64,000 nt of DNA from an uncultured Pseudomonadota bacterium (GTDB taxonomy: Bacteria; Myxococcota_A; UBA796; SXON01). The notes below the pieces were generated by a model. It saw only the letters and a program-made list of their open reading frames with translations. It was not told the origin of the DNA and searched no databases. The DNA is taken from the NCBI GenBank assembly GCA_903875225.1, contig CAIQVJ010000048.1, positions 62,001 to 126,000 of the forward strand, read 5' to 3'. The position numbers and the translations under genes are program-made. Positions 1 through 64,000 of this stretch are shown here, piece after piece (positions within the stretch are counted from its first letter, which is position 1; the number at the start of each line of letters is the position of its first letter).

Positions 1-111
1 TCGTTCGGTCCGGACGTCTGGGACGCCCACACCCCCGAGGAGCGCGTGAGCATCCCATCGGTGCAGCGGTTCTGGACGCTTCTGGTGGACGTGCTGGAGC
101 GGCTGGCGTAG
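1..111 (+). CDS. C-terminal end of a peptidase M20 / PepD-like dipeptidase (5' truncated by window)
   Basis: Open frame from base 1: SFGPDVWDAHTPEERVSIPSVQRFWTLLVDVLERLA*, resembling the C-terminus of PepD-like aminoacyl-histidine dipeptidases. Confidence 0.55.
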   Translation, partial: SFGPDVWDAHTPEERVSIPSVQRFWTLLVDVLERLA

Positions 112-182
112 CGCGCCGGAGGCTTGCAGCGGGGGCCGAGCGCAGTGTAGTGTGCCCCGGTCGCCCCGGGAGTGCGCGTCCG

Positions 183-1589
183 ATGTCCGATGTCCGCTCC
201 GCCCAGCCGGCCCTCAATTCCCTCCGGGTTCGCCTGGTGTTGGCGGCGCTGCTCCTGGCGGTGTGGCTCCCGGCCCGCAACGCCTGCTTTTTCTGGGATG
301 ACGAGCAACTGGTCGTCGACAACGACCTCCTCGCGCATGGAGACGTGCTGGGCATCCTCTCCGGCGGTCTCTTTGCGGCACACGGCGATGCTGCGGTGAC
401 GTACCACCGCCCGCTCACGCTGCTGAGTCTGTGCGTAGACCGCGCACTTTTCGGCCTCTCCCCCGCGGGGTACCACATCGACAACGTGCTCCTGCACCTC
501 GCCGTGGTGGTCTGCCTGCACGCGCTGGTGTCCCGACGCGCCAAGCCCGCCGTCGCTGCGGCCGTCGCGATCTGCGCGGGGCTGCACCCTGCCCTCTCCG
601 AGGCCGTACTCTGGGTCTCCGCTCGGGGTGATCTCCTCGCCACGCTGGTGATCCTCGGCGGGCTGATCGCGATGGACAGTGACTCACGGCGCACGCCCGT
701 GGCGCTGTTCCTCCTCGCGTGGGTCGCCCCGCTGTGCAAGGAGATCGGCTATCTGCTTCCCGTCTTCGCGCTGGGCTGGCGCACCGCACAGGGCGGGCGC
801 GTGCGCAGACCGGAGGCCGTGGCCCTCGCGCTGGGGTGCGGGCTCGCACTCCTGATGCGCTGGCTCGCGCACATCGGCGTCCCATCGCCCGGGGACGACC
901 CGGTCTACTCCGCTGCGGAGGTGGCGGCGCGCGCCGCCGTGTTCGCCGCCGCGTGGACCACCGTTCCGTGGCCGCTCACCAGCAGCACGTCTGTGCACAC
1001 CCTGTTCACCCCTGCCGTCGCCCTCGGAGCGGTGGCGACGCTCGCACTCGTCACGCTGATCGCGGTCCGTGGTGGCCCTCCCGCGCGGATCCTCCTTGCA
1101 CTCGGGGGCCTCGCCTGGGTACCGGCCACGTTCGCCATGGTGCGCACCGGGCTCTACGGGGAGCGGTACCTGTACCTGCCGATGATGTTCCTGCTCCTCG
1201 CTCTCGCCCACGCGGCGTCGGACGGCAGACGGATCCTCGCCGCAGTCATGGCGCTGGCGCTCCCCGCGGTTGTCGCGCTCGGCGTGCGGATGGCCGACTG
1301 GACCTCGGCGGTGTCCCTCATCGAAGCAGCCGCCGCTCGCCAGCCGTGTGGCGTCGCTCTGCTGCACCTCGCACAACAGCGGGAGAGCGAGGGCCGGACC
1401 GATGAGGCACTCACGCTGTACGACCGCCTCCTGGACGAGGAACGCCCGGTGCTGGCGGCTTGCGCATCGGCGGTACGGCTGCGCCGTGAGGCCGGCGATC
1501 CGGCAGGTGCGGCTGCGGCGATCCCCCACCTCGAGGCGCTGGGATGCGGCACCCGCGCGGCGTTCATCGCCGAGACCCGAACGAGGTGA
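183..1589 (+). CDS. Multi-TM membrane protein, TMTC/PMT-like glycosyltransferase with short C-terminal TPR-like region
   Basis: ORF 150..1589; internal ATG at 183 favoured; motifs WDDEQLVVDN, YHRPLTLLSLCVDRALFGLSPAGYHIDNVLLHL typical of TMTC-like membrane proteins. Confidence 0.6.
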   Translation: MSDVRSAQPALNSLRVRLVLAALLLAVWLPARNACFFWDDEQLVVDNDLLAHGDVLGILSGGLFAAHGDAAVTYHRPLTLLSLCVDRALFGLSPAGYHIDNVLLHLAVVVCLHALVSRRAKPAVAAAVAICAGLHPALSEAVLWVSARGDLLATLVILGGLIAMDSDSRRTPVALFLLAWVAPLCKEIGYLLPVFALGWRTAQGGRVRRPEAVALALGCGLALLMRWLAHIGVPSPGDDPVYSAAEVAARAAVFAAAWTTVPWPLTSSTSVHTLFTPAVALGAVATLALVTLIAVRGGPPARILLALGGLAWVPATFAMVRTGLYGERYLYLPMMFLLLALAHAASDGRRILAAVMALALPAVVALGVRMADWTSAVSLIEAAAARQPCGVALLHLAQQRESEGRTDEALTLYDRLLDEERPVLAACASAVRLRREAGDPAGAAAAIPHLEALGCGTRAAFIAETRTR

Positions 1590-1676
1590 GCAGGCACGGA
1601 AGCGCCGGCGAGCCAGAGGGCCAGTCCTCACCCGCTCCGTACTCCCCCGAAAAGGGTGTGCTATATGTTCTCTTTC

Positions 1677-3584
1677 ATGGCCGTCTCGCACGTAGAGCTC
1701 GTCATCCGTCGCCCCGGCACTCCGGATAGGCGAATTGTGCTTCAGCCCGGCGTATTGAGCATCGGGCGGGCAGATGACAACGACATCGTCCTCTCCGACA
1801 TCGGGGTCTCGCGCCGCCACGCAAAGCTGCACGTCGACGAGAACTCGGTCGAGTACGAGGACAACGGGAGCGGCAACGGCTCGCTGTACAACGGGCGTCG
1901 CTTCAAGCGCCAGCGCATGGCCGATGGCGACGAGATCGTCGTGGACCCCTTCCGGCTGCAGATCCTGCTCGCGGCGGAGACGGATGAAGCCAACCTCTCC
2001 ACTGCGGCGACGCTCAAGCTGGGAGGGTTGGAAGAAGGGTTCGCGCGGTTGGAGCTCACCTCCAACCACCGGATGGACAAGACGGCCTTCGAGGTGCCGG
2101 CAGAGGGGATGATCACGCTGGGGCGCGGCGATCGCAACGAGATCGTGCTGCCCGAGCCCGCAGCCTCGCGGGTGCACAGCGAGATCGTCGGGCACATGGG
2201 GAATTGGACCGTGCGGGACCGCGCGAGCGCCAACGGCACCTACGTGAACGGTCGCAAGGTGCGGGAGCAGGTGCTCCGGGACGGCGACAAGCTGCGCATC
2301 GGCACCGTGGAGCTGAAATTCTTCGCGCCTGGGGGCGAGGGCACCGCGAACTTCGGGAGCCCCGTCCCATCGCGCCCGAACCGGCCCGCCTTCGAGACCC
2401 AGCCCCCGCCAAACCAACGGCCGGCCGCCTCGCCGACGCCGGCCCGGGAGCCTGTCTCCAGGCCGGCAAGCGAGCCGACCGCGGCGCGTCCGAAGGCGCA
2501 GGCCGAGCCGCGGGGGGTCAACCCCTCTGCCGGGCGGCCGACCACGGTTCGCCCGCCCGCCTCCCCCACCCTGGTGCCGGGCGAGGGCGCCCCCCGCGAT
2601 CCAGGCTTCTTCGCGAACCCGATGAACGCTGCCATCGTGATCGTGAGCGGACTCACCGTGGTCGGCGCCCTCCTCGCCGGCAGCATCATCGTCGGCGCTG
2701 TCGCCTGGAAGGCGCACGCCCAGCAGGCCACTGTCGCGGCGGCCCCGGCGTTGGCCCCCGAGACCGCCGCCCAGGTACAGACTCTGCTCACGAACGGGAA
2801 GGCGCTCCAGTCACAGGGCAAGCATTTCGAGGCCGCGGCCCAGTTCTACAAGGTGCTGCAACTCGACCCCGGCAACGGAGTCGCCGAGCGCCTCGGCTAT
2901 CGCGCGTGCGGCGACATCGCGTTCGCCCACATGCGGACTGCCCTGCCGGCAGTCGCCCCGGCGCCTGCATCCATCGCCCCCGTCGCGGTCCCCGCGCCAC
3001 GAACGACCGTCGCGCCAGCCGCGGTCGAGCCTACGCCTGCTCGCATCCCGGTCGCCCATACGACCGCCAGCCCCGCCCCCACGCCCGTGGCGCGCGCGGC
3101 GCCCGACCTCGCGAGCACCTATGCCCGGGGCCAGGCGCTCGCCGACTCCGGTGACACTGCCGGGGCGATCAAGGTCTGGCAGAGCCTGATGTCCATGGAC
3201 CCAGACCACGTGACCCCCGAGTACTACGAGGCAGAGGCAGCGGTTCGATCGGCCCGCAGTCAAACGAAAGACGAGGGCAACAAGCACTACCAGGCCGCGT
3301 TGACAGCCTTGAACGCCAAGCAATACGCGACCGCGCGCCAACAGCTCGAGGCGGCCGTCGCCGCGGACCCCCTCAACAACGCAGCCCGCGCCAAGCTCAC
3401 CGAAGTGCGCAACGAGCTCGGGGCCCAGGCCCAGGACATCTACAAGGAAGCGCGGATCCAGGAAGACATCGACAAGACCAGCGATGCCATCCGCATGTAC
3501 AAGCAGGTGGTCGCCCTGGTCGGCGAGAACGACGAGCTCGGCGCCAAGGCGAAGCGGCGCATGGACGCGCTGCAGGGGCGATGA
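1677..3584 (+). CDS. Tandem FHA-domain protein with TM segment and TPR repeats
   Basis: Two FHA motifs (SIGRADDNDIVLSDIGVSRRHAKL; TLGRGDRNEIVLPEPAASRVHSEI), Pro/Ala-rich linker, hydrophobic segment, TPR-like C-terminus. Confidence 0.85.
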   Translation: MAVSHVELVIRRPGTPDRRIVLQPGVLSIGRADDNDIVLSDIGVSRRHAKLHVDENSVEYEDNGSGNGSLYNGRRFKRQRMADGDEIVVDPFRLQILLAAETDEANLSTAATLKLGGLEEGFARLELTSNHRMDKTAFEVPAEGMITLGRGDRNEIVLPEPAASRVHSEIVGHMGNWTVRDRASANGTYVNGRKVREQVLRDGDKLRIGTVELKFFAPGGEGTANFGSPVPSRPNRPAFETQPPPNQRPAASPTPAREPVSRPASEPTAARPKAQAEPRGVNPSAGRPTTVRPPASPTLVPGEGAPRDPGFFANPMNAAIVIVSGLTVVGALLAGSIIVGAVAWKAHAQQATVAAAPALAPETAAQVQTLLTNGKALQSQGKHFEAAAQFYKVLQLDPGNGVAERLGYRACGDIAFAHMRTALPAVAPAPASIAPVAVPAPRTTVAPAAVEPTPARIPVAHTTASPAPTPVARAAPDLASTYARGQALADSGDTAGAIKVWQSLMSMDPDHVTPEYYEAEAAVRSARSQTKDEGNKHYQAALTALNAKQYATARQQLEAAVAADPLNNAARAKLTEVRNELGAQAQDIYKEARIQEDIDKTSDAIRMYKQVVALVGENDELGAKAKRRMDALQGR

Positions 3585-4246
3585 TCCGGGTCAGCGTCGT
3601 GATCCCGACGCTCAACGAGTCGGCCTGCATCCAGGAGGCCGTTCGGCACCTCGTGCCGCTCGTGGACGAGGTGGTCGTGAGCGATGGCGGGAGCGAGGAC
3701 CGCACCCTGCAACTCGCTGGAGACGCGGGCGCACGGGTGGTCGTAGGCCCCCGGGGGCGGGGGCCGCAGCTCGATCTGGGGGCGCGATCCGCCACGCACG
3801 ACCGGCTGTGGTTCCTGCACGCGGACACGCGGGTGAGCCGGGGGGCGGGGGACGCGCTGCGTAGAGCCGCCGGGCCCTGGGGCTGCTTTTCCACGCGGAT
3901 CGAGAGCCAGGACCCGCGCCTCCTGTGGACCGCCGTTTGGATGAACGTCCGCGCGCGCCACACCGGTGCGTGCTCGGGAGACATGGGCATCTGGGCCGAC
4001 CGGGCCTTCTTCCGAGACGTGGGTGGGTTTGGCACCCTCGCGCTGGAGGATCTCGCGTTCGCGGACCGCGCGCGGAGGCAGCACCGCTGCCAGGTGCTCG
4101 CCCCCGCGATCCACACCAGTGCCCGCCGCTGGAACCGGGAGGGCGTGACCCGCACGATCCTGCGGTTCTGGATGCTCCGACTCGGCTACCGGGTTGGGGT
4201 CGATCCGGAGCGCCTCGACCACTCGTACCGGTCCCAGCCCCGTTGA
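3581..4246 (+). CDS. Family 2 glycosyltransferase (TIGR04283-like)
   Basis: RVSVVIPTLNESACIQEAVRHL...DEVVVSDGGSEDRT...LHADTRVSRG; 4-nt overlap with upstream gene. Confidence 0.85.
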   Translation: MIRVSVVIPTLNESACIQEAVRHLVPLVDEVVVSDGGSEDRTLQLAGDAGARVVVGPRGRGPQLDLGARSATHDRLWFLHADTRVSRGAGDALRRAAGPWGCFSTRIESQDPRLLWTAVWMNVRARHTGACSGDMGIWADRAFFRDVGGFGTLALEDLAFADRARRQHRCQVLAPAIHTSARRWNREGVTRTILRFWMLRLGYRVGVDPERLDHSYRSQPR

Positions 4247-4266
4247 CGCCCACCCGGCAAGCCCGC

Positions 4267-5064
4267 ATGCCCCACCCTCCCCGCCGCCTCCTCGCCCGCA
4301 GCGTCCTCGCCGGATCGCTGGTGGCCTGCCTCGCATCCGCCGTTCCGGTCGAGCCCGCGGAGGCCCTCGACCTGCCCCGCGCAGGTGCCTTCCCCCACGA
4401 GGCCTTCACGGAGGTGCTCTCGAAGTACGTCGATACAACCGGTAGAGTGGACTACAAGGGGCTCCTGGCGAGCCGGGCGGCGCTCGACGGCTACGTCGCG
4501 TACGTGGGCCTCGTCTCTCCGGCCAGGAACCCGGATCTGTTCCCGACCGTCAGCGACTCGGAGGCCTACTACATCAACGGCTACAACGCGCTGGCGATCA
4601 CCGGGGTGATCGACCGCCCCGGCATCAAGAGCGTGAACGACCCCGGCCTGGGGTTCTTCGTGACCACCCGGTACACGGTGGGGGGCGAAAGGATCAACCT
4701 CCACGACCTCGAGAACCGGGTGATCCGCCCCGCATTCCACGACCCGCGCCTCCACTTCGCGCTCAACTGCCAGTCCGTCGGCTGCCCGCGCCTCCCCCAG
4801 GCAGCCTATGACCCCCAGAAGCTCGAGGCCGAGCTCGAGGCAGGCGCCCGGGAGTTCTGCACGAACCCCACGAAGGTGTACGTCGACTCGGCCGGCGCCT
4901 GGCACATCTCGCAGCTCTTCGAATGGTACAAGGACGATTTCTCATCATCCGGGGGCGTCGTGGCTTTCATCGATGCGCACGGCGGCACGCTCCCGGCGAA
5001 CGCGAAGGTCGAGTTCATCCCCTACGACTGGACGCTCTCCGCACAGCCCGGCAGGTCACCCTGA
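4267..5064 (+). CDS. DUF547-domain secreted protein
   Basis: ATG at 4267 in ORF 3925..5064, signal peptide, YINGYNALAITGVID...RLHFALNCQSVGCPRLP. Confidence 0.8.
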   Translation: MPHPPRRLLARSVLAGSLVACLASAVPVEPAEALDLPRAGAFPHEAFTEVLSKYVDTTGRVDYKGLLASRAALDGYVAYVGLVSPARNPDLFPTVSDSEAYYINGYNALAITGVIDRPGIKSVNDPGLGFFVTTRYTVGGERINLHDLENRVIRPAFHDPRLHFALNCQSVGCPRLPQAAYDPQKLEAELEAGAREFCTNPTKVYVDSAGAWHISQLFEWYKDDFSSSGGVVAFIDAHGGTLPANAKVEFIPYDWTLSAQPGRSP

Positions 5065-5092
5065 GCGGCGGGCTGCAGGCTGGCGATCGCGG

Positions 5093-5992
5093 TCAGGGAG
5101 CGACGCCCATCGCCGCGAGCACGCAGGCGGCCAGCGTCTCGACCTTGTAGCCGCCCTCGAGCACGAACACGACGGGCACCCGGCTCTCCTGCGCCCAGGC
5201 GCGCACCAGCGAGGCCATGCGCGCAAAACCCTGCGGCGTGACCCACATGCCGGCGAGCGGATCGCCTCGCTGCGCATCGAAGCCCGCCGAGACGAGGAGC
5301 AGGTTCGGGCGGAGTCGGTCGAGCGCCGGGAGCGCCACCTCCTCGATCACACGAGCGTAGTCCGCGTCGTCTGATCCCGAGGGGAGCGGGATGTTCACGA
5401 TGTTGTCGTGGTCGCCCTGCTCCTCCGCCGTACCTGTCTCGGGGTAGAGCGGATACTGGTGGATCGAGAGGTATCCCGCGTCGGGCTCTCCCCAGAGGAT
5501 GTCCTGCGTGCCGTCGCCGTGATGCACATCCCAGTCCAGCACGGCGACGCGCCGCCCGGGTGCGCCCGCGAGGAAGTGCAGCGCCGCGATCGCGACGTTG
5601 TTGAACACACAGAAGCCCTGCGAGAGCGCCCGCGTGGCATGGTGACCCGGCGGGCGGACGAGCGCCCACACCTCCTCACCCGTCGAGACGGCCCGGTCGG
5701 TCGCCTCGATCGCACCGCCCGCAGCCCACAGGGCGGCCTCGATCGAGCGTGGGCTGATCGGCACCTCGACCCCGGCGAGCCCCGCGCGGCCCGAGAGCGC
5801 CAGCACGCGCGCGACGTGCTCCGGGCTGTGCGCCCGCTCCAGTTCGGCCACGGTCGCAGGGGCGGCGACGTGCGTCCACGGCACGTGCGCAGCCCCGAGC
5901 GCCGCGAGGATGTTGCGCAGTCGCTGGGCACACTCGGGATGGTCCGGTCCGGTGTCGTGCTCGAGGAAGATCGGATGCGAGAGGATCACCAC
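5093..5992 (-). CDS. Histone deacetylase family protein (class II-like amidohydrolase)
   Basis: HPECAQRL, RPPGHHA, GFCVFNNVAIAA, LDWDVHHGDGTQDI, LLLVSAGFDAQRGDPL. Confidence 0.93.
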   Translation of the reverse strand: MVILSHPIFLEHDTGPDHPECAQRLRNILAALGAAHVPWTHVAAPATVAELERAHSPEHVARVLALSGRAGLAGVEVPISPRSIEAALWAAGGAIEATDRAVSTGEEVWALVRPPGHHATRALSQGFCVFNNVAIAALHFLAGAPGRRVAVLDWDVHHGDGTQDILWGEPDAGYLSIHQYPLYPETGTAEEQGDHDNIVNIPLPSGSDDADYARVIEEVALPALDRLRPNLLLVSAGFDAQRGDPLAGMWVTPQGFARMASLVRAWAQESRVPVVFVLEGGYKVETLAACVLAAMGVAP

Positions 5993-6519
5993 CCGAGCAC
6001 CTCGCGAACCCGGGCGTCCACGCCCAGCGCCGTGACGTGGTGCAGCGGCGCGCCACCACGATGCAGCATGCCCTCGATGAGCACGTGTACGTGCAACTGG
6101 CGCCAGGGGTCACTCGACCGGATGCCGTCGGCCTCCACGGGGAAGGCCCCCCAGGGCAGGAGCCAGACAGCGTCGTAGCGAGCAGGATCGAGCACCTCCC
6201 GGAAGACTCGCGCGGTGTCGTCGTCGCCCTTCGCAAACCCGTAGTAGACCCAGAACGCCGCGATGTCGAACGAGCAGCGGTCCACGACGAAGCCGCCATG
6301 GCTCTGCAACGCGCGCGCCTCGGCAAGCACCTGCGCATCCCACAACTCCAGGATCAACGCCCGTAGCCCGGACTCACCGAGCGTGTGGATGTCGGCCCCT
6401 GGCCTCTCCAGCCATTCCCGCATGCCCTCGGGCACGTACGGAAGGCCCGTCTCCGCCGCGAGCCGCCGCCCCAGCGTCGTCTTCCCCGTTCCGGCCGATC
6501 CCGACAACGCGAGCTTCAC
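5986..6519 (-). CDS. P-loop NTPase / NadR-like AAA ATPase
   Basis: GTG start at 6519 overlapping the upstream stop; Walker A GSAGTGKTT. Confidence 0.75.
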   Translation of the reverse strand: MKLALSGSAGTGKTTLGRRLAAETGLPYVPEGMREWLERPGADIHTLGESGLRALILELWDAQVLAEARALQSHGGFVVDRCSFDIAAFWVYYGFAKGDDDTARVFREVLDPARYDAVWLLPWGAFPVEADGIRSSDPWRQLHVHVLIEGMLHRGGAPLHHVTALGVDARVREVLGW

Positions 6520-7421
6520 GCTACCTTCTTTCCACACACGGCGCACTTCGCCTTGTCGCCGCGGTACACCGACGTCTTGGCCTTGTGGCAGCCCTGATGG
6601 AAGTGCTGGCCGCACCCGAACCCACACTCCACCCGCACCTGCTGCTCCACCCCGAGCCCGCAGATCCCGCAGCTCACCACCGCCGCCACCTGGGTCTGCG
6701 CCGTCGCGTCCACCTGCTTCGACGTGGGGAGCGGCTCCACCCCGCCCCACCAGGCGAGCCAGCCGATGAGCACGCCGATCATCCCGAGCACGATCCCCGG
6801 TGAACCGAGCCAGTACATCTCCAGCGCCGGCATGCCCGCGAACACGATCGGCGCGGCGATCGCGACGACGGAGAGGAACATCTGGAACACGAGCGCCGTG
6901 ACAGCGATGCGGAGCTGCGTCCCGCGGCCGCCCCAGGCGTGGCGGGCGAGCGAGGTGCAGAACAGCCCCAGCGCGAGACCCGGGAGCGACGTGACCCACA
7001 AGCTCTGCGAGGTCCCCAGCGCCGCGCCCCACAACACCGCCCACACCACCACGAGCAGCAGGGCGCCGAACAGGGCGCCGAGCCCGGCCCCGGCGTACCC
7101 ATGGTTGACCGGGTACTCGGGCTCCTGCTCCAGCACCCCGCTCCCCGCCGGCGGCTCTGGCAGCAGGTAGACGAGCTCCCCGTTGATCACGCCGAGATCG
7201 GAGAGTTTCTCGTCGTCGCGCATCAACCGGCCACGAGCGCGCAACCAGTACAAGCGCCGCCGCCCGTCTGTCCAGAACGCGTCGAGCCCGGCGTCCCGCG
7301 CCACACGCTGCGTGAGGTCACGCGCCGGAAGGTAGGTGGGCACCTGCAGGTCGAGCGTGAACGACTTCATCGCGATGACCTGCACCCGGAGGTTCACGAC
7401 GGTGGATTCGGCTTCGGACAC
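6516..7421 (-). CDS. Ubiquitin-like (YukD/EsaB-type beta-grasp?) N-terminal domain + 4 TM helices + C-terminal RING-like zinc finger
   Basis: N-term FTLDLQVPTYLPARDLTQRVARDAGLD...RGRLMRDDEKLSDLGVINGELVYLLPEPP is Ub-like; C-term CGICGLGVEQQVRVECGFGCGQHFHQGCH...CAVCGKK has paired CxxC and C-x2-H-x-H-x2-C. Confidence 0.65.
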   Translation of the reverse strand: MSEAESTVVNLRVQVIAMKSFTLDLQVPTYLPARDLTQRVARDAGLDAFWTDGRRRLYWLRARGRLMRDDEKLSDLGVINGELVYLLPEPPAGSGVLEQEPEYPVNHGYAGAGLGALFGALLLVVVWAVLWGAALGTSQSLWVTSLPGLALGLFCTSLARHAWGGRGTQLRIAVTALVFQMFLSVVAIAAPIVFAGMPALEMYWLGSPGIVLGMIGVLIGWLAWWGGVEPLPTSKQVDATAQTQVAAVVSCGICGLGVEQQVRVECGFGCGQHFHQGCHKAKTSVYRGDKAKCAVCGKKVA

Positions 7422-7454
7422 CCACGGGGAGTATCAAGCCGCGGGCGGGCCCGG

Positions 7455-8672
7455 CTACAAGTAGTAGTTCACGTCCGCGTTCACCGCGCCTTCGTACAGG
7501 CTCCAGTAGTCGTGCAGGTAGGGCACGTTCGCGCCGACGCCCACCACGACCTTGCCGCTGCCGTCGTCCTTCATCTTCTTTGCGGTGGGCACGAACCGCA
7601 GACCGAAGCTGACCGTGTTGAAGTCGAACAAGGCATCGGGCAGCTTGCGGAAGTTCACGGCCGTCTCGGCGAAGGCGTAGACGGTCTCGTTCGCGCGGAG
7701 CTCTGCCGAGAGCCCGCCCGTGTAGCGCAGGTTGATCGGCGAGTGGAACTCGGGGATCGCCGAGAACTGCAGCGAGAGGTCCAGGCCGCGGAGGACGTTG
7801 ATCCGCTGCCCGACGCCGATGGTGGGAGCGACCGTGGGGTAGAGGTTCGCGGGCTTGGTGTCGAGCCCGAGATCGAGGCCGGCCGTGAGCATCGTGTTCG
7901 TACGCGCGGACTTGATCAGCGCGTACTTCGCGCCGGCCGTGATCTCCCATCCGCCGAGGCCGTGGCCGACTCCAGCGTGTGCGGAGAGCTGGCGGAGGAT
8001 CTGGTATTCGAAGTCGCCATGCAGACCGAACCAGTTCGGGATGCCGAGCTCGAACCCCGCAGAGATCTTGGTCTTCGGGTCGAGGCCCATCAGGTGCCAG
8101 CCGTTGGCGAAGTTGATCTCCCGGTCCTTGCCGTCGATGCCGTGAGCATCCCCCGAGGTGGGGATGCGCTCGCCGAACATCTCGTTCGAGAGCTCGTCCA
8201 TGCGGGCCTCGATCCGGTCCCGGAACAGGGACTTCGGGTACTTCTGGAGGTACGCCTCCCACTTGATCTGCTCCTCGTCCGCGTTGAGCTCGCTCACCTT
8301 CTTCTGGAAGTCGCGGTAGATCTGCGCAGTGTCCTCGCCCTCCTCGCGCGGCTTCACGGTCTCCTGCTCGCCTTCGTCGTTGAACTGCAGGTCGTCGCCC
8401 GAGTTGTCGTCCGAGAAGTTGTCGTCGTCCTTCTTGTCGGGATCACTGTCGTCCGTCTTGTCGGCCTCGTCGAGCCGCTTGGGATCCGGCGTGTCCTCCT
8501 CGCTCCCCTCCTCCTTGAACTCGTCCGGCGAGGGGGTCTTGTCCTCGTCGCTCGTGTCGTCCTTGTCCTTCTTGTCCTTGGCCCAGGTGGTCGTAGGGGC
8601 GAGCACCACGCTCGCGAGGCAGAGCGCGAGGCCGAGACGGCTGACGAGGGAAGGGGCAAGGCAAGCGCGCAT
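7455..8672 (-). CDS. Secreted protein with acidic low-complexity N-terminus and predicted outer-membrane-like C-terminal domain
   Basis: ATG at 8672 in ORF 7455..9266; signal peptide MRACLAPSLVSRLGLALCLASVVLA; KDKKDKDDTSDEDK region; C-terminal beta-rich. Confidence 0.65.
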   Translation of the reverse strand: MRACLAPSLVSRLGLALCLASVVLAPTTTWAKDKKDKDDTSDEDKTPSPDEFKEEGSEEDTPDPKRLDEADKTDDSDPDKKDDDNFSDDNSGDDLQFNDEGEQETVKPREEGEDTAQIYRDFQKKVSELNADEEQIKWEAYLQKYPKSLFRDRIEARMDELSNEMFGERIPTSGDAHGIDGKDREINFANGWHLMGLDPKTKISAGFELGIPNWFGLHGDFEYQILRQLSAHAGVGHGLGGWEITAGAKYALIKSARTNTMLTAGLDLGLDTKPANLYPTVAPTIGVGQRINVLRGLDLSLQFSAIPEFHSPINLRYTGGLSAELRANETVYAFAETAVNFRKLPDALFDFNTVSFGLRFVPTAKKMKDDGSGKVVVGVGANVPYLHDYWSLYEGAVNADVNYYL

Positions 8673-8715
8673 TCGAGGGGCTCCGGGTGCGGGCGGAGGA
8701 TAATACCGCAGCATC

Positions 8716-9351
8716 ATGTCTGCATCCGTCTGCCCGGGCCCAGCGCCGTCGTCCCCGCTGGTCGCCGAGGGTGAGCACCCGCATGCCGATGCCGCCGAAG
8801 AAGTGCGCGCATGGCTGGTTACGGCGCGGGGCGGGGCACCGTTCCTCTCGGCCGGCGACGGGCAACGACTCGCCGACTGGCTCGAAGCTGGCGTGCCGGT
8901 GCGCGATCTTTTGCGGGCCATTGACGAAACGAGCGCGCGGCGGCGCGCAAAGCGGTTGCGCCAGGCGTTCAGCCTGCGCACGATCGAGCCCGCGCTTAAG
9001 CGGCCGGGCGCCGGGTCGCTGCGGCGGTCGCAAGCGATCCCGTCCCCGGATGCCGTCCCCTGGCCGGATGCCCGGCCGCTCGTCGCCGAACTGGCGGCGC
9101 TCGTGGCCCGGGACGGGCCGGGTGACAGCGCGTACCTCCAGGTGTCTCGGCGCGTGCGGGAGTTCTTCGATCGGGTGTGGGCGGAGCTGGCGCCGTTCCA
9201 TTCCGTCCTGCGCGCTGCGGCGTTGGAGGACCTGGGCGCCATCGCCGACGAACTGGACGACGACACCCGCGCCGCGTTGTGCGAGGAATACGCGCGGGAG
9301 CGCGTGCGCAGCCACTACCCCGAGCTCCGGTCTGGAGGCCTGCTTGGTTGA
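8716..9351 (+). CDS. Hypothetical protein, upstream partner of DnaC-like ATPase
   Basis: Open frame with coding-like composition, overlaps start of downstream ATPase gene. Confidence 0.5.
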   Translation: MSASVCPGPAPSSPLVAEGEHPHADAAEEVRAWLVTARGGAPFLSAGDGQRLADWLEAGVPVRDLLRAIDETSARRRAKRLRQAFSLRTIEPALKRPGAGSLRRSQAIPSPDAVPWPDARPLVAELAALVARDGPGDSAYLQVSRRVREFFDRVWAELAPFHSVLRAAALEDLGAIADELDDDTRAALCEEYARERVRSHYPELRSGGLLG

Positions 9352-10159
9352 TCGCGCGAGCTACCTGGAGGACTGGCGCCACGGCTACGAGGTGGTGGCA
9401 GACAGCGGGATCGCCCGCGCCATCGTGCGGGACCGGGAGCCATGTGCACGCTGCGCGGGGACCGGCCGGGTGGAGGTGACGGGCGCGGATGGCTCGATCC
9501 GGATCGGCCGCTGCCGATGCCAGAAGGTCGTCGTGGCGTGCGCGCTCTGGAACGCGGCGGAGGTGCCCGCACGCCACGCGCACTGCACGCTCGACACCTT
9601 CAAGTCCGAGCTACCCGGGGCCTCCCCGGGGCTCACGCTCGCCCGGCACTGGCTCAAGGCGTACGACCCGAAGAAGGAGACGCGGGGCCTCGTGCTCGAG
9701 GGCGAGCCCGGGCGCGGAAAGACCCACCTGCTCTGCGGGATCCTGCGCGAGCTCGTGTTCCGCCACCACGTCGAGGTGCGGTTCGTGGAGTTCTCCCACC
9801 TGCTCTCCACCATGAAGGAGTCGTTCGACAAGCGAGGCGGCGACCCGGTGCGGCTCACCCTGCTCGCACGGGTGCCCATCCTCGCGATCGACGAGCTCGG
9901 AAAGGGGCGAAAGACGGACTGGGAGCTCCAGATCATCGACGAGATCGTGTCCCGCTCCTACAACCAGCGGAACGTGCTCCTCGGCACGACGAACTTCCCA
10001 CCGGCTCCGAGCAAGCCTACCGGCACCCTGGCCCAACCCGGTGTCGAGTCCCTCGAGGATCGCCTGGGCGAGCGCGTGTTCAGCCGCCTGCGCGAGATGG
10101 TGACGTTCGCGCCGGTGAAGGGCGAGGACTTCCGGGCCGTGCGGCGGGCCCCCCGCTGA
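9344..10159 (+). CDS. DnaC/DnaI-like helicase loader ATPase with N-terminal Cys motif
   Basis: TTG at 9344 in ORF 8687..10159; CARCAGTGR...RCRCQ; Walker A LEGEPGRGKTHLLCGIL; Walker B VPILAIDELGKG. Confidence 0.75.
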   Translation: MVDRASYLEDWRHGYEVVADSGIARAIVRDREPCARCAGTGRVEVTGADGSIRIGRCRCQKVVVACALWNAAEVPARHAHCTLDTFKSELPGASPGLTLARHWLKAYDPKKETRGLVLEGEPGRGKTHLLCGILRELVFRHHVEVRFVEFSHLLSTMKESFDKRGGDPVRLTLLARVPILAIDELGKGRKTDWELQIIDEIVSRSYNQRNVLLGTTNFPPAPSKPTGTLAQPGVESLEDRLGERVFSRLREMVTFAPVKGEDFRAVRRAPR

Positions 10160-10654
10160 TCAGGGGGTGACGGCGGGCGGCACCGACGGCATGGCCGCGG
10201 CCGGTTCGGCGGGCGCAGGACCTGCCTTCACGGGGGCGCCGACCGTCCACGGCCTGTCCGCGCCCAACGGCGAGAGCGCGGAGTCGACCAGCCAGTTGAA
10301 GCCGACCTCCTGCCAGTGCTGCACGTAGTCGACGGTCGAGTACCGGTTCAGGGTCATGTCGATGACCTCGAGCCGCACGAGGACCACTGCGGGCCTGGGC
10401 GCGCCGTCCTTCGGATCCGCTCCGAGCTCGGCCTGGATCACCGTGACGCCCGTCAGCTTCGCCGACCCGGTGTCGAGCATCTGGGTGAGCAGCACCCTCT
10501 GCTCGATGTCCGCCAGAAAGGGAGAGGCCTTGCCCGCATCGGCCCACCGCACGCCCTCCCAGTAGGTCGTGGCGGACTCGCCGAGGGCCCTCGCCTGCCG
10601 GGACTCGGTTCCGTGCCCGCCGGCCAGCGCCACCGAGAGCGCGAGCAGCGCCAT
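10160..10654 (-). CDS. Hypothetical secreted protein
   Basis: ATG at 10654 overlapping upstream stop; MALLALSVALAGG signal; convergent with DnaC-like gene. Confidence 0.55.
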   Translation of the reverse strand: MALLALSVALAGGHGTESRQARALGESATTYWEGVRWADAGKASPFLADIEQRVLLTQMLDTGSAKLTGVTVIQAELGADPKDGAPRPAVVLVRLEVIDMTLNRYSTVDYVQHWQEVGFNWLVDSALSPLGADRPWTVGAPVKAGPAPAEPAAAMPSVPPAVTP

Positions 10655-11364
10655 CAGAACCGCCCCTGCGCCGAGAGCATCGCGTGGTAGCCCACTCCGA
10701 AGGCGCTCGGGTTGGTCTGGCTGATGAGCGTGACGCCCTGCACGAACCCGATCCCGAGATTGGGCGTGACGTCGTACAGCATGCCCGGCCCGGTACGCAG
10801 CCCCAGATCGGCATGGGATCCGTACAGGATCACCTGGGTGCTCGTGAACGGCTTCGCGCGGCTCTTCGGCGCCAGATAGTACCGCACACCGGCAGCAAGC
10901 TGGAAGTTCAGGCTCCCGTCGGTGGGGCCGAGCGGGGACTCGATCACGGTGAGCTCGGGCTCGAAGGCTCCGCCGAAATTGTGGGTGAAGGTGGTCTCCA
11001 CGAGCGGGCCGAACTGGGCGCCCGAGTTGGGGCCCGACACCATGATCGCGATCTCCACCCCCGCGTTCACGCTCACCCCCCACTGCCCCGGGTGGGGGTA
11101 GCCGGTCTGGAGCTCCCGGGTGACCGACATGACCTGCTCTTTCGGGACCGCGACCTCGGACTTGTCAGCCAGCCGGATGCGGTAGAGGTCCCCCTTCTGG
11201 ATGATCTTGCCGCGCCAGCGAGACCCGTCCCGCGTGGTGAGCACGTCCTCGTAGCGGAGCTGGGTGCGCTTGGAGAGCTGGTTTCCCGCCGAGGCGTGGG
11301 CCGGTGGGGCAGACGCTGCCAGGGCGAGGACCACGAGGATCAACGGAAGGTGTAGCGAACGCAT
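10654..11364 (-). CDS. Outer-membrane beta-barrel-like protein
   Basis: Signal peptide MRSLHLPLILVVLALAASAPPAHA; alternating beta pattern, terminal aromatic F. Confidence 0.55.
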   Translation of the reverse strand: MRSLHLPLILVVLALAASAPPAHASAGNQLSKRTQLRYEDVLTTRDGSRWRGKIIQKGDLYRIRLADKSEVAVPKEQVMSVTRELQTGYPHPGQWGVSVNAGVEIAIMVSGPNSGAQFGPLVETTFTHNFGGAFEPELTVIESPLGPTDGSLNFQLAAGVRYYLAPKSRAKPFTSTQVILYGSHADLGLRTGPGMLYDVTPNLGIGFVQGVTLISQTNPSAFGVGYHAMLSAQGRF

Positions 11365-11397
11365 CGAGCCCCGCTATCCCGCCGGTCGGGAGGCGCC

Positions 11398-13089
11398 CTA
11401 CAGGCCGCGCGCCCACAGCGCCTTCGCGCCGCGCTCGATCGGCCATGTTCCCACGAACAGGCACAGCGCCACCACCAGGCCCGCGATCAGGGCCGAGACG
11501 CCGTAGTGTTCGAGGTACCCCGCATAGAACCCGAGCACCTCGAGGGTGAGGACGACGAAGTCGAGCGTGAGCGCCAGCACCATGAAGAACACGGCCGCCG
11601 GGCCGGTCGCGGCTCGCGCAGCGGTGTCCGCGCGGAAGTCCGGCCAGAATGCGCCGAGCGAGACGGCGAGCCCGCTCATCGCGTAGGCGAGGAACACCAT
11701 GGTGACGGACTCGATCACGAGCAGCCAGCCGGGTGCCTCCAGCATCAGGCCGCTGCCCACGGTGACCACCTGCCCGACGAGCACCATCGGGACGAACCCC
11801 AGCACCGACTTGGCGCGGAGCAGGGTGGCCGGGTTCACCGGCCCCGCGCGCACGATCCAGAACGCGCGCCCCTCGCGGGACACCGCGGCAAAGTTGAACC
11901 GCGCCGCGACCGCCGCCATCACGAACCCCCCCATGCCGAGGTTCAGGAAGCTCATCGCCTGCTTCATCACCACGAGCAACTGCCCCTGGAACGCCTGGAA
12001 CGGCAAAGCGTGGATGCTCACCAGGTACACGCCGCACACACCCATGAGCAGGAACACCTGGCTCCACTGGGCCGGATCCCGCACGAACACCCGGAGCTCC
12101 TTGGACAAGTGCGGCCGCCAGGTACGGGGCACGCACTGGGCCAGCGCGTCGAACACCGTCGACTTGTAGAACCGGGCCGACCGCGCCTCCTGCGAGCGGG
12201 ACCACCCGGTGTCGAACCCCCATGCCGTGGTCCACCGTGCGATCGCCGTGCTCGCAAGCAGGCCTGTGACCAGCAGCGCCGCCTCGCGCCAGGGAAACGG
12301 CGCATACAACATGGTGGAGGAGATGACCTCGCTGGCCCACCGCGGGGGGAACAGCACGGGCGCGGGAATGGTGAGTTGGGCGATGTAGGCGGCTGCATTC
12401 TCGAACTCCTGGGCGTTCACCAGCCGCTCGGGCCGGAGCGAGCGCAGGAGCACAAAAAGCGCAGCCATCATCATCATGGCGAGCAGGACCATCAGCTCAC
12501 GCGTCCGACGCGCGGGGAACACGTTCACGAGGATCGTGGAGATCGTGATCCCGAGGTTCGTCGACAGCATCAACAGGCTGGGCACCGCGAAGGCCAGCGC
12601 CGCGTAGTACCCCGGGCCCGCCTGGCTACGCAGTCCGTAGGCCAGGAAGACCGGTACGCCGAACAGCGCCATCATCCAGCTCGACTGCGTGAGCGTGTCC
12701 AGGAAGCGCGCGTAGTGGAACGTGCGTCGGCTCACGGGGAGCGACAGCACCAGCTCCAGGTCGTCCGACAGGTAGAAGGTCGACAGCGCGGTGATGATGT
12801 TGGAGAACGTGAGCATCACGAACAGGCTGGCGAGCAGCATGTCCATCAGTTTTCGGGCGAGAAACGGGCCGAACCCCTCGATGTCCAGGAACTTCCCGAC
12901 CAGGAAGTACACGCTCCCGAAGATCCCGAGCCAGAACAGGAACCCGATGGCGCCGAGCCCGACGTAGAGCCCGCGCTGCTCACCCCGCAAGAGCAGGTTC
13001 CGGAACCCCTGTGCGCGCGGCGAGAGCAGCAGCCTGAGTTGATGGACGGGGTTGGCGGACGGGACCGGAAGGTCACCCCCAGGCGCCAT
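11398..13089 (-). CDS. ABC-2-type multi-TM permease / putative ABC exporter
   Basis: Multiple hydrophobic helices; DLELVLSLPVSRRTFHYARFLDTL motif typical of this family. Confidence 0.65.
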   Translation of the reverse strand: MAPGGDLPVPSANPVHQLRLLLSPRAQGFRNLLLRGEQRGLYVGLGAIGFLFWLGIFGSVYFLVGKFLDIEGFGPFLARKLMDMLLASLFVMLTFSNIITALSTFYLSDDLELVLSLPVSRRTFHYARFLDTLTQSSWMMALFGVPVFLAYGLRSQAGPGYYAALAFAVPSLLMLSTNLGITISTILVNVFPARRTRELMVLLAMMMMAALFVLLRSLRPERLVNAQEFENAAAYIAQLTIPAPVLFPPRWASEVISSTMLYAPFPWREAALLVTGLLASTAIARWTTAWGFDTGWSRSQEARSARFYKSTVFDALAQCVPRTWRPHLSKELRVFVRDPAQWSQVFLLMGVCGVYLVSIHALPFQAFQGQLLVVMKQAMSFLNLGMGGFVMAAVAARFNFAAVSREGRAFWIVRAGPVNPATLLRAKSVLGFVPMVLVGQVVTVGSGLMLEAPGWLLVIESVTMVFLAYAMSGLAVSLGAFWPDFRADTAARAATGPAAVFFMVLALTLDFVVLTLEVLGFYAGYLEHYGVSALIAGLVVALCLFVGTWPIERGAKALWARGL

Positions 13090-14196
13090 TCAGCGACCGC
13101 CCGTGCCCGGGTCGTCCGTCGGGCCCTGCCAGTCGGACTCCTTCTTGCCCTTCGCGACAGTTGCACGAATGTACGCTTTCAACAGTGCGTTTCTCTGGGC
13201 ACCACCGAGCAGCACGCGCATGTCTTCGTAGAGCTGCGGATCCCGGACGAGCAGGCCCAGGGTGCCATCGCCCTCGTTGATGCCGTCGGTCACGCTGCGC
13301 ACGTTGGTGAGCGTGGCCTGCAACTCGTCCACGAGCTTGGCCTTGTCGGGATCGTAAAGCAGCGCGTGCGCCAGCGAATCGCCCGTCTTGATGTCGCCCA
13401 TCACGCCGTCGAGCCCGTCGGCCATGTCGCCGAGCTTGCGCATCAGCTTCTCGCCGTTCGGGGAGTAGACGAGCTCGTGGGCGAGCCCTTTTCCGGTGCG
13501 CATCTCGGTGGTGAGCGCGTGCACGTCGGTCACGATGCCGTCGACGTTGGCGAGGATGTCCTTGACCCGGTTCGCGGCCGACTGATCGTAGATCAGCACG
13601 TGGAGGAGGCCCTTCCCCTCTTTCGCCTCGGTCAACATCGCCTCGATGTGCGCCAGCGACTCGGAGACCCCCGCCTTCGATGCAGCTTCGTCGCTGCCGA
13701 GCATCAGGTCCAGCTTCTTGGAGATCGACGAAGCGTTCTCCACGATCTCGGTCGCCTTGCTGGCGTAGCTCAGGTAGTCGATGCTCTCGACCGAGGCGAT
13801 CGTCCCGTCGGCGGGCAGCATCTCCTTCTCCGGCGAACCCACCGAGAGCGAGATGTACATGTCGCCGAGCACGCCGATCTGGGAGATGCTGGCTGTCGAA
13901 TCCCCGCGCAGCCGTGGCTGGTACTCCTGCCGGATGGTCAGCTCGACCTCGATGTTCTTCGATCCCTGGTCCGATCCGAAATTCACCTTCGAGACCTCGC
14001 CGATGTCGATGCCCGCGAGTCGCACGACCGCGCCGGTCTTGAGCCCCTTCACATCCAGGAACGTGGTGTGGAGCTTGTATTCGTGGGCGAACATCTTGGA
14101 CGATCCGCCGAGGACGAACACCCCGAGACCGATCATGACCGCGAAGAGGAGGACGAAGAGTCCTACCTTGATTTCCTGCCAGAGGTTTCTTTCCAC
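13090..14196 (-). CDS. MlaD/MCE family lipid transport protein
   Basis: GTG 14196; VERNLWQEIKVGLFVLLFAVMIGLGVFVLGG...GLKTGAVVRLAGIDIGEVSKV (MCE domain). Confidence 0.85.
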   Translation of the reverse strand: MERNLWQEIKVGLFVLLFAVMIGLGVFVLGGSSKMFAHEYKLHTTFLDVKGLKTGAVVRLAGIDIGEVSKVNFGSDQGSKNIEVELTIRQEYQPRLRGDSTASISQIGVLGDMYISLSVGSPEKEMLPADGTIASVESIDYLSYASKATEIVENASSISKKLDLMLGSDEAASKAGVSESLAHIEAMLTEAKEGKGLLHVLIYDQSAANRVKDILANVDGIVTDVHALTTEMRTGKGLAHELVYSPNGEKLMRKLGDMADGLDGVMGDIKTGDSLAHALLYDPDKAKLVDELQATLTNVRSVTDGINEGDGTLGLLVRDPQLYEDMRVLLGGAQRNALLKAYIRATVAKGKKESDWQGPTDDPGTGGR

Positions 14197-14309
14197 CCCG
14201 ACAACGTAGCCTGTTGGCGAGGCGAGGGGCTCCCCGAGGCGAGGCGGCGGCATCGCAAACCCGATAAGCCGCGTGCTCCCTACCCCCGCCCCCCTGCCCC
14301 GGCATCGAC

Positions 14310-15119
14310 ATGTCTCTCCTTCAGGCGTTGATCCTTGGTATTGTGGAGGGGGTGACCGAGTTCCTGCCGGTGAGCTCCACCGGACACCTGTTGCTGACGG
14401 AGCGCATGCTCGGCATCGATCGCACCGAGGCGGCCGACGCCTACGTGATCGCCATCCAGGCCGGGGCCATCGTGGCCGTGCTCGGGCTGTACCGCGAGCG
14501 GATGGTCCAGCTCCTCCGAGGCATCGCGGGGCGGGACGAGGCGGGACGACGCCTCCTTGTCCAGCTTGTGATTGCCTTTGTCCCGGCTGCCGTGCTCGGG
14601 CTGCTTTTCGAGAAGAAGATCGACGAGGTGCTGTTCGGTCTCTGGCCGGTCGTCGCGGCATGGGCGATCGGAGGGGGCGCAATCCTGCTTTTCCGTGGAC
14701 GCGGAGGGGCGCGCACGCTGATGGACGTGGACGTTCGCACCGCGCTCCTGATCGGGCTCGCACAGTGTCTTGCCTTGTGGCCGGGCACGTCCAGGAGCCT
14801 CGTCACCATCCTCGCGGCCCTGGCGCTCGGGCTCTCGATGCCCGCCGCCGTGGAATTCTCCTTCCTGCTCGGCCTCGAGACCCTCGGGGCAGCCACCGCC
14901 TACAAGACCCTGAAGCACGGGTCGGAGATGCTCCACGCATTCGGCCCCGCTCCGATCGCGCTGGGCTTCGTCGCGGCCGCGATCTCCGCGGCGATCTCGG
15001 TGAAGTGGCTGGTCGGCTGGCTGCAGTCGCACGGCATGGAGGTGTTCGCGGTCTGGCGACTCGTCCTCGCCGCCATCGTGGCCGGGTTGCTCGCGGGCGG
15101 GGTGTTGAGCGCAGTGTAG
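14310..15119 (+). CDS. uppP: Undecaprenyl-diphosphatase
   Basis: ALILGIVEGVTEFLPVSSTGHLLL...LWPGTSRSLVTI. Confidence 0.96.
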   Translation: MSLLQALILGIVEGVTEFLPVSSTGHLLLTERMLGIDRTEAADAYVIAIQAGAIVAVLGLYRERMVQLLRGIAGRDEAGRRLLVQLVIAFVPAAVLGLLFEKKIDEVLFGLWPVVAAWAIGGGAILLFRGRGGARTLMDVDVRTALLIGLAQCLALWPGTSRSLVTILAALALGLSMPAAVEFSFLLGLETLGAATAYKTLKHGSEMLHAFGPAPIALGFVAAAISAAISVKWLVGWLQSHGMEVFAVWRLVLAAIVAGLLAGGVLSAV

Positions 15120-15171
15120 CCACGCAGGAGCGAGCGCGGCCGGCAACCGCCACGATGCGCTGCCAGCCTGC

Positions 15172-15474
15172 CTAGTTCGAGCAGACGTCCTCACACACCG
15201 AGAGATCCGGCGGGGTCTCGCAGTCCGCATCGTCCCACTCCGCGACGCACGCGTCGGCCACTCCCTGGCTGAAGTCCTCGCACAGCATGTCGGCGGTGCT
15301 GCCGCGCGCTGCGGCGGCAAGCTCGGTGCGGCAGTCCGCGGAGGTCTTGTACCCAGCCATCGTGAGCGTCCCGCAGCGCTCGTAGAAGCCGCACACCGCC
15401 TCGATGCGGGAGTCGGTGAAGTTCGAGACGGGGTCCCGCCCACAGCCGAGCGCGTACAGGAGCGCGAAGGTCAA
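15172..15474 (-). CDS. Small Cys-rich putative lipoprotein
   Basis: TTG start overlapping upstream stop; LTFALLYALGCGRDP lipobox; 8 further Cys. Confidence 0.5.
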   Translation of the reverse strand: MTFALLYALGCGRDPVSNFTDSRIEAVCGFYERCGTLTMAGYKTSADCRTELAAAARGSTADMLCEDFSQGVADACVAEWDDADCETPPDLSVCEDVCSN

Positions 15475-16619
15475 CCGCAGACCTGCTTCGTGAGGTCCTT
15501 GGTGATGTTCTTCTGGTGGGACTCGATGGTGCCTCCGCCGATCTCCAGCAGCTTGGCGTCCCGGAACAGGCGCTCCACCGGGTACTCGGTGCAATACCCC
15601 GAGCCCCCCATGACCTGCATGGCCGCGTCTGCGACCTCCTTGCCCGCGGGCGCAGCAAAGAGCTTGGCGGCGTCGGAGCCCAGCCGCGACCGGCTCTCCG
15701 GACCCACGGTCCGCGCCACCTGGTAGATCAGGCAGCGCATGGCCTCGGTCTTGGCGTAGCTCTCTCCGATGTAGCGCTGGATCTGCCCGAACCGGTTCAA
15801 CGGCTGGGCGAACGCCACGCGGGACTCGGCGTGGCGCACCATGATGTCCATGCACCGGTCCGCGATCCCGAGGCTCATGGCCGCGAGGGTGAGGCGCTCG
15901 ATCTCGAGGTTCCGCATCATGTGGGTGAGGCCGTTGCCGACTCCGCCCAGCACGTTCTCCTTCGGGACTTCACAGCTGTCCATCACCAGCTCGCTCATCG
16001 TGCTGGCGCGCATGCCCATCTTGTGGATCGCCCCGGAGGTGGAGAACCCGGGACACGTGCGGTCCACCAGGAAGCTCGTCAGCTTCCCCTCGACCTTCGC
16101 GTACACCAGGAAGCAGTACCCGTCGGGACCATTGGTGATGTAGGTCTTCGTGCCGTCGAGGACGTAGTGGCTGCCGCGGTCGACCGCCACCGTGGTCATC
16201 CCGAGCACATCGGTGCCGTACCCCGGCTCCGTCATCCCCATCCCCCCGATCCACTCACCAGACAGCACCTTCGGCAGGTAGCGCGCGCGCTGGCTCGCAT
16301 CGGAGCAATGGTAGAAGTTGTTCACGAACAACATCGAGTGGGCGAGGTAGGCGAGGCAGAACCCCGGGTCGGACTTGGAGATCTCGTGGTGCGCGATGAC
16401 GGCCGCCACGGCGTCCATGCCCGCGCCCCCGTCGTCTACGGCGACCGTGATGCCGAGCAGCCCGAGATCACCGAGCTTTGCGAAGAGCGGGCGGTTGAGG
16501 GTCTGCTCCCGGTCGTGCAGCTCGGCCTGGGGCTCGACTTCATCCCGGGTGAACGCCGCGACCATGTCGCGGAGCATGCGGTGCTCGTCGGAGGGGTTGA
16601 ACAGGACGTCGGTGGACAC
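15471..16619 (-). CDS. Acyl-CoA dehydrogenase
   Basis: MTEPGYGTDVLGM, QVMGGSGYCTEYPVERLFRDAKL. Confidence 0.94.
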   Translation of the reverse strand: MSTDVLFNPSDEHRMLRDMVAAFTRDEVEPQAELHDREQTLNRPLFAKLGDLGLLGITVAVDDGGAGMDAVAAVIAHHEISKSDPGFCLAYLAHSMLFVNNFYHCSDASQRARYLPKVLSGEWIGGMGMTEPGYGTDVLGMTTVAVDRGSHYVLDGTKTYITNGPDGYCFLVYAKVEGKLTSFLVDRTCPGFSTSGAIHKMGMRASTMSELVMDSCEVPKENVLGGVGNGLTHMMRNLEIERLTLAAMSLGIADRCMDIMVRHAESRVAFAQPLNRFGQIQRYIGESYAKTEAMRCLIYQVARTVGPESRSRLGSDAAKLFAAPAGKEVADAAMQVMGGSGYCTEYPVERLFRDAKLLEIGGGTIESHQKNITKDLTKQVCG

Positions 16620-16718
16620 GTTGCTCCTTTTGGGGAGCGGCGCTGTAACCGGAAACCAACGCCACTTCCGTCGGCCCTTCGGCAGGTCCGGCGATCGGCG
16701 TACCGCGGGTGCGTCGAA

Positions 16719-17228
16719 TCAGCGCCCGGTGACCCGCTGGACGAGGTTCTTGAGCGTCTGCACCGCACTGCTCCCGACCGCAGCGTTGATGAGCCGCTGG
16801 GGGATCGGAAGCCGCGGCTCCGAGCGCACCTGGAGGGTGACCTGGGTGCCCCCGGCTACCGACGCAAGCTTCCAGCTGGAGGATTGGCTATCGAAGTCGT
16901 CTGTCTGCACAAGCGTTTCCCGGAACCCGTCAGCGGTGGGGCAGCGGCGGGTGACGTACAAGAGCGGTGACGAGAGCCCGCGGGTGGTCACCTGCACCAG
17001 CGTACAATCCCCGTCCTTTCCAACCACCTTCGCGTCCAGGACGTCGCCCGAGAGCCGCGACGCCGAGATCGGGTCCGAGAGCGCGGCGCGCACGGTCGCC
17101 GCATCGGCGGCGATGACGACGTCTGTCGTGACCGTGCTCTCACCCGCGACCACAGGCGCAGTGGGGTCGGCCGCGTAGGCGGTCGAAATACAAAGTGTCG
17201 CGAGGGTCAGAACCAGGTGCATGCACAA
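16719..17228 (-). CDS. SRPBCC/START-like secreted protein
   Basis: Signal peptide; DAATVRAALSDPISASRLSGDVLDAKVV...GGTQVTLQVRSEP. Confidence 0.55.
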   Translation of the reverse strand: MCMHLVLTLATLCISTAYAADPTAPVVAGESTVTTDVVIAADAATVRAALSDPISASRLSGDVLDAKVVGKDGDCTLVQVTTRGLSSPLLYVTRRCPTADGFRETLVQTDDFDSQSSSWKLASVAGGTQVTLQVRSEPRLPIPQRLINAAVGSSAVQTLKNLVQRVTGR

Positions 17229-17405
17229 GCGTTAGCACCGTTCACGCAGAGGTGCGAATTCTTTTGCGCACCTCCTGAAAAAACTTTGAAAACCTGCTTT
17301 CGTCCATTGCCGCGAGCCGGAACCACCCGTCAGGATCCCCTGCGGGGAGCGGACGGGCTCCGAGGCCGCGAGCGGCGACGGAGCCGCCCGAAGCCGCCCT
17401 CCCGG

Positions 17406-18221
17406 TCAACGCGGGGGCGCGCAGCAGCGGAAGCCGGTGCTGTAGTCGTGGTACGCGAACTCGTGCGCTGTCGTTGTATAGCTGCACCCCGCACCATTGA
17501 TGCTCGCGTCTGCGTAGAATCCTCCGCGGAAGGTCCCGTCGGAGTCGTCCACCCACTCGTGCAGGTTCCCGTGCAGATCGTAGACGCCATCGGGTGTCAC
17601 GCAAGCCGGATTCGCACCCGCGGGGTCCTCGGTGCCGGGCTGCTGGTTGATGCCCGGATCGTTCATGTGCTCCATGTCCCACACGCCGTCGCAGGTCCCG
17701 AAGTAGTCACACACCGGGTGCCCGCCATCGTACGTGGTGTTGCAGGCCGTCACGTCGTAGGTGTCGCCATAGGGGTACACCCGCCCGTCCCCTGTGGGCG
17801 ATCCCGAGCACGCGGTGAGCCACTCCTCCGTGGTGCACAATCGCTTCCCGGCATTTGCACAGACCTGCGCGGCGACCTCGCCGGAGATGTAGCCCTGGGG
17901 CACCTCGCCCTCTGCGCTCGCCGCGATGCCCGTCGCAGCCGTCGTGTCATCCGGAACATCAAAGGGCGACCAGTCGAGGATGTAGGCCTCCCACCGGTCG
18001 ATGCAGAAGCTCCCGACGGCAGCCATGTCGTCGGGACATGGGGTGTCGGTGTCGGTGTCGGTGTCCGTGTCCGTGTCGGTGTCGGTGTCGGTGTCCGTGT
18101 CGGTGTCGGCGTCGGCGTCGGTGTCCGTGTCGGTGTCGGCGTCGGCGTCGGTGTCGTCGCTGATGCCGTGACCGACGACCTGAGGGGTGTCCTGGGTACA
18201 GCCGAGGAGAACGAGGAGCAT
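17406..18221 (-). CDS. Lipoprotein with (DT/DA)n linker and formylglycine-generating-enzyme (SUMF1) domain
   Basis: ATG 18221, lipobox LLGC, DTDTD repeats, GSFCIDRWEAY...AQVCANAGKRLCTTEEWLTACSG...NLHEWVDD...STGFRCC. Confidence 0.85.
   Translation of the reverse strand: MLLVLLGCTQDTPQVVGHGISDDTDADADTDTDTDADADTDTDTDTDTDTDTDTDTDTDTPCPDDMAAVGSFCIDRWEAYILDWSPFDVPDDTTAATGIAASAEGEVPQGYISGEVAAQVCANAGKRLCTTEEWLTACSGSPTGDGRVYPYGDTYDVTACNTTYDGGHPVCDYFGTCDGVWDMEHMNDPGINQQPGTEDPAGANPACVTPDGVYDLHGNLHEWVDDSDGTFRGGFYADASINGAGCSYTTTAHEFAYHDYSTGFRCCAPPR
18043..18159. repeat. Hexanucleotide tandem repeat (GTGTCG/GTGTCC/GCGTCG) encoding Asp-Thr/Asp-Ala
   Basis: Direct reading of GTGTCG-type units. Confidence 0.95.
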
Positions 18222-18257
18222 GGGCGAGCCTCCGATGGGCGGATAACCGGCCACGAC

Positions 18258-18331
18258 GTCCCCGTAGCTCAGTTGGATAGAGCAACAGCCTTCTAAGCTG
18301 TGGGTCCCGCGTTCGAATCGCGGCGGGGGCA
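18258..18331 (+). tRNA. tRNA-Arg (anticodon TCT)
   Basis: GTCCCCG...CGGGGGC acceptor stem, GCTCAGTTGGATAGAGC D-arm, CAGCCTTCTAAGCTG anticodon arm, GTTCGAATC T-loop; no encoded CCA. Confidence 0.95.
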
Positions 18332-18462
18332 CGCTTTAAAGCTCGGCTATTTGCCCCAGCGGGGAGCGGGCGTTTGCAAACGGTTGCCGACTTCGGGGAG
18401 TCCCTGCAGGGCTGTCTCGCGGAGAAGAACACGATGGCGGTCCCGGCCCATCCACGCGCGCC

Positions 18463-18663
18463 TCAACGGGCGGGAAAGTTGACGGTGACCCGGGTCTCCT
18501 TCTTCGACAATCCCGCCCGTACCGCCTTGATGGTGCCGGCACGAAGTGCGAGCACTGGCTCTCTCGCCAGGGCTTCGGCAACCAGGTAGAGGTGTCCCGG
18601 CGATTCTACCGGTGCGGTCCCGCGTGGAACGCCCAGATGCCTGACCCCGGGTGGTACTTTCAA
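18463..18663 (-). pseudogene. C-terminal remnant of paralog of the 24297..25748 gene
   Basis: LALRAGTIKAVRAGLSKKETRVTVNFPAR vs ALAAGTIEAVREGLSKKKTRVTVNLPAR at the C-terminus of 24297..25748. Confidence 0.7.
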
Positions 18664-18731
18664 GTTCTTGATTCCTATCCGCCCGGGATTGGCGGCGTTG
18701 AGCCTGCTTGCCGAGAGTGTTAGCGGATGTG

Positions 18732-21700
18732 ATGGTCGAGGACATCACGTGCCCGAGGTGCTCCGCGGTGTTCGGGGCGGGCCGCGTGGTGGGCCAGAGT
18801 GCGTTTGTCTGTGCCCGCTGCGACGTGTTCGTGAGCGGCACCCGGCGCGGGTCGCCCATGTCGATCTCCGAGGTCCGGACCGCGAGTTCGGGGATCTTCC
18901 TCTACGCCGCGGCGGGGGCCGCCGCGGCTCCGGGGCTGCCGAGGCCGCGCGTGTCGCCCGGCATGACGTGGACCGGCGACGCGCTCGGGGACGAGCCCGC
19001 CGTGCTCGGGCGGGTCGGGCGGTACACGCTCGTCCAGGAGCTTGGGCGGGGCGGTGCTGGCGTGGTCTACCGCGTCCACGACCCTGATCTGGCGAGGGAT
19101 GTCGCGCTCAAGCTGCTCCTCGGCGGGCACCACGCGGGGCAGGGGCAGGTGGCGCGCTTCCTGCGCGAGGCCCGCGCCGCCGCCCGGCTCGATCACCCCG
19201 ATCTGCTGCGCGTACACGACATCGGCTGGCATGAGGACCAGGTCTACTTCACGATGGACCTGGTGGAGGGCCCGTCGCTTCGGGACGTGCTCGACGAGCG
19301 GGGGCGATTCCCGGCAGGCGAGGCCACGCGCATCGTGCTCCGCTGCGCCCGTGCCATCGAGCACGCGCATCGCGGGGGGCTCGTCCACCGCGACATCAAG
19401 CCCGCGAACGTGCTGCTCGAGGTGGATGGCAGCCCGAAGCTGGCCGACTTCGGCCTCGCCCATGAGCTCGAACAGGGAGGCGCTCGCCTCACCCAGACTG
19501 GCCAGGTGCTCGGCACGCCGGCCTACATGGCACCGGAGCAGGCACGCGGGGATGGCGCCGCGGGGGTGAGGTCGGACGTGTACTCGCTGGGCGCGGTGCT
19601 GTACGAGTTGCTCTCCGGGACCCCACCCTACGAGGGGGAGTCCGGCATCCAGGCGCTGTCCGGCCTCCTCTCCGGCCCGCCGCGGCCCCTGGGCGAGACC
19701 ACGGCTGGCTTGCCGGCCTCGCTCGTCGCCATCACGGAGAGGGCGATGGCCCGGGACCCGGCCGATCGCTACGCGTCCGCGGAGGCGCTGGCACAGGATC
19801 TCGAGGCGTTCCTCGGAGGGCGGGCCGTGAGCGCCCGTCCCCTCTCGGTGTCAGAGCGGTTCGTGCGGCTGGCGCGGCGCCGAACGGTGAAGGGTGGCCT
19901 GGTCGCCGGGCTGGTCGTGCTGCTCGGCGCAGGGTTCGCCTGGCACCATCAGCGGGCGGCGACGGATGTCACGGAGAGCGCCGCCGCGGTGCGGCTGGTC
20001 GCGACCGAGGCCAAGATCGACGGCGCGGTGGCACAGGAGGATCGGGCAGGGGCCGAGGCGGCGCTTGCGAGCTTCCTGTCCGTGCCCGAGCATGCGGGGA
20101 CCCGGGCCTACGCGCAGGCATGGTTGGATCACGCTCCGCGGCGGGCCGCGCTCGGGGACGATGCGGGCGAGCTGTCCGCGTGGGCCGAGGCCTATCTTTC
20201 GGCGGTGGACGATGCGCAGGAGATCGCCGCGCTCGCTGGGTTGACGCGCGCCTGGATGTCCAGGTCGAGCGTCGCGAACGCGCTGACCGTGCTGGCAACG
20301 CTGCGGGCCCGGGTGCCGGCGGCGATGGATCAGCCGGAGGTGCGAGACCTGATGATCGTAGCGGACGCCGCCGCACAGGATCTGCCCGGAGCAGCACAGG
20401 TGGCGCGGGCTGCGGGTGACCCCCGTGCTCCGGCGATCTCGGCGCTGTCTTCGGTCATTACGACACATTTTTCCGGGCGATCCGGCGCGGTGTCGGGCGG
20501 CCGGGTCGTCGTCGCGGACGGAAGGACGATCGCCGTGCTTCGGGCGGGGCCCCGGGGGCTGACAGAGGAGCGGTCGTTCATCGCACCCGCGAGCGTCGCG
20601 GACACCTCCAGGATCACGCCGTTCGGGGAAGATTTCCTGGTGAGCAGCGGTGGGTATGGGGGGCCGGGGGGGTGTTGGCTGCGACTGGGCGGGGAGCTCG
20701 AGGTGATGCAGACGTGGCCCAACTCCCGGGTGATGGCCGGGGTGGTGCTGGGCGATCAGCGATACGTGGCGACCGAGTGGCCCACGCGTGGACTCTGGCA
20801 GGTCGATCCGGGTGCCCGGGGGCCGGTCGAGATGCAGGTCGCAGAGAGAAAGGGGGAGCGCAGCGACTCCAACGTGGCCGGGCTCTACGCCGGCGATCTG
20901 GACGGCGACGGTCGCCCCGAGATCGCCGCCGCGGTCGGCGCCTGGCTCGGCTTCGACGTCCGGATCGTCCGGCCGGGCGCCGACGGACTCGCGCTCGTGG
21001 ACCGCCACCGGCTGGGTACCGCAGGGGCGCTCGCTGCGGTCCATGTGCCGTCGCGGCCCTGCGCCGATGGCTCCCGCTGCGGCGGGACCCTCCTGGCCGC
21101 CACAGTTGGACACCGCACGCCCAGCCCGGACCTTTTCCCCAAGGCGAACCCCTACGGCGCCCCCGTGGGCCTCTATCTGTTCCGTTTCCAGGACGACCAC
21201 CTCACCCAGACGGACCGGTCGCTGCTCCCGGCGCCCGTGCCGTCAAGCGAGGCGCGAGAGTTTCCGGTCTCGTTCGTGGGCGACATCGACGGCGATGGAG
21301 CCGAGGACGTGGTCGTGGAGCAGCTTCGGGGGGACTCCGCCTCCAGCATGGTGGTGTTCCGGCAGGCGGATGGCCACTTCGTCCCGTTCGAGGTGATGGG
21401 GATCACGCCGATCGGGCTCGTGCAGGCGGACGACGATCCGGCCCTCGAGGTCGTGGGGCTGCGCGCCGGTCTGGTCGTCGTGCTCGGTGCGGGAGATGGG
21501 TCGCTCGGCCTGGTCGCGAGCGCGGCCCCACCCGCCGACGTGCCGGAGGCCTCCGATCCGGTGATGCAGCAACTCCTGCGTCGCGCGGAGGAGCTGGTCA
21601 CCATGGGGTTGCCGGCCCCCGCGGCCGAGGCGTTCGGGAGAGCGTCGCTGCTCGGAAGCGGGGACGTCGGCAAGCTCGCAGCGGTGAGGGGCGCGGCCCT

Positions 21701-23180
21701 GTACATGGCCCTGGGCCAGTACGCTCTCGCCATCCCGCTTCTGGATGCCGCCGGAGACCGGCGCTCGAAGCTGGCCGCCATTCGATGCGCGCTGGACAGG
21801 GGTGACTACGAGGACGCCTCCAGCCGGCTCGCGGGGCTGACGATGCCGCCGAAGGACCTCGCAGGGGAGGTGAGCCGGCTGGCGGGCCTCGCCCCCTGGG
21901 AGCTCGACCCGACCCGGCCCCTGGACCCGGGCTGGCGGGTGCTGTCGGCGCTCGGGATGCGCCGGGTGGACGGCGCGCTCGACCTGCGCACCTTGCGAGT
22001 CGGCCAGGTGATCGGCGAGCTCCCGCTCGTCGGGGGGCGAGAGGGCTTCGACATGGAGGTGGAGCTCGAGTCCGTGCGCGCCGAGTGGGCATCGGGGATG
22101 CAGATCGTCGTCGGGCCGGCGGGGTCCGGCAACGCCACGCTCGGTGTCTTCTGCGCGGCTGGGGGGGGCGGCGGGCTCGGCCGGCTCCAGCTCGGCGCGG
22201 CCGGGAGCGCTGCCCCCTGGGTCAGCGAGACCGTCCGGATCGACACCGCGGACGACCTGCTCCGGGCACGCCTCTGGGTCAGCTGGCGCCCGCGCGAGCA
22301 CGCATCGGTCGCGTCGCTGTGGGATGGGGACGGGCGGCTCCTGGAGGTGGGGCGCCGGGACGACGTGCGGGACGCTGGCGTGGACCACTGGACGCTGCGC
22401 GTGCAGGGCTCCAACGAGGTGGACAAGGACGCATTGAGCCGGGTGCGGGTCCGGCGGCTGGTGTTGCGGGGGCTCGCGCCCGATCCGACGCCGTCTGACA
22501 GCCCGGGGCTACGAGAGCTCTCCGATGGCGACGCGCGCGCGGCCCTGAAGCGGTTGCCGGCGGATCAGCGGGTCGGGCGCGCAGTCGCTTCCCTCTCGAT
22601 GGGCGATCTGGACTCGGCTGCCCGGTCGGTCAAGGAGCTCGTGGAGGGCGCGCGGGAAGGCGCCGTCGACGTGGACATGGCCACCTGGATGCGAAGCCAG
22701 GCCGGTGTGTCGGTCGCCCAGCGGGCGTCTCCCTCGACGTGGCTCCGAATCTACAGCCTCAGCTGGGGTGACATCTTCCGCTCCTACGCCGACGTCACGG
22801 CCGATCAAGCCATCACCGGCGACCTCGTGGGGTGGCTGGAGGCGCCGCTGGCCGACCCGGAGTTGGAGGCGGTCCGGCTCCGGCTTCGGCTCGCTCGCGG
22901 TCGGGCCTTCGCCCGTCGGGGTGCGTCGGCGGCTGCCCGGCAGGACCTGCAGGCGGTGATCGGTGACCCGGGCGCTTCCGAGAAGCTGGTGGCTGGCGCG
23001 CATGACGCGCTCGCGCGCATGGCCGCCGCCAGTGGAGACCGCGCCACCGCCGGTGCGGAGATCCGGGAGGTGCTCCCGCATTCGAACCTGCCCTGGCTCA
23101 TCCTGGACATGCTCCACAACGATCCGGCCTTCGCGACGTGGACCGACGCCGACTGGCAGTCCGCCGTGTCCTCCCCCTAG
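18732..23180 (+). CDS. Ser/Thr protein kinase with N-terminal zinc-ribbon-like motif, TM helix, FG-GAP-like repeats and TPR region
   Basis: CPRCSAVFGAG...FVCARC; YTLVQELGRGGAGVVYRVHDPDLARDVALKLL; HRDIKPANVLL; DLDGDGRPEIAAAVG and DIDGDGAEDVVVEQL. Confidence 0.9.
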   Translation: MVEDITCPRCSAVFGAGRVVGQSAFVCARCDVFVSGTRRGSPMSISEVRTASSGIFLYAAAGAAAAPGLPRPRVSPGMTWTGDALGDEPAVLGRVGRYTLVQELGRGGAGVVYRVHDPDLARDVALKLLLGGHHAGQGQVARFLREARAAARLDHPDLLRVHDIGWHEDQVYFTMDLVEGPSLRDVLDERGRFPAGEATRIVLRCARAIEHAHRGGLVHRDIKPANVLLEVDGSPKLADFGLAHELEQGGARLTQTGQVLGTPAYMAPEQARGDGAAGVRSDVYSLGAVLYELLSGTPPYEGESGIQALSGLLSGPPRPLGETTAGLPASLVAITERAMARDPADRYASAEALAQDLEAFLGGRAVSARPLSVSERFVRLARRRTVKGGLVAGLVVLLGAGFAWHHQRAATDVTESAAAVRLVATEAKIDGAVAQEDRAGAEAALASFLSVPEHAGTRAYAQAWLDHAPRRAALGDDAGELSAWAEAYLSAVDDAQEIAALAGLTRAWMSRSSVANALTVLATLRARVPAAMDQPEVRDLMIVADAAAQDLPGAAQVARAAGDPRAPAISALSSVITTHFSGRSGAVSGGRVVVADGRTIAVLRAGPRGLTEERSFIAPASVADTSRITPFGEDFLVSSGGYGGPGGCWLRLGGELEVMQTWPNSRVMAGVVLGDQRYVATEWPTRGLWQVDPGARGPVEMQVAERKGERSDSNVAGLYAGDLDGDGRPEIAAAVGAWLGFDVRIVRPGADGLALVDRHRLGTAGALAAVHVPSRPCADGSRCGGTLLAATVGHRTPSPDLFPKANPYGAPVGLYLFRFQDDHLTQTDRSLLPAPVPSSEAREFPVSFVGDIDGDGAEDVVVEQLRGDSASSMVVFRQADGHFVPFEVMGITPIGLVQADDDPALEVVGLRAGLVVVLGAGDGSLGLVASAAPPADVPEASDPVMQQLLRRAEELVTMGLPAPAAEAFGRASLLGSGDVGKLAAVRGAALYMALGQYALAIPLLDAAGDRRSKLAAIRCALDRGDYEDASSRLAGLTMPPKDLAGEVSRLAGLAPWELDPTRPLDPGWRVLSALGMRRVDGALDLRTLRVGQVIGELPLVGGREGFDMEVELESVRAEWASGMQIVVGPAGSGNATLGVFCAAGGGGGLGRLQLGAAGSAAPWVSETVRIDTADDLLRARLWVSWRPREHASVASLWDGDGRLLEVGRRDDVRDAGVDHWTLRVQGSNEVDKDALSRVRVRRLVLRGLAPDPTPSDSPGLRELSDGDARAALKRLPADQRVGRAVASLSMGDLDSAARSVKELVEGAREGAVDVDMATWMRSQAGVSVAQRASPSTWLRIYSLSWGDIFRSYADVTADQAITGDLVGWLEAPLADPELEAVRLRLRLARGRAFARRGASAAARQDLQAVIGDPGASEKLVAGAHDALARMAAASGDRATAGAEIREVLPHSNLPWLILDMLHNDPAFATWTDADWQSAVSSP

Positions 23181-23527
23181 AAGTTCGCGTAGGCGCCCAC
23201 CCGCGGCTCCATCGCCCCGAACCCGCCGTAGCTGCTCACCCCCACCTGCGCGCGCAGGCCCAGGTGCTCGGACAACCGCCAGTGGGCACCCAACACGGCG
23301 TCCAGCTCCAGCGTGATCGTCGAGCCGCTGGCAATGGTCGACTGCCCGCCGCCCGTCGAGGTGACCACGACGTCGGCGCTGCCGAAGAGCGTGCCGACCC
23401 CGAGGTACGGGCTGATGGCGGGCTTCCCCTCCCGCCCGAACAGGTCGAAGGTGAACCGGTAGCCCGCGAGCACGATGGACTCGTGGCCGCCGACCTGGAT
23501 GTTGTTCGTCTCCGCGTCGATCGGCAC
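23177..23527 (-). pseudogene. 5'-truncated outer-membrane-protein-like ORF
   Basis: Beta-barrel-like C-terminus ending GAYANF, no signal peptide; upstream replaced by transposase-like sequence. Confidence 0.5.
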
Positions 23528-23541
23528 TGCTGTCCTGCACC

Positions 23542-23848
23542 GTGGAGCTCCGGGGGAGCATCGACAGCGAGCTTCGCGCGATCGTGGAGGAGGGCCTGCC
23601 GCAGCTCCGGAGGGCGCTCGCCGCCCACGATCGCGCGCTCCCGAGGTTCGTCGATCGCGAGTTCGACGCCTTCCTCAACTGCCGCGGCCCGCTGTCGCGG
23701 CTTTGCCTGGCTGCACTGCGAGGCGTGCGACCATCACAGGCTCGTCCTGTTTTCCTGCAAGACCCGCGGTTTCTGCCCGTCGTGTGCGGGGCGACGGATG
23801 GCGGAGAAGGCGGCCACCTGGGTGGACAAGGTCATACCTCTGCCGTGA
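23542..23848 (+). mobile_element. Degenerate IS91-family transposase fragment (frameshifted N-terminal zinc-binding region)
   Basis: Frame 1 IDSELRAIVEEGLPQLRRALAAHDRALPRFVDREFDAFLNCRGPL; then +1 frame GFAWLHCEACDHHRLVLFSCKTRGFCPSCAGRRMAEKAATWVDKV. Confidence 0.8.
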
Positions 23849-23992
23849 TCCTGGACCTGTGCGCGATCCGCGTGGCGTCCGGCCGGGGTTCGAGCGCCCG
23901 CGGCTCCTGGTCCAGCGGCACCTGTCGCCGCTGGTCGACGCGGCGCTGTTGGAGCGGACCCACCCGGAGGCTCCGAACCACCCGGAGCAGGC

Positions 23993-24220
23993 CTACCGCA
24001 CGGTGACGCGATCGGTCTCGTGAGCGGCCGCGTCGCGCAGCTTCCCGAGAGCGATGCTCACCGCCGCCGTCGACACCCCCTCGCCGCGCGCCAGGTCCGA
24101 CTGGTTCCGGTAAACCCCCTCGTCGAGCATCCGCCGCCACTCCCGCGCCCGCCACCCGACCGGCTTGCGCTCCCCCTTCTCCGGCTTCGGAGCGGCCTTG
24201 TGAACCAGCGAGAACTCGAT
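23993..24220 (-). pseudogene. Remnant HTH region resembling recombinase-associated HTH proteins
   Basis: RRIEFSLVHKAAPKPEKGERKPVGWRAREWRRMLDEGVYRNQSDLARGEGVSTAAVSIALGKLR; no plausible intact start. Confidence 0.45.
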
Positions 24221-24296
24221 GCGACGAGTTCTTGCTACGTCTCGTCCGGGGGCACGCTCATGACCCATGCGATCGGCGCCCCCAGCCCCGCAAGCC

Positions 24297-25748
24297 TCAG
24301 CGGGCGGGCAGGTTGACGGTGACCCGGGTCTTCTTCTTCGACAACCCCTCGCGTACCGCCTCGATCGTGCCCGCCGCAAGCGCCCGGATCTCGGGTGTCA
24401 GCCCGGCCCCGGACCCCTGGATCGTCAGGAGGATGCTCGGGTCCCGCGTCGTCGTACCGGCGACGCAGACATCCAGCCGGTCACCCGTGTCGTTCCGCTT
24501 CTCCACCGCTGCGCCCGCGAATCCCGCCAGCCCAGGCAGCGCTTCGGGCAGCGGGATCACCCGGCCCGAGTCCTCGGGCTGGGGCGTCTGCGCCACGCAT
24601 GCCTCGTGCGAGGACCACACGAGCGTCCGCCAGCCCACGCCCGCAGCGGCCACGACGTCGTACCCGGAGTCCTGCCCGGTCGTCGCGTCGTAGACCGGCT
24701 GGAAGACCGCCCCCTCAGGGAGCGTCGGCAGCACCAGCGTCATCCCGAGCGCTCCGACGTAGACGCTGTTCGGGACCGTTCCGGGTACCTCGAAAGTGAC
24801 CCGTCCGACGCCGTTGTTGAGGGCGTTCGCCACCCCCTCGCCGAGCGTCATCGCCGCAGAGAGGTTCGCCTCGAAAGCTGGGCTCGCTTGCTGCGTGACG
24901 CCCGCGATGTCGATGGTCAGGGCGGCGCCTCGCTCCAGCGTGCGGCAAGCGCGCAGGACGTCGCCGTCCGCGCCGGCGTCCCTACGCCACATGCCGGGTG
25001 TCAGGCCCGGGATGATGTCGGTCAACCAGACGGACCGTCCGGGCCAGTCCGCCTCGCAGGACCCTGCGAACGCGATGTCCACCGTGAGCGGCAGCGGGTC
25101 GTCGGGCCGCTTGCTGCGGGACACGCGCCAGGCGTCGCCATGTTCCACCCCCGTCCAGGTGTACCCATCCGGGACAAGGTCCAGCGTGACCCTCGGGTCC
25201 GGCATCACGAGCATGTGGGCGCTCGAGACCGCCCGGGGGTCGGGCGCCGGAGCCGCCGGGGAGTCGAGCAGGTACTCCGTGTCGGGATCGTCGATCGCGG
25301 TGGCCAGGGTGGTGAGCGCCGCCCGCAGCTCCGCTTCGCGCCCCGGCTCGATGGGCCACGGCGTCTGGACCACGACGCCCTTGCGGCAGACCTCCACGAA
25401 CCTCGTGCCGGGTCCGGCACCGAATTGCAGACGACCGCGCGTGGTCCAGCCGCCACCCTCAGGCACCAACCCCGCGGCGTCCAACCCGGGCGACGACGCC
25501 CGCTCCCAGTCCCCGCAGTCGACGGAGCCGTCCGGTCTTCCACCGAGCACGAGCATCAGCCCGCGCCCGGCGAGGATGGTGCTCTCGGAGGTTGCCTGCG
25601 CGAGCCAGCCGCCGCCGAGCAGCAGGGTCATCTTCGGGTTCTCGGTCAGGGTGGGCTCGTCGGCGAACGCGAAGCCCGGGAACACGAACCCGAGGATCAC
25701 GGTCGCCAGGAGGGGCGCGCCCCGCAGGGAGGGTCGGCTGGAAGGCAT
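24297..25748 (-). CDS. Hypothetical secreted protein
   Basis: Signal peptide and continuous coding-like ORF; paralogous C-terminal remnant at 18463..18663. Confidence 0.65.
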   Translation of the reverse strand: MPSSRPSLRGAPLLATVILGFVFPGFAFADEPTLTENPKMTLLLGGGWLAQATSESTILAGRGLMLVLGGRPDGSVDCGDWERASSPGLDAAGLVPEGGGWTTRGRLQFGAGPGTRFVEVCRKGVVVQTPWPIEPGREAELRAALTTLATAIDDPDTEYLLDSPAAPAPDPRAVSSAHMLVMPDPRVTLDLVPDGYTWTGVEHGDAWRVSRSKRPDDPLPLTVDIAFAGSCEADWPGRSVWLTDIIPGLTPGMWRRDAGADGDVLRACRTLERGAALTIDIAGVTQQASPAFEANLSAAMTLGEGVANALNNGVGRVTFEVPGTVPNSVYVGALGMTLVLPTLPEGAVFQPVYDATTGQDSGYDVVAAAGVGWRTLVWSSHEACVAQTPQPEDSGRVIPLPEALPGLAGFAGAAVEKRNDTGDRLDVCVAGTTTRDPSILLTIQGSGAGLTPEIRALAAGTIEAVREGLSKKKTRVTVNLPAR

Positions 25749-25839
25749 GAACGGACCTCGGTTGAACCCTCGGGGAGGCTACACCCGCTGCACCTCGCTC
25801 GGCAAGCGCCGGCCCGCATCGGTGCCGACCCCCGAACGG

Positions 25840-26067
25840 CTACTCCTCGGCCAGCACGCACATCATCTCGCCGAGGAGGTTGCAGCTGCAGGAGTCCGAG
25901 ACCTCCCAGGTGCCGTCCTGGCAGACAAGGGCGTCCTTACCGGAGCACTGCATCTCGGTCCCGTTGGAGTCGGTGTTCTCGCAGTCATCGCCGGGCTGGG
26001 CACACGCCGGGAGCATGGCCGCGACGGAGAAGAGGGCGACGGCAAGTAGCGGAGTGGAGCGTGGCAT
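25840..26067 (-). CDS. Small Cys-rich lipoprotein
   Basis: MPRSTPLLAVALFSVAAMLPACAQPGDDC... with several Cys after the lipobox. Confidence 0.6.
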   Translation of the reverse strand: MPRSTPLLAVALFSVAAMLPACAQPGDDCENTDSNGTEMQCSGKDALVCQDGTWEVSDSCSCNLLGEMMCVLAEE

Positions 26068-26214
26068 GGAACATCCTGGGGTTTCCACCTTGGGGGAGCA
26101 AGGCGCATGCCACCGGGGATCTTCGCCGACTTCCAGTCACACAGCCCCCGGGACCACGACCCACATGCCCTGGGTCCCTGCGCAGCGAGGTCGGGCACCG
26201 CCGCGCGTCCCCGA

Positions 26215-27267
26215 TCAGTCCACCTCCTCGTCCAGCTCGATCTTCCGCTGGCGCTTTGCCTGCTTCTCGTTGAGATCCTTCTGCGCTTCGGGCGACCGGC
26301 GCACGGTCCCGTCCCGGTCCACGAGCACGAGCCGGCTGTAGCTGTCCCACAGCGCGATGGCCCCCTCGGGCGTGACCGTGATGCGCTCCGGGTCGTCCAC
26401 GGGTCCGCCATCGCGCCAATCCCTCAGGTGCCGCACCGCCTTCCCTCCGCCGCTCGGGATCTTCCACACCTCATCGCGTCTGCCCGGTGACGTGAGCACG
26501 TACACGTTCCCCTCCGCGTCCACGGCCGGGCGCTTGCACTCGGGCGATGGCACGCCCACCGACCACAGGAGGCTGCCATCCGGCGCGAACTTGCCCACCG
26601 CGCTGTCGTCCCCGTCGCGACTGAGCAGGTACAAGCTGGTGCCGACCACCAGGCCCCGCACGTCGTCGCTGTCCATCACGAGCGGGCGCTTCCGCCAGTA
26701 GGTCACGCCGTAGGCATCGACCTCGCGCGGTGACCGCTCGCTCTCCGACCTGTGCTCGTAGATCGGCGTCGGGGTCTCCGGGAAGAACGCACGCCACAGC
26801 CCCGTCTGCGCCCATGTCGGCGCAGCGACGCCCTCGGCGTTGAACCGGACCAGGCGGTTGCATGTGCACAGCAGGTAGTTGCCCCTGGCGGTGACGATCA
26901 ACTCGTCCGCGTCCGCGAGGTCCAGCGCGGCCAGCTTTGCGCCGGCGCGCTCGCGCTCACCGATCTTTCCGGCGTCCTCCCCCATCGCATCGAGCACGGT
27001 GGCGCTGTGACGGTTGGCCTGCCACAGCAGGATGCGACCGTCCGGGTGCGCGGTCAAACGCGCGTCGCTGTCGTCGTAGGGCAGCCCGCGCCGCACCCAC
27101 ACCGGCTTGAACTCCGCGTCGAGACAGGCGACGACGAACGCCGAATTGCTGCGTGCCTCGCAGGCGATCACCGTGCGGCCCTGCGCGTCCACGACGACCT
27201 CGGCCAGGCTGTCCCAGCGAAAGCCGTTCGGTTCGAGGATCGACGCGGTGGGCTGCGGTCTGGTCAT
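26215..27267 (-). CDS. Beta-propeller-like hypothetical protein
   Basis: ATG 27267 in ORF 26215..28260; repeated DAQGRTVIA / DAEGNVYVLTSPG / PDGSLLWSVG units. Confidence 0.65.
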   Translation of the reverse strand: MTRPQPTASILEPNGFRWDSLAEVVVDAQGRTVIACEARSNSAFVVACLDAEFKPVWVRRGLPYDDSDARLTAHPDGRILLWQANRHSATVLDAMGEDAGKIGERERAGAKLAALDLADADELIVTARGNYLLCTCNRLVRFNAEGVAAPTWAQTGLWRAFFPETPTPIYEHRSESERSPREVDAYGVTYWRKRPLVMDSDDVRGLVVGTSLYLLSRDGDDSAVGKFAPDGSLLWSVGVPSPECKRPAVDAEGNVYVLTSPGRRDEVWKIPSGGGKAVRHLRDWRDGGPVDDPERITVTPEGAIALWDSYSRLVLVDRDGTVRRSPEAQKDLNEKQAKRQRKIELDEEVD

Positions 27268-27305
27268 GGGGCACTCGCTGACGACAGGTAACGCTTCGGC
27301 TCGGC

Positions 27306-29948
27306 CTACTTCGCCGGCCCAAAGTCGTAGGCGCACCGGAATTCGACGTCGGCGCCGTCGACCGTGGCGGGGACCGGCTCGGGCGGGCTCTTGCCCGTGA
27401 GGTCCACGCGAAAGTAGGCGATCCCCCCGTCCCGAACCTCCGCTCCCCACTCCTTGCCTGTGGCGCGCAGGAACGTGTGGCCCGCCTGCGCCCGGGCACG
27501 CGCTGAAGCCGGGAGCGGGTCCGCCGTGTACGTGGCATCGCCCCCTGGGAACACCAACTCCCTCGGAGTGGGCAGGCGCGCGCCCTCGGCGGCGCACACG
27601 GTAGCAGCGAGCGCCGGCGTGATGCAGGTGGCCGCGAAGGCGCTCAGGCCCCCGGTGCCCACCGCGGCCGCCAGGCATGGACTGCGGGCAGCGAGGGCCT
27701 GCGCCACGGCCTCCGCCGGGGGAGCCACGTACAAGTCGTGAGTCCGCCCATCCAGTGCCGCCAGCACCGGCGCGGAGTCGAGATCGCCGAACGTGCGAGG
27801 GGCCACGTCGACGTACGCCTGGCCGTTGGGGAGCATCCCGCCAATCACGTTGAAGCCCGTGGAGAGCTCTCCGAACTGGCGCAGGTTCGCCAGCAGCGAA
27901 GCCGGAAACGCCAGCACGCCACAACAGAGGAGCCCAGTCGCCAGTGCGTCGCGAGCGCCGAGCACGCCCGCGGGCCAGAGGAGCGCCCGGCGAAAGATCA
28001 CCGCGTAGACCGCGATCGCAAGCAGCAGGGTGGCCGCGCCGGCCAGCGCGTGCGTCTGGATGCTCAACGCCATTGCAGCGGAGAGCGCCGCACGCAACTG
28101 GGGAGGCGCGACCCCGATCTCTCCCAGACGCGCGACGTAGTCGAAGGTGATGGAGACGGCGATCGCCGCCATTGCGGCGCAGGTGCTCACCACGAGCGTG
28201 ATCCGCGGGAGATCGCGACGAAGCGGCGAGTCCGGCGTGGCAGGGAGCTCGGCGGTGCACCGGGCCAGCGTGATGGCGGTCGCGAGCCCTCCCGGCAGCT
28301 CGAAGCCCAGCAGCACGAGCGCCACCTCACCGGGGAGCAGGCGCTGGACGACGACGCTCGCGAGGATCGCCGAGACCCCGGCCGCGAACGCGCGCCGGGC
28401 CCACCGATCGCCCCGGGGCGCGGTGCGGTGGAACGCGCACGCCAGCATCACCCACCAGCACCAGCAGATCATCAGCACCGAGAGCCCCGCCGCGGTGCTC
28501 ATGTACTGCCCGATCGTCGTCCCGATGTGCGCCGGGAGCAGGGGCTGCTGGGAGAGATCCGCGTAGGCGCGCAGGTCGGAGGTCAGGTTCTCGAGCGTGG
28601 AGGTACAGCGGGTCTGCGCGTACCCCAGGGCGGCGAGGAACATGCACAAGAGCGCGAGCGAGCCATCGCGAAGGGTGCCGAGCGTGGGCCGGGCGTGGGA
28701 CCACATCAGCGAGTGCCAGACCGCCGCGACCGCCACCGCCAGGACCCATACGAGGCTCCACATCGGGAACGCCGCTTCGGAGAGACCGGCGGCGGAGCAC
28801 GCCCAGGCGCGGATCGCCGGCACGAATGGAAGGAGCGCCGGCCATCCGGCGAGCGCGAACCACGCCGCCCACTTGAAGGCGGGGACCGGCGGCGCGACGG
28901 GCGCGGGTGCGACGAGCAGGGGCGAGACGAGCGGGGCCGGCGACACCGGCAGCAGCGGGTCGGTGACCGAATCGGGCTCCGGCGGGCGTTCCGCGAGATC
29001 GAAAGTGGCGGAGCCGCCAGAGCCCCGGTCCGGGTTCGGTGCGGGGTCGGGAGGCCGCTCGCGGCCCAGCCCCTGCAGGACGGCCGGGCTCACCGACCGG
29101 AACCTGCTCCGGTCCTGTCCACCCGTCCACAGCCGGAGGAGCGCCTGACAGTCTGGCGGACGGGCCTCCCTGTCCACGCTCAGCGCAGCGTCGATCGCGA
29201 CCTCCACCCGCGCGGGTACGTCCGGTACGAGCTCCCGGAGCGGCACGTAGTGCCCGGCACCGATCCGGAGCAGCACGTCGTACATCGACTCCCCCGGAAA
29301 ACACCGGGTTCCCGAGACCATCTCATAGAACATCGCGCCGAGGGAGAAGATGTCGGCGCGCTGGTCGACCCCCCGGGTGTCCCGGACCTGCTCGGGCGCC
29401 ATGTAGCAGGGCGTGCCCATGATCTGCCCCGACTTCGTCTGCCCGGTGGAGTCCCGGTCCAGCACGATCTTCGCCAGTCCGAAATCCGCGACCTTCGCCG
29501 TCACCCCGCCGTGGTGGCGGGCGAGGAGCACGTTCGCAGGCTTCAGGTCCCGGTGGATCAGGCCCCGCGCGTGGGCCGCGCCCACACCGGCGAGGATGCC
29601 CAGCACCAGCGCATCCACCTCGTACATCTCGAGCCGCTTCGAGGCGAGGAGTTCGTCCAGCGGCGCACCGTCCACGTACTCCATCACCAGCGCCGGGCAC
29701 CCGTCGATCACGACCACATCGGTGACGGACACGATGTTCGGGTGGTGCAGGCTCGCCTGCAGCCGGCCCTCCTGGAACAGGCGGTCCCGCACGTGCGCGG
29801 AGCGGGAGTCGAGGATCTTCATCGCATGGAGCGAATCCAGGTGGGAATGGCGCACCAGATACACCTTGGCCATCCCCCCCTGACCCAATTTTCCCTCCAC
29901 CCGGTACGTACCGAGCAGGGTGCCGACGCCGAGGTCGACAGTGTCCAC
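27306..29948 (-). CDS. Ser/Thr protein kinase with multi-TM region and FGE-like C-terminal tail
   Basis: YRVEGKLGQGGMAKVYLVRHS; HRDLKPANVLLARH; MGTPCYMAPEQVRD; several TM helices; C-term CAAEGARLPTPRELVF...VEFRCAYD. Confidence 0.88.
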   Translation of the reverse strand: MDTVDLGVGTLLGTYRVEGKLGQGGMAKVYLVRHSHLDSLHAMKILDSRSAHVRDRLFQEGRLQASLHHPNIVSVTDVVVIDGCPALVMEYVDGAPLDELLASKRLEMYEVDALVLGILAGVGAAHARGLIHRDLKPANVLLARHHGGVTAKVADFGLAKIVLDRDSTGQTKSGQIMGTPCYMAPEQVRDTRGVDQRADIFSLGAMFYEMVSGTRCFPGESMYDVLLRIGAGHYVPLRELVPDVPARVEVAIDAALSVDREARPPDCQALLRLWTGGQDRSRFRSVSPAVLQGLGRERPPDPAPNPDRGSGGSATFDLAERPPEPDSVTDPLLPVSPAPLVSPLLVAPAPVAPPVPAFKWAAWFALAGWPALLPFVPAIRAWACSAAGLSEAAFPMWSLVWVLAVAVAAVWHSLMWSHARPTLGTLRDGSLALLCMFLAALGYAQTRCTSTLENLTSDLRAYADLSQQPLLPAHIGTTIGQYMSTAAGLSVLMICWCWWVMLACAFHRTAPRGDRWARRAFAAGVSAILASVVVQRLLPGEVALVLLGFELPGGLATAITLARCTAELPATPDSPLRRDLPRITLVVSTCAAMAAIAVSITFDYVARLGEIGVAPPQLRAALSAAMALSIQTHALAGAATLLLAIAVYAVIFRRALLWPAGVLGARDALATGLLCCGVLAFPASLLANLRQFGELSTGFNVIGGMLPNGQAYVDVAPRTFGDLDSAPVLAALDGRTHDLYVAPPAEAVAQALAARSPCLAAAVGTGGLSAFAATCITPALAATVCAAEGARLPTPRELVFPGGDATYTADPLPASARARAQAGHTFLRATGKEWGAEVRDGGIAYFRVDLTGKSPPEPVPATVDGADVEFRCAYDFGPAK

Positions 29949-30170
29949 TATCGCGGCAGTTGCTTGAATAGCATCATGACTTCGAACCTACACAACCACC
30001 CCCACTGTGACGTCCTGAGACCTGGGGGGCGGACAATGTGCTGCTTATCGGCTCGCCGCGAGGGCACGAGCGGTCAGACGGCGGACGACGCGATCTTCGA
30101 CGGATACGTATTTCGTAGGATGCCGTTCCCCCTCCCGCGCTCTTACCCGCTCGGACCGCTTAGGAGCGTC

Positions 30171-31994
30171 ATGAAGCCCGTCGAGACCCTCGAAGATGTA
30201 GTAATCCGCTTTGCCGGAGACTCCGGTGACGGCATGCAGATCGTGGGGACACAGTTCACCCAGACGACCGCCCGCCTCGGAAACGACCTTGCAACCTTCC
30301 CCGACTACCCAGCGGAGATTCGCGCGCCCTCGGGCACCGTCGCCGGGGTGAGCGGGTTCCAGCTCCACTTCTCCTCCATCGACATCTCGACGCCAGGCGA
30401 CGTCCCCGACGCGCTGATCGCGATGAACCCCGCGGCGCTCAAGGTCAACATCGGCGACCTCAAGCCCGGCGGCGTGGTGATCGTGAACACGGAGAAATTC
30501 GTGCCGCGCGAGTTCGAGAAGGCCGGATACGCCGCGGACCCGTTGGCGGATGGAGGGCTCGACAAGTACCAGCTGGTGCGGGTGGACATGGGCCGCCTCA
30601 CGCGCGAAGCCGTCGCGGGCCTGGGCCTCACGAACAAGGACACGGACCGGTGTCGGAACTTCTTCGCGCTCGGCATGACGTACTGGCTGTACAGCCGCTC
30701 GATCGAGACGACGCGCGACTGGATCGAGCAGAAGTTCAAGGATCCGTGGAAGCAGGCCAATTTGCGGGCCCTCGAGGCCGGCTGGAGCTACGCGGAGACC
30801 GTCGAGGTCTTCACCTCGCGCTACCAGATCCCCGCGGCGAAGCTCCCCCCCGGGAAATACCGCAACATCGTGGGTAACCACGCTGTTGCGCTCGGTCTCG
30901 CCGCGGCCTCGGCGCGCGCGGAGGTACCCCTTTTCCTGGGCAGCTACCCGATCACGCCCGCCACGGACATCCTCCAGTACCTCGCCGCCTTCAAGGCCTG
31001 GGGCGTCCAGACCTTCCAGGCCGAGGACGAGATCGCAGCCATCGGCTCCGCCATCGGCGCCTCCTACGCCGGCCACATCGGCGTCACCACGACCTCCGGC
31101 CCAGGAATGGCGCTCAAGACCGAGGCGATCGGGCTCGCGATCATGACCGAGCTGCCGCTCGTGATCGTGAACGTGCAGCGCGGCGGGCCCTCCACCGGGC
31201 TGCCGACCAAGACCGAGCAATCCGACCTCTGGCAGGCGCTCGTCGGACGGAACGGCGAGGCGCCCCTCTGCGTGCTCGCAGCCGCATCCCCGGCGGACTG
31301 CTTCCGGATGGCGGTCGAGGCCGTGCGCATCGCCACGACCTACATGACCCCGGTCATCCTGCTCACCGACGGCTACCTCGCGAACGGGTCCGAACCCTGG
31401 CGCGTGAGCGAGCTCTCCGAGCTCCCCGAGATGAAGGTCCACTTCGAGACCAACCCCGAGGACTACCACGCCTACGGGCGCGACCCCGTCACCGGTGCCC
31501 GCCCCTGGGTCCGTCCGGGCACCCCGAAGATGGAGAACCGCATCGGCGGCCTCGAAAAGCAGGAGACCACGGGCAACGTCTCCTACGACGCCGTCAACCA
31601 CGAGGTGATGGTCAAGGCTCGCGCCCAGAAGATCGCGAACATCCAGGTGCCGGATCTCGAGGTGCACGGCGACGCCGACGGCGTGCTGTTCGTCGGCTGG
31701 GGTTCCACCTACGGCGCCATCCGCACGGCCGTGGACGCCGCCCGGGCGCGCGGCCACCGGGTCGCCCACGCCCATCTCCGCTACATGAACCCGCTGCCGG
31801 CCAACACCGCAGAGGTCCTGCGGAGCTTCCGCCGCGTGGTGGTCCCGGAGATGAACCTCGGGCAGCTCTCCCTGTGGCTCCGCGCCCAGACGGGTGTCGG
31901 CTGCATTTCGCTCCCCAAGGTGCAGGGGCGCATGTTCAAGGTCTCTGAGTTGATCGAAGCAATCGCCCTTCACGGGCTGGAGGACGCCAAATGA
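30171..31994 (+). CDS. korA: 2-oxoacid:ferredoxin oxidoreductase, alpha (fused gamma-alpha) subunit
   Basis: ATG 30171; VIRFAGDSGDGMQIVGTQF; GSYPITPATDILQYLA; TTTSGPGMALKTEAIGLA. Confidence 0.93.
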   Translation: MKPVETLEDVVIRFAGDSGDGMQIVGTQFTQTTARLGNDLATFPDYPAEIRAPSGTVAGVSGFQLHFSSIDISTPGDVPDALIAMNPAALKVNIGDLKPGGVVIVNTEKFVPREFEKAGYAADPLADGGLDKYQLVRVDMGRLTREAVAGLGLTNKDTDRCRNFFALGMTYWLYSRSIETTRDWIEQKFKDPWKQANLRALEAGWSYAETVEVFTSRYQIPAAKLPPGKYRNIVGNHAVALGLAAASARAEVPLFLGSYPITPATDILQYLAAFKAWGVQTFQAEDEIAAIGSAIGASYAGHIGVTTTSGPGMALKTEAIGLAIMTELPLVIVNVQRGGPSTGLPTKTEQSDLWQALVGRNGEAPLCVLAAASPADCFRMAVEAVRIATTYMTPVILLTDGYLANGSEPWRVSELSELPEMKVHFETNPEDYHAYGRDPVTGARPWVRPGTPKMENRIGGLEKQETTGNVSYDAVNHEVMVKARAQKIANIQVPDLEVHGDADGVLFVGWGSTYGAIRTAVDAARARGHRVAHAHLRYMNPLPANTAEVLRSFRRVVVPEMNLGQLSLWLRAQTGVGCISLPKVQGRMFKVSELIEAIALHGLEDAK

Positions 31995-33003
31995 CTACCG
32001 AACCCACCGCCGTGCGCACCTTGAATCGCAAGGAGTTCATGTCCTCCCAGATGATCCGGTGGTGCCCGGGCTGCGGCGACTACGCGATCCTGGCGCAGGC
32101 CCAGACCGTGTTCGCGGAGCTCGGCATCCCCCGTGAGAACTTCTGCGTCATCAGCGGCATCGGCTGCTCCAGCCGGTTCCCCTACTACATGGAGACCTAC
32201 GGCTTCCACACGATCCACGGGCGCGCTGCGACCATCGCCTCCGGAGTGAAGCTCGCGAACCCCGAGCTCTCGGTGTGGATCGTCACGGGTGACGGCGACG
32301 CGCTCGCCATCGGCGGGAACCACACCGGGCACCTCCTCCGCCGCAACATCGACGTCCAGGTGCTGCTGTTCAACAACCGGATCTACGGGCTCACGAAAGG
32401 CCAGGCCAGCCCGACCTCGGAGTTCGGCAAGAAGACCAAGTCCACGCCGCTCGGCACGGTCGAGAACCCCTACAACACCGCTGCTTTCGCGCTCGGCTGC
32501 GGTGGCACGTTCGTCGCCCGCACCGTGGACATGTTCACCGCCCAGATGCGCGACATCCTGCGCGCGGCGCACGCCCATCGCGGGACGTCCTTCGTAGAGG
32601 CCTACCAGACCTGCGAGATCTTCAACGACGGGGCGTTCGTCGACCTCACCGACAAGGCGAGCCGCGAAGAAGCGTGCCTCATGCTGCAGAACGGCGCACC
32701 GATGGTGTACGCCGGCGGCAAGAAGGGCATCCGGCTCGAGGGGCTCCGGCCCACGATCGTGGAGCTCGGGGAGCGCTGGAGCGCTTCGGACTGCCTCGTC
32801 CACGACGAGACGGACGACACGCTCGCGGGCATCCTCGCCCGGATGGAGCGACCGTTCCCCGTTCCGATGGGCATCCTGCACCGCGTGCAGAAGCCCACGT
32901 ACGACGCCCTCGCCGCCGCGCAGATCGCGGGCGCCCGGCTCAAGGGGAAGAACCCGCCGATCGAGGATCTTCTGGGGGGTGGAGACACCTGGACGGTGGA
33001 GTA

Positions 33004-33004
<1 letters not shown>
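31991..33004 (+). CDS. korB: 2-oxoacid:ferredoxin oxidoreductase, beta subunit
   Basis: WCPGCGDYAIL; TGDGDALAIGGNHTGHLLRRNIDVQVLLFNNRIYGLTKGQ. Confidence 0.94.
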
Positions 33005-36524
<3,520 letters not shown>

Positions 36525-36525
<1 letters not shown>

Positions 36526-37520
36526 TGGACCTCTCCACGACGTACCTCGGCCTGAAGCTCCCCCACCCCCTGATCAGCGGGGCGTCCCCCTTGACGGACG
36601 ACCTCGACATGGTGCGCCGGCTCGAGGCAGCGGGGGCCGCCGCCATCGTGATGAACTCGCTGTTCGAAGAGCAGATCACGCTCGAGGACAACGCCGCGCA
36701 GGCGCAGCGCGACGAGAATCAGGACAGCTTCGCCGAGGCCCAGTCCTTCTTTCCCCAGTCGACCGACTTCGCGTACGGGCCCCGCGCCTGGCTCGATCAG
36801 GTCGCCCGCATCAAGGCCACGGTCAAGGTGCCGGTGATCGCCTCGCTCAACGGCACGACGGCGACCGGCTGGGTCCGCTATGCCAGGCAGATCGAGGAGG
36901 TCGGTGCAGACGCGCTGGAGCTCAACATCTACCTGCTGGCAACGCGTTCGCAGGTCGACGGGCGGCAGATCGAGGATCGCGTGGTGGAGGTCGCGGAGGC
37001 CGTGCGCGACTCCGTGCACCTGCCCCTGGCGGTGAAGCTCTCTCCTTTCTACTCCTCGCTCCCGAACCTCGTGCGCCGGCTGGATGCGGTCGGGGTGACA
37101 GCCGTGGTGCTGTTCAACCGCTTCCTCCAGCCCGACATCGACATCGAGCGGCTCGAGGTCGCGCCGAAGCTGGTGCTGTCCACCCCATCGGAGCTGCTCC
37201 TCCGGCTTCGCTGGCTCGCGATCCTGCACGGGCGCACGAACATGGAGCTCTCCGCCTCGGGCGGCGCCCACACCGCCGAGGACGTGATCAAGGCCCTGAT
37301 GGCCGGCGCGAACACCGTGCAGGTCGTCTCCGCGCTGCTCAAGCACGGCCCTGAACACATCGGCGTGCTCCGCGCCGGTCTGGAGAAGTGGATGGTGGAG
37401 CACGAGTACGACTCCGTGCGCCAGATGCGGGGCAGCATGAGCCTGCAGCGTTGCCCGGATCCCGAGGCCTTCGAGCGCGGAAACTACGCGAAGGTGCTCA
37501 AGACGTGGCGACCGAGCTAG
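36525..37520 (+). CDS. Dihydroorotate dehydrogenase-like flavoprotein
   Basis: MDLSTTYLGLKLPHPLISGASPLTDDLD...ADALELNIY...LPLAVKLSPF...ELSASGGAHTAEDVIKALMAGA. Confidence 0.88.
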
Positions 37521-37797
37521 CCAACTGAAGCCAGAGTGTGTGGTCTCGCGCAGGAGTCCTGTGCGAGGTCGCACATCCTGTCCGTCGATCATGCGCACAA
37601 ACCCTCTTTTGGGGTGCGAAACCACCCGATCAGCCCGGAAAGCGCGCGGCACAAGCCTTGCAAAGAGGTCCGTCTCGGAGCCCCACGTCTTGTATCCATC
37701 CGTCAAAATTCGTTTCGACATGCATCATATAGCGGATAAGCAAACTGAACGACGGCTCATAAGCCCTCTCACCTAACTCTCACCTCAGGAGGTTCTC

Positions 37798-40575
37798 GTG
37801 ACACGATTCACTCTACTCGGCCTGGTAATGGCCACGACAATGGTCTTCGGATGCGGCAAAGGCACGGAAGGCCCCGCCGGCAAGGATGGCGTCGACGGCG
37901 TTGACGGCGTTGACGGCAAGGATGGTGTCGATGGCACCAACGGCGTCGACGGCACCAACGGCGCGGACGGCGCCGATGGCGCAGACGGCACCAACGGCAT
38001 CGATGGGACGAACGGCGCTGACGGCGCTGACGGCACCAACGGAACGAACGGCACCGACGGGACCGACGGCACCGATGGGACCGACGGCGAAGACGGCCTG
38101 GACGTCGGGATCGCGACCTTCCACGGCGCCGATGCCCTCGCCGCAGCGGACCTCGCGGATGCGGACAAGTACCGCGCCGAGACCACCATCACCGGCGCCA
38201 CCGCCGACGCCTCCGGCGTCGTCACGGTCGACTTCACGGTCCTCGACGCCGACGGCGCCCCGCTGACCGACCTCGCGAGCGCGAACTTCAGCATCGCAGT
38301 CCTCCGCCCCGCTTCGGGCGCCGAGAGCTTCAGCAAGTGGGAATCGTACATCTACCGGACGCAGACCGTCGTCAATTCCTCCAGCAACGACTGGCCGAAC
38401 CCTGATGGCACCGAGGCCGAGCAGGCCTACAAGGAGTCCAGCAGCTCCGGTACCTTCACCAACAACGGTGACGGCTCCTACACCTACGTGTACGGCACGA
38501 ACATCTCCGCGGTCGTCACGCCTGTCACGGGCACCGCGATCACCTACGACCGCACCCTGACCCACCGCGTCGCGGTGATGTTCGGTGGACACAGCGGCCC
38601 CACCGACGACGCCACGTTCGACTTCGTCCCGGACGGCTCGGCCGTCACGGATACGCGCAACATCGTCGAGACCGCCACCTGCCAGCACTGCCACGGCACC
38701 GAGTTCGCCGGGCACGGCGGTGACCGCGTGTCCGTCGAAAGCTGCGTGACCTGCCACACCCCGCTCACCATCGACCCGCAGAGCGGCAACACCGTCGACT
38801 TCAAGGTCATGATCCACAAGATCCACATGGGCGGCGAGCTCCCCGGTGTCGCCGGCGCAGACGGCCTGATCTGGGACGACCTGAGCACGGACACCGACGA
38901 GTCGGCGGACAATGAGGACTACGCCATCTGGGGCTACGGTGACTCCAAGCTCGAGTGGTCCGCGGTCGGGTTCCCCGCAGTCATCAACAACTGCACCGCC
39001 TGCCACACCGGCTCCGGCGCGCAGGTCGACAACTGGAAGGAAGTCCCCTCGCGTGACACCTGCGGCTCCTGCCACAGCGACATCGACTTCGCGACCGGCG
39101 ACGGCCACGACGGCGGCGCCTACAGCGATGACTCGGCCTGCACGATGTGCCACGGCGCCGACGGCACCGCGACCATGGCGCCGACGGTCTGGGAAGCCCA
39201 CGACATCGCGACGAACGCCAACACGCAGGACGTCCCCGAGTTCGACGTCTCGCTCACGGTGTCCACGCCCGCCAACGGCTCCTACTTCGTCGCGGGAGAG
39301 ACCCCCGTGGTGCACATCGCGCTGACGGACGCCTCCACGGGCGTGCTCATCGACCACACCACGATGTACGCCGACACCAACAAGGAGAGCTGCACCTCCA
39401 CGACCTGCACCGCTCGTGACGGCCTGTTCAACCACGCGTACCTGATGGTGGACGGCCCCCGCGCCAACCGGGTCCCCGTGCTCGGCACGGTGGCACGGGT
39501 CGAGATCGAGAGCTCCGACGCCGGTCCGTTCGACCTGTCCAGCGCCTCCACCCTCGACCTCGTGGTCGATGGCGGCAAGGACGTTCGCACGCGCACGGAC
39601 ACCTACGCAGCGAGCATCAGCGTCGCCGTGTCGGATGGCACGTTCGCGAACCGGGCCGCGGCGACCCCCACCGAGATCGTGACCTGGCTCAACGACGACA
39701 CGGCCTTCGCCGATCGCGCGATCGCCTACCTCACGACCTCGGGCGGCGTCGGCATCCGCAGCCGGAACCTGGGCGACTTCTTCTCGCTCCAGCTTGGCGA
39801 CTGCGACGTCAACACCGAAGTCTTCGGTGGTGACACCGAGGAGAAGGTCATCGGCGGCTCCTACGCGTACAACAGCATCGTCCGCAACACGAGCACGAGC
39901 AGCAACGATCCGAAGGCCGCATGGTCCACGGGCGAAGTCACCTACACCCTCGACCCCGTCGACGACCTCCAGCCTGGCACCTACATCGCCAGTGTCGAGA
40001 TCGCGGACGCCGGTCGCACGAGTGACACCGACTACCGCACGCCCTCGGTCGCCAAGGTCACGTTCCAGGTCGGCCAGGCCGATGAGGAGCTCGCCCCCGC
40101 CGGTAACTGCGATTCCTGCCACCAGTCGTCCGACGGTCAGGGCCTGATCTTCGACCAGCCCCGTCACCACAAGATCTTCGACCAGACGGCGATCGACCAG
40201 TGCGGTGGGTGTCACGACTACCAGAACCGGTACGCGACCGGCGATTACTCAGGCGGGAACCCGATCAGCCGGCGCGTCCACGCCGTGCACGATGGTTCTG
40301 CATTGAACTATCCTGAGGACACCGTCGGCCACGCGGATACAGTAGCCGGGCGGTACTGGGACATCACCTTCCCCCAGGACATCCGCAACTGTGAGACATG
40401 CCACGAGACCGATACGACCAGTGGAACCTGGGCCACGAAGCCGGCGCGGCTGCCCTGCTCGGGCTGCCACGACTCGGACGCTGCGAGCGCCCACATGGAC
40501 CTGATGACGCTGGACCCGACCCCGGACGATCCGTGGAGCGGCGACGAGGAAGAGAGCTGCGAAGTCTGCCACTAG
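37798..40575 (+). CDS. OmcA/MtrC-family decaheme c-type cytochrome lipoprotein with N-terminal collagen-like stalk
   Basis: GTG start after AGGAGGT; lipobox VFGC; 27 G-X-Y triplets; exactly 10 CXXCH motifs, the last at the C-terminus. Confidence 0.92.
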   Translation: MTRFTLLGLVMATTMVFGCGKGTEGPAGKDGVDGVDGVDGKDGVDGTNGVDGTNGADGADGADGTNGIDGTNGADGADGTNGTNGTDGTDGTDGTDGEDGLDVGIATFHGADALAAADLADADKYRAETTITGATADASGVVTVDFTVLDADGAPLTDLASANFSIAVLRPASGAESFSKWESYIYRTQTVVNSSSNDWPNPDGTEAEQAYKESSSSGTFTNNGDGSYTYVYGTNISAVVTPVTGTAITYDRTLTHRVAVMFGGHSGPTDDATFDFVPDGSAVTDTRNIVETATCQHCHGTEFAGHGGDRVSVESCVTCHTPLTIDPQSGNTVDFKVMIHKIHMGGELPGVAGADGLIWDDLSTDTDESADNEDYAIWGYGDSKLEWSAVGFPAVINNCTACHTGSGAQVDNWKEVPSRDTCGSCHSDIDFATGDGHDGGAYSDDSACTMCHGADGTATMAPTVWEAHDIATNANTQDVPEFDVSLTVSTPANGSYFVAGETPVVHIALTDASTGVLIDHTTMYADTNKESCTSTTCTARDGLFNHAYLMVDGPRANRVPVLGTVARVEIESSDAGPFDLSSASTLDLVVDGGKDVRTRTDTYAASISVAVSDGTFANRAAATPTEIVTWLNDDTAFADRAIAYLTTSGGVGIRSRNLGDFFSLQLGDCDVNTEVFGGDTEEKVIGGSYAYNSIVRNTSTSSNDPKAAWSTGEVTYTLDPVDDLQPGTYIASVEIADAGRTSDTDYRTPSVAKVTFQVGQADEELAPAGNCDSCHQSSDGQGLIFDQPRHHKIFDQTAIDQCGGCHDYQNRYATGDYSGGNPISRRVHAVHDGSALNYPEDTVGHADTVAGRYWDITFPQDIRNCETCHETDTTSGTWATKPARLPCSGCHDSDAASAHMDLMTLDPTPDDPWSGDEEESCEVCH
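37861..38103 (+). repeat. Collagen-like (Gly-X-Y)27 coding repeat
   Basis: GTE GPA GKD GVD GVD ... GTD GTD GTD GED GLD read directly. Confidence 0.95.
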
Positions 40576-40652
40576 GCAGGTCTGAGCTTGCGGAGGCGGC
40601 GGCCACTGGCCGTCGTCTCCTCCGGCCGCTTCCAGCCAGCATCCTCCTCGGG

Positions 40653-41513
40653 ATGCTGGCTGGTTGCGTTGAGGCGCCCGTGTCCAAGGCCCCTGCAGCT
40701 CCGGATGCGTACGCCGTGGCGATGGTCAACGGCCACCCCGTCCACGCCGACGACGTCGCCGAGTACGTCCGTTCCTCCAGCCACGAGGAGAAGGACAGCC
40801 TCGAGCGTAGAAAGAACGCCCTGGAGGTGATCATCGACGAAGAGCTGGCCACCCAGAAGGCCGAGGCGCTGGGGCTGCAACCCACCGAGGTCGCCCAGAC
40901 CAAGATCCGCGGCCTGCAGTCGCAGATCGAGGACATCCGGCGGCATGAGCTCTCCGCGGCGTACTTTCGCCAGCAGGTCAGGGCCCAGTCGGGCGGGGAC
41001 GACATCGCCGCCTTCTACAAGGCGAACGAGGCGAACATCCGCACCGACGTGCACGTGTTCCAGATCCTGCGTCGGAGCGAGGCCGAGATCAACGAGGTCG
41101 AGGCCCAGCTCAAGAAGGGGGTCCCCTTCGAGGAGCTGGCGGCACAGCCCTTCGCGAAGCTGCCCCCCGCGGTGGGCAACCCCTGGGATCTCGGCTTCCT
41201 GAAGTGGAGCCAGGTCCCGGAGCCCTGGCAGGGGCTCGTGTACGACATGGCCCCGGGAGCCGTGAGCGGGGTGATCAAGGGTCCGAACGAGCGGTTCTGG
41301 ATCATCCAGGTCGTGGCCAAACAGGAGAACCCGGGCGCCACGCTCGAGGCCATGAGGCCGGTGCTGGAGAAGCTCCTGGGCGCCCGACGTGAGGAGGCTG
41401 CGCGCACGGATGCCCAGAAGAAGCTCCGGAGCGAGGCCAAGGTGGAGTACCTGAACCCAGCGTTGCTCTCGCCCGCTGCTCCGGTCAAGAACCCCGACGC
41501 AGAAGAGGAGTAG
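40653..41513 (+). CDS. Parvulin-type (PpiC/SurA-like) peptidyl-prolyl isomerase lipoprotein; 5' start uncertain
   Basis: VHVFQILRRSEAEINEVEAQLKKGVPFEELA...LGFLKWSQVPEPWQGLVYDMAPGAVSGVIKGPNERFWIIQVV; lipobox LAGC. Confidence 0.8.
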   Translation: MLAGCVEAPVSKAPAAPDAYAVAMVNGHPVHADDVAEYVRSSSHEEKDSLERRKNALEVIIDEELATQKAEALGLQPTEVAQTKIRGLQSQIEDIRRHELSAAYFRQQVRAQSGGDDIAAFYKANEANIRTDVHVFQILRRSEAEINEVEAQLKKGVPFEELAAQPFAKLPPAVGNPWDLGFLKWSQVPEPWQGLVYDMAPGAVSGVIKGPNERFWIIQVVAKQENPGATLEAMRPVLEKLLGARREEAARTDAQKKLRSEAKVEYLNPALLSPAAPVKNPDAEEE

Positions 41514-41542
41514 GTTACTCCCCGGAATCTCCGGAGTGTGGC

Positions 41543-42151
41543 GTGCTTCTCCTGCTCGGTTGTGCTTCCCGAGACGTGATCGCGGTTCGTGTGGACGCAC
41601 GCGTGGAGGAGTCCACCTCGGTGGACTCCGGCGACACGGGTGCTGCATGCGACGAGGACCTGGGGTGTTCCGGGTGCAACTGCAACCCCCCGAGGGTGTT
41701 CGACGACCACGTGGAGCTGCCGAGCTCCCGTTCGATGCGAGAAGACGCCAGGGTCGTCTTCTCGGTCCGCTACTCGGGCGAACATCCCACAGGACAAGCC
41801 CTGAGTGGCGAGGTCACCGGGGTCGTGCTCCAGCAGCCGATCGAGGTCGATGCATTCGGGACATCGGCCACCCCGCTCTACACCATCGATGCAGACGCGA
41901 GCTTGATCCCAGCGTCTGACTCTCTCGTGCCGTACTCGCCCTCCCCGCTTGTGTCGGACGATGGGAGCACGCTCACGTTCGACTACGTGAACTGTGGCCT
42001 TCACGTGCGTGAAGTTCACACCCTCGAGGCCCGCGACCCGCTCCCGGTGCAGTTCTACGCCGGGACCCCGTGCTGCGGATGGACAGAGGCGCCTGCATGG
42101 CTCGGAGGCATGGTCTGGGTCCTCGTGGCCGTCCGGAGGCGCGGACGCTGA
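41543..42151 (+). CDS. Cys-containing surface protein, N-terminal lipobox-like, C-terminal MYXO-CTERM-like tail
   Basis: MLLLLGCAS; DLGCSGCNCNPP; C-term CCGWTEAPAWLGGMVWVLVAVRRRGR. Confidence 0.6.
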   Translation: MLLLLGCASRDVIAVRVDARVEESTSVDSGDTGAACDEDLGCSGCNCNPPRVFDDHVELPSSRSMREDARVVFSVRYSGEHPTGQALSGEVTGVVLQQPIEVDAFGTSATPLYTIDADASLIPASDSLVPYSPSPLVSDDGSTLTFDYVNCGLHVREVHTLEARDPLPVQFYAGTPCCGWTEAPAWLGGMVWVLVAVRRRGR

Positions 42152-42154
42152 CGC

Positions 42155-43174
42155 TCAGGGCCAGGGCGAGGCGCCGATCACCCACGCGTGCCCCCACGAC
42201 ACCAGGGCGTAGAGCGCGAGCCCGCCGAGGATCCGCACGACGCCAATCTCCCGGAGGGAAAACGTGTTCCGCCCCGCTGCGATCGCGGAGAACGGCACCA
42301 CGGAGGTGGCTGCCGCGTAACGGGCCCAGGCCTCGGGGGAGCGCCGCGCCAGCCGCCGGTCGATGTGCAGGCTGCCCACGATCCCCAGGGCCAGCACCGA
42401 GCCGAAGAGCCCCACGGACGCCAGATCGCCGTTCGGGAAAAGGTGGGCGACCGCCCACAACGAGGTCGAGATGTTCACGGGGTGGCGTGTGATCCGGTGG
42501 ATCCCGCGTGCGGGGCTCCCGACCATCGCCGCCATGCCAGCCATCGTGGGCGAAGGCGTCGTGTAGCCCGCCACCTGCATGACCATCACCCACGGCATCA
42601 CGAGCAGGGGCACCCAGCGCGTCCAGGTGGACGGCGCCCATAGCTCCACGTACGGGGCCTTCGTCCAGCCGTACACGAGCGCTCCGAGCGCCAGGCCGAT
42701 GACGACCGAGTAGGCAGCCATGAACCCGTACTCACCGAGCCGGGCGATGGCACGGTCCCGCAGGTGCCGCCCGGACAGCAGGAGGTGCCCGCCCACGAAC
42801 GCGACGCCCCCGAGCGCCACGACGCCAAACCAGCCGCGGGAACCCGGCGCCGCGGGCGAGAGCGCAGTGATGGCGCCGACCAGCCGGTCGACGCGCGCCC
42901 TATCGGCCGTGGGGGGCATGATCCCCGGCGCGAAGCCGACGACCACCTCGGCGTCAGGCTCCAGGAGCGCGCGACGCAGGTAGGCCTCGTCGGCCACCAC
43001 GTCGAGGCCCTGCCCGGCGGCCGTCCGGACATGCTCCGTCCGGCCCGCGAGCGTCGAGAGGTCCGGGCCCACGCCGGCGGCACCACCCGGATGGCAAGCG
43101 AGGCAGCCATCGGCGCGCAGATCATCGAGCGGCGCCGCGAGCGCGACCGGGATCAGCAGCCCCAGGCCGATCAC
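42155..43174 (-). CDS. Monoheme cytochrome c domain fused to NnrU-like membrane domain
   Basis: GCLACHPGGAAGVGPDLSTL...AYLRRALLEPDAEVVVGFAPGIMPP then multi-TM ITRHPVNISTSLWAVAHLFPNGD. Confidence 0.8.
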   Translation of the reverse strand: MIGLGLLIPVALAAPLDDLRADGCLACHPGGAAGVGPDLSTLAGRTEHVRTAAGQGLDVVADEAYLRRALLEPDAEVVVGFAPGIMPPTADRARVDRLVGAITALSPAAPGSRGWFGVVALGGVAFVGGHLLLSGRHLRDRAIARLGEYGFMAAYSVVIGLALGALVYGWTKAPYVELWAPSTWTRWVPLLVMPWVMVMQVAGYTTPSPTMAGMAAMVGSPARGIHRITRHPVNISTSLWAVAHLFPNGDLASVGLFGSVLALGIVGSLHIDRRLARRSPEAWARYAAATSVVPFSAIAAGRNTFSLREIGVVRILGGLALYALVSWGHAWVIGASPWP

Positions 43175-43184
43175 CGGACCGGAA

Positions 43185-44597
43185 TCACGGCGCGGTCGGC
43201 GCGGCGGGGAGGTCCGTGCCGGCGGGCGCGATCACCCGGGCGGCAGCCAGCGCGGAGTCGAGCACCGGGCCGGGGTAGAGCCCCATCCCCACGACGCCTG
43301 CGACAGCCAGCGCGATCGCGAACGCCGTCGCGCGTGCGACCACAGGCCCATCGGGCCGCGGCGTAGGCTCCATGTAGATCGCCCGGGCCACCTTGAGGTA
43401 GTAGAAAAGCCCCAGCACCGCGAGCAGCGCGCCCAGAAGCACGATGCCGCCCATGCCCGCCCGCCAGGCGGCGTTGAACACGATGAGCTTGGCCCAGAAG
43501 CCGGCCACGAAGGGGATACCGCCAAGCGAGAGCAGGAACAGCAGCATCGAAAGCGAGAGCGCCGGGCTCCGACGCGCGAGCCCGTTCCAGGCCGGGATGT
43601 CACTCTCGCCCACCACCTCGACCACGAGGAAGGCACCCATGTTGGAGGCGACGTAGGTCGCGAGGTAGAAGAGCATGCCGCCGAGCGCGTCGACGGTGCC
43701 CAGCGAGAGGGCCACCAACAGGAGTCCCACGTGGGCCACGCCCGAGTAGCCGAGCAGGCGTCGGACGTTGGACTGCGGCAGCGCGAGCAGGTTGCCACCG
43801 ATCATGGTGATCACCCCGACCAGCAGCAGCACGGGTGCCGTCCGCTCCGGCGCCATCGCCTGCACGAACAGGCGCGAGAGCGCCGCGAAGCCAGCGACCT
43901 TCGGCGCGACCGACAGGAACGCCACGAAGGGCGTAGGCGCCGCCTGGTAGGTGTCCGGGACCCACATGTGGAACGGGATGGCGCCGACCTTGTAGGCCAT
44001 GCCGGCGAGCACCAGCAGGGCGCCCAGCGCCAGCATGGGCGTGGATGCGCCATGCAGCGCGTCAAACCGGGTGGAGTTCGTCGCGCCGATGAGGAACGAG
44101 AGGCCGTACATCGTGACCGCCGCGCTCACTGCGCCCGTCAGGTACAGCTTCGTGGCGCCCTCGATGCCCTCGCGGGCGGTCTTGTGCATCGCCGCCAGCA
44201 CGTAGAGCGGGATGCCCATGAGCTCGAAGCTCACGACGAGGAGCACCAGATCACGAGCGCCGGCGAGCAGGGTCATGCCGCACAGCGAGGCGAGCAGCAG
44301 TACGTAGTACTCGCCCTGTCGCCGCGGAAAGACGCGGTCGGCATGCTCGATGCTGCCCAGCGAGGCGATGATGCCCGCGGCGAGCAGCACGCGCTGCACG
44401 TAGCAGGTGAACGCATCGTCCACGTAGGCGCCACCGAAGCTCTCCCCGGTTCCGGGCAGGAACCAGGTGGCCGCGAGGATGCCCGCGAGGCCAGCAGCCG
44501 CGAGCGCACCGACACCGCGAGCGCTCCCGCCACCGGGCACGAGATCTGCGACGAGCGCCAGGAATGCGAGGGTGGCGACGAGGATGGCGATGGTCAC
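43185..44597 (-). CDS. nuoN: NADH-quinone oxidoreductase subunit N
   Basis: GMAYKVGAIPFHMWVPDTYQAAPTPFVAFLSVAPKVAGFAAL. Confidence 0.95.
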   Translation of the reverse strand: MTIAILVATLAFLALVADLVPGGGSARGVGALAAAGLAGILAATWFLPGTGESFGGAYVDDAFTCYVQRVLLAAGIIASLGSIEHADRVFPRRQGEYYVLLLASLCGMTLLAGARDLVLLVVSFELMGIPLYVLAAMHKTAREGIEGATKLYLTGAVSAAVTMYGLSFLIGATNSTRFDALHGASTPMLALGALLVLAGMAYKVGAIPFHMWVPDTYQAAPTPFVAFLSVAPKVAGFAALSRLFVQAMAPERTAPVLLLVGVITMIGGNLLALPQSNVRRLLGYSGVAHVGLLLVALSLGTVDALGGMLFYLATYVASNMGAFLVVEVVGESDIPAWNGLARRSPALSLSMLLFLLSLGGIPFVAGFWAKLIVFNAAWRAGMGGIVLLGALLAVLGLFYYLKVARAIYMEPTPRPDGPVVARATAFAIALAVAGVVGMGLYPGPVLDSALAAARVIAPAGTDLPAAPTAP

Positions 44598-46111
44598 TTG
44601 AGCACCATCGGGAGGTAGGTGTTCGTGGCGACGTCGATGTAGTCGAGCACGAGCCTCGGGCAGCTACCAAAGGCGATCAAGCAGGCTCCCAGCGTGATGA
44701 GCGCGACCCACTCGGGACCTTTCGCGTCCGAGAGATGATGGTAGCGCTCCGGTGGGCCTTCGCCCCAGAAGATCGCCCTCACCGCGCGGAGGACGTAGAT
44801 GGCGGTCACCCAGGCGCCGACGATACCCGCGAGGGCCCAGACCCACTGGCCGGCCTCCCACGCCCCGAGGAACACGAGAAACTCGGCCACGAATCCGGCG
44901 AGTCCAGGCATGCCGAGCGACGAGAGCCCCGCGATGGTGAAGAACACCGCCACCCCGGGCATGACCGAAGCGAACCCGCCCATGCGGAAGATCTCGCGAT
45001 CATGCGCCCGGTTGTAGATGAGGCCGACGAGGGCGAAGAACAGGCCGGTCATCAGCCCGTGGGCGACCATCTGGAAGATGGCGCCATTCCAACCGTTCAC
45101 CGTGAGGGTCGCTGCACCGAGCATCACGACGCCCATGTGGCTGACTGAGCTGTAGGCGACGACGTACTTCAGGTCCTTCTGCGACATCGCGCCGAGCGCG
45201 CCGTACACGATGTTGATGACCGCCACCCCACCCACGACCACGGCCCAGGCCTGTGCGCCCTCGGGGAGAAGCACCATGCCGATCCGCATGACGCCGAAGG
45301 CGCCGAGCTTCATGAGCACGCCGGCGTGGAGCATCGAGACCGCAGTGGGCGCAGCGGCGTGGCCGTCCGGCGACCAGGTATGGAACGGGAAGACGCCGGC
45401 GAGCGTGCCGAAGCCGAGCCACAGGGCCGGGAAGGCCCACATCTGCATCGACCGCGAGAAGTGCGCGTTGCCGAGCGCCAGCATGTCGAACGTGCCGGCC
45501 TCCTGCCGCATCGCCAGGATGCCCACCAGGATGAACGCAGACCCGATCAGGAGCATCAGCGTCAGCTTCATGGCCGCGTATTCACGGCCGCCGACGTCCA
45601 TCTTCCGATAAAGGAACGCGAAGGGCCCGGAGGCCTCCACCTTCTTGGTGCTGCCCCAGATGCCGATGAGCAGGTACATCGGCAGTACGGCGATCTCGTA
45701 GAACAAGAACAGCACGAACAGATCGAGGCTCACGAACACGCCGAACACGCCTGCGACGAGCGTGAGCAGCAGGATGTAGAAGTCCTTGTCCCGGTCCTCC
45801 AGCGTCCACGTGGCGAACACGCCGGCAAACAGCGTGATCCCGGTCAGCAGCAGCAAGGCAACGCCCCAGCCGTCCACGGCCACGTCGTAGCGGATGCCGA
45901 GCGCGCCGATGAGCACGTGGGTCTCACGCAGCTGGTAGCCGCCCTCGGCGATGTTGTACGCGTACGCGACCGCAAGGGAACCCGCGAGCGAGACCAGCGA
46001 GGCGGCGAGGGACACGATGCGCGTGACCGCACGGGAGGCCGCGGGCACGAAGAGGAGCACGGTCGCCGCGACGAGCGGCGAGAGCACGATGATCGAGAGC
46101 CATGGGATCAT
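44594..46111 (-). CDS. nuoM: NADH-quinone oxidoreductase subunit M
   Basis: GTLAGVFPFHTWSPDGHAAAPTAVSMLHAGVLMKLGAFGVMRIGM; start refined to ATG 46111. Confidence 0.96.
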   Translation of the reverse strand: MIPWLSIIVLSPLVAATVLLFVPAASRAVTRIVSLAASLVSLAGSLAVAYAYNIAEGGYQLRETHVLIGALGIRYDVAVDGWGVALLLLTGITLFAGVFATWTLEDRDKDFYILLLTLVAGVFGVFVSLDLFVLFLFYEIAVLPMYLLIGIWGSTKKVEASGPFAFLYRKMDVGGREYAAMKLTLMLLIGSAFILVGILAMRQEAGTFDMLALGNAHFSRSMQMWAFPALWLGFGTLAGVFPFHTWSPDGHAAAPTAVSMLHAGVLMKLGAFGVMRIGMVLLPEGAQAWAVVVGGVAVINIVYGALGAMSQKDLKYVVAYSSVSHMGVVMLGAATLTVNGWNGAIFQMVAHGLMTGLFFALVGLIYNRAHDREIFRMGGFASVMPGVAVFFTIAGLSSLGMPGLAGFVAEFLVFLGAWEAGQWVWALAGIVGAWVTAIYVLRAVRAIFWGEGPPERYHHLSDAKGPEWVALITLGACLIAFGSCPRLVLDYIDVATNTYLPMVLK

Positions 46112-47886
46112 TGCATCGCCCCCCACGCGGCGAGGAGCACGACGCCGACCACGGCGGCGTAGACGTAGTCACGCACCTTTCCAGTCTGTAGCAACCGAAG
46201 CCTTTCCCCCCCCTCGAGTGCGACCCAGCCGGAGAGGTTGATGAGACCGTCCACCACGTACCGGTCGAACCAGCCGGCCGCGCGCGCGAACGGGAGCAAC
46301 CCCTGGCGCCATGCGGCCGCCCAGAGCCTGTCCACCGGCGCGGAGGCGAGGAACGTGGCGGCCGCGGGCCAGGCGAGCCAGGTGAGCTGGCCGATGCCGT
46401 AGCGGGCGACGCCAAGGCCGACACCGCCCAGCGCGAAGATCGTCGCGATCCCGCCCACCGGGGTCACGCTGAAGTGGTACTCGAGCCCGAGGCGCTCCGC
46501 AAACGGACCGGCAAACCAGCCTGCCGCGACCGCAGGTACGGAGAGGAAGAGCATCGGCGCCAGCATCACGAACGGCGACTCATGGGCGTGATGCACCCGC
46601 TCCTTCTGCTCCCCGGAGAACACGAGGCACATCACCCGCGTCATGTAGAACGCTGTGAGCCCGGCACCGGCGAGGCAGAGGACGAGCGGGCCGTAGCGCC
46701 CCGCCTCGAACAACTCCTCCAGCAACAGGTCCTTGCTGAAGAAGCCCGCAAACCCCGGAATCCCGGCGAGCGCCAGGGTACCCGCGCCGAACAGCCCGGC
46801 GGTCCACGGAGCCTTGCGCCACAGCCCGCCCATCTCGCGGATGTCGTTGGTGCCCGTGGCGTGGATGACCGAGCCGGCCGCGAGGAACAGGAGCGCCTTG
46901 AAGAAGGCATGCGTCGTGAGATGCAGGTAGCCGCCCAGCATCTCGCCGGAGCCGAGCCCGGCGATCATGTAGCCCAGCTGCGAACACGTGGAATAGGCCA
47001 GCACCTTCTTGATGTCCGTCTGCACGAGCGCGATGCACGCAGCGGTGAACGCCGTCACACCGCCGACCCAGCTCATCACCACCAGCACGTCCGGCGCCGC
47101 GTGGAAGATCGGCCAGGCACGGACGACGAGGTACACGCCGGCCGCCACCATCGTCGCGGCATGGAGCAACGCGGACACCGGTGTGGGGCCCTCCATCGCA
47201 TCCGGCAGCCACACGTGGAGCGGCATCTGCGCGCTCTTGCCCATCACGCCGACGAACAGGAGCGCCGCGACCGCCGTGGCGACCTGCGGGGCGAGCACGT
47301 GGTCCCAGGCGAAACCGCCCGTCGCGCCGTAGAGCACGACGATGCCGGTCATGAGCCCGATGTCCGCAAAGCGGGTGACCCAGACCGCCTTCACGGCCGC
47401 CTTGCCCGCGGAGGGCTTCCTCCACCAGTACCCGATCAAGAGGTAGGAGCAGAGGCCGACCAGCTCCCAGCAGCCCACCAGCTGCAGCAGGTTGGGTGCG
47501 ACCACCAGCCCGACCATCGCGAAGATGAACAGGGACTGCCAGGCGAAATACCGGCCGAGATCCTTCGGAGGCTCGTGCGAGAGGTAGCCGAGCGAGTAGA
47601 TCTGGACGCACGCCGCGACGGCGGTGACCACGATGAGCATCGACGCCGACGTGGGGTCGAGCCGCCAGCCGACGCTGGCGATCACGTGCCCGCTGCGGAC
47701 CAGCCAGGGGTACTCATAGAGTTCGCTCCTGCCGCTCGCGAACAGGGCGACCGCGATGCCGAAGCACGCGACGGCAACCGCAGCGGAGAGCATCCCGGCG
47801 AACCGGCCTGTGTGGCGGAGAGGCCAACAGACCGCCAGCAAGGCGAACATCGCGATGGGCAGCGCGAGGAGGAGGGCGGCGCTCAT
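46108..47886 (-). CDS. nuoL: NADH-quinone oxidoreductase subunit L
   Basis: MGKSAQMPLHVWLPDAMEGPTPVSALLHAATMVAAGVYLVVR; ATG 47886. Confidence 0.96.
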   Translation of the reverse strand: MSAALLLALPIAMFALLAVCWPLRHTGRFAGMLSAAVAVACFGIAVALFASGRSELYEYPWLVRSGHVIASVGWRLDPTSASMLIVVTAVAACVQIYSLGYLSHEPPKDLGRYFAWQSLFIFAMVGLVVAPNLLQLVGCWELVGLCSYLLIGYWWRKPSAGKAAVKAVWVTRFADIGLMTGIVVLYGATGGFAWDHVLAPQVATAVAALLFVGVMGKSAQMPLHVWLPDAMEGPTPVSALLHAATMVAAGVYLVVRAWPIFHAAPDVLVVMSWVGGVTAFTAACIALVQTDIKKVLAYSTCSQLGYMIAGLGSGEMLGGYLHLTTHAFFKALLFLAAGSVIHATGTNDIREMGGLWRKAPWTAGLFGAGTLALAGIPGFAGFFSKDLLLEELFEAGRYGPLVLCLAGAGLTAFYMTRVMCLVFSGEQKERVHHAHESPFVMLAPMLFLSVPAVAAGWFAGPFAERLGLEYHFSVTPVGGIATIFALGGVGLGVARYGIGQLTWLAWPAAATFLASAPVDRLWAAAWRQGLLPFARAAGWFDRYVVDGLINLSGWVALEGGERLRLLQTGKVRDYVYAAVVGVVLLAAWGAMQ

Positions 47887-48182
47887 CCTTTCAACGCCGA
47901 GGGCACGTCCGCATCGGTCGACCCGTGCGTGCGCGCGATGAGGATGACCAGCGCGAGCCCCACGACCACCTCGGCCACGGTGAGCGCGATCGCAAACAGC
48001 GCCATTGCTTGACCCCACGGATGGTTTCCGAACCGGGAGAACGCCACCAGGTTGATGTTGGCAGCGTTCGCCATCAGCTCCACAGAGAGCACAACGCTCA
48101 CGAGGCTACGCCGGGTGAGCACACCGAAAAGCCCGATGCAGAACATCAGGGCAGCCACGATGAGCACGGCATGGAGTGTCAT
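47883..48182 (-). CDS. nuoK: NADH-quinone oxidoreductase subunit K
   Basis: IGLFGVLTRRSLVSVVLSVELMANAANINLVAFSRF. Confidence 0.96.
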   Translation of the reverse strand: MTLHAVLIVAALMFCIGLFGVLTRRSLVSVVLSVELMANAANINLVAFSRFGNHPWGQAMALFAIALTVAEVVVGLALVILIARTHGSTDADVPSALKG

Positions 48183-48643
48183 GCGTCCTTCTTCCGGGCG
48201 AGCACGATCGCCCCGATCATCGCCACCAGCAGGAGCGCCGAAAGCACTTCGAAGGGCAGCGCGAGTTGGTTCAGGATCACGGCGCCGAGGACCTGCGTCT
48301 CGATGTGCGCGCCAGTCGTGGCGTCCGGAGAGCGCAGGACCACGGAGACCACACCCGCAAAGACGGCGGCTACGGCCAGGGCCGCCCGAAGCTGGCCGTT
48401 GGGGGCGGCCTCGGCATCCGGCCGCGCGAGCATCACGGCAAAGAGCATCAGCGTGACGATGCCGCCCGTGTAGAGCAGCACCTGGATCGCCGCCATGAAC
48501 CCGGCGTCCATCGTGACGTAGATCCCCGCGGTGGCCACGAGGGCGAGCCCCAGCCAGAGGACCGCGTGGACCAGGTCACGGGTACGCACCGCCATGACTC
48601 CTGAGCCGAGCAGGACGAGTGAAGCCACCGCAAACGGGATCAT
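48179..48643 (-). CDS. nuoJ: NADH-quinone oxidoreductase subunit J
   Basis: NLVHAVLWLG-like N-term (DLVHAVLWLGLALVATAGIYVTMDAGFMAAIQVLLYTGGIVTLMLFAVML). Confidence 0.94.
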   Translation of the reverse strand: MIPFAVASLVLLGSGVMAVRTRDLVHAVLWLGLALVATAGIYVTMDAGFMAAIQVLLYTGGIVTLMLFAVMLARPDAEAAPNGQLRAALAVAAVFAGVVSVVLRSPDATTGAHIETQVLGAVILNQLALPFEVLSALLLVAMIGAIVLARKKDA

Positions 48644-49182
48644 GTCGTCGTCTCCGGCGCCTTGGGCGTCTCCGCAGGCTTGGCGGCCTCGGCGGGCTTC
48701 GGCGGCTTTGGCGGCTCCTGCATCGCGATGAGCCCGGAGCCGGTCGACCACGCGGCGGTCCCCGGCTTCTCGTTCGCGTAGAGCCGCTCCATGGTGAGCA
48801 GCAGGTCCTCGCGCGAGAAGCCCACCTCGGCGGGTACCTGCAACATCACGATGGCGTCGGTCGGGCACACCTGCACGCAGAGCTCACAGCTGATGCAGGC
48901 GCCCGCGTCGAGCGTGAAGTCGGCACACCAGCCGCGAGACTTGCCCGTCTTCTCGGACACCGCACGCCCGCCGGGCACCACGGTGATGATGAACGAGGGG
49001 CAGATCTTCTCACACATCTTGCAGCCGATGCAGGCCTGGTCGCCGTGCTCGTCGTGCAGGAGCGCAAAGCTGGTGCGAAAGCGCGCGGCGCGCGGGCGCG
49101 TGCCCTTCCACGGCAACGGCGTCGTGGTTTTCGGGCGGAACAGGTTCCGACCGGAGATCCGCAATGTGTCGAGCAGTTTCAT
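48640..49182 (-). CDS. nuoI: NADH-quinone oxidoreductase subunit I (two 4Fe-4S)
   Basis: CIGCKMCEKICPSF and CISCELCVQVCPTDAI. Confidence 0.95.
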   Translation of the reverse strand: MKLLDTLRISGRNLFRPKTTTPLPWKGTRPRAARFRTSFALLHDEHGDQACIGCKMCEKICPSFIITVVPGGRAVSEKTGKSRGWCADFTLDAGACISCELCVQVCPTDAIVMLQVPAEVGFSREDLLLTMERLYANEKPGTAAWSTGSGLIAMQEPPKPPKPAEAAKPAETPKAPETTT

Positions 49183-50144
49183 GTGAAGTGCACCCAGAGC
49201 GCGCTCGCCATGACCACCGCGAGGCCGAGCGGAATGCCCTTCTTCCAGGCGAGGTTCATCAGCTGATCACCGCGGAAGCGTAGGAACGACCACCGGACCC
49301 AGAAGATCCCCGCGAAAAGCAGGAGCGACTTGATCAGGAGCCAGTGCGGGCCGTCCGGGCCGGGCCCGTCCCAGCCGCCGAGAAAGAGGGCAGCCGCCAT
49401 GATGCTCGACACCAGCGTGTGCATGTACTCAGCGAGGTACAACAGGCCGAACTTCATGCCCGTGTACTCGGTGGTGATGCCTGCCACGAGCTCGCTCTCG
49501 GCCTCGGGGATGTCGAAGGGGATGCGGTTGGCCTCGGCGAGCGAGCACAGGAAGAACAGGACGAAGGCGAGAGCACCCGGTCCGGGCGGCCAGAGCGCGA
49601 ACCAGTGCCCGTCGGCCTGCGCGGCGATGATGTCACTGATCCGGAAGCTGCCCGTGAGGATGATCGGCACCAACGCCGCGAGGAGCAGGGGCACCTCGAA
49701 CGAGACGGCCTGCGCGATCGCGCGCATGCCTCCGAGCAGGGCGTACTTGTTGTTGCTGCCCCAGCCGGCCATGAACACGGGCACGACCATGAGGCTGGAG
49801 ATCGAGAGCGCGAAGAGCACGCCGATGTCGAGATCTGCGGGCACGAGGCCCGGCGCCCAGGGGACGACCGCGAGCGTGGCGAGCACCAGGATCAGTCCGA
49901 GCGGCGCCGCGACGTTGAAGAGCACCGGATCCGCCGTGCGCGGGATGATGTCGGCCTTCTGGAGGAGCTTGAGGAGGTCGGCGATCGGCTGCAACAGGCC
50001 AACAGGCCCCACCTCGGTTGGGCCTGGACGATTCTGCATCGCCCCGGCGAACTTCCGCTCGAACCAGGTGGACCATGCGGCCACGATCATCGCCCCGGTG
50101 ACGACGACGAGCCCCCACAGGGCTCCTGCAAGCCACGGGTTCAT
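49179..50144 (-). CDS. nuoH: NADH-quinone oxidoreductase subunit H
   Basis: WFERKFAGAMQNRPGPTEVGPVGLLQPIADLLKLLQKADIIP; NRIPFDIPEAESELVAGITTEYTGMKF. Confidence 0.97.
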   Translation of the reverse strand: MNPWLAGALWGLVVVTGAMIVAAWSTWFERKFAGAMQNRPGPTEVGPVGLLQPIADLLKLLQKADIIPRTADPVLFNVAAPLGLILVLATLAVVPWAPGLVPADLDIGVLFALSISSLMVVPVFMAGWGSNNKYALLGGMRAIAQAVSFEVPLLLAALVPIILTGSFRISDIIAAQADGHWFALWPPGPGALAFVLFFLCSLAEANRIPFDIPEAESELVAGITTEYTGMKFGLLYLAEYMHTLVSSIMAAALFLGGWDGPGPDGPHWLLIKSLLLFAGIFWVRWSFLRFRGDQLMNLAWKKGIPLGLAVVMASALWVHFT

Positions 50145-51304
50145 CGGTCCACCTCACCGAGCACGGGGTCGAGAGAGCCGAGCACCACGACGATGTCCGA
50201 CAGGTTGTTGCCCGGAGCCAGGTATGGCAGGAGCGCGACCGTGTGCAGCGATGGCGGACGGATCTTGCAGCGGTACGGGCGCTCGGTGCCGTCTGCGATC
50301 ACCCAGCTGCCGAGCTCACCGCGCGGCGTCTCGATGGAGGCGTACCCGATGCCGGGCTTGATCTTGACCGCGCCCGGGAGCTTGACAGGCTTCAGCGCGC
50401 AGATCGGACCCTCGGGCACCCCATCGAGGAGCTGCAGCGCGATGCGGATGCTCTCCCGCATCTCCTCGACGCGGACGAGGTAGCGCGCAAAGCAGTCGCC
50501 CTCGGTGCGCACAGGCACCTTGATCTGCACGTCGCCATAGGCGCCGTAGGGGGCATCACGGCGCAGGTCCCAGTCCACGCCGCTCGCCCGCAGGTTCGGG
50601 CCGCTCACGCCGAGCGCCCTCGCCAGCACGGGGTCCACCACGCCGACGCCGACGGTGCGGGCCAGGAAGATGGCGTTCTCGTGGACCATCGACTCATACT
50701 CGTCGATGCGCGAGGCGATCACCCCGAGCGTCTGCCGGACGAGCACGTCCCAGCCGGCCGGGATGTCGTGGCGGTTGCCGCCGACGCAGAGCGTGTTGTA
50801 GTGAAACCGCGCGCCGGTGAGGGCCTCGAACAGGTCGAGGACTGTCTCCCGCTCCCGAAACGTGTGCATGAACAACGTCGCGCCGCCGCCGAGGGCGCCG
50901 CCCATGTCGAGCCCGAAGGTGCCCAGCCAGAGGAGGTGCGAAGCGACCCGCTGGATCTCCGCGCAGATCGTGCGCAGGTACTGGCTGCGCGGAGGCGGGG
51001 TGACGCCGAGCAGCTGCTCGAAGCTGTTGTTGATCGCCCATTCGTTCGTGATGGGGGCGAGGTAGTCGTTCTTGTCGATGATCGGCGTGACCATGACATA
51101 CGTGAGCTTCTCGCAGAGCTTCTCCACGCCGCGGTGGAGGTAGCCGAGGTACGGCACCGCCTTGATGCACACCTCGCCGTCGAGCCACAGCTTCACGCGC
51201 AGCACGCCGTGCGTGGACGGGTGTTGAGGTCCGAGGTTCAGGACGACGAGATCGCCTTCCGGCTCGTAGTCGTCGATGTTGATGTGGGGATCGATCACCG
51301 CCAT
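50141..51304 (-). CDS. nuoD: NADH-quinone oxidoreductase subunit D
   Basis: [49 protein letters not shown] 51304. Confidence 0.97.
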
Positions 51305-51690
51305 GGTGGGTGCCTCGTCTCGATGGCGTAGTCCCGGCGGAGCGGATGCCCCTCCCAGTCTTCGGGCAACATGATCCGGCGGAGGTCCGGGTGCCCGGCG
51401 AAGACGACCCCGACCAGATCGTACTGCTCGCGCTCCTGCCAGTCGGCCCCGGCCCACACGCCCACCAGCGAGGGGGTGGTCTCCCCGGTCGGGACCTCCA
51501 CGCGAAAGGCGAGCATGTCCTTGGGCAACCGGCGAACGCGGTACTCCACGAGCACCCTGTCCACGCCGGTGTCGGAAGCGGGGTAGTGCGCGGCAGCGCA
51601 ATACACGAAGTAGTCGTATCCCTCTGCGAGCCGGGCCCGGGCGTAGCTCTCCACGTCTTCACGCGGGATCAGCGGCACATCCTCAGCCAT
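51295..51690 (-). CDS. nuoC: NADH-quinone oxidoreductase subunit C
   Basis: [38 protein letters not shown]. Confidence 0.95.
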
Positions 51691-52330
51691 TGTGCTTTCC
51701 GATCGCCATCGCTGCGGCGAGCTGCTCCGCGTCCATGTCGGGCTCGCGGTCGGGGTCTCCGATCCGCGGGAAGGGCACGCGAAGCCCGGCCGCCACCGGC
51801 GCCGGATCCCGCTCGACCCACTCGCCGCGCCGACGACGCTCGATCTTCTCCTTCAGACGATGCAGCCCCATGAGAAGCTGCTCGGGGTTGGGCGGGCAGC
51901 CGGGCACGTAGACGTCGACGGGCAGGAACGTGTCCACGCCGGGCACCACGCTGTAGATGTCGCGGTAGAAGTCGCCCGAGATGGCGCACGAGCCCATCGC
52001 GATCACCCACTTGGGCTCCGGCATCTCGTCCCAGAGCCGCTTGACCCGCGGGGCCATCTTCACGGTGATGGTGCCGGCGACCACCATGACATCGCACTGC
52101 CTCGGGGAGCCACGTGCGATCGTCCCGATGCGATCGAGGTCGAACCGGCTGCAGGCCGTGGCCATGAACTCGATCCCGCAGCAGGATGTGGCCATCGGAA
52201 AGAGCCAGAGCGCGTTCGTGACCCCCCACGTGAGCAGGCGGTCCACGGTCGTGAGGCCCACGCCCCCACCGGGGACCTGTTCGAGCACGCTGTACACCGG
52301 GTGCTCGAACCGCTCCTTGTCCTCGTTCAT
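51683..52330 (-). CDS. nuoB: NADH-quinone oxidoreductase subunit B
   Basis: [15 protein letters not shown]...[37 protein letters not shown]...[16 protein letters not shown]. Confidence 0.96.
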
Positions 52331-52689
52331 TGCCATTTGAGCGCCCCCTTGCGCAAAGCGTAGACCCAGCCCAGCAGCAGCACTGCGACGAACAGGAACA
52401 TCTCCGTGATCGCGACCATGCCCGGCTCCCGGAGGTTCAGCGTCCACGGCAGCAGGAAGGCAGCTTCGACGTCGAACACCACGAACACGAGCGCCACGAC
52501 GTAGTAGCGGGGGTGGAACCGGATCTGGGCGACGCCCTCGGCCTCCTCACCGCACTCGTACGTGTCCGCCTGCGTGGGGGGGATCACCTTCTCGCGCACG
52601 CGCAGGATCCGCCCTGCCGCGAGCGTTCCCAGGGGAACCGCTACGGCGATCATCGCAAACGCGGCTGCTGCTGCCCAACTTGCTTCCAC
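52327..52689 (-). CDS. nuoA: NADH-quinone oxidoreductase subunit A
   Basis: YECGEEAEGVAQIRFHPRYYVVALVFVVFDVEAAFLLPW. Confidence 0.96.
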   Translation of the reverse strand: MEASWAAAAAFAMIAVAVPLGTLAAGRILRVREKVIPPTQADTYECGEEAEGVAQIRFHPRYYVVALVFVVFDVEAAFLLPWTLNLREPGMVAITEMFLFVAVLLLGWVYALRKGALKWQ

Positions 52690-52766
52690 TGTTGCCTGCT
52701 GCTGCCGCCATGTAGCCTGTCGGGCGGCTCAGCGTGTCCATCAAACAGCGGAGAAAGCGCCGGCAG

Positions 52767-53366
52767 CTAGCCTACGCCGCCCGGCCGACCGGGCACCACG
52801 CCGAGGGCCTTGAGCCGCTCGGCGACCCGCGGAGAACCTGTGCGGAGCCACTCCTCGTAGAGCCGCAGCACGTCGGAGTCGGACCGGTTCGCGGCCTCGT
52901 CGCGAACCTCCGCGATGACCTCCACGCAGGCATCGTACCGCTGGGCGAGCTCGCCGAACACGGGCGCGATCGTCACGTCACCCGGGAGCAGCCGTTCGAG
53001 CCGCTCATACGCACCCCCGCCCATCCTCGCGCAGTACTCACGCGAGAGGCGCCTTCGGGAGAGCTGCTCCCGGAAAAATCCCGTGAGCAGGAGCGACCAG
53101 TCGCCGAGCCGCTTCAACAGCGGGATCGCCGCGCTCGGATCGGCGAGCGCCGCCTGGACGTGCAGCTCCGCGAGCGTCTCCCCCGCCCTCGGGGTCGGCG
53201 CCCGGTCCTCACCCGCCTCGGTGAGCAGCCGCGAGATGTACACGACCGCGCGCTCGCTCACGTCCGCGCGCTGGTGCGCCGCCGCTTCGCCCACACGGCT
53301 CCGGAAGAAGCCAAAAAGATCGGACTCCAACGTCAACCCGCCGTTCCCGCTCATCCTTCCGGGCAT
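52767..53366 (-). CDS. Hypothetical protein
   Basis: ATG 53366 within ORF 52767..53927; helical coding-like sequence. Confidence 0.6.
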   Translation of the reverse strand: MPGRMSGNGGLTLESDLFGFFRSRVGEAAAHQRADVSERAVVYISRLLTEAGEDRAPTPRAGETLAELHVQAALADPSAAIPLLKRLGDWSLLLTGFFREQLSRRRLSREYCARMGGGAYERLERLLPGDVTIAPVFGELAQRYDACVEVIAEVRDEAANRSDSDVLRLYEEWLRTGSPRVAERLKALGVVPGRPGGVG

Positions 53367-53537
53367 GACCCCTCCTCTGCGCGATGGAATTGCAGCCCCC
53401 GACCTTGACGTGCCTTTTGCCCGTGCGTACCCGTAGGCTCGCCACGGATTGGTGCGGGTCGACCGCGCCGCCGGCCGGCCGGGGATGGACGACCGTCCTC
53501 CCCGCTCGACCCGTCCGCAACCACACTGGAGAATCTC

Positions 53538-53825
53538 ATGACTGTCCGCCCCCTGTTCGACCGCGTACTCATCAAGCGCAATGAAGAGCCCACCCGCAGC
53601 AAGGGCGGTCTGTTCCTCCCCGAGACCTCGAAGGAGAAGCCCTCCGAGGGCACCGTCCTCGCGATCGGCAGCGGGCGCGTGTCGGACGACGGCAAGGTCA
53701 CCGCGCTGACCGTCAAGGTCGGGGATCGCATCTTCTTCGGCAAGTACGCGGGCACGGAGATCAAGGTGGAAGGCGAAGACCGCATCATCCTCCGCGAGGA
53801 CGACATCCTCGGCATCATCGACTGA
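53538..53825 (+). CDS. groES: Co-chaperonin GroES
   Basis: VRPLFDRVLIKRNEEPTRSKGGLFLPETSKEKPSEGTVLAIGSG. Confidence 0.97.
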   Translation: MTVRPLFDRVLIKRNEEPTRSKGGLFLPETSKEKPSEGTVLAIGSGRVSDDGKVTALTVKVGDRIFFGKYAGTEIKVEGEDRIILREDDILGIID

Positions 53826-55565
<1,740 letters not shown>

Positions 55566-55619
55566 CGCAGCGTGAGCCTGGGGAGCTGCTCCCCGGGCGC
55601 GCAGCGTGAGCGTTCGACG

Positions 55620-55656
55620 GGCCGATCCCACACGGGGTCGGCCTTTCCGCTTTTGG
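55620..55656 (+). terminator. Rho-independent-like terminator downstream of groEL
   Basis: GGCCGATCCC-ACAC-GGGGTCGGCC (10 bp, one G:U) followed by TTTCCGCTTTT. Confidence 0.7.
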
Positions 55657-55674
55657 GCGCGCTACGTTCCGCCC

Positions 55675-57894
55675 ATGCGCATTTCGCCCTGGCTGTACCC
55701 GCTCGCGATGCTGCTGCTGTCGCCCGCCTGCACCCCCTACACGCCGCGCAAGGACACGGACAGCATCGAATTTCCCGCCGCGGCCGACCCCACGGAGGCG
55801 GTGAACCCCTTCATCGGCACAGGCGGGCCCGGCTTTCGGGTGGGCTCGTCCACCCCGGCCGCAGCCACTCCGTTCGGGCTCGTCAAGCTCGGCCCGGACA
55901 CGTCGCTCGAATGGGGCGCGGTCGGGGCGCTGCACTGCGCCGGCTACTACTACGACGACACCTACGTGGACGGCTTCAGCCACGTGCACATGCACGGGAC
56001 GGGCATCGCTGACTATGGGAACATCCTCGTCATGCCGGTGCTCGCGGGGAACGTCGGGGACGGAGCCTCCCTCGACCCCACGTTCCGCGGGCCCGACCAG
56101 TGGCGGGAGCCGTTCAGCCACGACAGCGAGACAGCCGAGGCCGGCTACTACGCCGTCACGCTCGAGGACGGGATCCGCGCGGAGCTGACGGCCTCGCCCC
56201 ACGCCGGCTTCCACCGGTACGGCTTCCCGGCGGACGAGCCGGGCATGCTGATCTTCGACCTCGAACACGTGCTCGACGGCGGGGGCGCGGGCGGAGACGT
56301 GACGATCGACGACGACGCGGGCACGCTCGCGGGCTGGATGTTGAGCGCAGGGGGCTTCACCGGCGGGTACGGAGGCTTCCACGTCTACTTCTACGCGGTG
56401 GTCGACGGCGGATTCTCGAGCTCCGGATCGTGGAGTGAGGGCGTGGACGTGGGGGCGTGGGTGATCCCCAACGACAGCACGGTGAACGTCCACGTCGGGA
56501 TCTCGCTGGTGTCCGTAGAGAACGCCCGGGCGAACCTCGAAGCCGAGGATCTTGGAGACTTCGACGCCCAGGTCGATGCCGCGAAGGAGCTCTGGCGCGT
56601 CCCGCTCTCCCAGTTCGAGCTGCTCGACGCAACCGAGGATGAACGAGCGCAGTTCTACACGTCGCTGTACCACGTGCTCCAGATGCCCACCGACCAGACC
56701 GATCTGGACGGCACCTACGTGGGCTTCGACCAGCAGATGCACAACGACAGCACCCGGTTCTACAGCGACATGTCGCTCTGGGACACGTACCGGACTGCAA
56801 ACCCGGCCTACATCCTGTTCTATCCGGACCGGGCCCGTGATTTCGCGCAGTCCATGGTCACGATGTCCAGCCAGGGAAGCGCACTTCCGAGGTGGGCCGC
56901 GGCCAGCGGCGAGGCTGGCTGCATGATCGGCGCGCCAGCCGACGTCGTGCTCGCCGAGACCGCCCTGAAGGGCATCACCGGCTGGGATGAGGACGGCGCC
57001 TACGGGGCGGCGCTCGAGCTCGCGCTGGGGCAGAAGACCGGGACGAGCAACGACCCGCCGAGCCCCTCCGAGCTCGAGCGGTACGGGTACCTGCCGAGCG
57101 ACGAGTTCGGCAGCAGCGTCTCCTGGACCCAGGAGGTGGCCTGGGCCGACAACGCGATCTCCCTGTGGGCACAGCAGCGCGGCGACCCCTCGACGGCCGC
57201 GCATTTCGCCTGGCGCGCCCGGTTCTGGAAGAACCAGTGGGACCCCGCAGCCGGCTTCTTCCACGCCCGCCGCTCCGACGGCACCTTCGACCCCATGCCC
57301 GGCGAGACCACCTGGGCCGAAGAGTACGTCGAAGGCAACGCGTGGCAGTACCTCTGGCTCGCGGCACAGCCGGGCGAGCTCGCGGAGCTGCTCGGCGGCG
57401 AACATGCCGCGATCGGTCGCCTCAGCACGTTCTTCGAGGAGGCGAACATCGAGGGGCTCGTGACCGGGCCCGCCGCGTACTACTGGCAGGGGAACGAGCC
57501 GGACATCCATGCCCCCTTCCTGTTCGCCATGTGGGGAGACCCCGACGACACCCTGAAGTGGCAACGCTGGGTGGAGGACGAGCGTTACGCGAACGCCCCC
57601 GACGGCCTCGCCGGCAACGACGACGCCGGCACCCTCGCAGCCTGGTACGTGTTCAGCACCCTGGGGTTCTACCCGCTCGCGGGCACCGACCTGTACATGA
57701 TCGGCGTGCCCCGGTACGAGGCCGCCCGGTTCCGACTGCCCGCCCAGGGCCCGGATGGCTGGTTCACCGTGATTCGTGAGGGCGAAGGAACCCATGTAGC
57801 CAGCGTGCAGCTCAACGGGGTGGTGATCGACCGCCCGTACCTGCACCACTCCGAGCTGGTCCAGGGCGGGGAGCTCCGGGTCCGGCTGGAGTAG
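55675..57894 (+). CDS. GH92 family (alpha-1,2-mannosidase-like) lipoprotein
   Basis: VNPFIGTGGPGFRVGSSTPAAATPFGLVKLGPDTS; NDDAGTLAAWYVFSTLGFYPLAG; lipobox SPAC. Confidence 0.93.
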   Translation: MRISPWLYPLAMLLLSPACTPYTPRKDTDSIEFPAAADPTEAVNPFIGTGGPGFRVGSSTPAAATPFGLVKLGPDTSLEWGAVGALHCAGYYYDDTYVDGFSHVHMHGTGIADYGNILVMPVLAGNVGDGASLDPTFRGPDQWREPFSHDSETAEAGYYAVTLEDGIRAELTASPHAGFHRYGFPADEPGMLIFDLEHVLDGGGAGGDVTIDDDAGTLAGWMLSAGGFTGGYGGFHVYFYAVVDGGFSSSGSWSEGVDVGAWVIPNDSTVNVHVGISLVSVENARANLEAEDLGDFDAQVDAAKELWRVPLSQFELLDATEDERAQFYTSLYHVLQMPTDQTDLDGTYVGFDQQMHNDSTRFYSDMSLWDTYRTANPAYILFYPDRARDFAQSMVTMSSQGSALPRWAAASGEAGCMIGAPADVVLAETALKGITGWDEDGAYGAALELALGQKTGTSNDPPSPSELERYGYLPSDEFGSSVSWTQEVAWADNAISLWAQQRGDPSTAAHFAWRARFWKNQWDPAAGFFHARRSDGTFDPMPGETTWAEEYVEGNAWQYLWLAAQPGELAELLGGEHAAIGRLSTFFEEANIEGLVTGPAAYYWQGNEPDIHAPFLFAMWGDPDDTLKWQRWVEDERYANAPDGLAGNDDAGTLAAWYVFSTLGFYPLAGTDLYMIGVPRYEAARFRLPAQGPDGWFTVIREGEGTHVASVQLNGVVIDRPYLHHSELVQGGELRVRLE

Positions 57895-58017
57895 CGGCCC
57901 CAAACCGACCCACCAGCCAGTACGCCTCGACAAAATGGCGATAGACGGCGGAGCATTGATCGGGTAGGAAGCGCAGCGAGCAGCCCTATGCCGGGCGCCC
58001 GAGCCAGAGGTATTGCA

Positions 58018-58611
58018 ATGTTCCGCGCCACGCCCGAAAGCCCGAGGATGTTCGACAGCGACTTCATCGACGCCTTCTCCCGGGTACCCTGGTACGCAGT
58101 CCCCATCATCTACGTGCCGATGATCACCTGGCTCTTCGGGTACGGGCTCCTCGGCTTCGGCATCGCCCTGCTGCCGTCTCTCGCGCTGTTCGCGTCTGGC
58201 TTCTTCGTCTGGACGCTCACCGAATACTGGCTCCACCGCACCCTGTTCCACTGGGTCCCCGGCGTCTCCTGGGGCCCGCGGTTCCACTTCCTGCTGCACG
58301 GCGTGCACCACGACTACGTGAACGACCGGCTGCGCCTCGTCATGCCACCGGCCGCCAGCCTCGGGCTCGCCGCGTTCTTCATGCCCATCTACTGGGCGCT
58401 GCTCGGGCCGCTCAGCTTCCCGTTCTTCGCCGGAAAGACGGCCGGCTACCTCTCCTACGACATGATCCACTACTTCACCCACCACGGAAAGGTGAAGTCG
58501 ATGTGGATGAAGCGCCTGCGCGCCCACCACATGAACCATCACCACAACAAGGAGGGGCGGAAATACGGCGTCTCCTCCACGTTCTGGGACCACGTCTTCC
58601 GCACCTACTAG
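58018..58611 (+). CDS. Sterol desaturase / fatty acid hydroxylase family protein
   Basis: EYWLHRTLFHW, FLLHGVHHDYVNDRLRLVMPP, YFTHHGK, RAHHMNHHHN His-box motifs. Confidence 0.92.
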   Translation: MFRATPESPRMFDSDFIDAFSRVPWYAVPIIYVPMITWLFGYGLLGFGIALLPSLALFASGFFVWTLTEYWLHRTLFHWVPGVSWGPRFHFLLHGVHHDYVNDRLRLVMPPAASLGLAAFFMPIYWALLGPLSFPFFAGKTAGYLSYDMIHYFTHHGKVKSMWMKRLRAHHMNHHHNKEGRKYGVSSTFWDHVFRTY

Positions 58612-58651
58612 CGAGCCGGAGGCGAGCACCGTCGGCGCCTGGACCTCCCGA

Positions 58652-59374
58652 TCACAGCTGCCAGAGCGGTCCGCGCCCACGCCCCAGCCCCGCCGATGAC
58701 GCTGCGATCTGCGCCTGGACGTAGCAGATCGCGGTCGAGCAGGCGCCCGGGAGCGGGTCGCCACATGCCAGCCGCGCCGCGAGTGCAGACGCCAGCGTGC
58801 AACCCGTCCCGTGCGTATGCACCGAAGGGATCCGCGGGTGCTCCCACCGGGCCGTCTCGCGCCCCTGCGCGTCGAGGAGCCTGTCCACCAGCAGTTCGCC
58901 CTCACCGTGGCCCCCCTTGATCAGCCTCACACCCTCCCGGAACGCCCACGCCTCCTCGAGGTTCGGGGTCACCACCGTGGCCCGGCCTGCGAGTTCCTGG
59001 AGCGCCCGCAGAGTGTCCTCGCCCTGCAGGGCCCGTCCACCCTTGGCGATCCCGACCGGGTCCACCACCAGCGCCCCCCTGAAGCCCGCAATGGCCCGGC
59101 TCAGCGCGCGCACGTTCGCGGGGCTCCCCAGCATTCCGACCTTGATCACGTCCACGGGTATGTCGTCGAGCACTGCGCGGACCTGCGCGACGAGCCAGGC
59201 CGGCTCGACCTCACGGACGCTCAGCACGCCCAGCGTGTTCTGTACGGTGAGCGCGGCGATCGCGGCCATGCCGTACGCTCCGTGCACCTGGATGGCCTTC
59301 AGATCCGCCTGGATCCCGGCGCCGCCCGACGGGTCCGATCCGCCGATGGCCAGTACCGTTGGCGGACGATGCAT
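58652..59374 (-). CDS. thiD: Hydroxymethylpyrimidine/phosphomethylpyrimidine kinase
   Basis: VLAIGGSDPSGGAGIQADLKAIQVHGAYGMAAIAALTVQNT; HTHGTGCTLASALAA. Confidence 0.95.
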   Translation of the reverse strand: MHRPPTVLAIGGSDPSGGAGIQADLKAIQVHGAYGMAAIAALTVQNTLGVLSVREVEPAWLVAQVRAVLDDIPVDVIKVGMLGSPANVRALSRAIAGFRGALVVDPVGIAKGGRALQGEDTLRALQELAGRATVVTPNLEEAWAFREGVRLIKGGHGEGELLVDRLLDAQGRETARWEHPRIPSVHTHGTGCTLASALAARLACGDPLPGACSTAICYVQAQIAASSAGLGRGRGPLWQL

Positions 59375-59470
59375 GGCTACCTCAACCTCGGCGTCCCCAT
59401 ATCCGCGGCCCGGCGGTGCAGCCCCCCAGGCGGCCTCCGCGACATCCCGCCCGTCCTACGATAGCGGCCC

Positions 59471-60046
59471 GTGGTGAGCAACCAGCCCGCCGAGCCCACC
59501 CGAAACGACGTCGTGTCCATCCACCGGACGATGCCGGGCTGCGGCCTGGCCGCCTACCTCGGGATGCTGCTCACCATCATGGGTCTCGGCGGCACGGCGA
59601 TGCTCATGTCGGGGCTCACCATCGTCTCGTCCAGCCAGGCCGCCCGGCCCACCCGCCTGATGTACGGCGGCGACGTTGAGCCCTACCTGCTCAACGGCCT
59701 CCGCACCGTCGGCATGCTGAAGCCCGGACAGGTGCCCGACGCCTTCCACGCCGAGGACTGGTCGGGCATGACGGTCTGCGCGCTGAGCTCCTCCGAAGTG
59801 TTTCGCCTCGGGCCAGAGGGCGCCTTCAGCCTGCCGATCACGGAGGTGGCAGCCGCCCGCGTGGTGGCAGGCGGTGTGCAGATCGACGGTCCGTGGAAGC
59901 CCACGCCGACGGGACTGGACGGCCGCCCCCAGACGACGGGCACGCAGAGTGTGCTCTGCGGGTTCGCGCCGGAGGATGGCGGCGATCGGTTCGCCGGGAT
60001 GCTCAGCGCTGCAGCGAAGACCCAGAAGGGCCAGCCACCTCCTTGA
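59471..60046 (+). CDS. Hypothetical single-TM protein
   Basis: Coding-like ORF with hydrophobic segment LAAYLGMLLTIMGLGGTAML. Confidence 0.5.
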   Translation: MVSNQPAEPTRNDVVSIHRTMPGCGLAAYLGMLLTIMGLGGTAMLMSGLTIVSSSQAARPTRLMYGGDVEPYLLNGLRTVGMLKPGQVPDAFHAEDWSGMTVCALSSSEVFRLGPEGAFSLPITEVAAARVVAGGVQIDGPWKPTPTGLDGRPQTTGTQSVLCGFAPEDGGDRFAGMLSAAAKTQKGQPPP

Positions 60047-60144
60047 GGGCCGCCGCGGCGCCGACCCTTCTGTCCCACAAGACTGAAGCCTCCGAGCGGG
60101 CGCCACCCGAAACAAGGTGATAGAACCCCGGCTTGGAGTCCACC

Positions 60145-61962
<1,818 letters not shown>

Positions 61963-61971
61963 GCCAGCGTT

Positions 61972-63249
61972 TTGTCATCACGGATCCCTGGCTTTTTCAA
62001 GCTGACGCCGCTGGAGCGCCGCGCATCTGCGCTCGCTGCAGTTGGCGTACAGCATCGTCCCGGAGCGTGGGAGGGCCTCGATCTGAGCGTCGCAGACGCG
62101 ATGATCGAGAACGTCGTGGGGGTCTTCGGACTGCCGAACGGAGTAGCCGTCAACTTGCTGCTCAACGGCGTGGACCGGCTGGTCCCCATGGTCGTCGAAG
62201 AGCCGAGCGTCGTCGCCGCGGTCTCGAACATGTCCAGGCTCACACGCGCCGCGGGCGGCCTGCACGCGGAGTGTGATCCGAGCGTGATGATCGGGCAGGT
62301 TCAGGTCTCCAACCCCGCCCCAGGTGCCGCCGAGCGGCTGCGGGACGCGATCCCGATGCTGTCCACCATCGCGGTGACCGTGCACCCCCAGCTGGCCGCG
62401 TTCGGCGGGGGGCTGCGCGGCATGGAGGTGCGCGAGCTCCTGTACGACGAGCCGGGCGAGGAGCCCGAGGACATCCTCGTGCTGCACTTCTTCCTCGACT
62501 GCGCAGACGCGATGGGCGCCAACATGGTGAACACCATCGCCGAGCGGCTGATGCCCGAGGTGGTTGCGATCACCGGCGGACGCGCTGGGCTTCGGATCCT
62601 GTCGAATCTTGCGGACCGTCGCCTCGTCCGCGCCCACGTCACCATCCCGTTTGCGCTGCTGGACGAGCCCACAGCCGGCCCCGAGCCGGAGGTCCCCGGC
62701 TCGGAAGTGGCAGCCGGCATCGCCGCCGCCTGGCGGTTCGCCTGGGTGGACCCCTACCGGGCGGCGACGCACAACAAGGGGGTGATGAACGGCATCGACG
62801 CCGTGGCGCTCGCGACCGGCAACGACTGGCGCGCGATCGAGGCAGGCGCCCACGCCTGGGCGGCGCGCGATGGCCAGTACCGGCCGCTCTCCACCTGGAA
62901 GGTGCGCGACGGCTCGCTGATCGGCAGGATCGAGCTCCCGATGCAGGTCGGCACCGTCGGGGGGCCGATCAAGGTGCACCCTACGGTGCAGCAGAACCAC
63001 GCGCTGGCGCAGATCTCCGGGGCGAGAGACCTCGCGATGCTGCATGCGGCCGTCGGCCTGGTGCAGAACCTCGGAGCGCTGCGGGCGCTGGCCCGAGAGG
63101 GCATCCAGCAGGGCCACATGCGTATGCACGCCCGAACCATCGCGCTGGAGGCGGGCGCTTCGGGTGAAGCCATCGGCCGCGTCGTCTCCGGGCTGGTGGC
63201 TCGCGGAGAGTTCACGGTCCAGGCTGCTCGGGAGATCCTGGGGAGGTAG
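61972..63249 (+). CDS. mvaA: Hydroxymethylglutaryl-CoA reductase, class II (degradative-type)
   Basis: IPGFFKLTPLERR; MIENVVGVFGLPNGVAVNLLLNG; EEPSVVAAVSNMSRL; DAMGANMVNTIAE; TVGGPIKVHPTVQQN. Confidence 0.93.
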   Translation: MSSRIPGFFKLTPLERRASALAAVGVQHRPGAWEGLDLSVADAMIENVVGVFGLPNGVAVNLLLNGVDRLVPMVVEEPSVVAAVSNMSRLTRAAGGLHAECDPSVMIGQVQVSNPAPGAAERLRDAIPMLSTIAVTVHPQLAAFGGGLRGMEVRELLYDEPGEEPEDILVLHFFLDCADAMGANMVNTIAERLMPEVVAITGGRAGLRILSNLADRRLVRAHVTIPFALLDEPTAGPEPEVPGSEVAAGIAAAWRFAWVDPYRAATHNKGVMNGIDAVALATGNDWRAIEAGAHAWAARDGQYRPLSTWKVRDGSLIGRIELPMQVGTVGGPIKVHPTVQQNHALAQISGARDLAMLHAAVGLVQNLGALRALAREGIQQGHMRMHARTIALEAGASGEAIGRVVSGLVARGEFTVQAAREILGR

Positions 63250-63276
63250 GGCTCGGGCCCAGCCTCCCCGGCTCCG

Positions 63277-64000
63277 CTACCCGACCATCCAGGTCTCGCG
63301 CCCGGTCACGAGCGCCTGCAGGTCGCCCTTCCCCTTCGCCGCCACGATCTCCTCCACCTGCGCGTTCATCTCGCGATCGAACGTCGGGCGTTCCTTGCGG
63401 TGAATCACGCCCATGGGAACGGGGAAGTCGGGGTAGTCCATCCGCGCGAGGATGGCACCCAGGAACGGGTCGGTCTCGTCGTGGACGAGGCAGTCATCGG
63501 CCGTGATCCCGGCGCCGATGTCCACCACGGTGGGGCGCATCCCGTTGAGCTTGATGCCCTTCTTCCCGCCAGCGAACACCATCGGCTTCCCGTGCTCGAG
63601 GAACAGGCAGCGCTCCTCGCGGATCGTCTTGTCCACGAGCTGGTCCCATGCCCCATCGTTGAAGATGTTGCAGTTCTGGTAGATCTCGACGAACGACGTG
63701 CCCCTGTGGTGGTACGCAGCCTTGAGCACGTCGCGCTGTTGAACGGTGAACACGTCCACGGACCGCGCAACGAAGCTCGCATCACAGCCGAGCGCAAACG
63801 CCAGCGGCAGCATCGGATGGTCCACAGAGCCGAACGGCGAGGACTTCGTCTTCTTGCCGGCCTCGGACGTGGGGCTGTACTGGCCCTTGGTGAGCCCGTA
63901 GATGCGGTTGTTGATGAGCAGGACCTGAACATCGACGTTGCGGCGGATCATGTGCGCGGTGTGGTTGCCACCGATGGAGAGCGCGTCGCCATCCCCCGTG
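63277..64000 (-). CDS. 2-oxoacid:ferredoxin oxidoreductase beta subunit, second copy (N-terminus beyond window)
   Basis: Frame continues past base 64000 (TGDGDALSIGGNHTAHMIRRNVDVQVLLINNRIYGLTKGQ). Confidence 0.92.
   Translation of the reverse strand, partial: TGDGDALSIGGNHTAHMIRRNVDVQVLLINNRIYGLTKGQYSPTSEAGKKTKSSPFGSVDHPMLPLAFALGCDASFVARSVDVFTVQQRDVLKAAYHHRGTSFVEIYQNCNIFNDGAWDQLVDKTIREERCLFLEHGKPMVFAGGKKGIKLNGMRPTVVDIGAGITADDCLVHDETDPFLGAILARMDYPDFPVPMGVIHRKERPTFDREMNAQVEEIVAAKGKGDLQALVTGRETWMVG

Follow-up and report, generated by a model that had tools for sequence, protein, structure and literature searches.

A gene on the minus strand of the 64,000-nucleotide stretch of DNA analysed here (the window) encodes a protein in which a ubiquitin-like (Ubl) domain, four transmembrane (TM) helices and a zinc finger are fused, and in the window's order this gene is strongly linked to contractile injection systems (CIS). 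Going by sequence comparison, it is best read as a fused derivative, lacking E1 and E2, of a ubiquitin-like cassette that occupies the same operon position in sister families. With modest confidence we propose that its product is an inner-membrane accessory protein of the CIS, derived from the Ubl cassette, which docks the particle and/or licenses its firing.

Architecture of the Ubl-4TM-finger protein

The gene and its parts are located in the window as follows:

6516..7421, minus strand: gene of the Ubl-4TM-zinc-finger protein, 301 aa, GTG start (open frame, homologs, purifying selection)
7164..7388, minus strand: YukD-type ubiquitin-like beta-grasp domain, residues 12-86 (PF08817, AlphaFold/Foldseek, hhalign)
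6747..7082, minus strand: four TM helices, about residues 114-225 (AlphaFold, hydropathy and charges, hhalign)
6680..6746, minus strand: variable segment linking TM4 to the zinc finger, about residues 226-247 (low pLDDT, dN/dS)
6519..6680, minus strand: C-terminal C4HC3 cross-brace zinc finger (RING/PHD-like), residues 248-301 (invariant ligands, domain model)
6534-6671, minus strand: zinc-ligand codons

The fusion of these three modules had been recognised in a preliminary description of the DNA, which did not name the strand, and it was confirmed. A chance origin of the open reading frame is excluded because homologs are conserved and dN/dS is low in the Ubl domain (about 0.02-0.06) and the zinc finger (0.06-0.13); the linker (0.17-0.42) was the fastest-evolving segment. 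A viral origin was also rejected, since IMG/VR contigs contained no relative of the protein.

The Pfam model YukD (PF08817) matched the whole protein with E=2.4e-6 and the N-terminus alone with 2e-7, above the curated cut-off, and the match was present in all of the first 30 homologs. An AlphaFold model of the full protein (mean pLDDT 74) showed a beta-grasp N-terminus followed by four long helices. In a Foldseek search the best PDB matches were EccD chains of ESX-3 and ESX-5, followed by ubiquitin, ISG15 and SUMO. Both the sequence profile and the structural comparison proposed earlier as a check therefore bear out the beta-grasp fold that had been read from the N-terminus. The domain is N-terminal and continuous with the TM region, and it has no free C-terminal glycine.

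The helices of the model comprised residues 113-136, 140-161, 168-194 and 198-224 and agreed with the hydropathy profile, as expected from the "about four" hydrophobic helices noted before. With four helices both ends of the protein lie on one side of the membrane. The Ubl domain precedes TM1, a single short R/H loop follows TM2 and the finger follows TM4. Positively charged loops mark the cytoplasmic side of a membrane (positive-inside rule), so the loop after TM2 would place both the Ubl domain and the zinc finger in the cytoplasm.

At the C-terminus the protein carries the motif C-x2-C-x11-C-x3-C-x4-H-x2-C-x14-C-x2-C. The ligands C251, C254, C266, C270, H275, C278, C293 and C296 (the start counted as 1) were all invariant in 30 homologs and also in a diverse set of 34 members. 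Their order is C4HC3 with PHD-like spacing. RING domains have the order C3HC4 or C3H2C3, the latter being that of RING-H2, and therefore the label "RING-H2-like" given to the finger before is inexact, although its treble-clef character had been called correctly and an eight-ligand cross-brace with invariant Cys and His is indeed present. RING and PHD models of Pfam matched the protein below cut-off only. The fold search of the C-terminus that had been suggested, carried out with a separate model of the finger domain (predicted pLDDT 84.5), retrieved PHD and RING structures, all of them weakly: a PHD came first (E=0.06), the RINGs RNF4, RNF165 and Doa10 had E values of 0.16-0.25, and no match reached 0.001. 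By HMM and fold search the finger thus appears to be a RING/PHD-like cross-brace.

Downstream, a P-loop (AAA_28) gene occupies positions 5986-6519, and the 4-nt overlap with it that had been described is real. Between positions 5093 and 6519 a histone-deacetylase-like gene and the AAA_28 gene follow the Ubl-4TM-finger gene with head-to-tail overlaps.

Linkage to contractile injection system genes

Homologs of the gene were present in 58 of the 63 genomes of the window's order; outside the order a single weak match was found, in G065. The genomes compared were mostly MAGs, and the named records of the clade were mostly MAGs of Myxococcales, Myxococcota, 'Deltaproteobacteria' or Proteobacteria. 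Four loci (L051, L055, L057 and L074) belong to MAGs titled Bifidobacterium breve or Klebsiella pneumoniae in GenBank yet carry the Myxococcota-type gene, an apparent mislabelling.

Clustering of the open reading frames around 46 homolog loci revealed the conserved order c8 > c5 > c6 > c4 > c1 > c3 > c2 > Ubl-4TM-finger gene. By Pfam, c5 is a CIS tube protein with LysM (CIS_tube, 5e-28), c6 the GPD hub (5e-14), c4 gp25 (2e-26), c1 baseplate J (8e-10) and c3 Tail_P2_I (1e-13), while c2 is CIS13-like and matches the N-terminal part of the CIS13 family (2e-14). The best solved match of the baseplate J protein was the CIS baseplate of Streptomyces coelicolor (PDB 9gtp, E=5e-38; structure from PMC12237407). 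In most genera of the order the Ubl-4TM-finger gene is the final gene of the operon, following the CIS13-like gene. In 31 of the 46 loci the CIS13-like gene immediately precedes it on the same strand, and gaps at the operon end were mostly -25 to +35 bp; six loci of another genus had gp25 as the closest conserved gene upstream. Both the Ubl-4TM-finger gene and a close CIS13-like gene occurred in 56 of 63 genomes of the order, a co-occurrence to which shared ancestry contributes. The exceptions were G019, G041 and G043, which are fragmented assemblies, G026, in which both genes were absent, and genomes with a divergent CIS.

Of the genera whose contigs were informative, that of the window was alone in having the gene away from CIS genes. 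The window genome (G000) encodes sheath, tube and hub on contig C105, baseplate J (71% identical) on C28, and tail I together with the CIS13-like protein on C35. On these contigs (loci L119, L165 and L118, respectively) the CIS genes are scattered, whereas most related genera have a single operon.

These neighbours bear on two other readings of the gene. The preliminary description proposed a membrane-anchored, secretion-associated Ubl/finger protein, and both the membrane anchoring and the association with secretion stand, but the machine is a CIS and not a type VII system. In favour of an EccD-like type VII component one may cite the YukD match and the EccD chains at the top of the Foldseek results, since EccD too has an N-terminal YukD-type Ubl domain followed by TM helices. 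However, EccD has 11-12 TM helices and is encoded in an ESX locus, while the window protein has four and a zinc finger and its homologs belong to CIS operons; CIS neighbours were found across the 46 loci. WXG100 proteins were not found in the window genome, so type VII secretion is unlikely there and was rejected; the EccD-like reading is largely refuted, and we give it next to no credence. It might also be thought that the protein is the partner of the kinase-like AAA_28 protein and the histone-deacetylase-like protein in a pathway independent of the CIS, and a link with the overlapping P-loop NTPase had in fact been suggested. The overlap, the common orientation and the maintenance of the arrangement within the genus would speak for this. 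A comparison of the neighbourhoods, however, revealed the AAA_28 and deacetylase genes as common neighbours in the window genus only; in the other genera examined they were not found beside the gene and CIS genes were there instead. The partnership was therefore rejected, and we regard it as very improbable.

Ubiquitin-like cassettes in sister families

In two other families of the class, represented by G063, G066, G068 and G065, the CIS operon continues past the CIS13-like gene with a cassette encoding an E1, a TM protein that carries a finger at its C-terminus, a free Ubl and an E2. The E1 matched ThiF (4e-39 to 5e-36), the Ubl matched YukD (about 1e-6) and the E2, which has HPN and further downstream a Cys, matched UQ_con (2e-7, best 9e-8). 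The neighbourhood of this cassette showed no JAB. From these genes Ubl conjugation on a CIS seems possible in the two families. The coordinates are:

L112:3320-6437, L113:3394-6537, L114:2297-5413 and L115:6667-9744, minus strand: genes for E1, TM-finger protein, Ubl and E2 within CIS operons
L112:3992-4282, L113:4095-4388, L151:4355-4681 and L152:2193-2480: free Ubl, 95-98% conserved, with a glycine-less ...LVMEHIPA tail

The window protein resembles the free Ubl and the TM-finger protein joined together, because its Ubl and TM parts each match genes of the sister families. The free Ubl of G065 was 41% identical to the Ubl domain of the window protein (hhalign probability 95.5), and the 4-TM region aligned with a sister-family TM-finger protein with a probability of 94.5 and E=7e-8. 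A profile alignment of the order's zinc finger with the finger of the main sister family gave no alignment. The finger of the f7 family keeps Cys at ligands 3, 4, 7 and 8 together with the first Cys, most of the other site being lost, a pattern that would fit a cross-brace finger with one site gone. A Ubl-TM protein with a reduced finger was also encoded at the matching operon position in G046, a divergent member of the window's order.

Within the f7 family, Ubl sequences share 95-98% identity with the first of them, against 54-73% for the TM-finger protein. The Ubl has the invariant C-terminus ...LVMEHIPA, without the usual GG, and this free form (L112, L113, L151 and L152) would match mature ubiquitin in length. 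The Ubl frame of G065 ends in ...PRPRRGGRADRCR (L115:7212-7260), with RRGG near the C-terminus. This RRGG might be a processing site, or it might be due to chance in GC-rich DNA.

The preliminary description had left a role in conjugation open and called for a genome-wide search for E1, E2 and JAB. For the family as a whole an answer comes from the sister families, where E1 and E2 are found at the matching position of the CIS operon. Our absence claims refer to one genome of about 95% completeness, that of the window, plus its relatives. Two models detected no E2 in the window genome, and two independent models detected none in the other genomes of the order except G003. No cassette-type E1 was detected in the window genome either, the ThiF search having returned a sulphur-carrier ThiF and weak ThiF-like matches. 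JAB is present, and together with the best ThiF it adjoins genes for a Ubl-like sulphur carrier with GGAS at its end and for a CysM-like synthase; by known analogy this cluster represents a sulphur-carrier pathway of the CysM/JAB/CysO/MoeZ type. Because the Ubl domain is internal and no E2 was found, conjugation of the Ubl is unlikely in the window genome, and active conjugation was rejected there, the JAB and the best ThiF being part of the sulphur-carrier cluster.

Since sister families hold the cassette at the same operon position, the window gene would be its fused derivative, E1 and E2 having been lost or never acquired in the window's order. With the Ubl fused and both enzymes gone, the domain would act as a built-in binding module and not as a modifier. 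We infer the direction of evolution, from split to fused, from the E1/E2-bearing sister families and not from a tree.

Possible role at the membrane and known systems

How cytoplasmic CIS reach the membrane and fire there is an open question outside Streptomyces. In the CIS of S. coelicolor the cytoplasmic N-terminus of CisA (SCO4242) is predicted to bind Cis11 (PMC12237407), and a hot-spring study from 2026 reported Roseiflexus without close cisA homologs (PMC12998442). Like CisA, the proteins of the window family are membrane proteins encoded just after the baseplate genes. We propose that the Ubl domain and the zinc finger, both predicted to face the cytoplasm from the inner membrane, bind to the baseplate of the CIS, probably at its baseplate-J/Cis11 or CIS13-like subunit. 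By analogy with CisA such binding might attach the cytoplasmic particle to the membrane, license it to fire, or both. The CisA-like position, the related baseplate of the Cis11 type and the two predicted cytoplasmic modules make a membrane dock or trigger the simplest reading. Against it, the gene stands apart from the CIS operon in the window genus, CisA is not homologous as far as seen, and cassettes free of linked CIS genes occur in two sister-family genomes (described below). CisA has one TM helix, a disordered N-terminus and a solute-binding-like C-terminal domain, in contrast to the Ubl domain, four TM helices and zinc finger found here.

A conserved accessory gene of this kind could equally act in assembly or self-protection. 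Ubl domains often serve as assembly adaptors. TAPI, for example, is a Ubl of phage tail-assembly clusters that is not part of the mature tail (PMC1779556). The operon evidence is the same for an assembly or quality-control factor, or a protein that protects the producer itself, as for a firing dock. Membrane docking, however, accounts better for four conserved TM helices and for a gene that, like that of CisA, comes after the baseplate genes, and we consider assembly or protection rather unlikely. More doubtful still is an active membrane E3 whose finger would recruit a Ubl-charged E2 and modify the CIS or other substrates, with E1 and E2 encoded elsewhere. In its favour, E1, E2, Ubl and TM-zinc-finger protein are encoded together in the operons of the sister families, and the eight zinc ligands are all kept in the window's order, better than in the E1/E2-bearing relatives. 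Against this, the window genome yielded neither an E2 nor a cassette-type E1 and a single separate system was found among the genomes of the order, the Ubl domain is internal and has no free C-terminal glycine, and the C4HC3 finger gave weak fold matches to RING. More tentatively, we suggest that a dedicated Ubl system may control some CIS: in one lineage E1, E2, free Ubl and a membrane zinc-finger protein would modify CIS components at the membrane, and in the window's order a Ubl permanently fused to the membrane finger would control the machine without conjugation.

The family is a candidate membrane adaptor for a whole order of Myxococcota and would bring ubiquitin-like chemistry into the assembly or firing of a machine built like a phage tail. 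Since the split form (E1, E2, Ubl and TM-finger) and the fused form share one operon position, they offer a natural comparison of conjugated and non-conjugated Ubl. In the literature searched, which did not cover the 2011 review of prokaryotic RING proteins, no published Ubl cassette in CIS operons was found. The lambdoid TAPI/TAPK proteins likewise include a Ubl whose gene lies in a cluster of tail genes (PMC1779556), but this is a ThiS/MoaD-like Ubl with a C-terminal glycine, has a JAB partner, belongs to non-contractile tails and has no membrane part. According to the account in PMC12948488, the Bil antiphage system conjugates a Ubl to phage tail fibres (Hor et al. 2024). As described there, Bil also ties ubiquitin-like conjugation to phage-tail proteins but attacks incoming phage, whereas the sister-family cassette is part of a CIS operon that belongs to the cell itself. 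Neither TAPI nor Bil is a CIS membrane module; the window family would combine a CIS with a ubiquitin-derived membrane module.

Ubl genes with E1 and E2 also occur apart from CIS genes. G003, which belongs to the window genus, has a separate non-CIS operon (L149:9952-15752) with YukD-Ubl, E1, JAB, FHA-TM, Prok-RING_1 finger and E2-TPR. Such bacterial E1-E2-JAB-RING-YukD operons share the YukD Ubl, a RING-like finger and membrane proteins with the systems described here, but in the window gene the Ubl, TM and finger parts are fused and there is no E2 partner, and in the CIS cassette of the sister families E1 and E2 occur with no JAB seen alongside. For other weak E2 matches in the phylum, no CIS query gene turned up in the neighbourhood. 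Two genomes of sister families, G067 and G070, carry the cassette with no CIS genes alongside, and therefore its function may extend beyond CIS. These CIS-free E1/TM-finger/Ubl/E2 cassettes (L150:12272-15479 and L153:3-890, the latter with the start of E1 only) adjoin genes for an ABC transporter or a type II/IV secretion ATPase.

Follow-up and report, generated by a model that had tools for sequence, protein, structure and literature searches.

A long collagen-like stalk on an OmcA/MtrC-family decaheme cytochrome, a variant of a widespread and interchangeable lipoprotein stalk

The cytochrome gene and its surroundings

The window analysed in this study is a stretch of 64,000 nucleotides from the genome of an uncultured bacterium. 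Its forward strand carries an ORF (37798-40575) which begins with a GTG start codon and encodes a cytochrome of 925 amino acids. The features of this gene and its downstream neighbour, all on the + strand, are listed below.

37787..37792, +, Shine-Dalgarno-like AGGAGG, 5 nt upstream of the GTG start (sequence)
37798..37851, +, signal peptide, aa 1-18, up to the lipobox MVFG|C (sequence)
37852..37854, +, Cys19, predicted to be lipidated and to form the mature N-terminus (sequence; relatives keep the lipobox at the stalk start)
37861..38103, +, collagen-like stalk, aa 22-102, 27 Gly-X-Y triplets, net charge ~-18 (PF01391 and sequence)
38104..38184, +, junction with an FHG motif (ATFHGADAL...), conserved directly after the stalk in the clade of the window protein
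38185..38634, +, domain I, OmcA-like N-terminal beta domain, PF22112 (Pfam; AlphaFold model)
38656..39174, +, pentaheme domain II, PF22113, hemes 1-5 (Pfam and CXXCH positions)
39175..40092, +, domain III (second beta domain), in which the clade has insertions of its own compared with the rest of the family (alignment; model)
40108..40572, +, pentaheme domain IV, hemes 6-10 (Pfam, CXXCH; low model confidence)
40629..41513, +, PpiC/SurA-type peptidyl-prolyl isomerase lipoprotein with an uncertain start codon, conserved downstream of the cytochromes of this clade (Pfam; neighbourhood comparison)

The anatomy given in the initial annotation proved to be exact: the lipobox Cys is followed by 27 unbroken Gly-X-Y triplets, rich in Asp, Asn and Thr and with a single Pro, and then by ten CXXCH motifs (aa 295, 316, 399, 422, 448, 771, 802, 865, 887 and 921). 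Long antisense ORFs across the stalk (e.g., 37785-38351, - strand) were taken as by-products of the repeat.

Three further observations concern the surroundings of the gene. The frame of the PpiC-type protein (40398-41513, +) has no ATG, GTG or TTG near the signal peptide: one ATG lies just a few codons short of the lipobox Cys, and another deep within the cytochrome gene; an unusual start, a sequence error or a frameshift could each account for this anomaly. On the - strand, 42155-43174 encodes an NnrU-domain membrane protein, the N-terminal extension of which contains one CXXCH (CLACH), apparently a fusion of a monoheme cytochrome and NnrU. Finally, an ORF at the end of the window similar to the beta subunit of 2-oxoacid:ferredoxin oxidoreductase (63277-63951, -) resembles another at 31991-33004 (+), upstream of the cytochrome.

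Membership in the OmcA/MtrC family

The window protein is a true decaheme member of the OmcA/MtrC family, as had been proposed. It scored 345.8 bits against TIGR03507 (OmcA/MtrC; NCBIfam), the cut-off of which is 209.3, and Pfam recognised Collagen, OmcA-like_N and, twice, the MtrC/MtrF domain II/IV (PF22113). The ten CXXCH motifs of the head are thus divided between two pentaheme domains with a beta domain between them, and the lipobox typical of the family is present as MVFGC19, as read from the sequence. The best Foldseek match of the AlphaFold model of the mature protein was OmcA (4lmh, E 1.7e-27), followed by MtrC, UndA and MtrF. The last heme domain (IV) was poorly predicted in this model, and the stalk appeared unstructured in the monomer (pLDDT ~28).

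Composition of the stalk and selection on its glycines

The X position of the window stalk is occupied mainly by Thr, Val or Ala, and the Y position by 19 Asp, six Asn, one Glu and one Ala, so that Asp or Asn is found in 25 of the 27 triplets. Among the 83 stalk residues scored there were 19 Asp and 2 Glu, with only 3 Lys. The Pfam profile Collagen (PF01391) matched the stalk with 47.6 bits (cut-off 27.2). The run of 27 is far longer than chance would give: the longest Gly-X-Y run reached 7 triplets in 2000 shuffles of the whole protein and 10 triplets in 5000 shuffles of the stalk alone.

At the DNA level the stalk is composed of tandem 9-bp copies, which are ~70-75% alike. Despite this divergence, the first and second positions of the Gly codons were changed at none of 54 sites, as opposed to 23 of 54 in the X codons (p = 1e-8), which argues that Gly is being kept at each third position; the silent third positions of the same Gly codons were changed in 5 of 27 cases. 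The two paralogs described below show the same pattern. Gly in the stalk is thus under strong selection.

Repeat stalks across the family

We surveyed 379 genomes of the phylum (probably Myxococcota, to judge by named relatives), 77 of which carried OmcA/MtrC, together with 80 named loci from GTDB genomes; these loci make up the entire coverage outside the phylum and are biased towards close relatives. The survey yielded 152 family members; scoring used the 139 that were sufficiently complete. One member of the window clade (L182) comes from Anaeromyxobacter sp. PSR-1, a cultivable species with a stalked cytochrome.

The stalk had initially been regarded as unusual for this family, a view that the survey overturned. 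A repeat stalk was found in 122 of 128 proteins with a lipobox and in 1 of 11 without (Fisher p = 1.6e-10), as classified by patterns of our own making with four lipoboxes added by eye. After correction for kinship, about 5 of 6 independent pairs on the tree agreed with the link between stalk and lipobox (sign-test median p 0.06). The only stalked protein without a lipobox, a decaheme OmcA/MtrC-type protein on a contig labelled as a Nitrososphaerota archaeon (L248), has an apparent N-terminal membrane helix and then 19 Gly-X-Y triplets, and the lipobox-bearing members without a repeat stalk were few (e.g., L056, L234 and L237). In 73 relatives the stalk begins at most 4 residues from the lipidated Cys. 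A repeat stalk, usually of Gly-X-Y type, is the norm for relatives that carry a lipobox, and this holds in several phyla. Short forms occur in the Shewanella members: near the mature N-terminus, Shewanella OmcA has the stretch GSD GKD GED GKP GVV GVN and Shewanella MtrC the stretch GGSDGNNGNDGSDGG. As these proteins already possess 4-6 triplets, the window stalk is a long form of a family-wide tether.

What is conserved among the homologues is the presence of the stalk, not its length or its chemistry. Relatives carry 4 to 48 Gly-X-Y triplets, with perfect runs reaching 48. By the same patterns, the 139 scored proteins comprised 56 with a Pro-rich or mixed Gly-X-Y stalk, 48 with Cys repeats and Gly-X-Y, 11 with Asp/Asn-rich Gly-X-Y, five with short Gly-X-Y, three with DUF7151 and 16 with no stalk. 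On a tree of the heads only (FastTree), in which 39 of 136 inner branches were weakly supported, the stalk class changed at least 37 times. In a single genome, two proteins with near-identical heads (L062 and L073) bear a Cys-repeat/Gly-X-Y stalk and an unrelated Asp/Pro-rich repeat, respectively. Relatives 50-58% identical to the window protein bear GXD, Pro-rich Gly-X-Y or Cys repeats, and one with 59% identity in its best segment (L172) combines a Cys-rich segment of Dicty_CTDC type with 5 triplets.

The Cys-repeat unit is ~29 residues long (CTVxDNGDGTKTITCxDGTSVTVxDG), and its 161 copies keep the two Cys at nearly fixed spacing; no Pfam family fitted it well. These units alternate with Gly-X-Y between lipobox and head in L098, L092, L115, L109 and others. 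A separate observation was made in L088, where Gly-X-Y alternates with CWDLNADGxGNxxxEDANxDGxVDAADC units weakly resembling dockerin/EF-hand calcium loops.

Paralogs and other collagen-like runs in the genome

Two further OmcA/MtrC paralogs passing the family cut-off are encoded in the same genome, on contigs C6 and C81. Both are stalked, with 36 (C6) and 19 (C81) triplets after the lipobox; in the C6 paralog, the unbroken Gly-X-Y run begins 15 residues past the Cys. We scanned the genome for ten successive codon triplets with GGN at every third codon, which matched ~10 places, three of them being the cytochromes. Since the remaining matches were GDT/GET linkers, Gly-Pro or Gly-Ser-Gln runs, and antisense or Gly-rich artefacts, no lipoprotein other than the three OmcA/MtrC paralogs was found in this whole-genome scan to carry ten or more triplets in a run after its lipobox. 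Across the order, collagen-like stretches are present in other proteins as well, some alongside DUF7151-like repeats, so that the collagen-like module is a general one which the cytochromes have recruited, and not their own invention.

Neighbouring genes and a candidate conduit

In most loci of the window clade, a PpiC-type isomerase lipoprotein lies ~45-490 bp downstream of the cytochrome. It is present whatever the stalk type in the clade, and thus goes with the head rather than the stalk. No such isomerase was found beside the more distant cytochromes in the loci examined.

A search for MtrAB-like partners gave no MtrB: MtrB/PioB (TIGR03509) was not found by profile search in the genome of the window, which is ~95% complete. 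Likewise, Shewanella OmcA is not encoded with an MtrAB of its own (PMC7096707). Among the 379 genomes of the phylum, MtrB/PioB occurred in 22 and OmcA/MtrC in 77, with both in only 1 (~4.5 expected); the two are almost mutually exclusive in this phylum.

A different set of genes on contig C81 of the same genome (G000, C81:36500-56000; L023 and L024) may take the place of such a conduit. This large multiheme cytochrome cluster includes the stalked OmcA paralog, an NHL-propeller cytochrome and a cytochrome b561 fusion. The AlphaFold model of one ORF in it (C81:51594-52835, - strand) is a 22-strand beta-barrel (pLDDT 82.5), for which the Foldseek matches were known outer-membrane barrels; the ORF matched neither a Pfam family nor TIGR03509. 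The barrel was detected in 9 of the 379 genomes. OmcA/MtrC is likewise present in 7 of these, and in three genomes other than that of the window (G010, G013 and G016) the barrel shares a contig with a stalked OmcA. We regard the barrel and its cytochromes as a candidate for a new porin-cytochrome conduit.

Role of the stalk

We consider that the stalk is probably an interchangeable spacer between the lipid anchor and the redox head, which tethers the head beyond the outer membrane. In Shewanella, the OmcA/MtrC proteins are lipoproteins that reach the cell surface through type II secretion (PMC7096707, PMC6929479). The window cytochrome would receive its lipid on Cys19 and be exported to the outside of the outer membrane. 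There, the 81-residue Gly-X-Y stretch would space the head from the lipid by up to ~23 nm if fully extended, given 0.29 nm per residue in a triple helix (PMC3368898), and by much less when coiled. Such a spacer could take the head past the surface polysaccharide and within range of minerals, shuttles or other cytochromes. Electrons cannot run along the stalk, because it is devoid of heme; the head would have to touch a membrane conduit or a neighbouring cytochrome to take them up, and then pass them on. For the same reason, a conduit at the foot of a stiff rod could not supply a head at its tip. It is more plausible that the tether is compliant, or that neighbouring cytochromes provide the electrons, than that the stalk is a stiff 23-nm rod. 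A spacer role is not specific to collagen, since evolution puts disulfide-type and other repeats in the place of Gly-X-Y. Both the commonness of the stalk and its frequent replacement suggest that it holds an electron-transfer head off the membrane, and not that it serves a collagen-specific purpose.

Nevertheless, the Gly periodicity is stricter than a plain flexible linker requires, and hints at a real triple helix. As Gly is under strong selection, we regard it as possible, albeit doubtful, that three chains form a true collagen triple helix, a stiff rod that bundles their decaheme heads, 30 hemes in all, on the outside of the outer membrane. Gly in 27 of 27 triplets with no non-silent change at 54 codon positions while X is free to vary, the perfect runs of up to 48 triplets in relatives and the above-cut-off match to the Collagen profile all fit this reading, and low-Pro, charge-rich bacterial collagens can be triple-helical (Scl2, PMC8968730). 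On the other hand, the net charge of ~-18 per chain, with only 3 Lys, leaves little room for salt-bridge pairing, the stalk has a single Pro with Asp or Asn at 25 of 27 Y positions, and a stiff 23-nm rod would put the head beyond tunnelling range of its donor. Known bacterial collagens possess trimerisation domains (PMC3368898, PMC8968730), but none was recognised in the window protein among the known domains of Pfam and NCBIfam. In addition, in many relatives the run is too short to form a stable helix or is replaced by non-collagen modules (Cys-repeat, DUF7151, Dicty_CTDC), and therefore the head does not need a collagen trimer. An acidic, Pro-poor sequence, the want of a recognised trimerisation domain, short runs and module swaps together weaken the idea of trimerisation and heme bundling, which is possible but not needed to explain the data. 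It is rather unlikely, in our judgement, that the outer-membrane decaheme reductases of many phyla are in general collagen-stalked triple-helical trimers, i.e., 30-heme bundles on rods of ~23 nm (to ~40 nm in relatives), the length and chemistry of which are matched to the cell envelope.

The 19 Asp and 2 Glu in 83 stalk residues also raise the question of whether the acidic stalk is mainly a binding element, for calcium, iron or other cations, a mineral surface or exopolysaccharide, and not a spacer. Asp/Asn-rich stalks recur in 11 scored family members, and the PTX repeats of Geobacter PgcA have been suggested as iron-oxide binders (PMC5732950); however, the stalks of most relatives are Pro/Gln/Glu/Ala-rich or of the Cys-repeat type and are without such a charge pattern, which makes this proposal quite improbable. 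The many copies of a 9-bp period in the DNA, and a length highly variable among relatives, would be expected of a functionless minisatellite made by slippage and tolerated at the N-terminus of a lipoprotein. Yet the copies have diverged (70-75%) while Gly is constant, and stalks of unrelated sequence recur at the same site with lipid anchors. We rejected such an artefact on the Gly codon test and consider it very improbable indeed. Prolyl isomerisation generally limits collagen folding, and a PpiC-type lipoprotein lies directly downstream of the cytochrome in the window and in most clade loci, from which one might take the isomerase for a dedicated folding helper of the collagen stalk and the pair for a collagen-specific unit. 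This, too, is scarcely credible: the isomerase is present with any stalk type, including Cys-repeat stalks and the one-Pro stalk of the window, and none turned up next to the stalked cytochromes examined outside the clade. PpiC as a collagen foldase was rejected, as its presence does not track the stalk type.

If the stalk is the swappable, family-wide spacer that we favour, the way in which terminal cytochromes reach minerals or electrodes past the surface polysaccharide becomes testable through the length of one segment.

Comparison with known systems

In the open-access literature, which our search covered to the exclusion of subscription journals, we found no paper linking collagen-like repeats with OmcA/MtrC cytochromes. 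The nearest published idea is Geobacter sulfurreducens PgcA with its PTX repeats. PgcA, an extracellular cytochrome, shares with the window protein a site for lipid attachment and long triplet repeats of low complexity (PMC5732950), but its PTX repeats lie between single hemes, the protein is cleaved and released, and its heme domains are unrelated (PMC5732950).

With bacterial collagen-like proteins (Scl1/2, Lcl, E. coli prophage EPclA and Bucl), the window protein shares uninterrupted Gly-X-Y joined to a globular domain, as well as charged residues, and hydroxyproline is not expected in either. In contrast to these proteins, the window stalk is nearly without Pro and its cargo is a multiheme cytochrome; the best-studied bacterial collagens, moreover, trimerise through known trimerisation domains (PMC3368898, PMC8968730), of which we recognised none here.

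As in the MtrCAB and Geobacter Pcc conduits, a modelled barrel and multiheme cytochromes, among them a stalked OmcA paralog, are encoded in one gene cluster of the genome, whereas the window gene itself lies outside this cluster on C81. The closest resemblance is to OmcA, MtrC and MtrF of Shewanella (TIGR03507; PDB 4lmh, 4lm8, 3pmq), with which the window protein shares two beta domains, two pentaheme domains, ten CXXCH motifs and the lipid-anchored N-terminal Cys. It differs from Shewanella OmcA/MtrC in that its gene adjoins that of a PpiC lipoprotein in a genome where no MtrB/PioB homologue was found by profile search, and in having 27 triplets in the stalk as opposed to 4-6. The window protein is thus a member of the OmcA/MtrC family, and its stalk is a long version of one that is both widespread and interchangeable.
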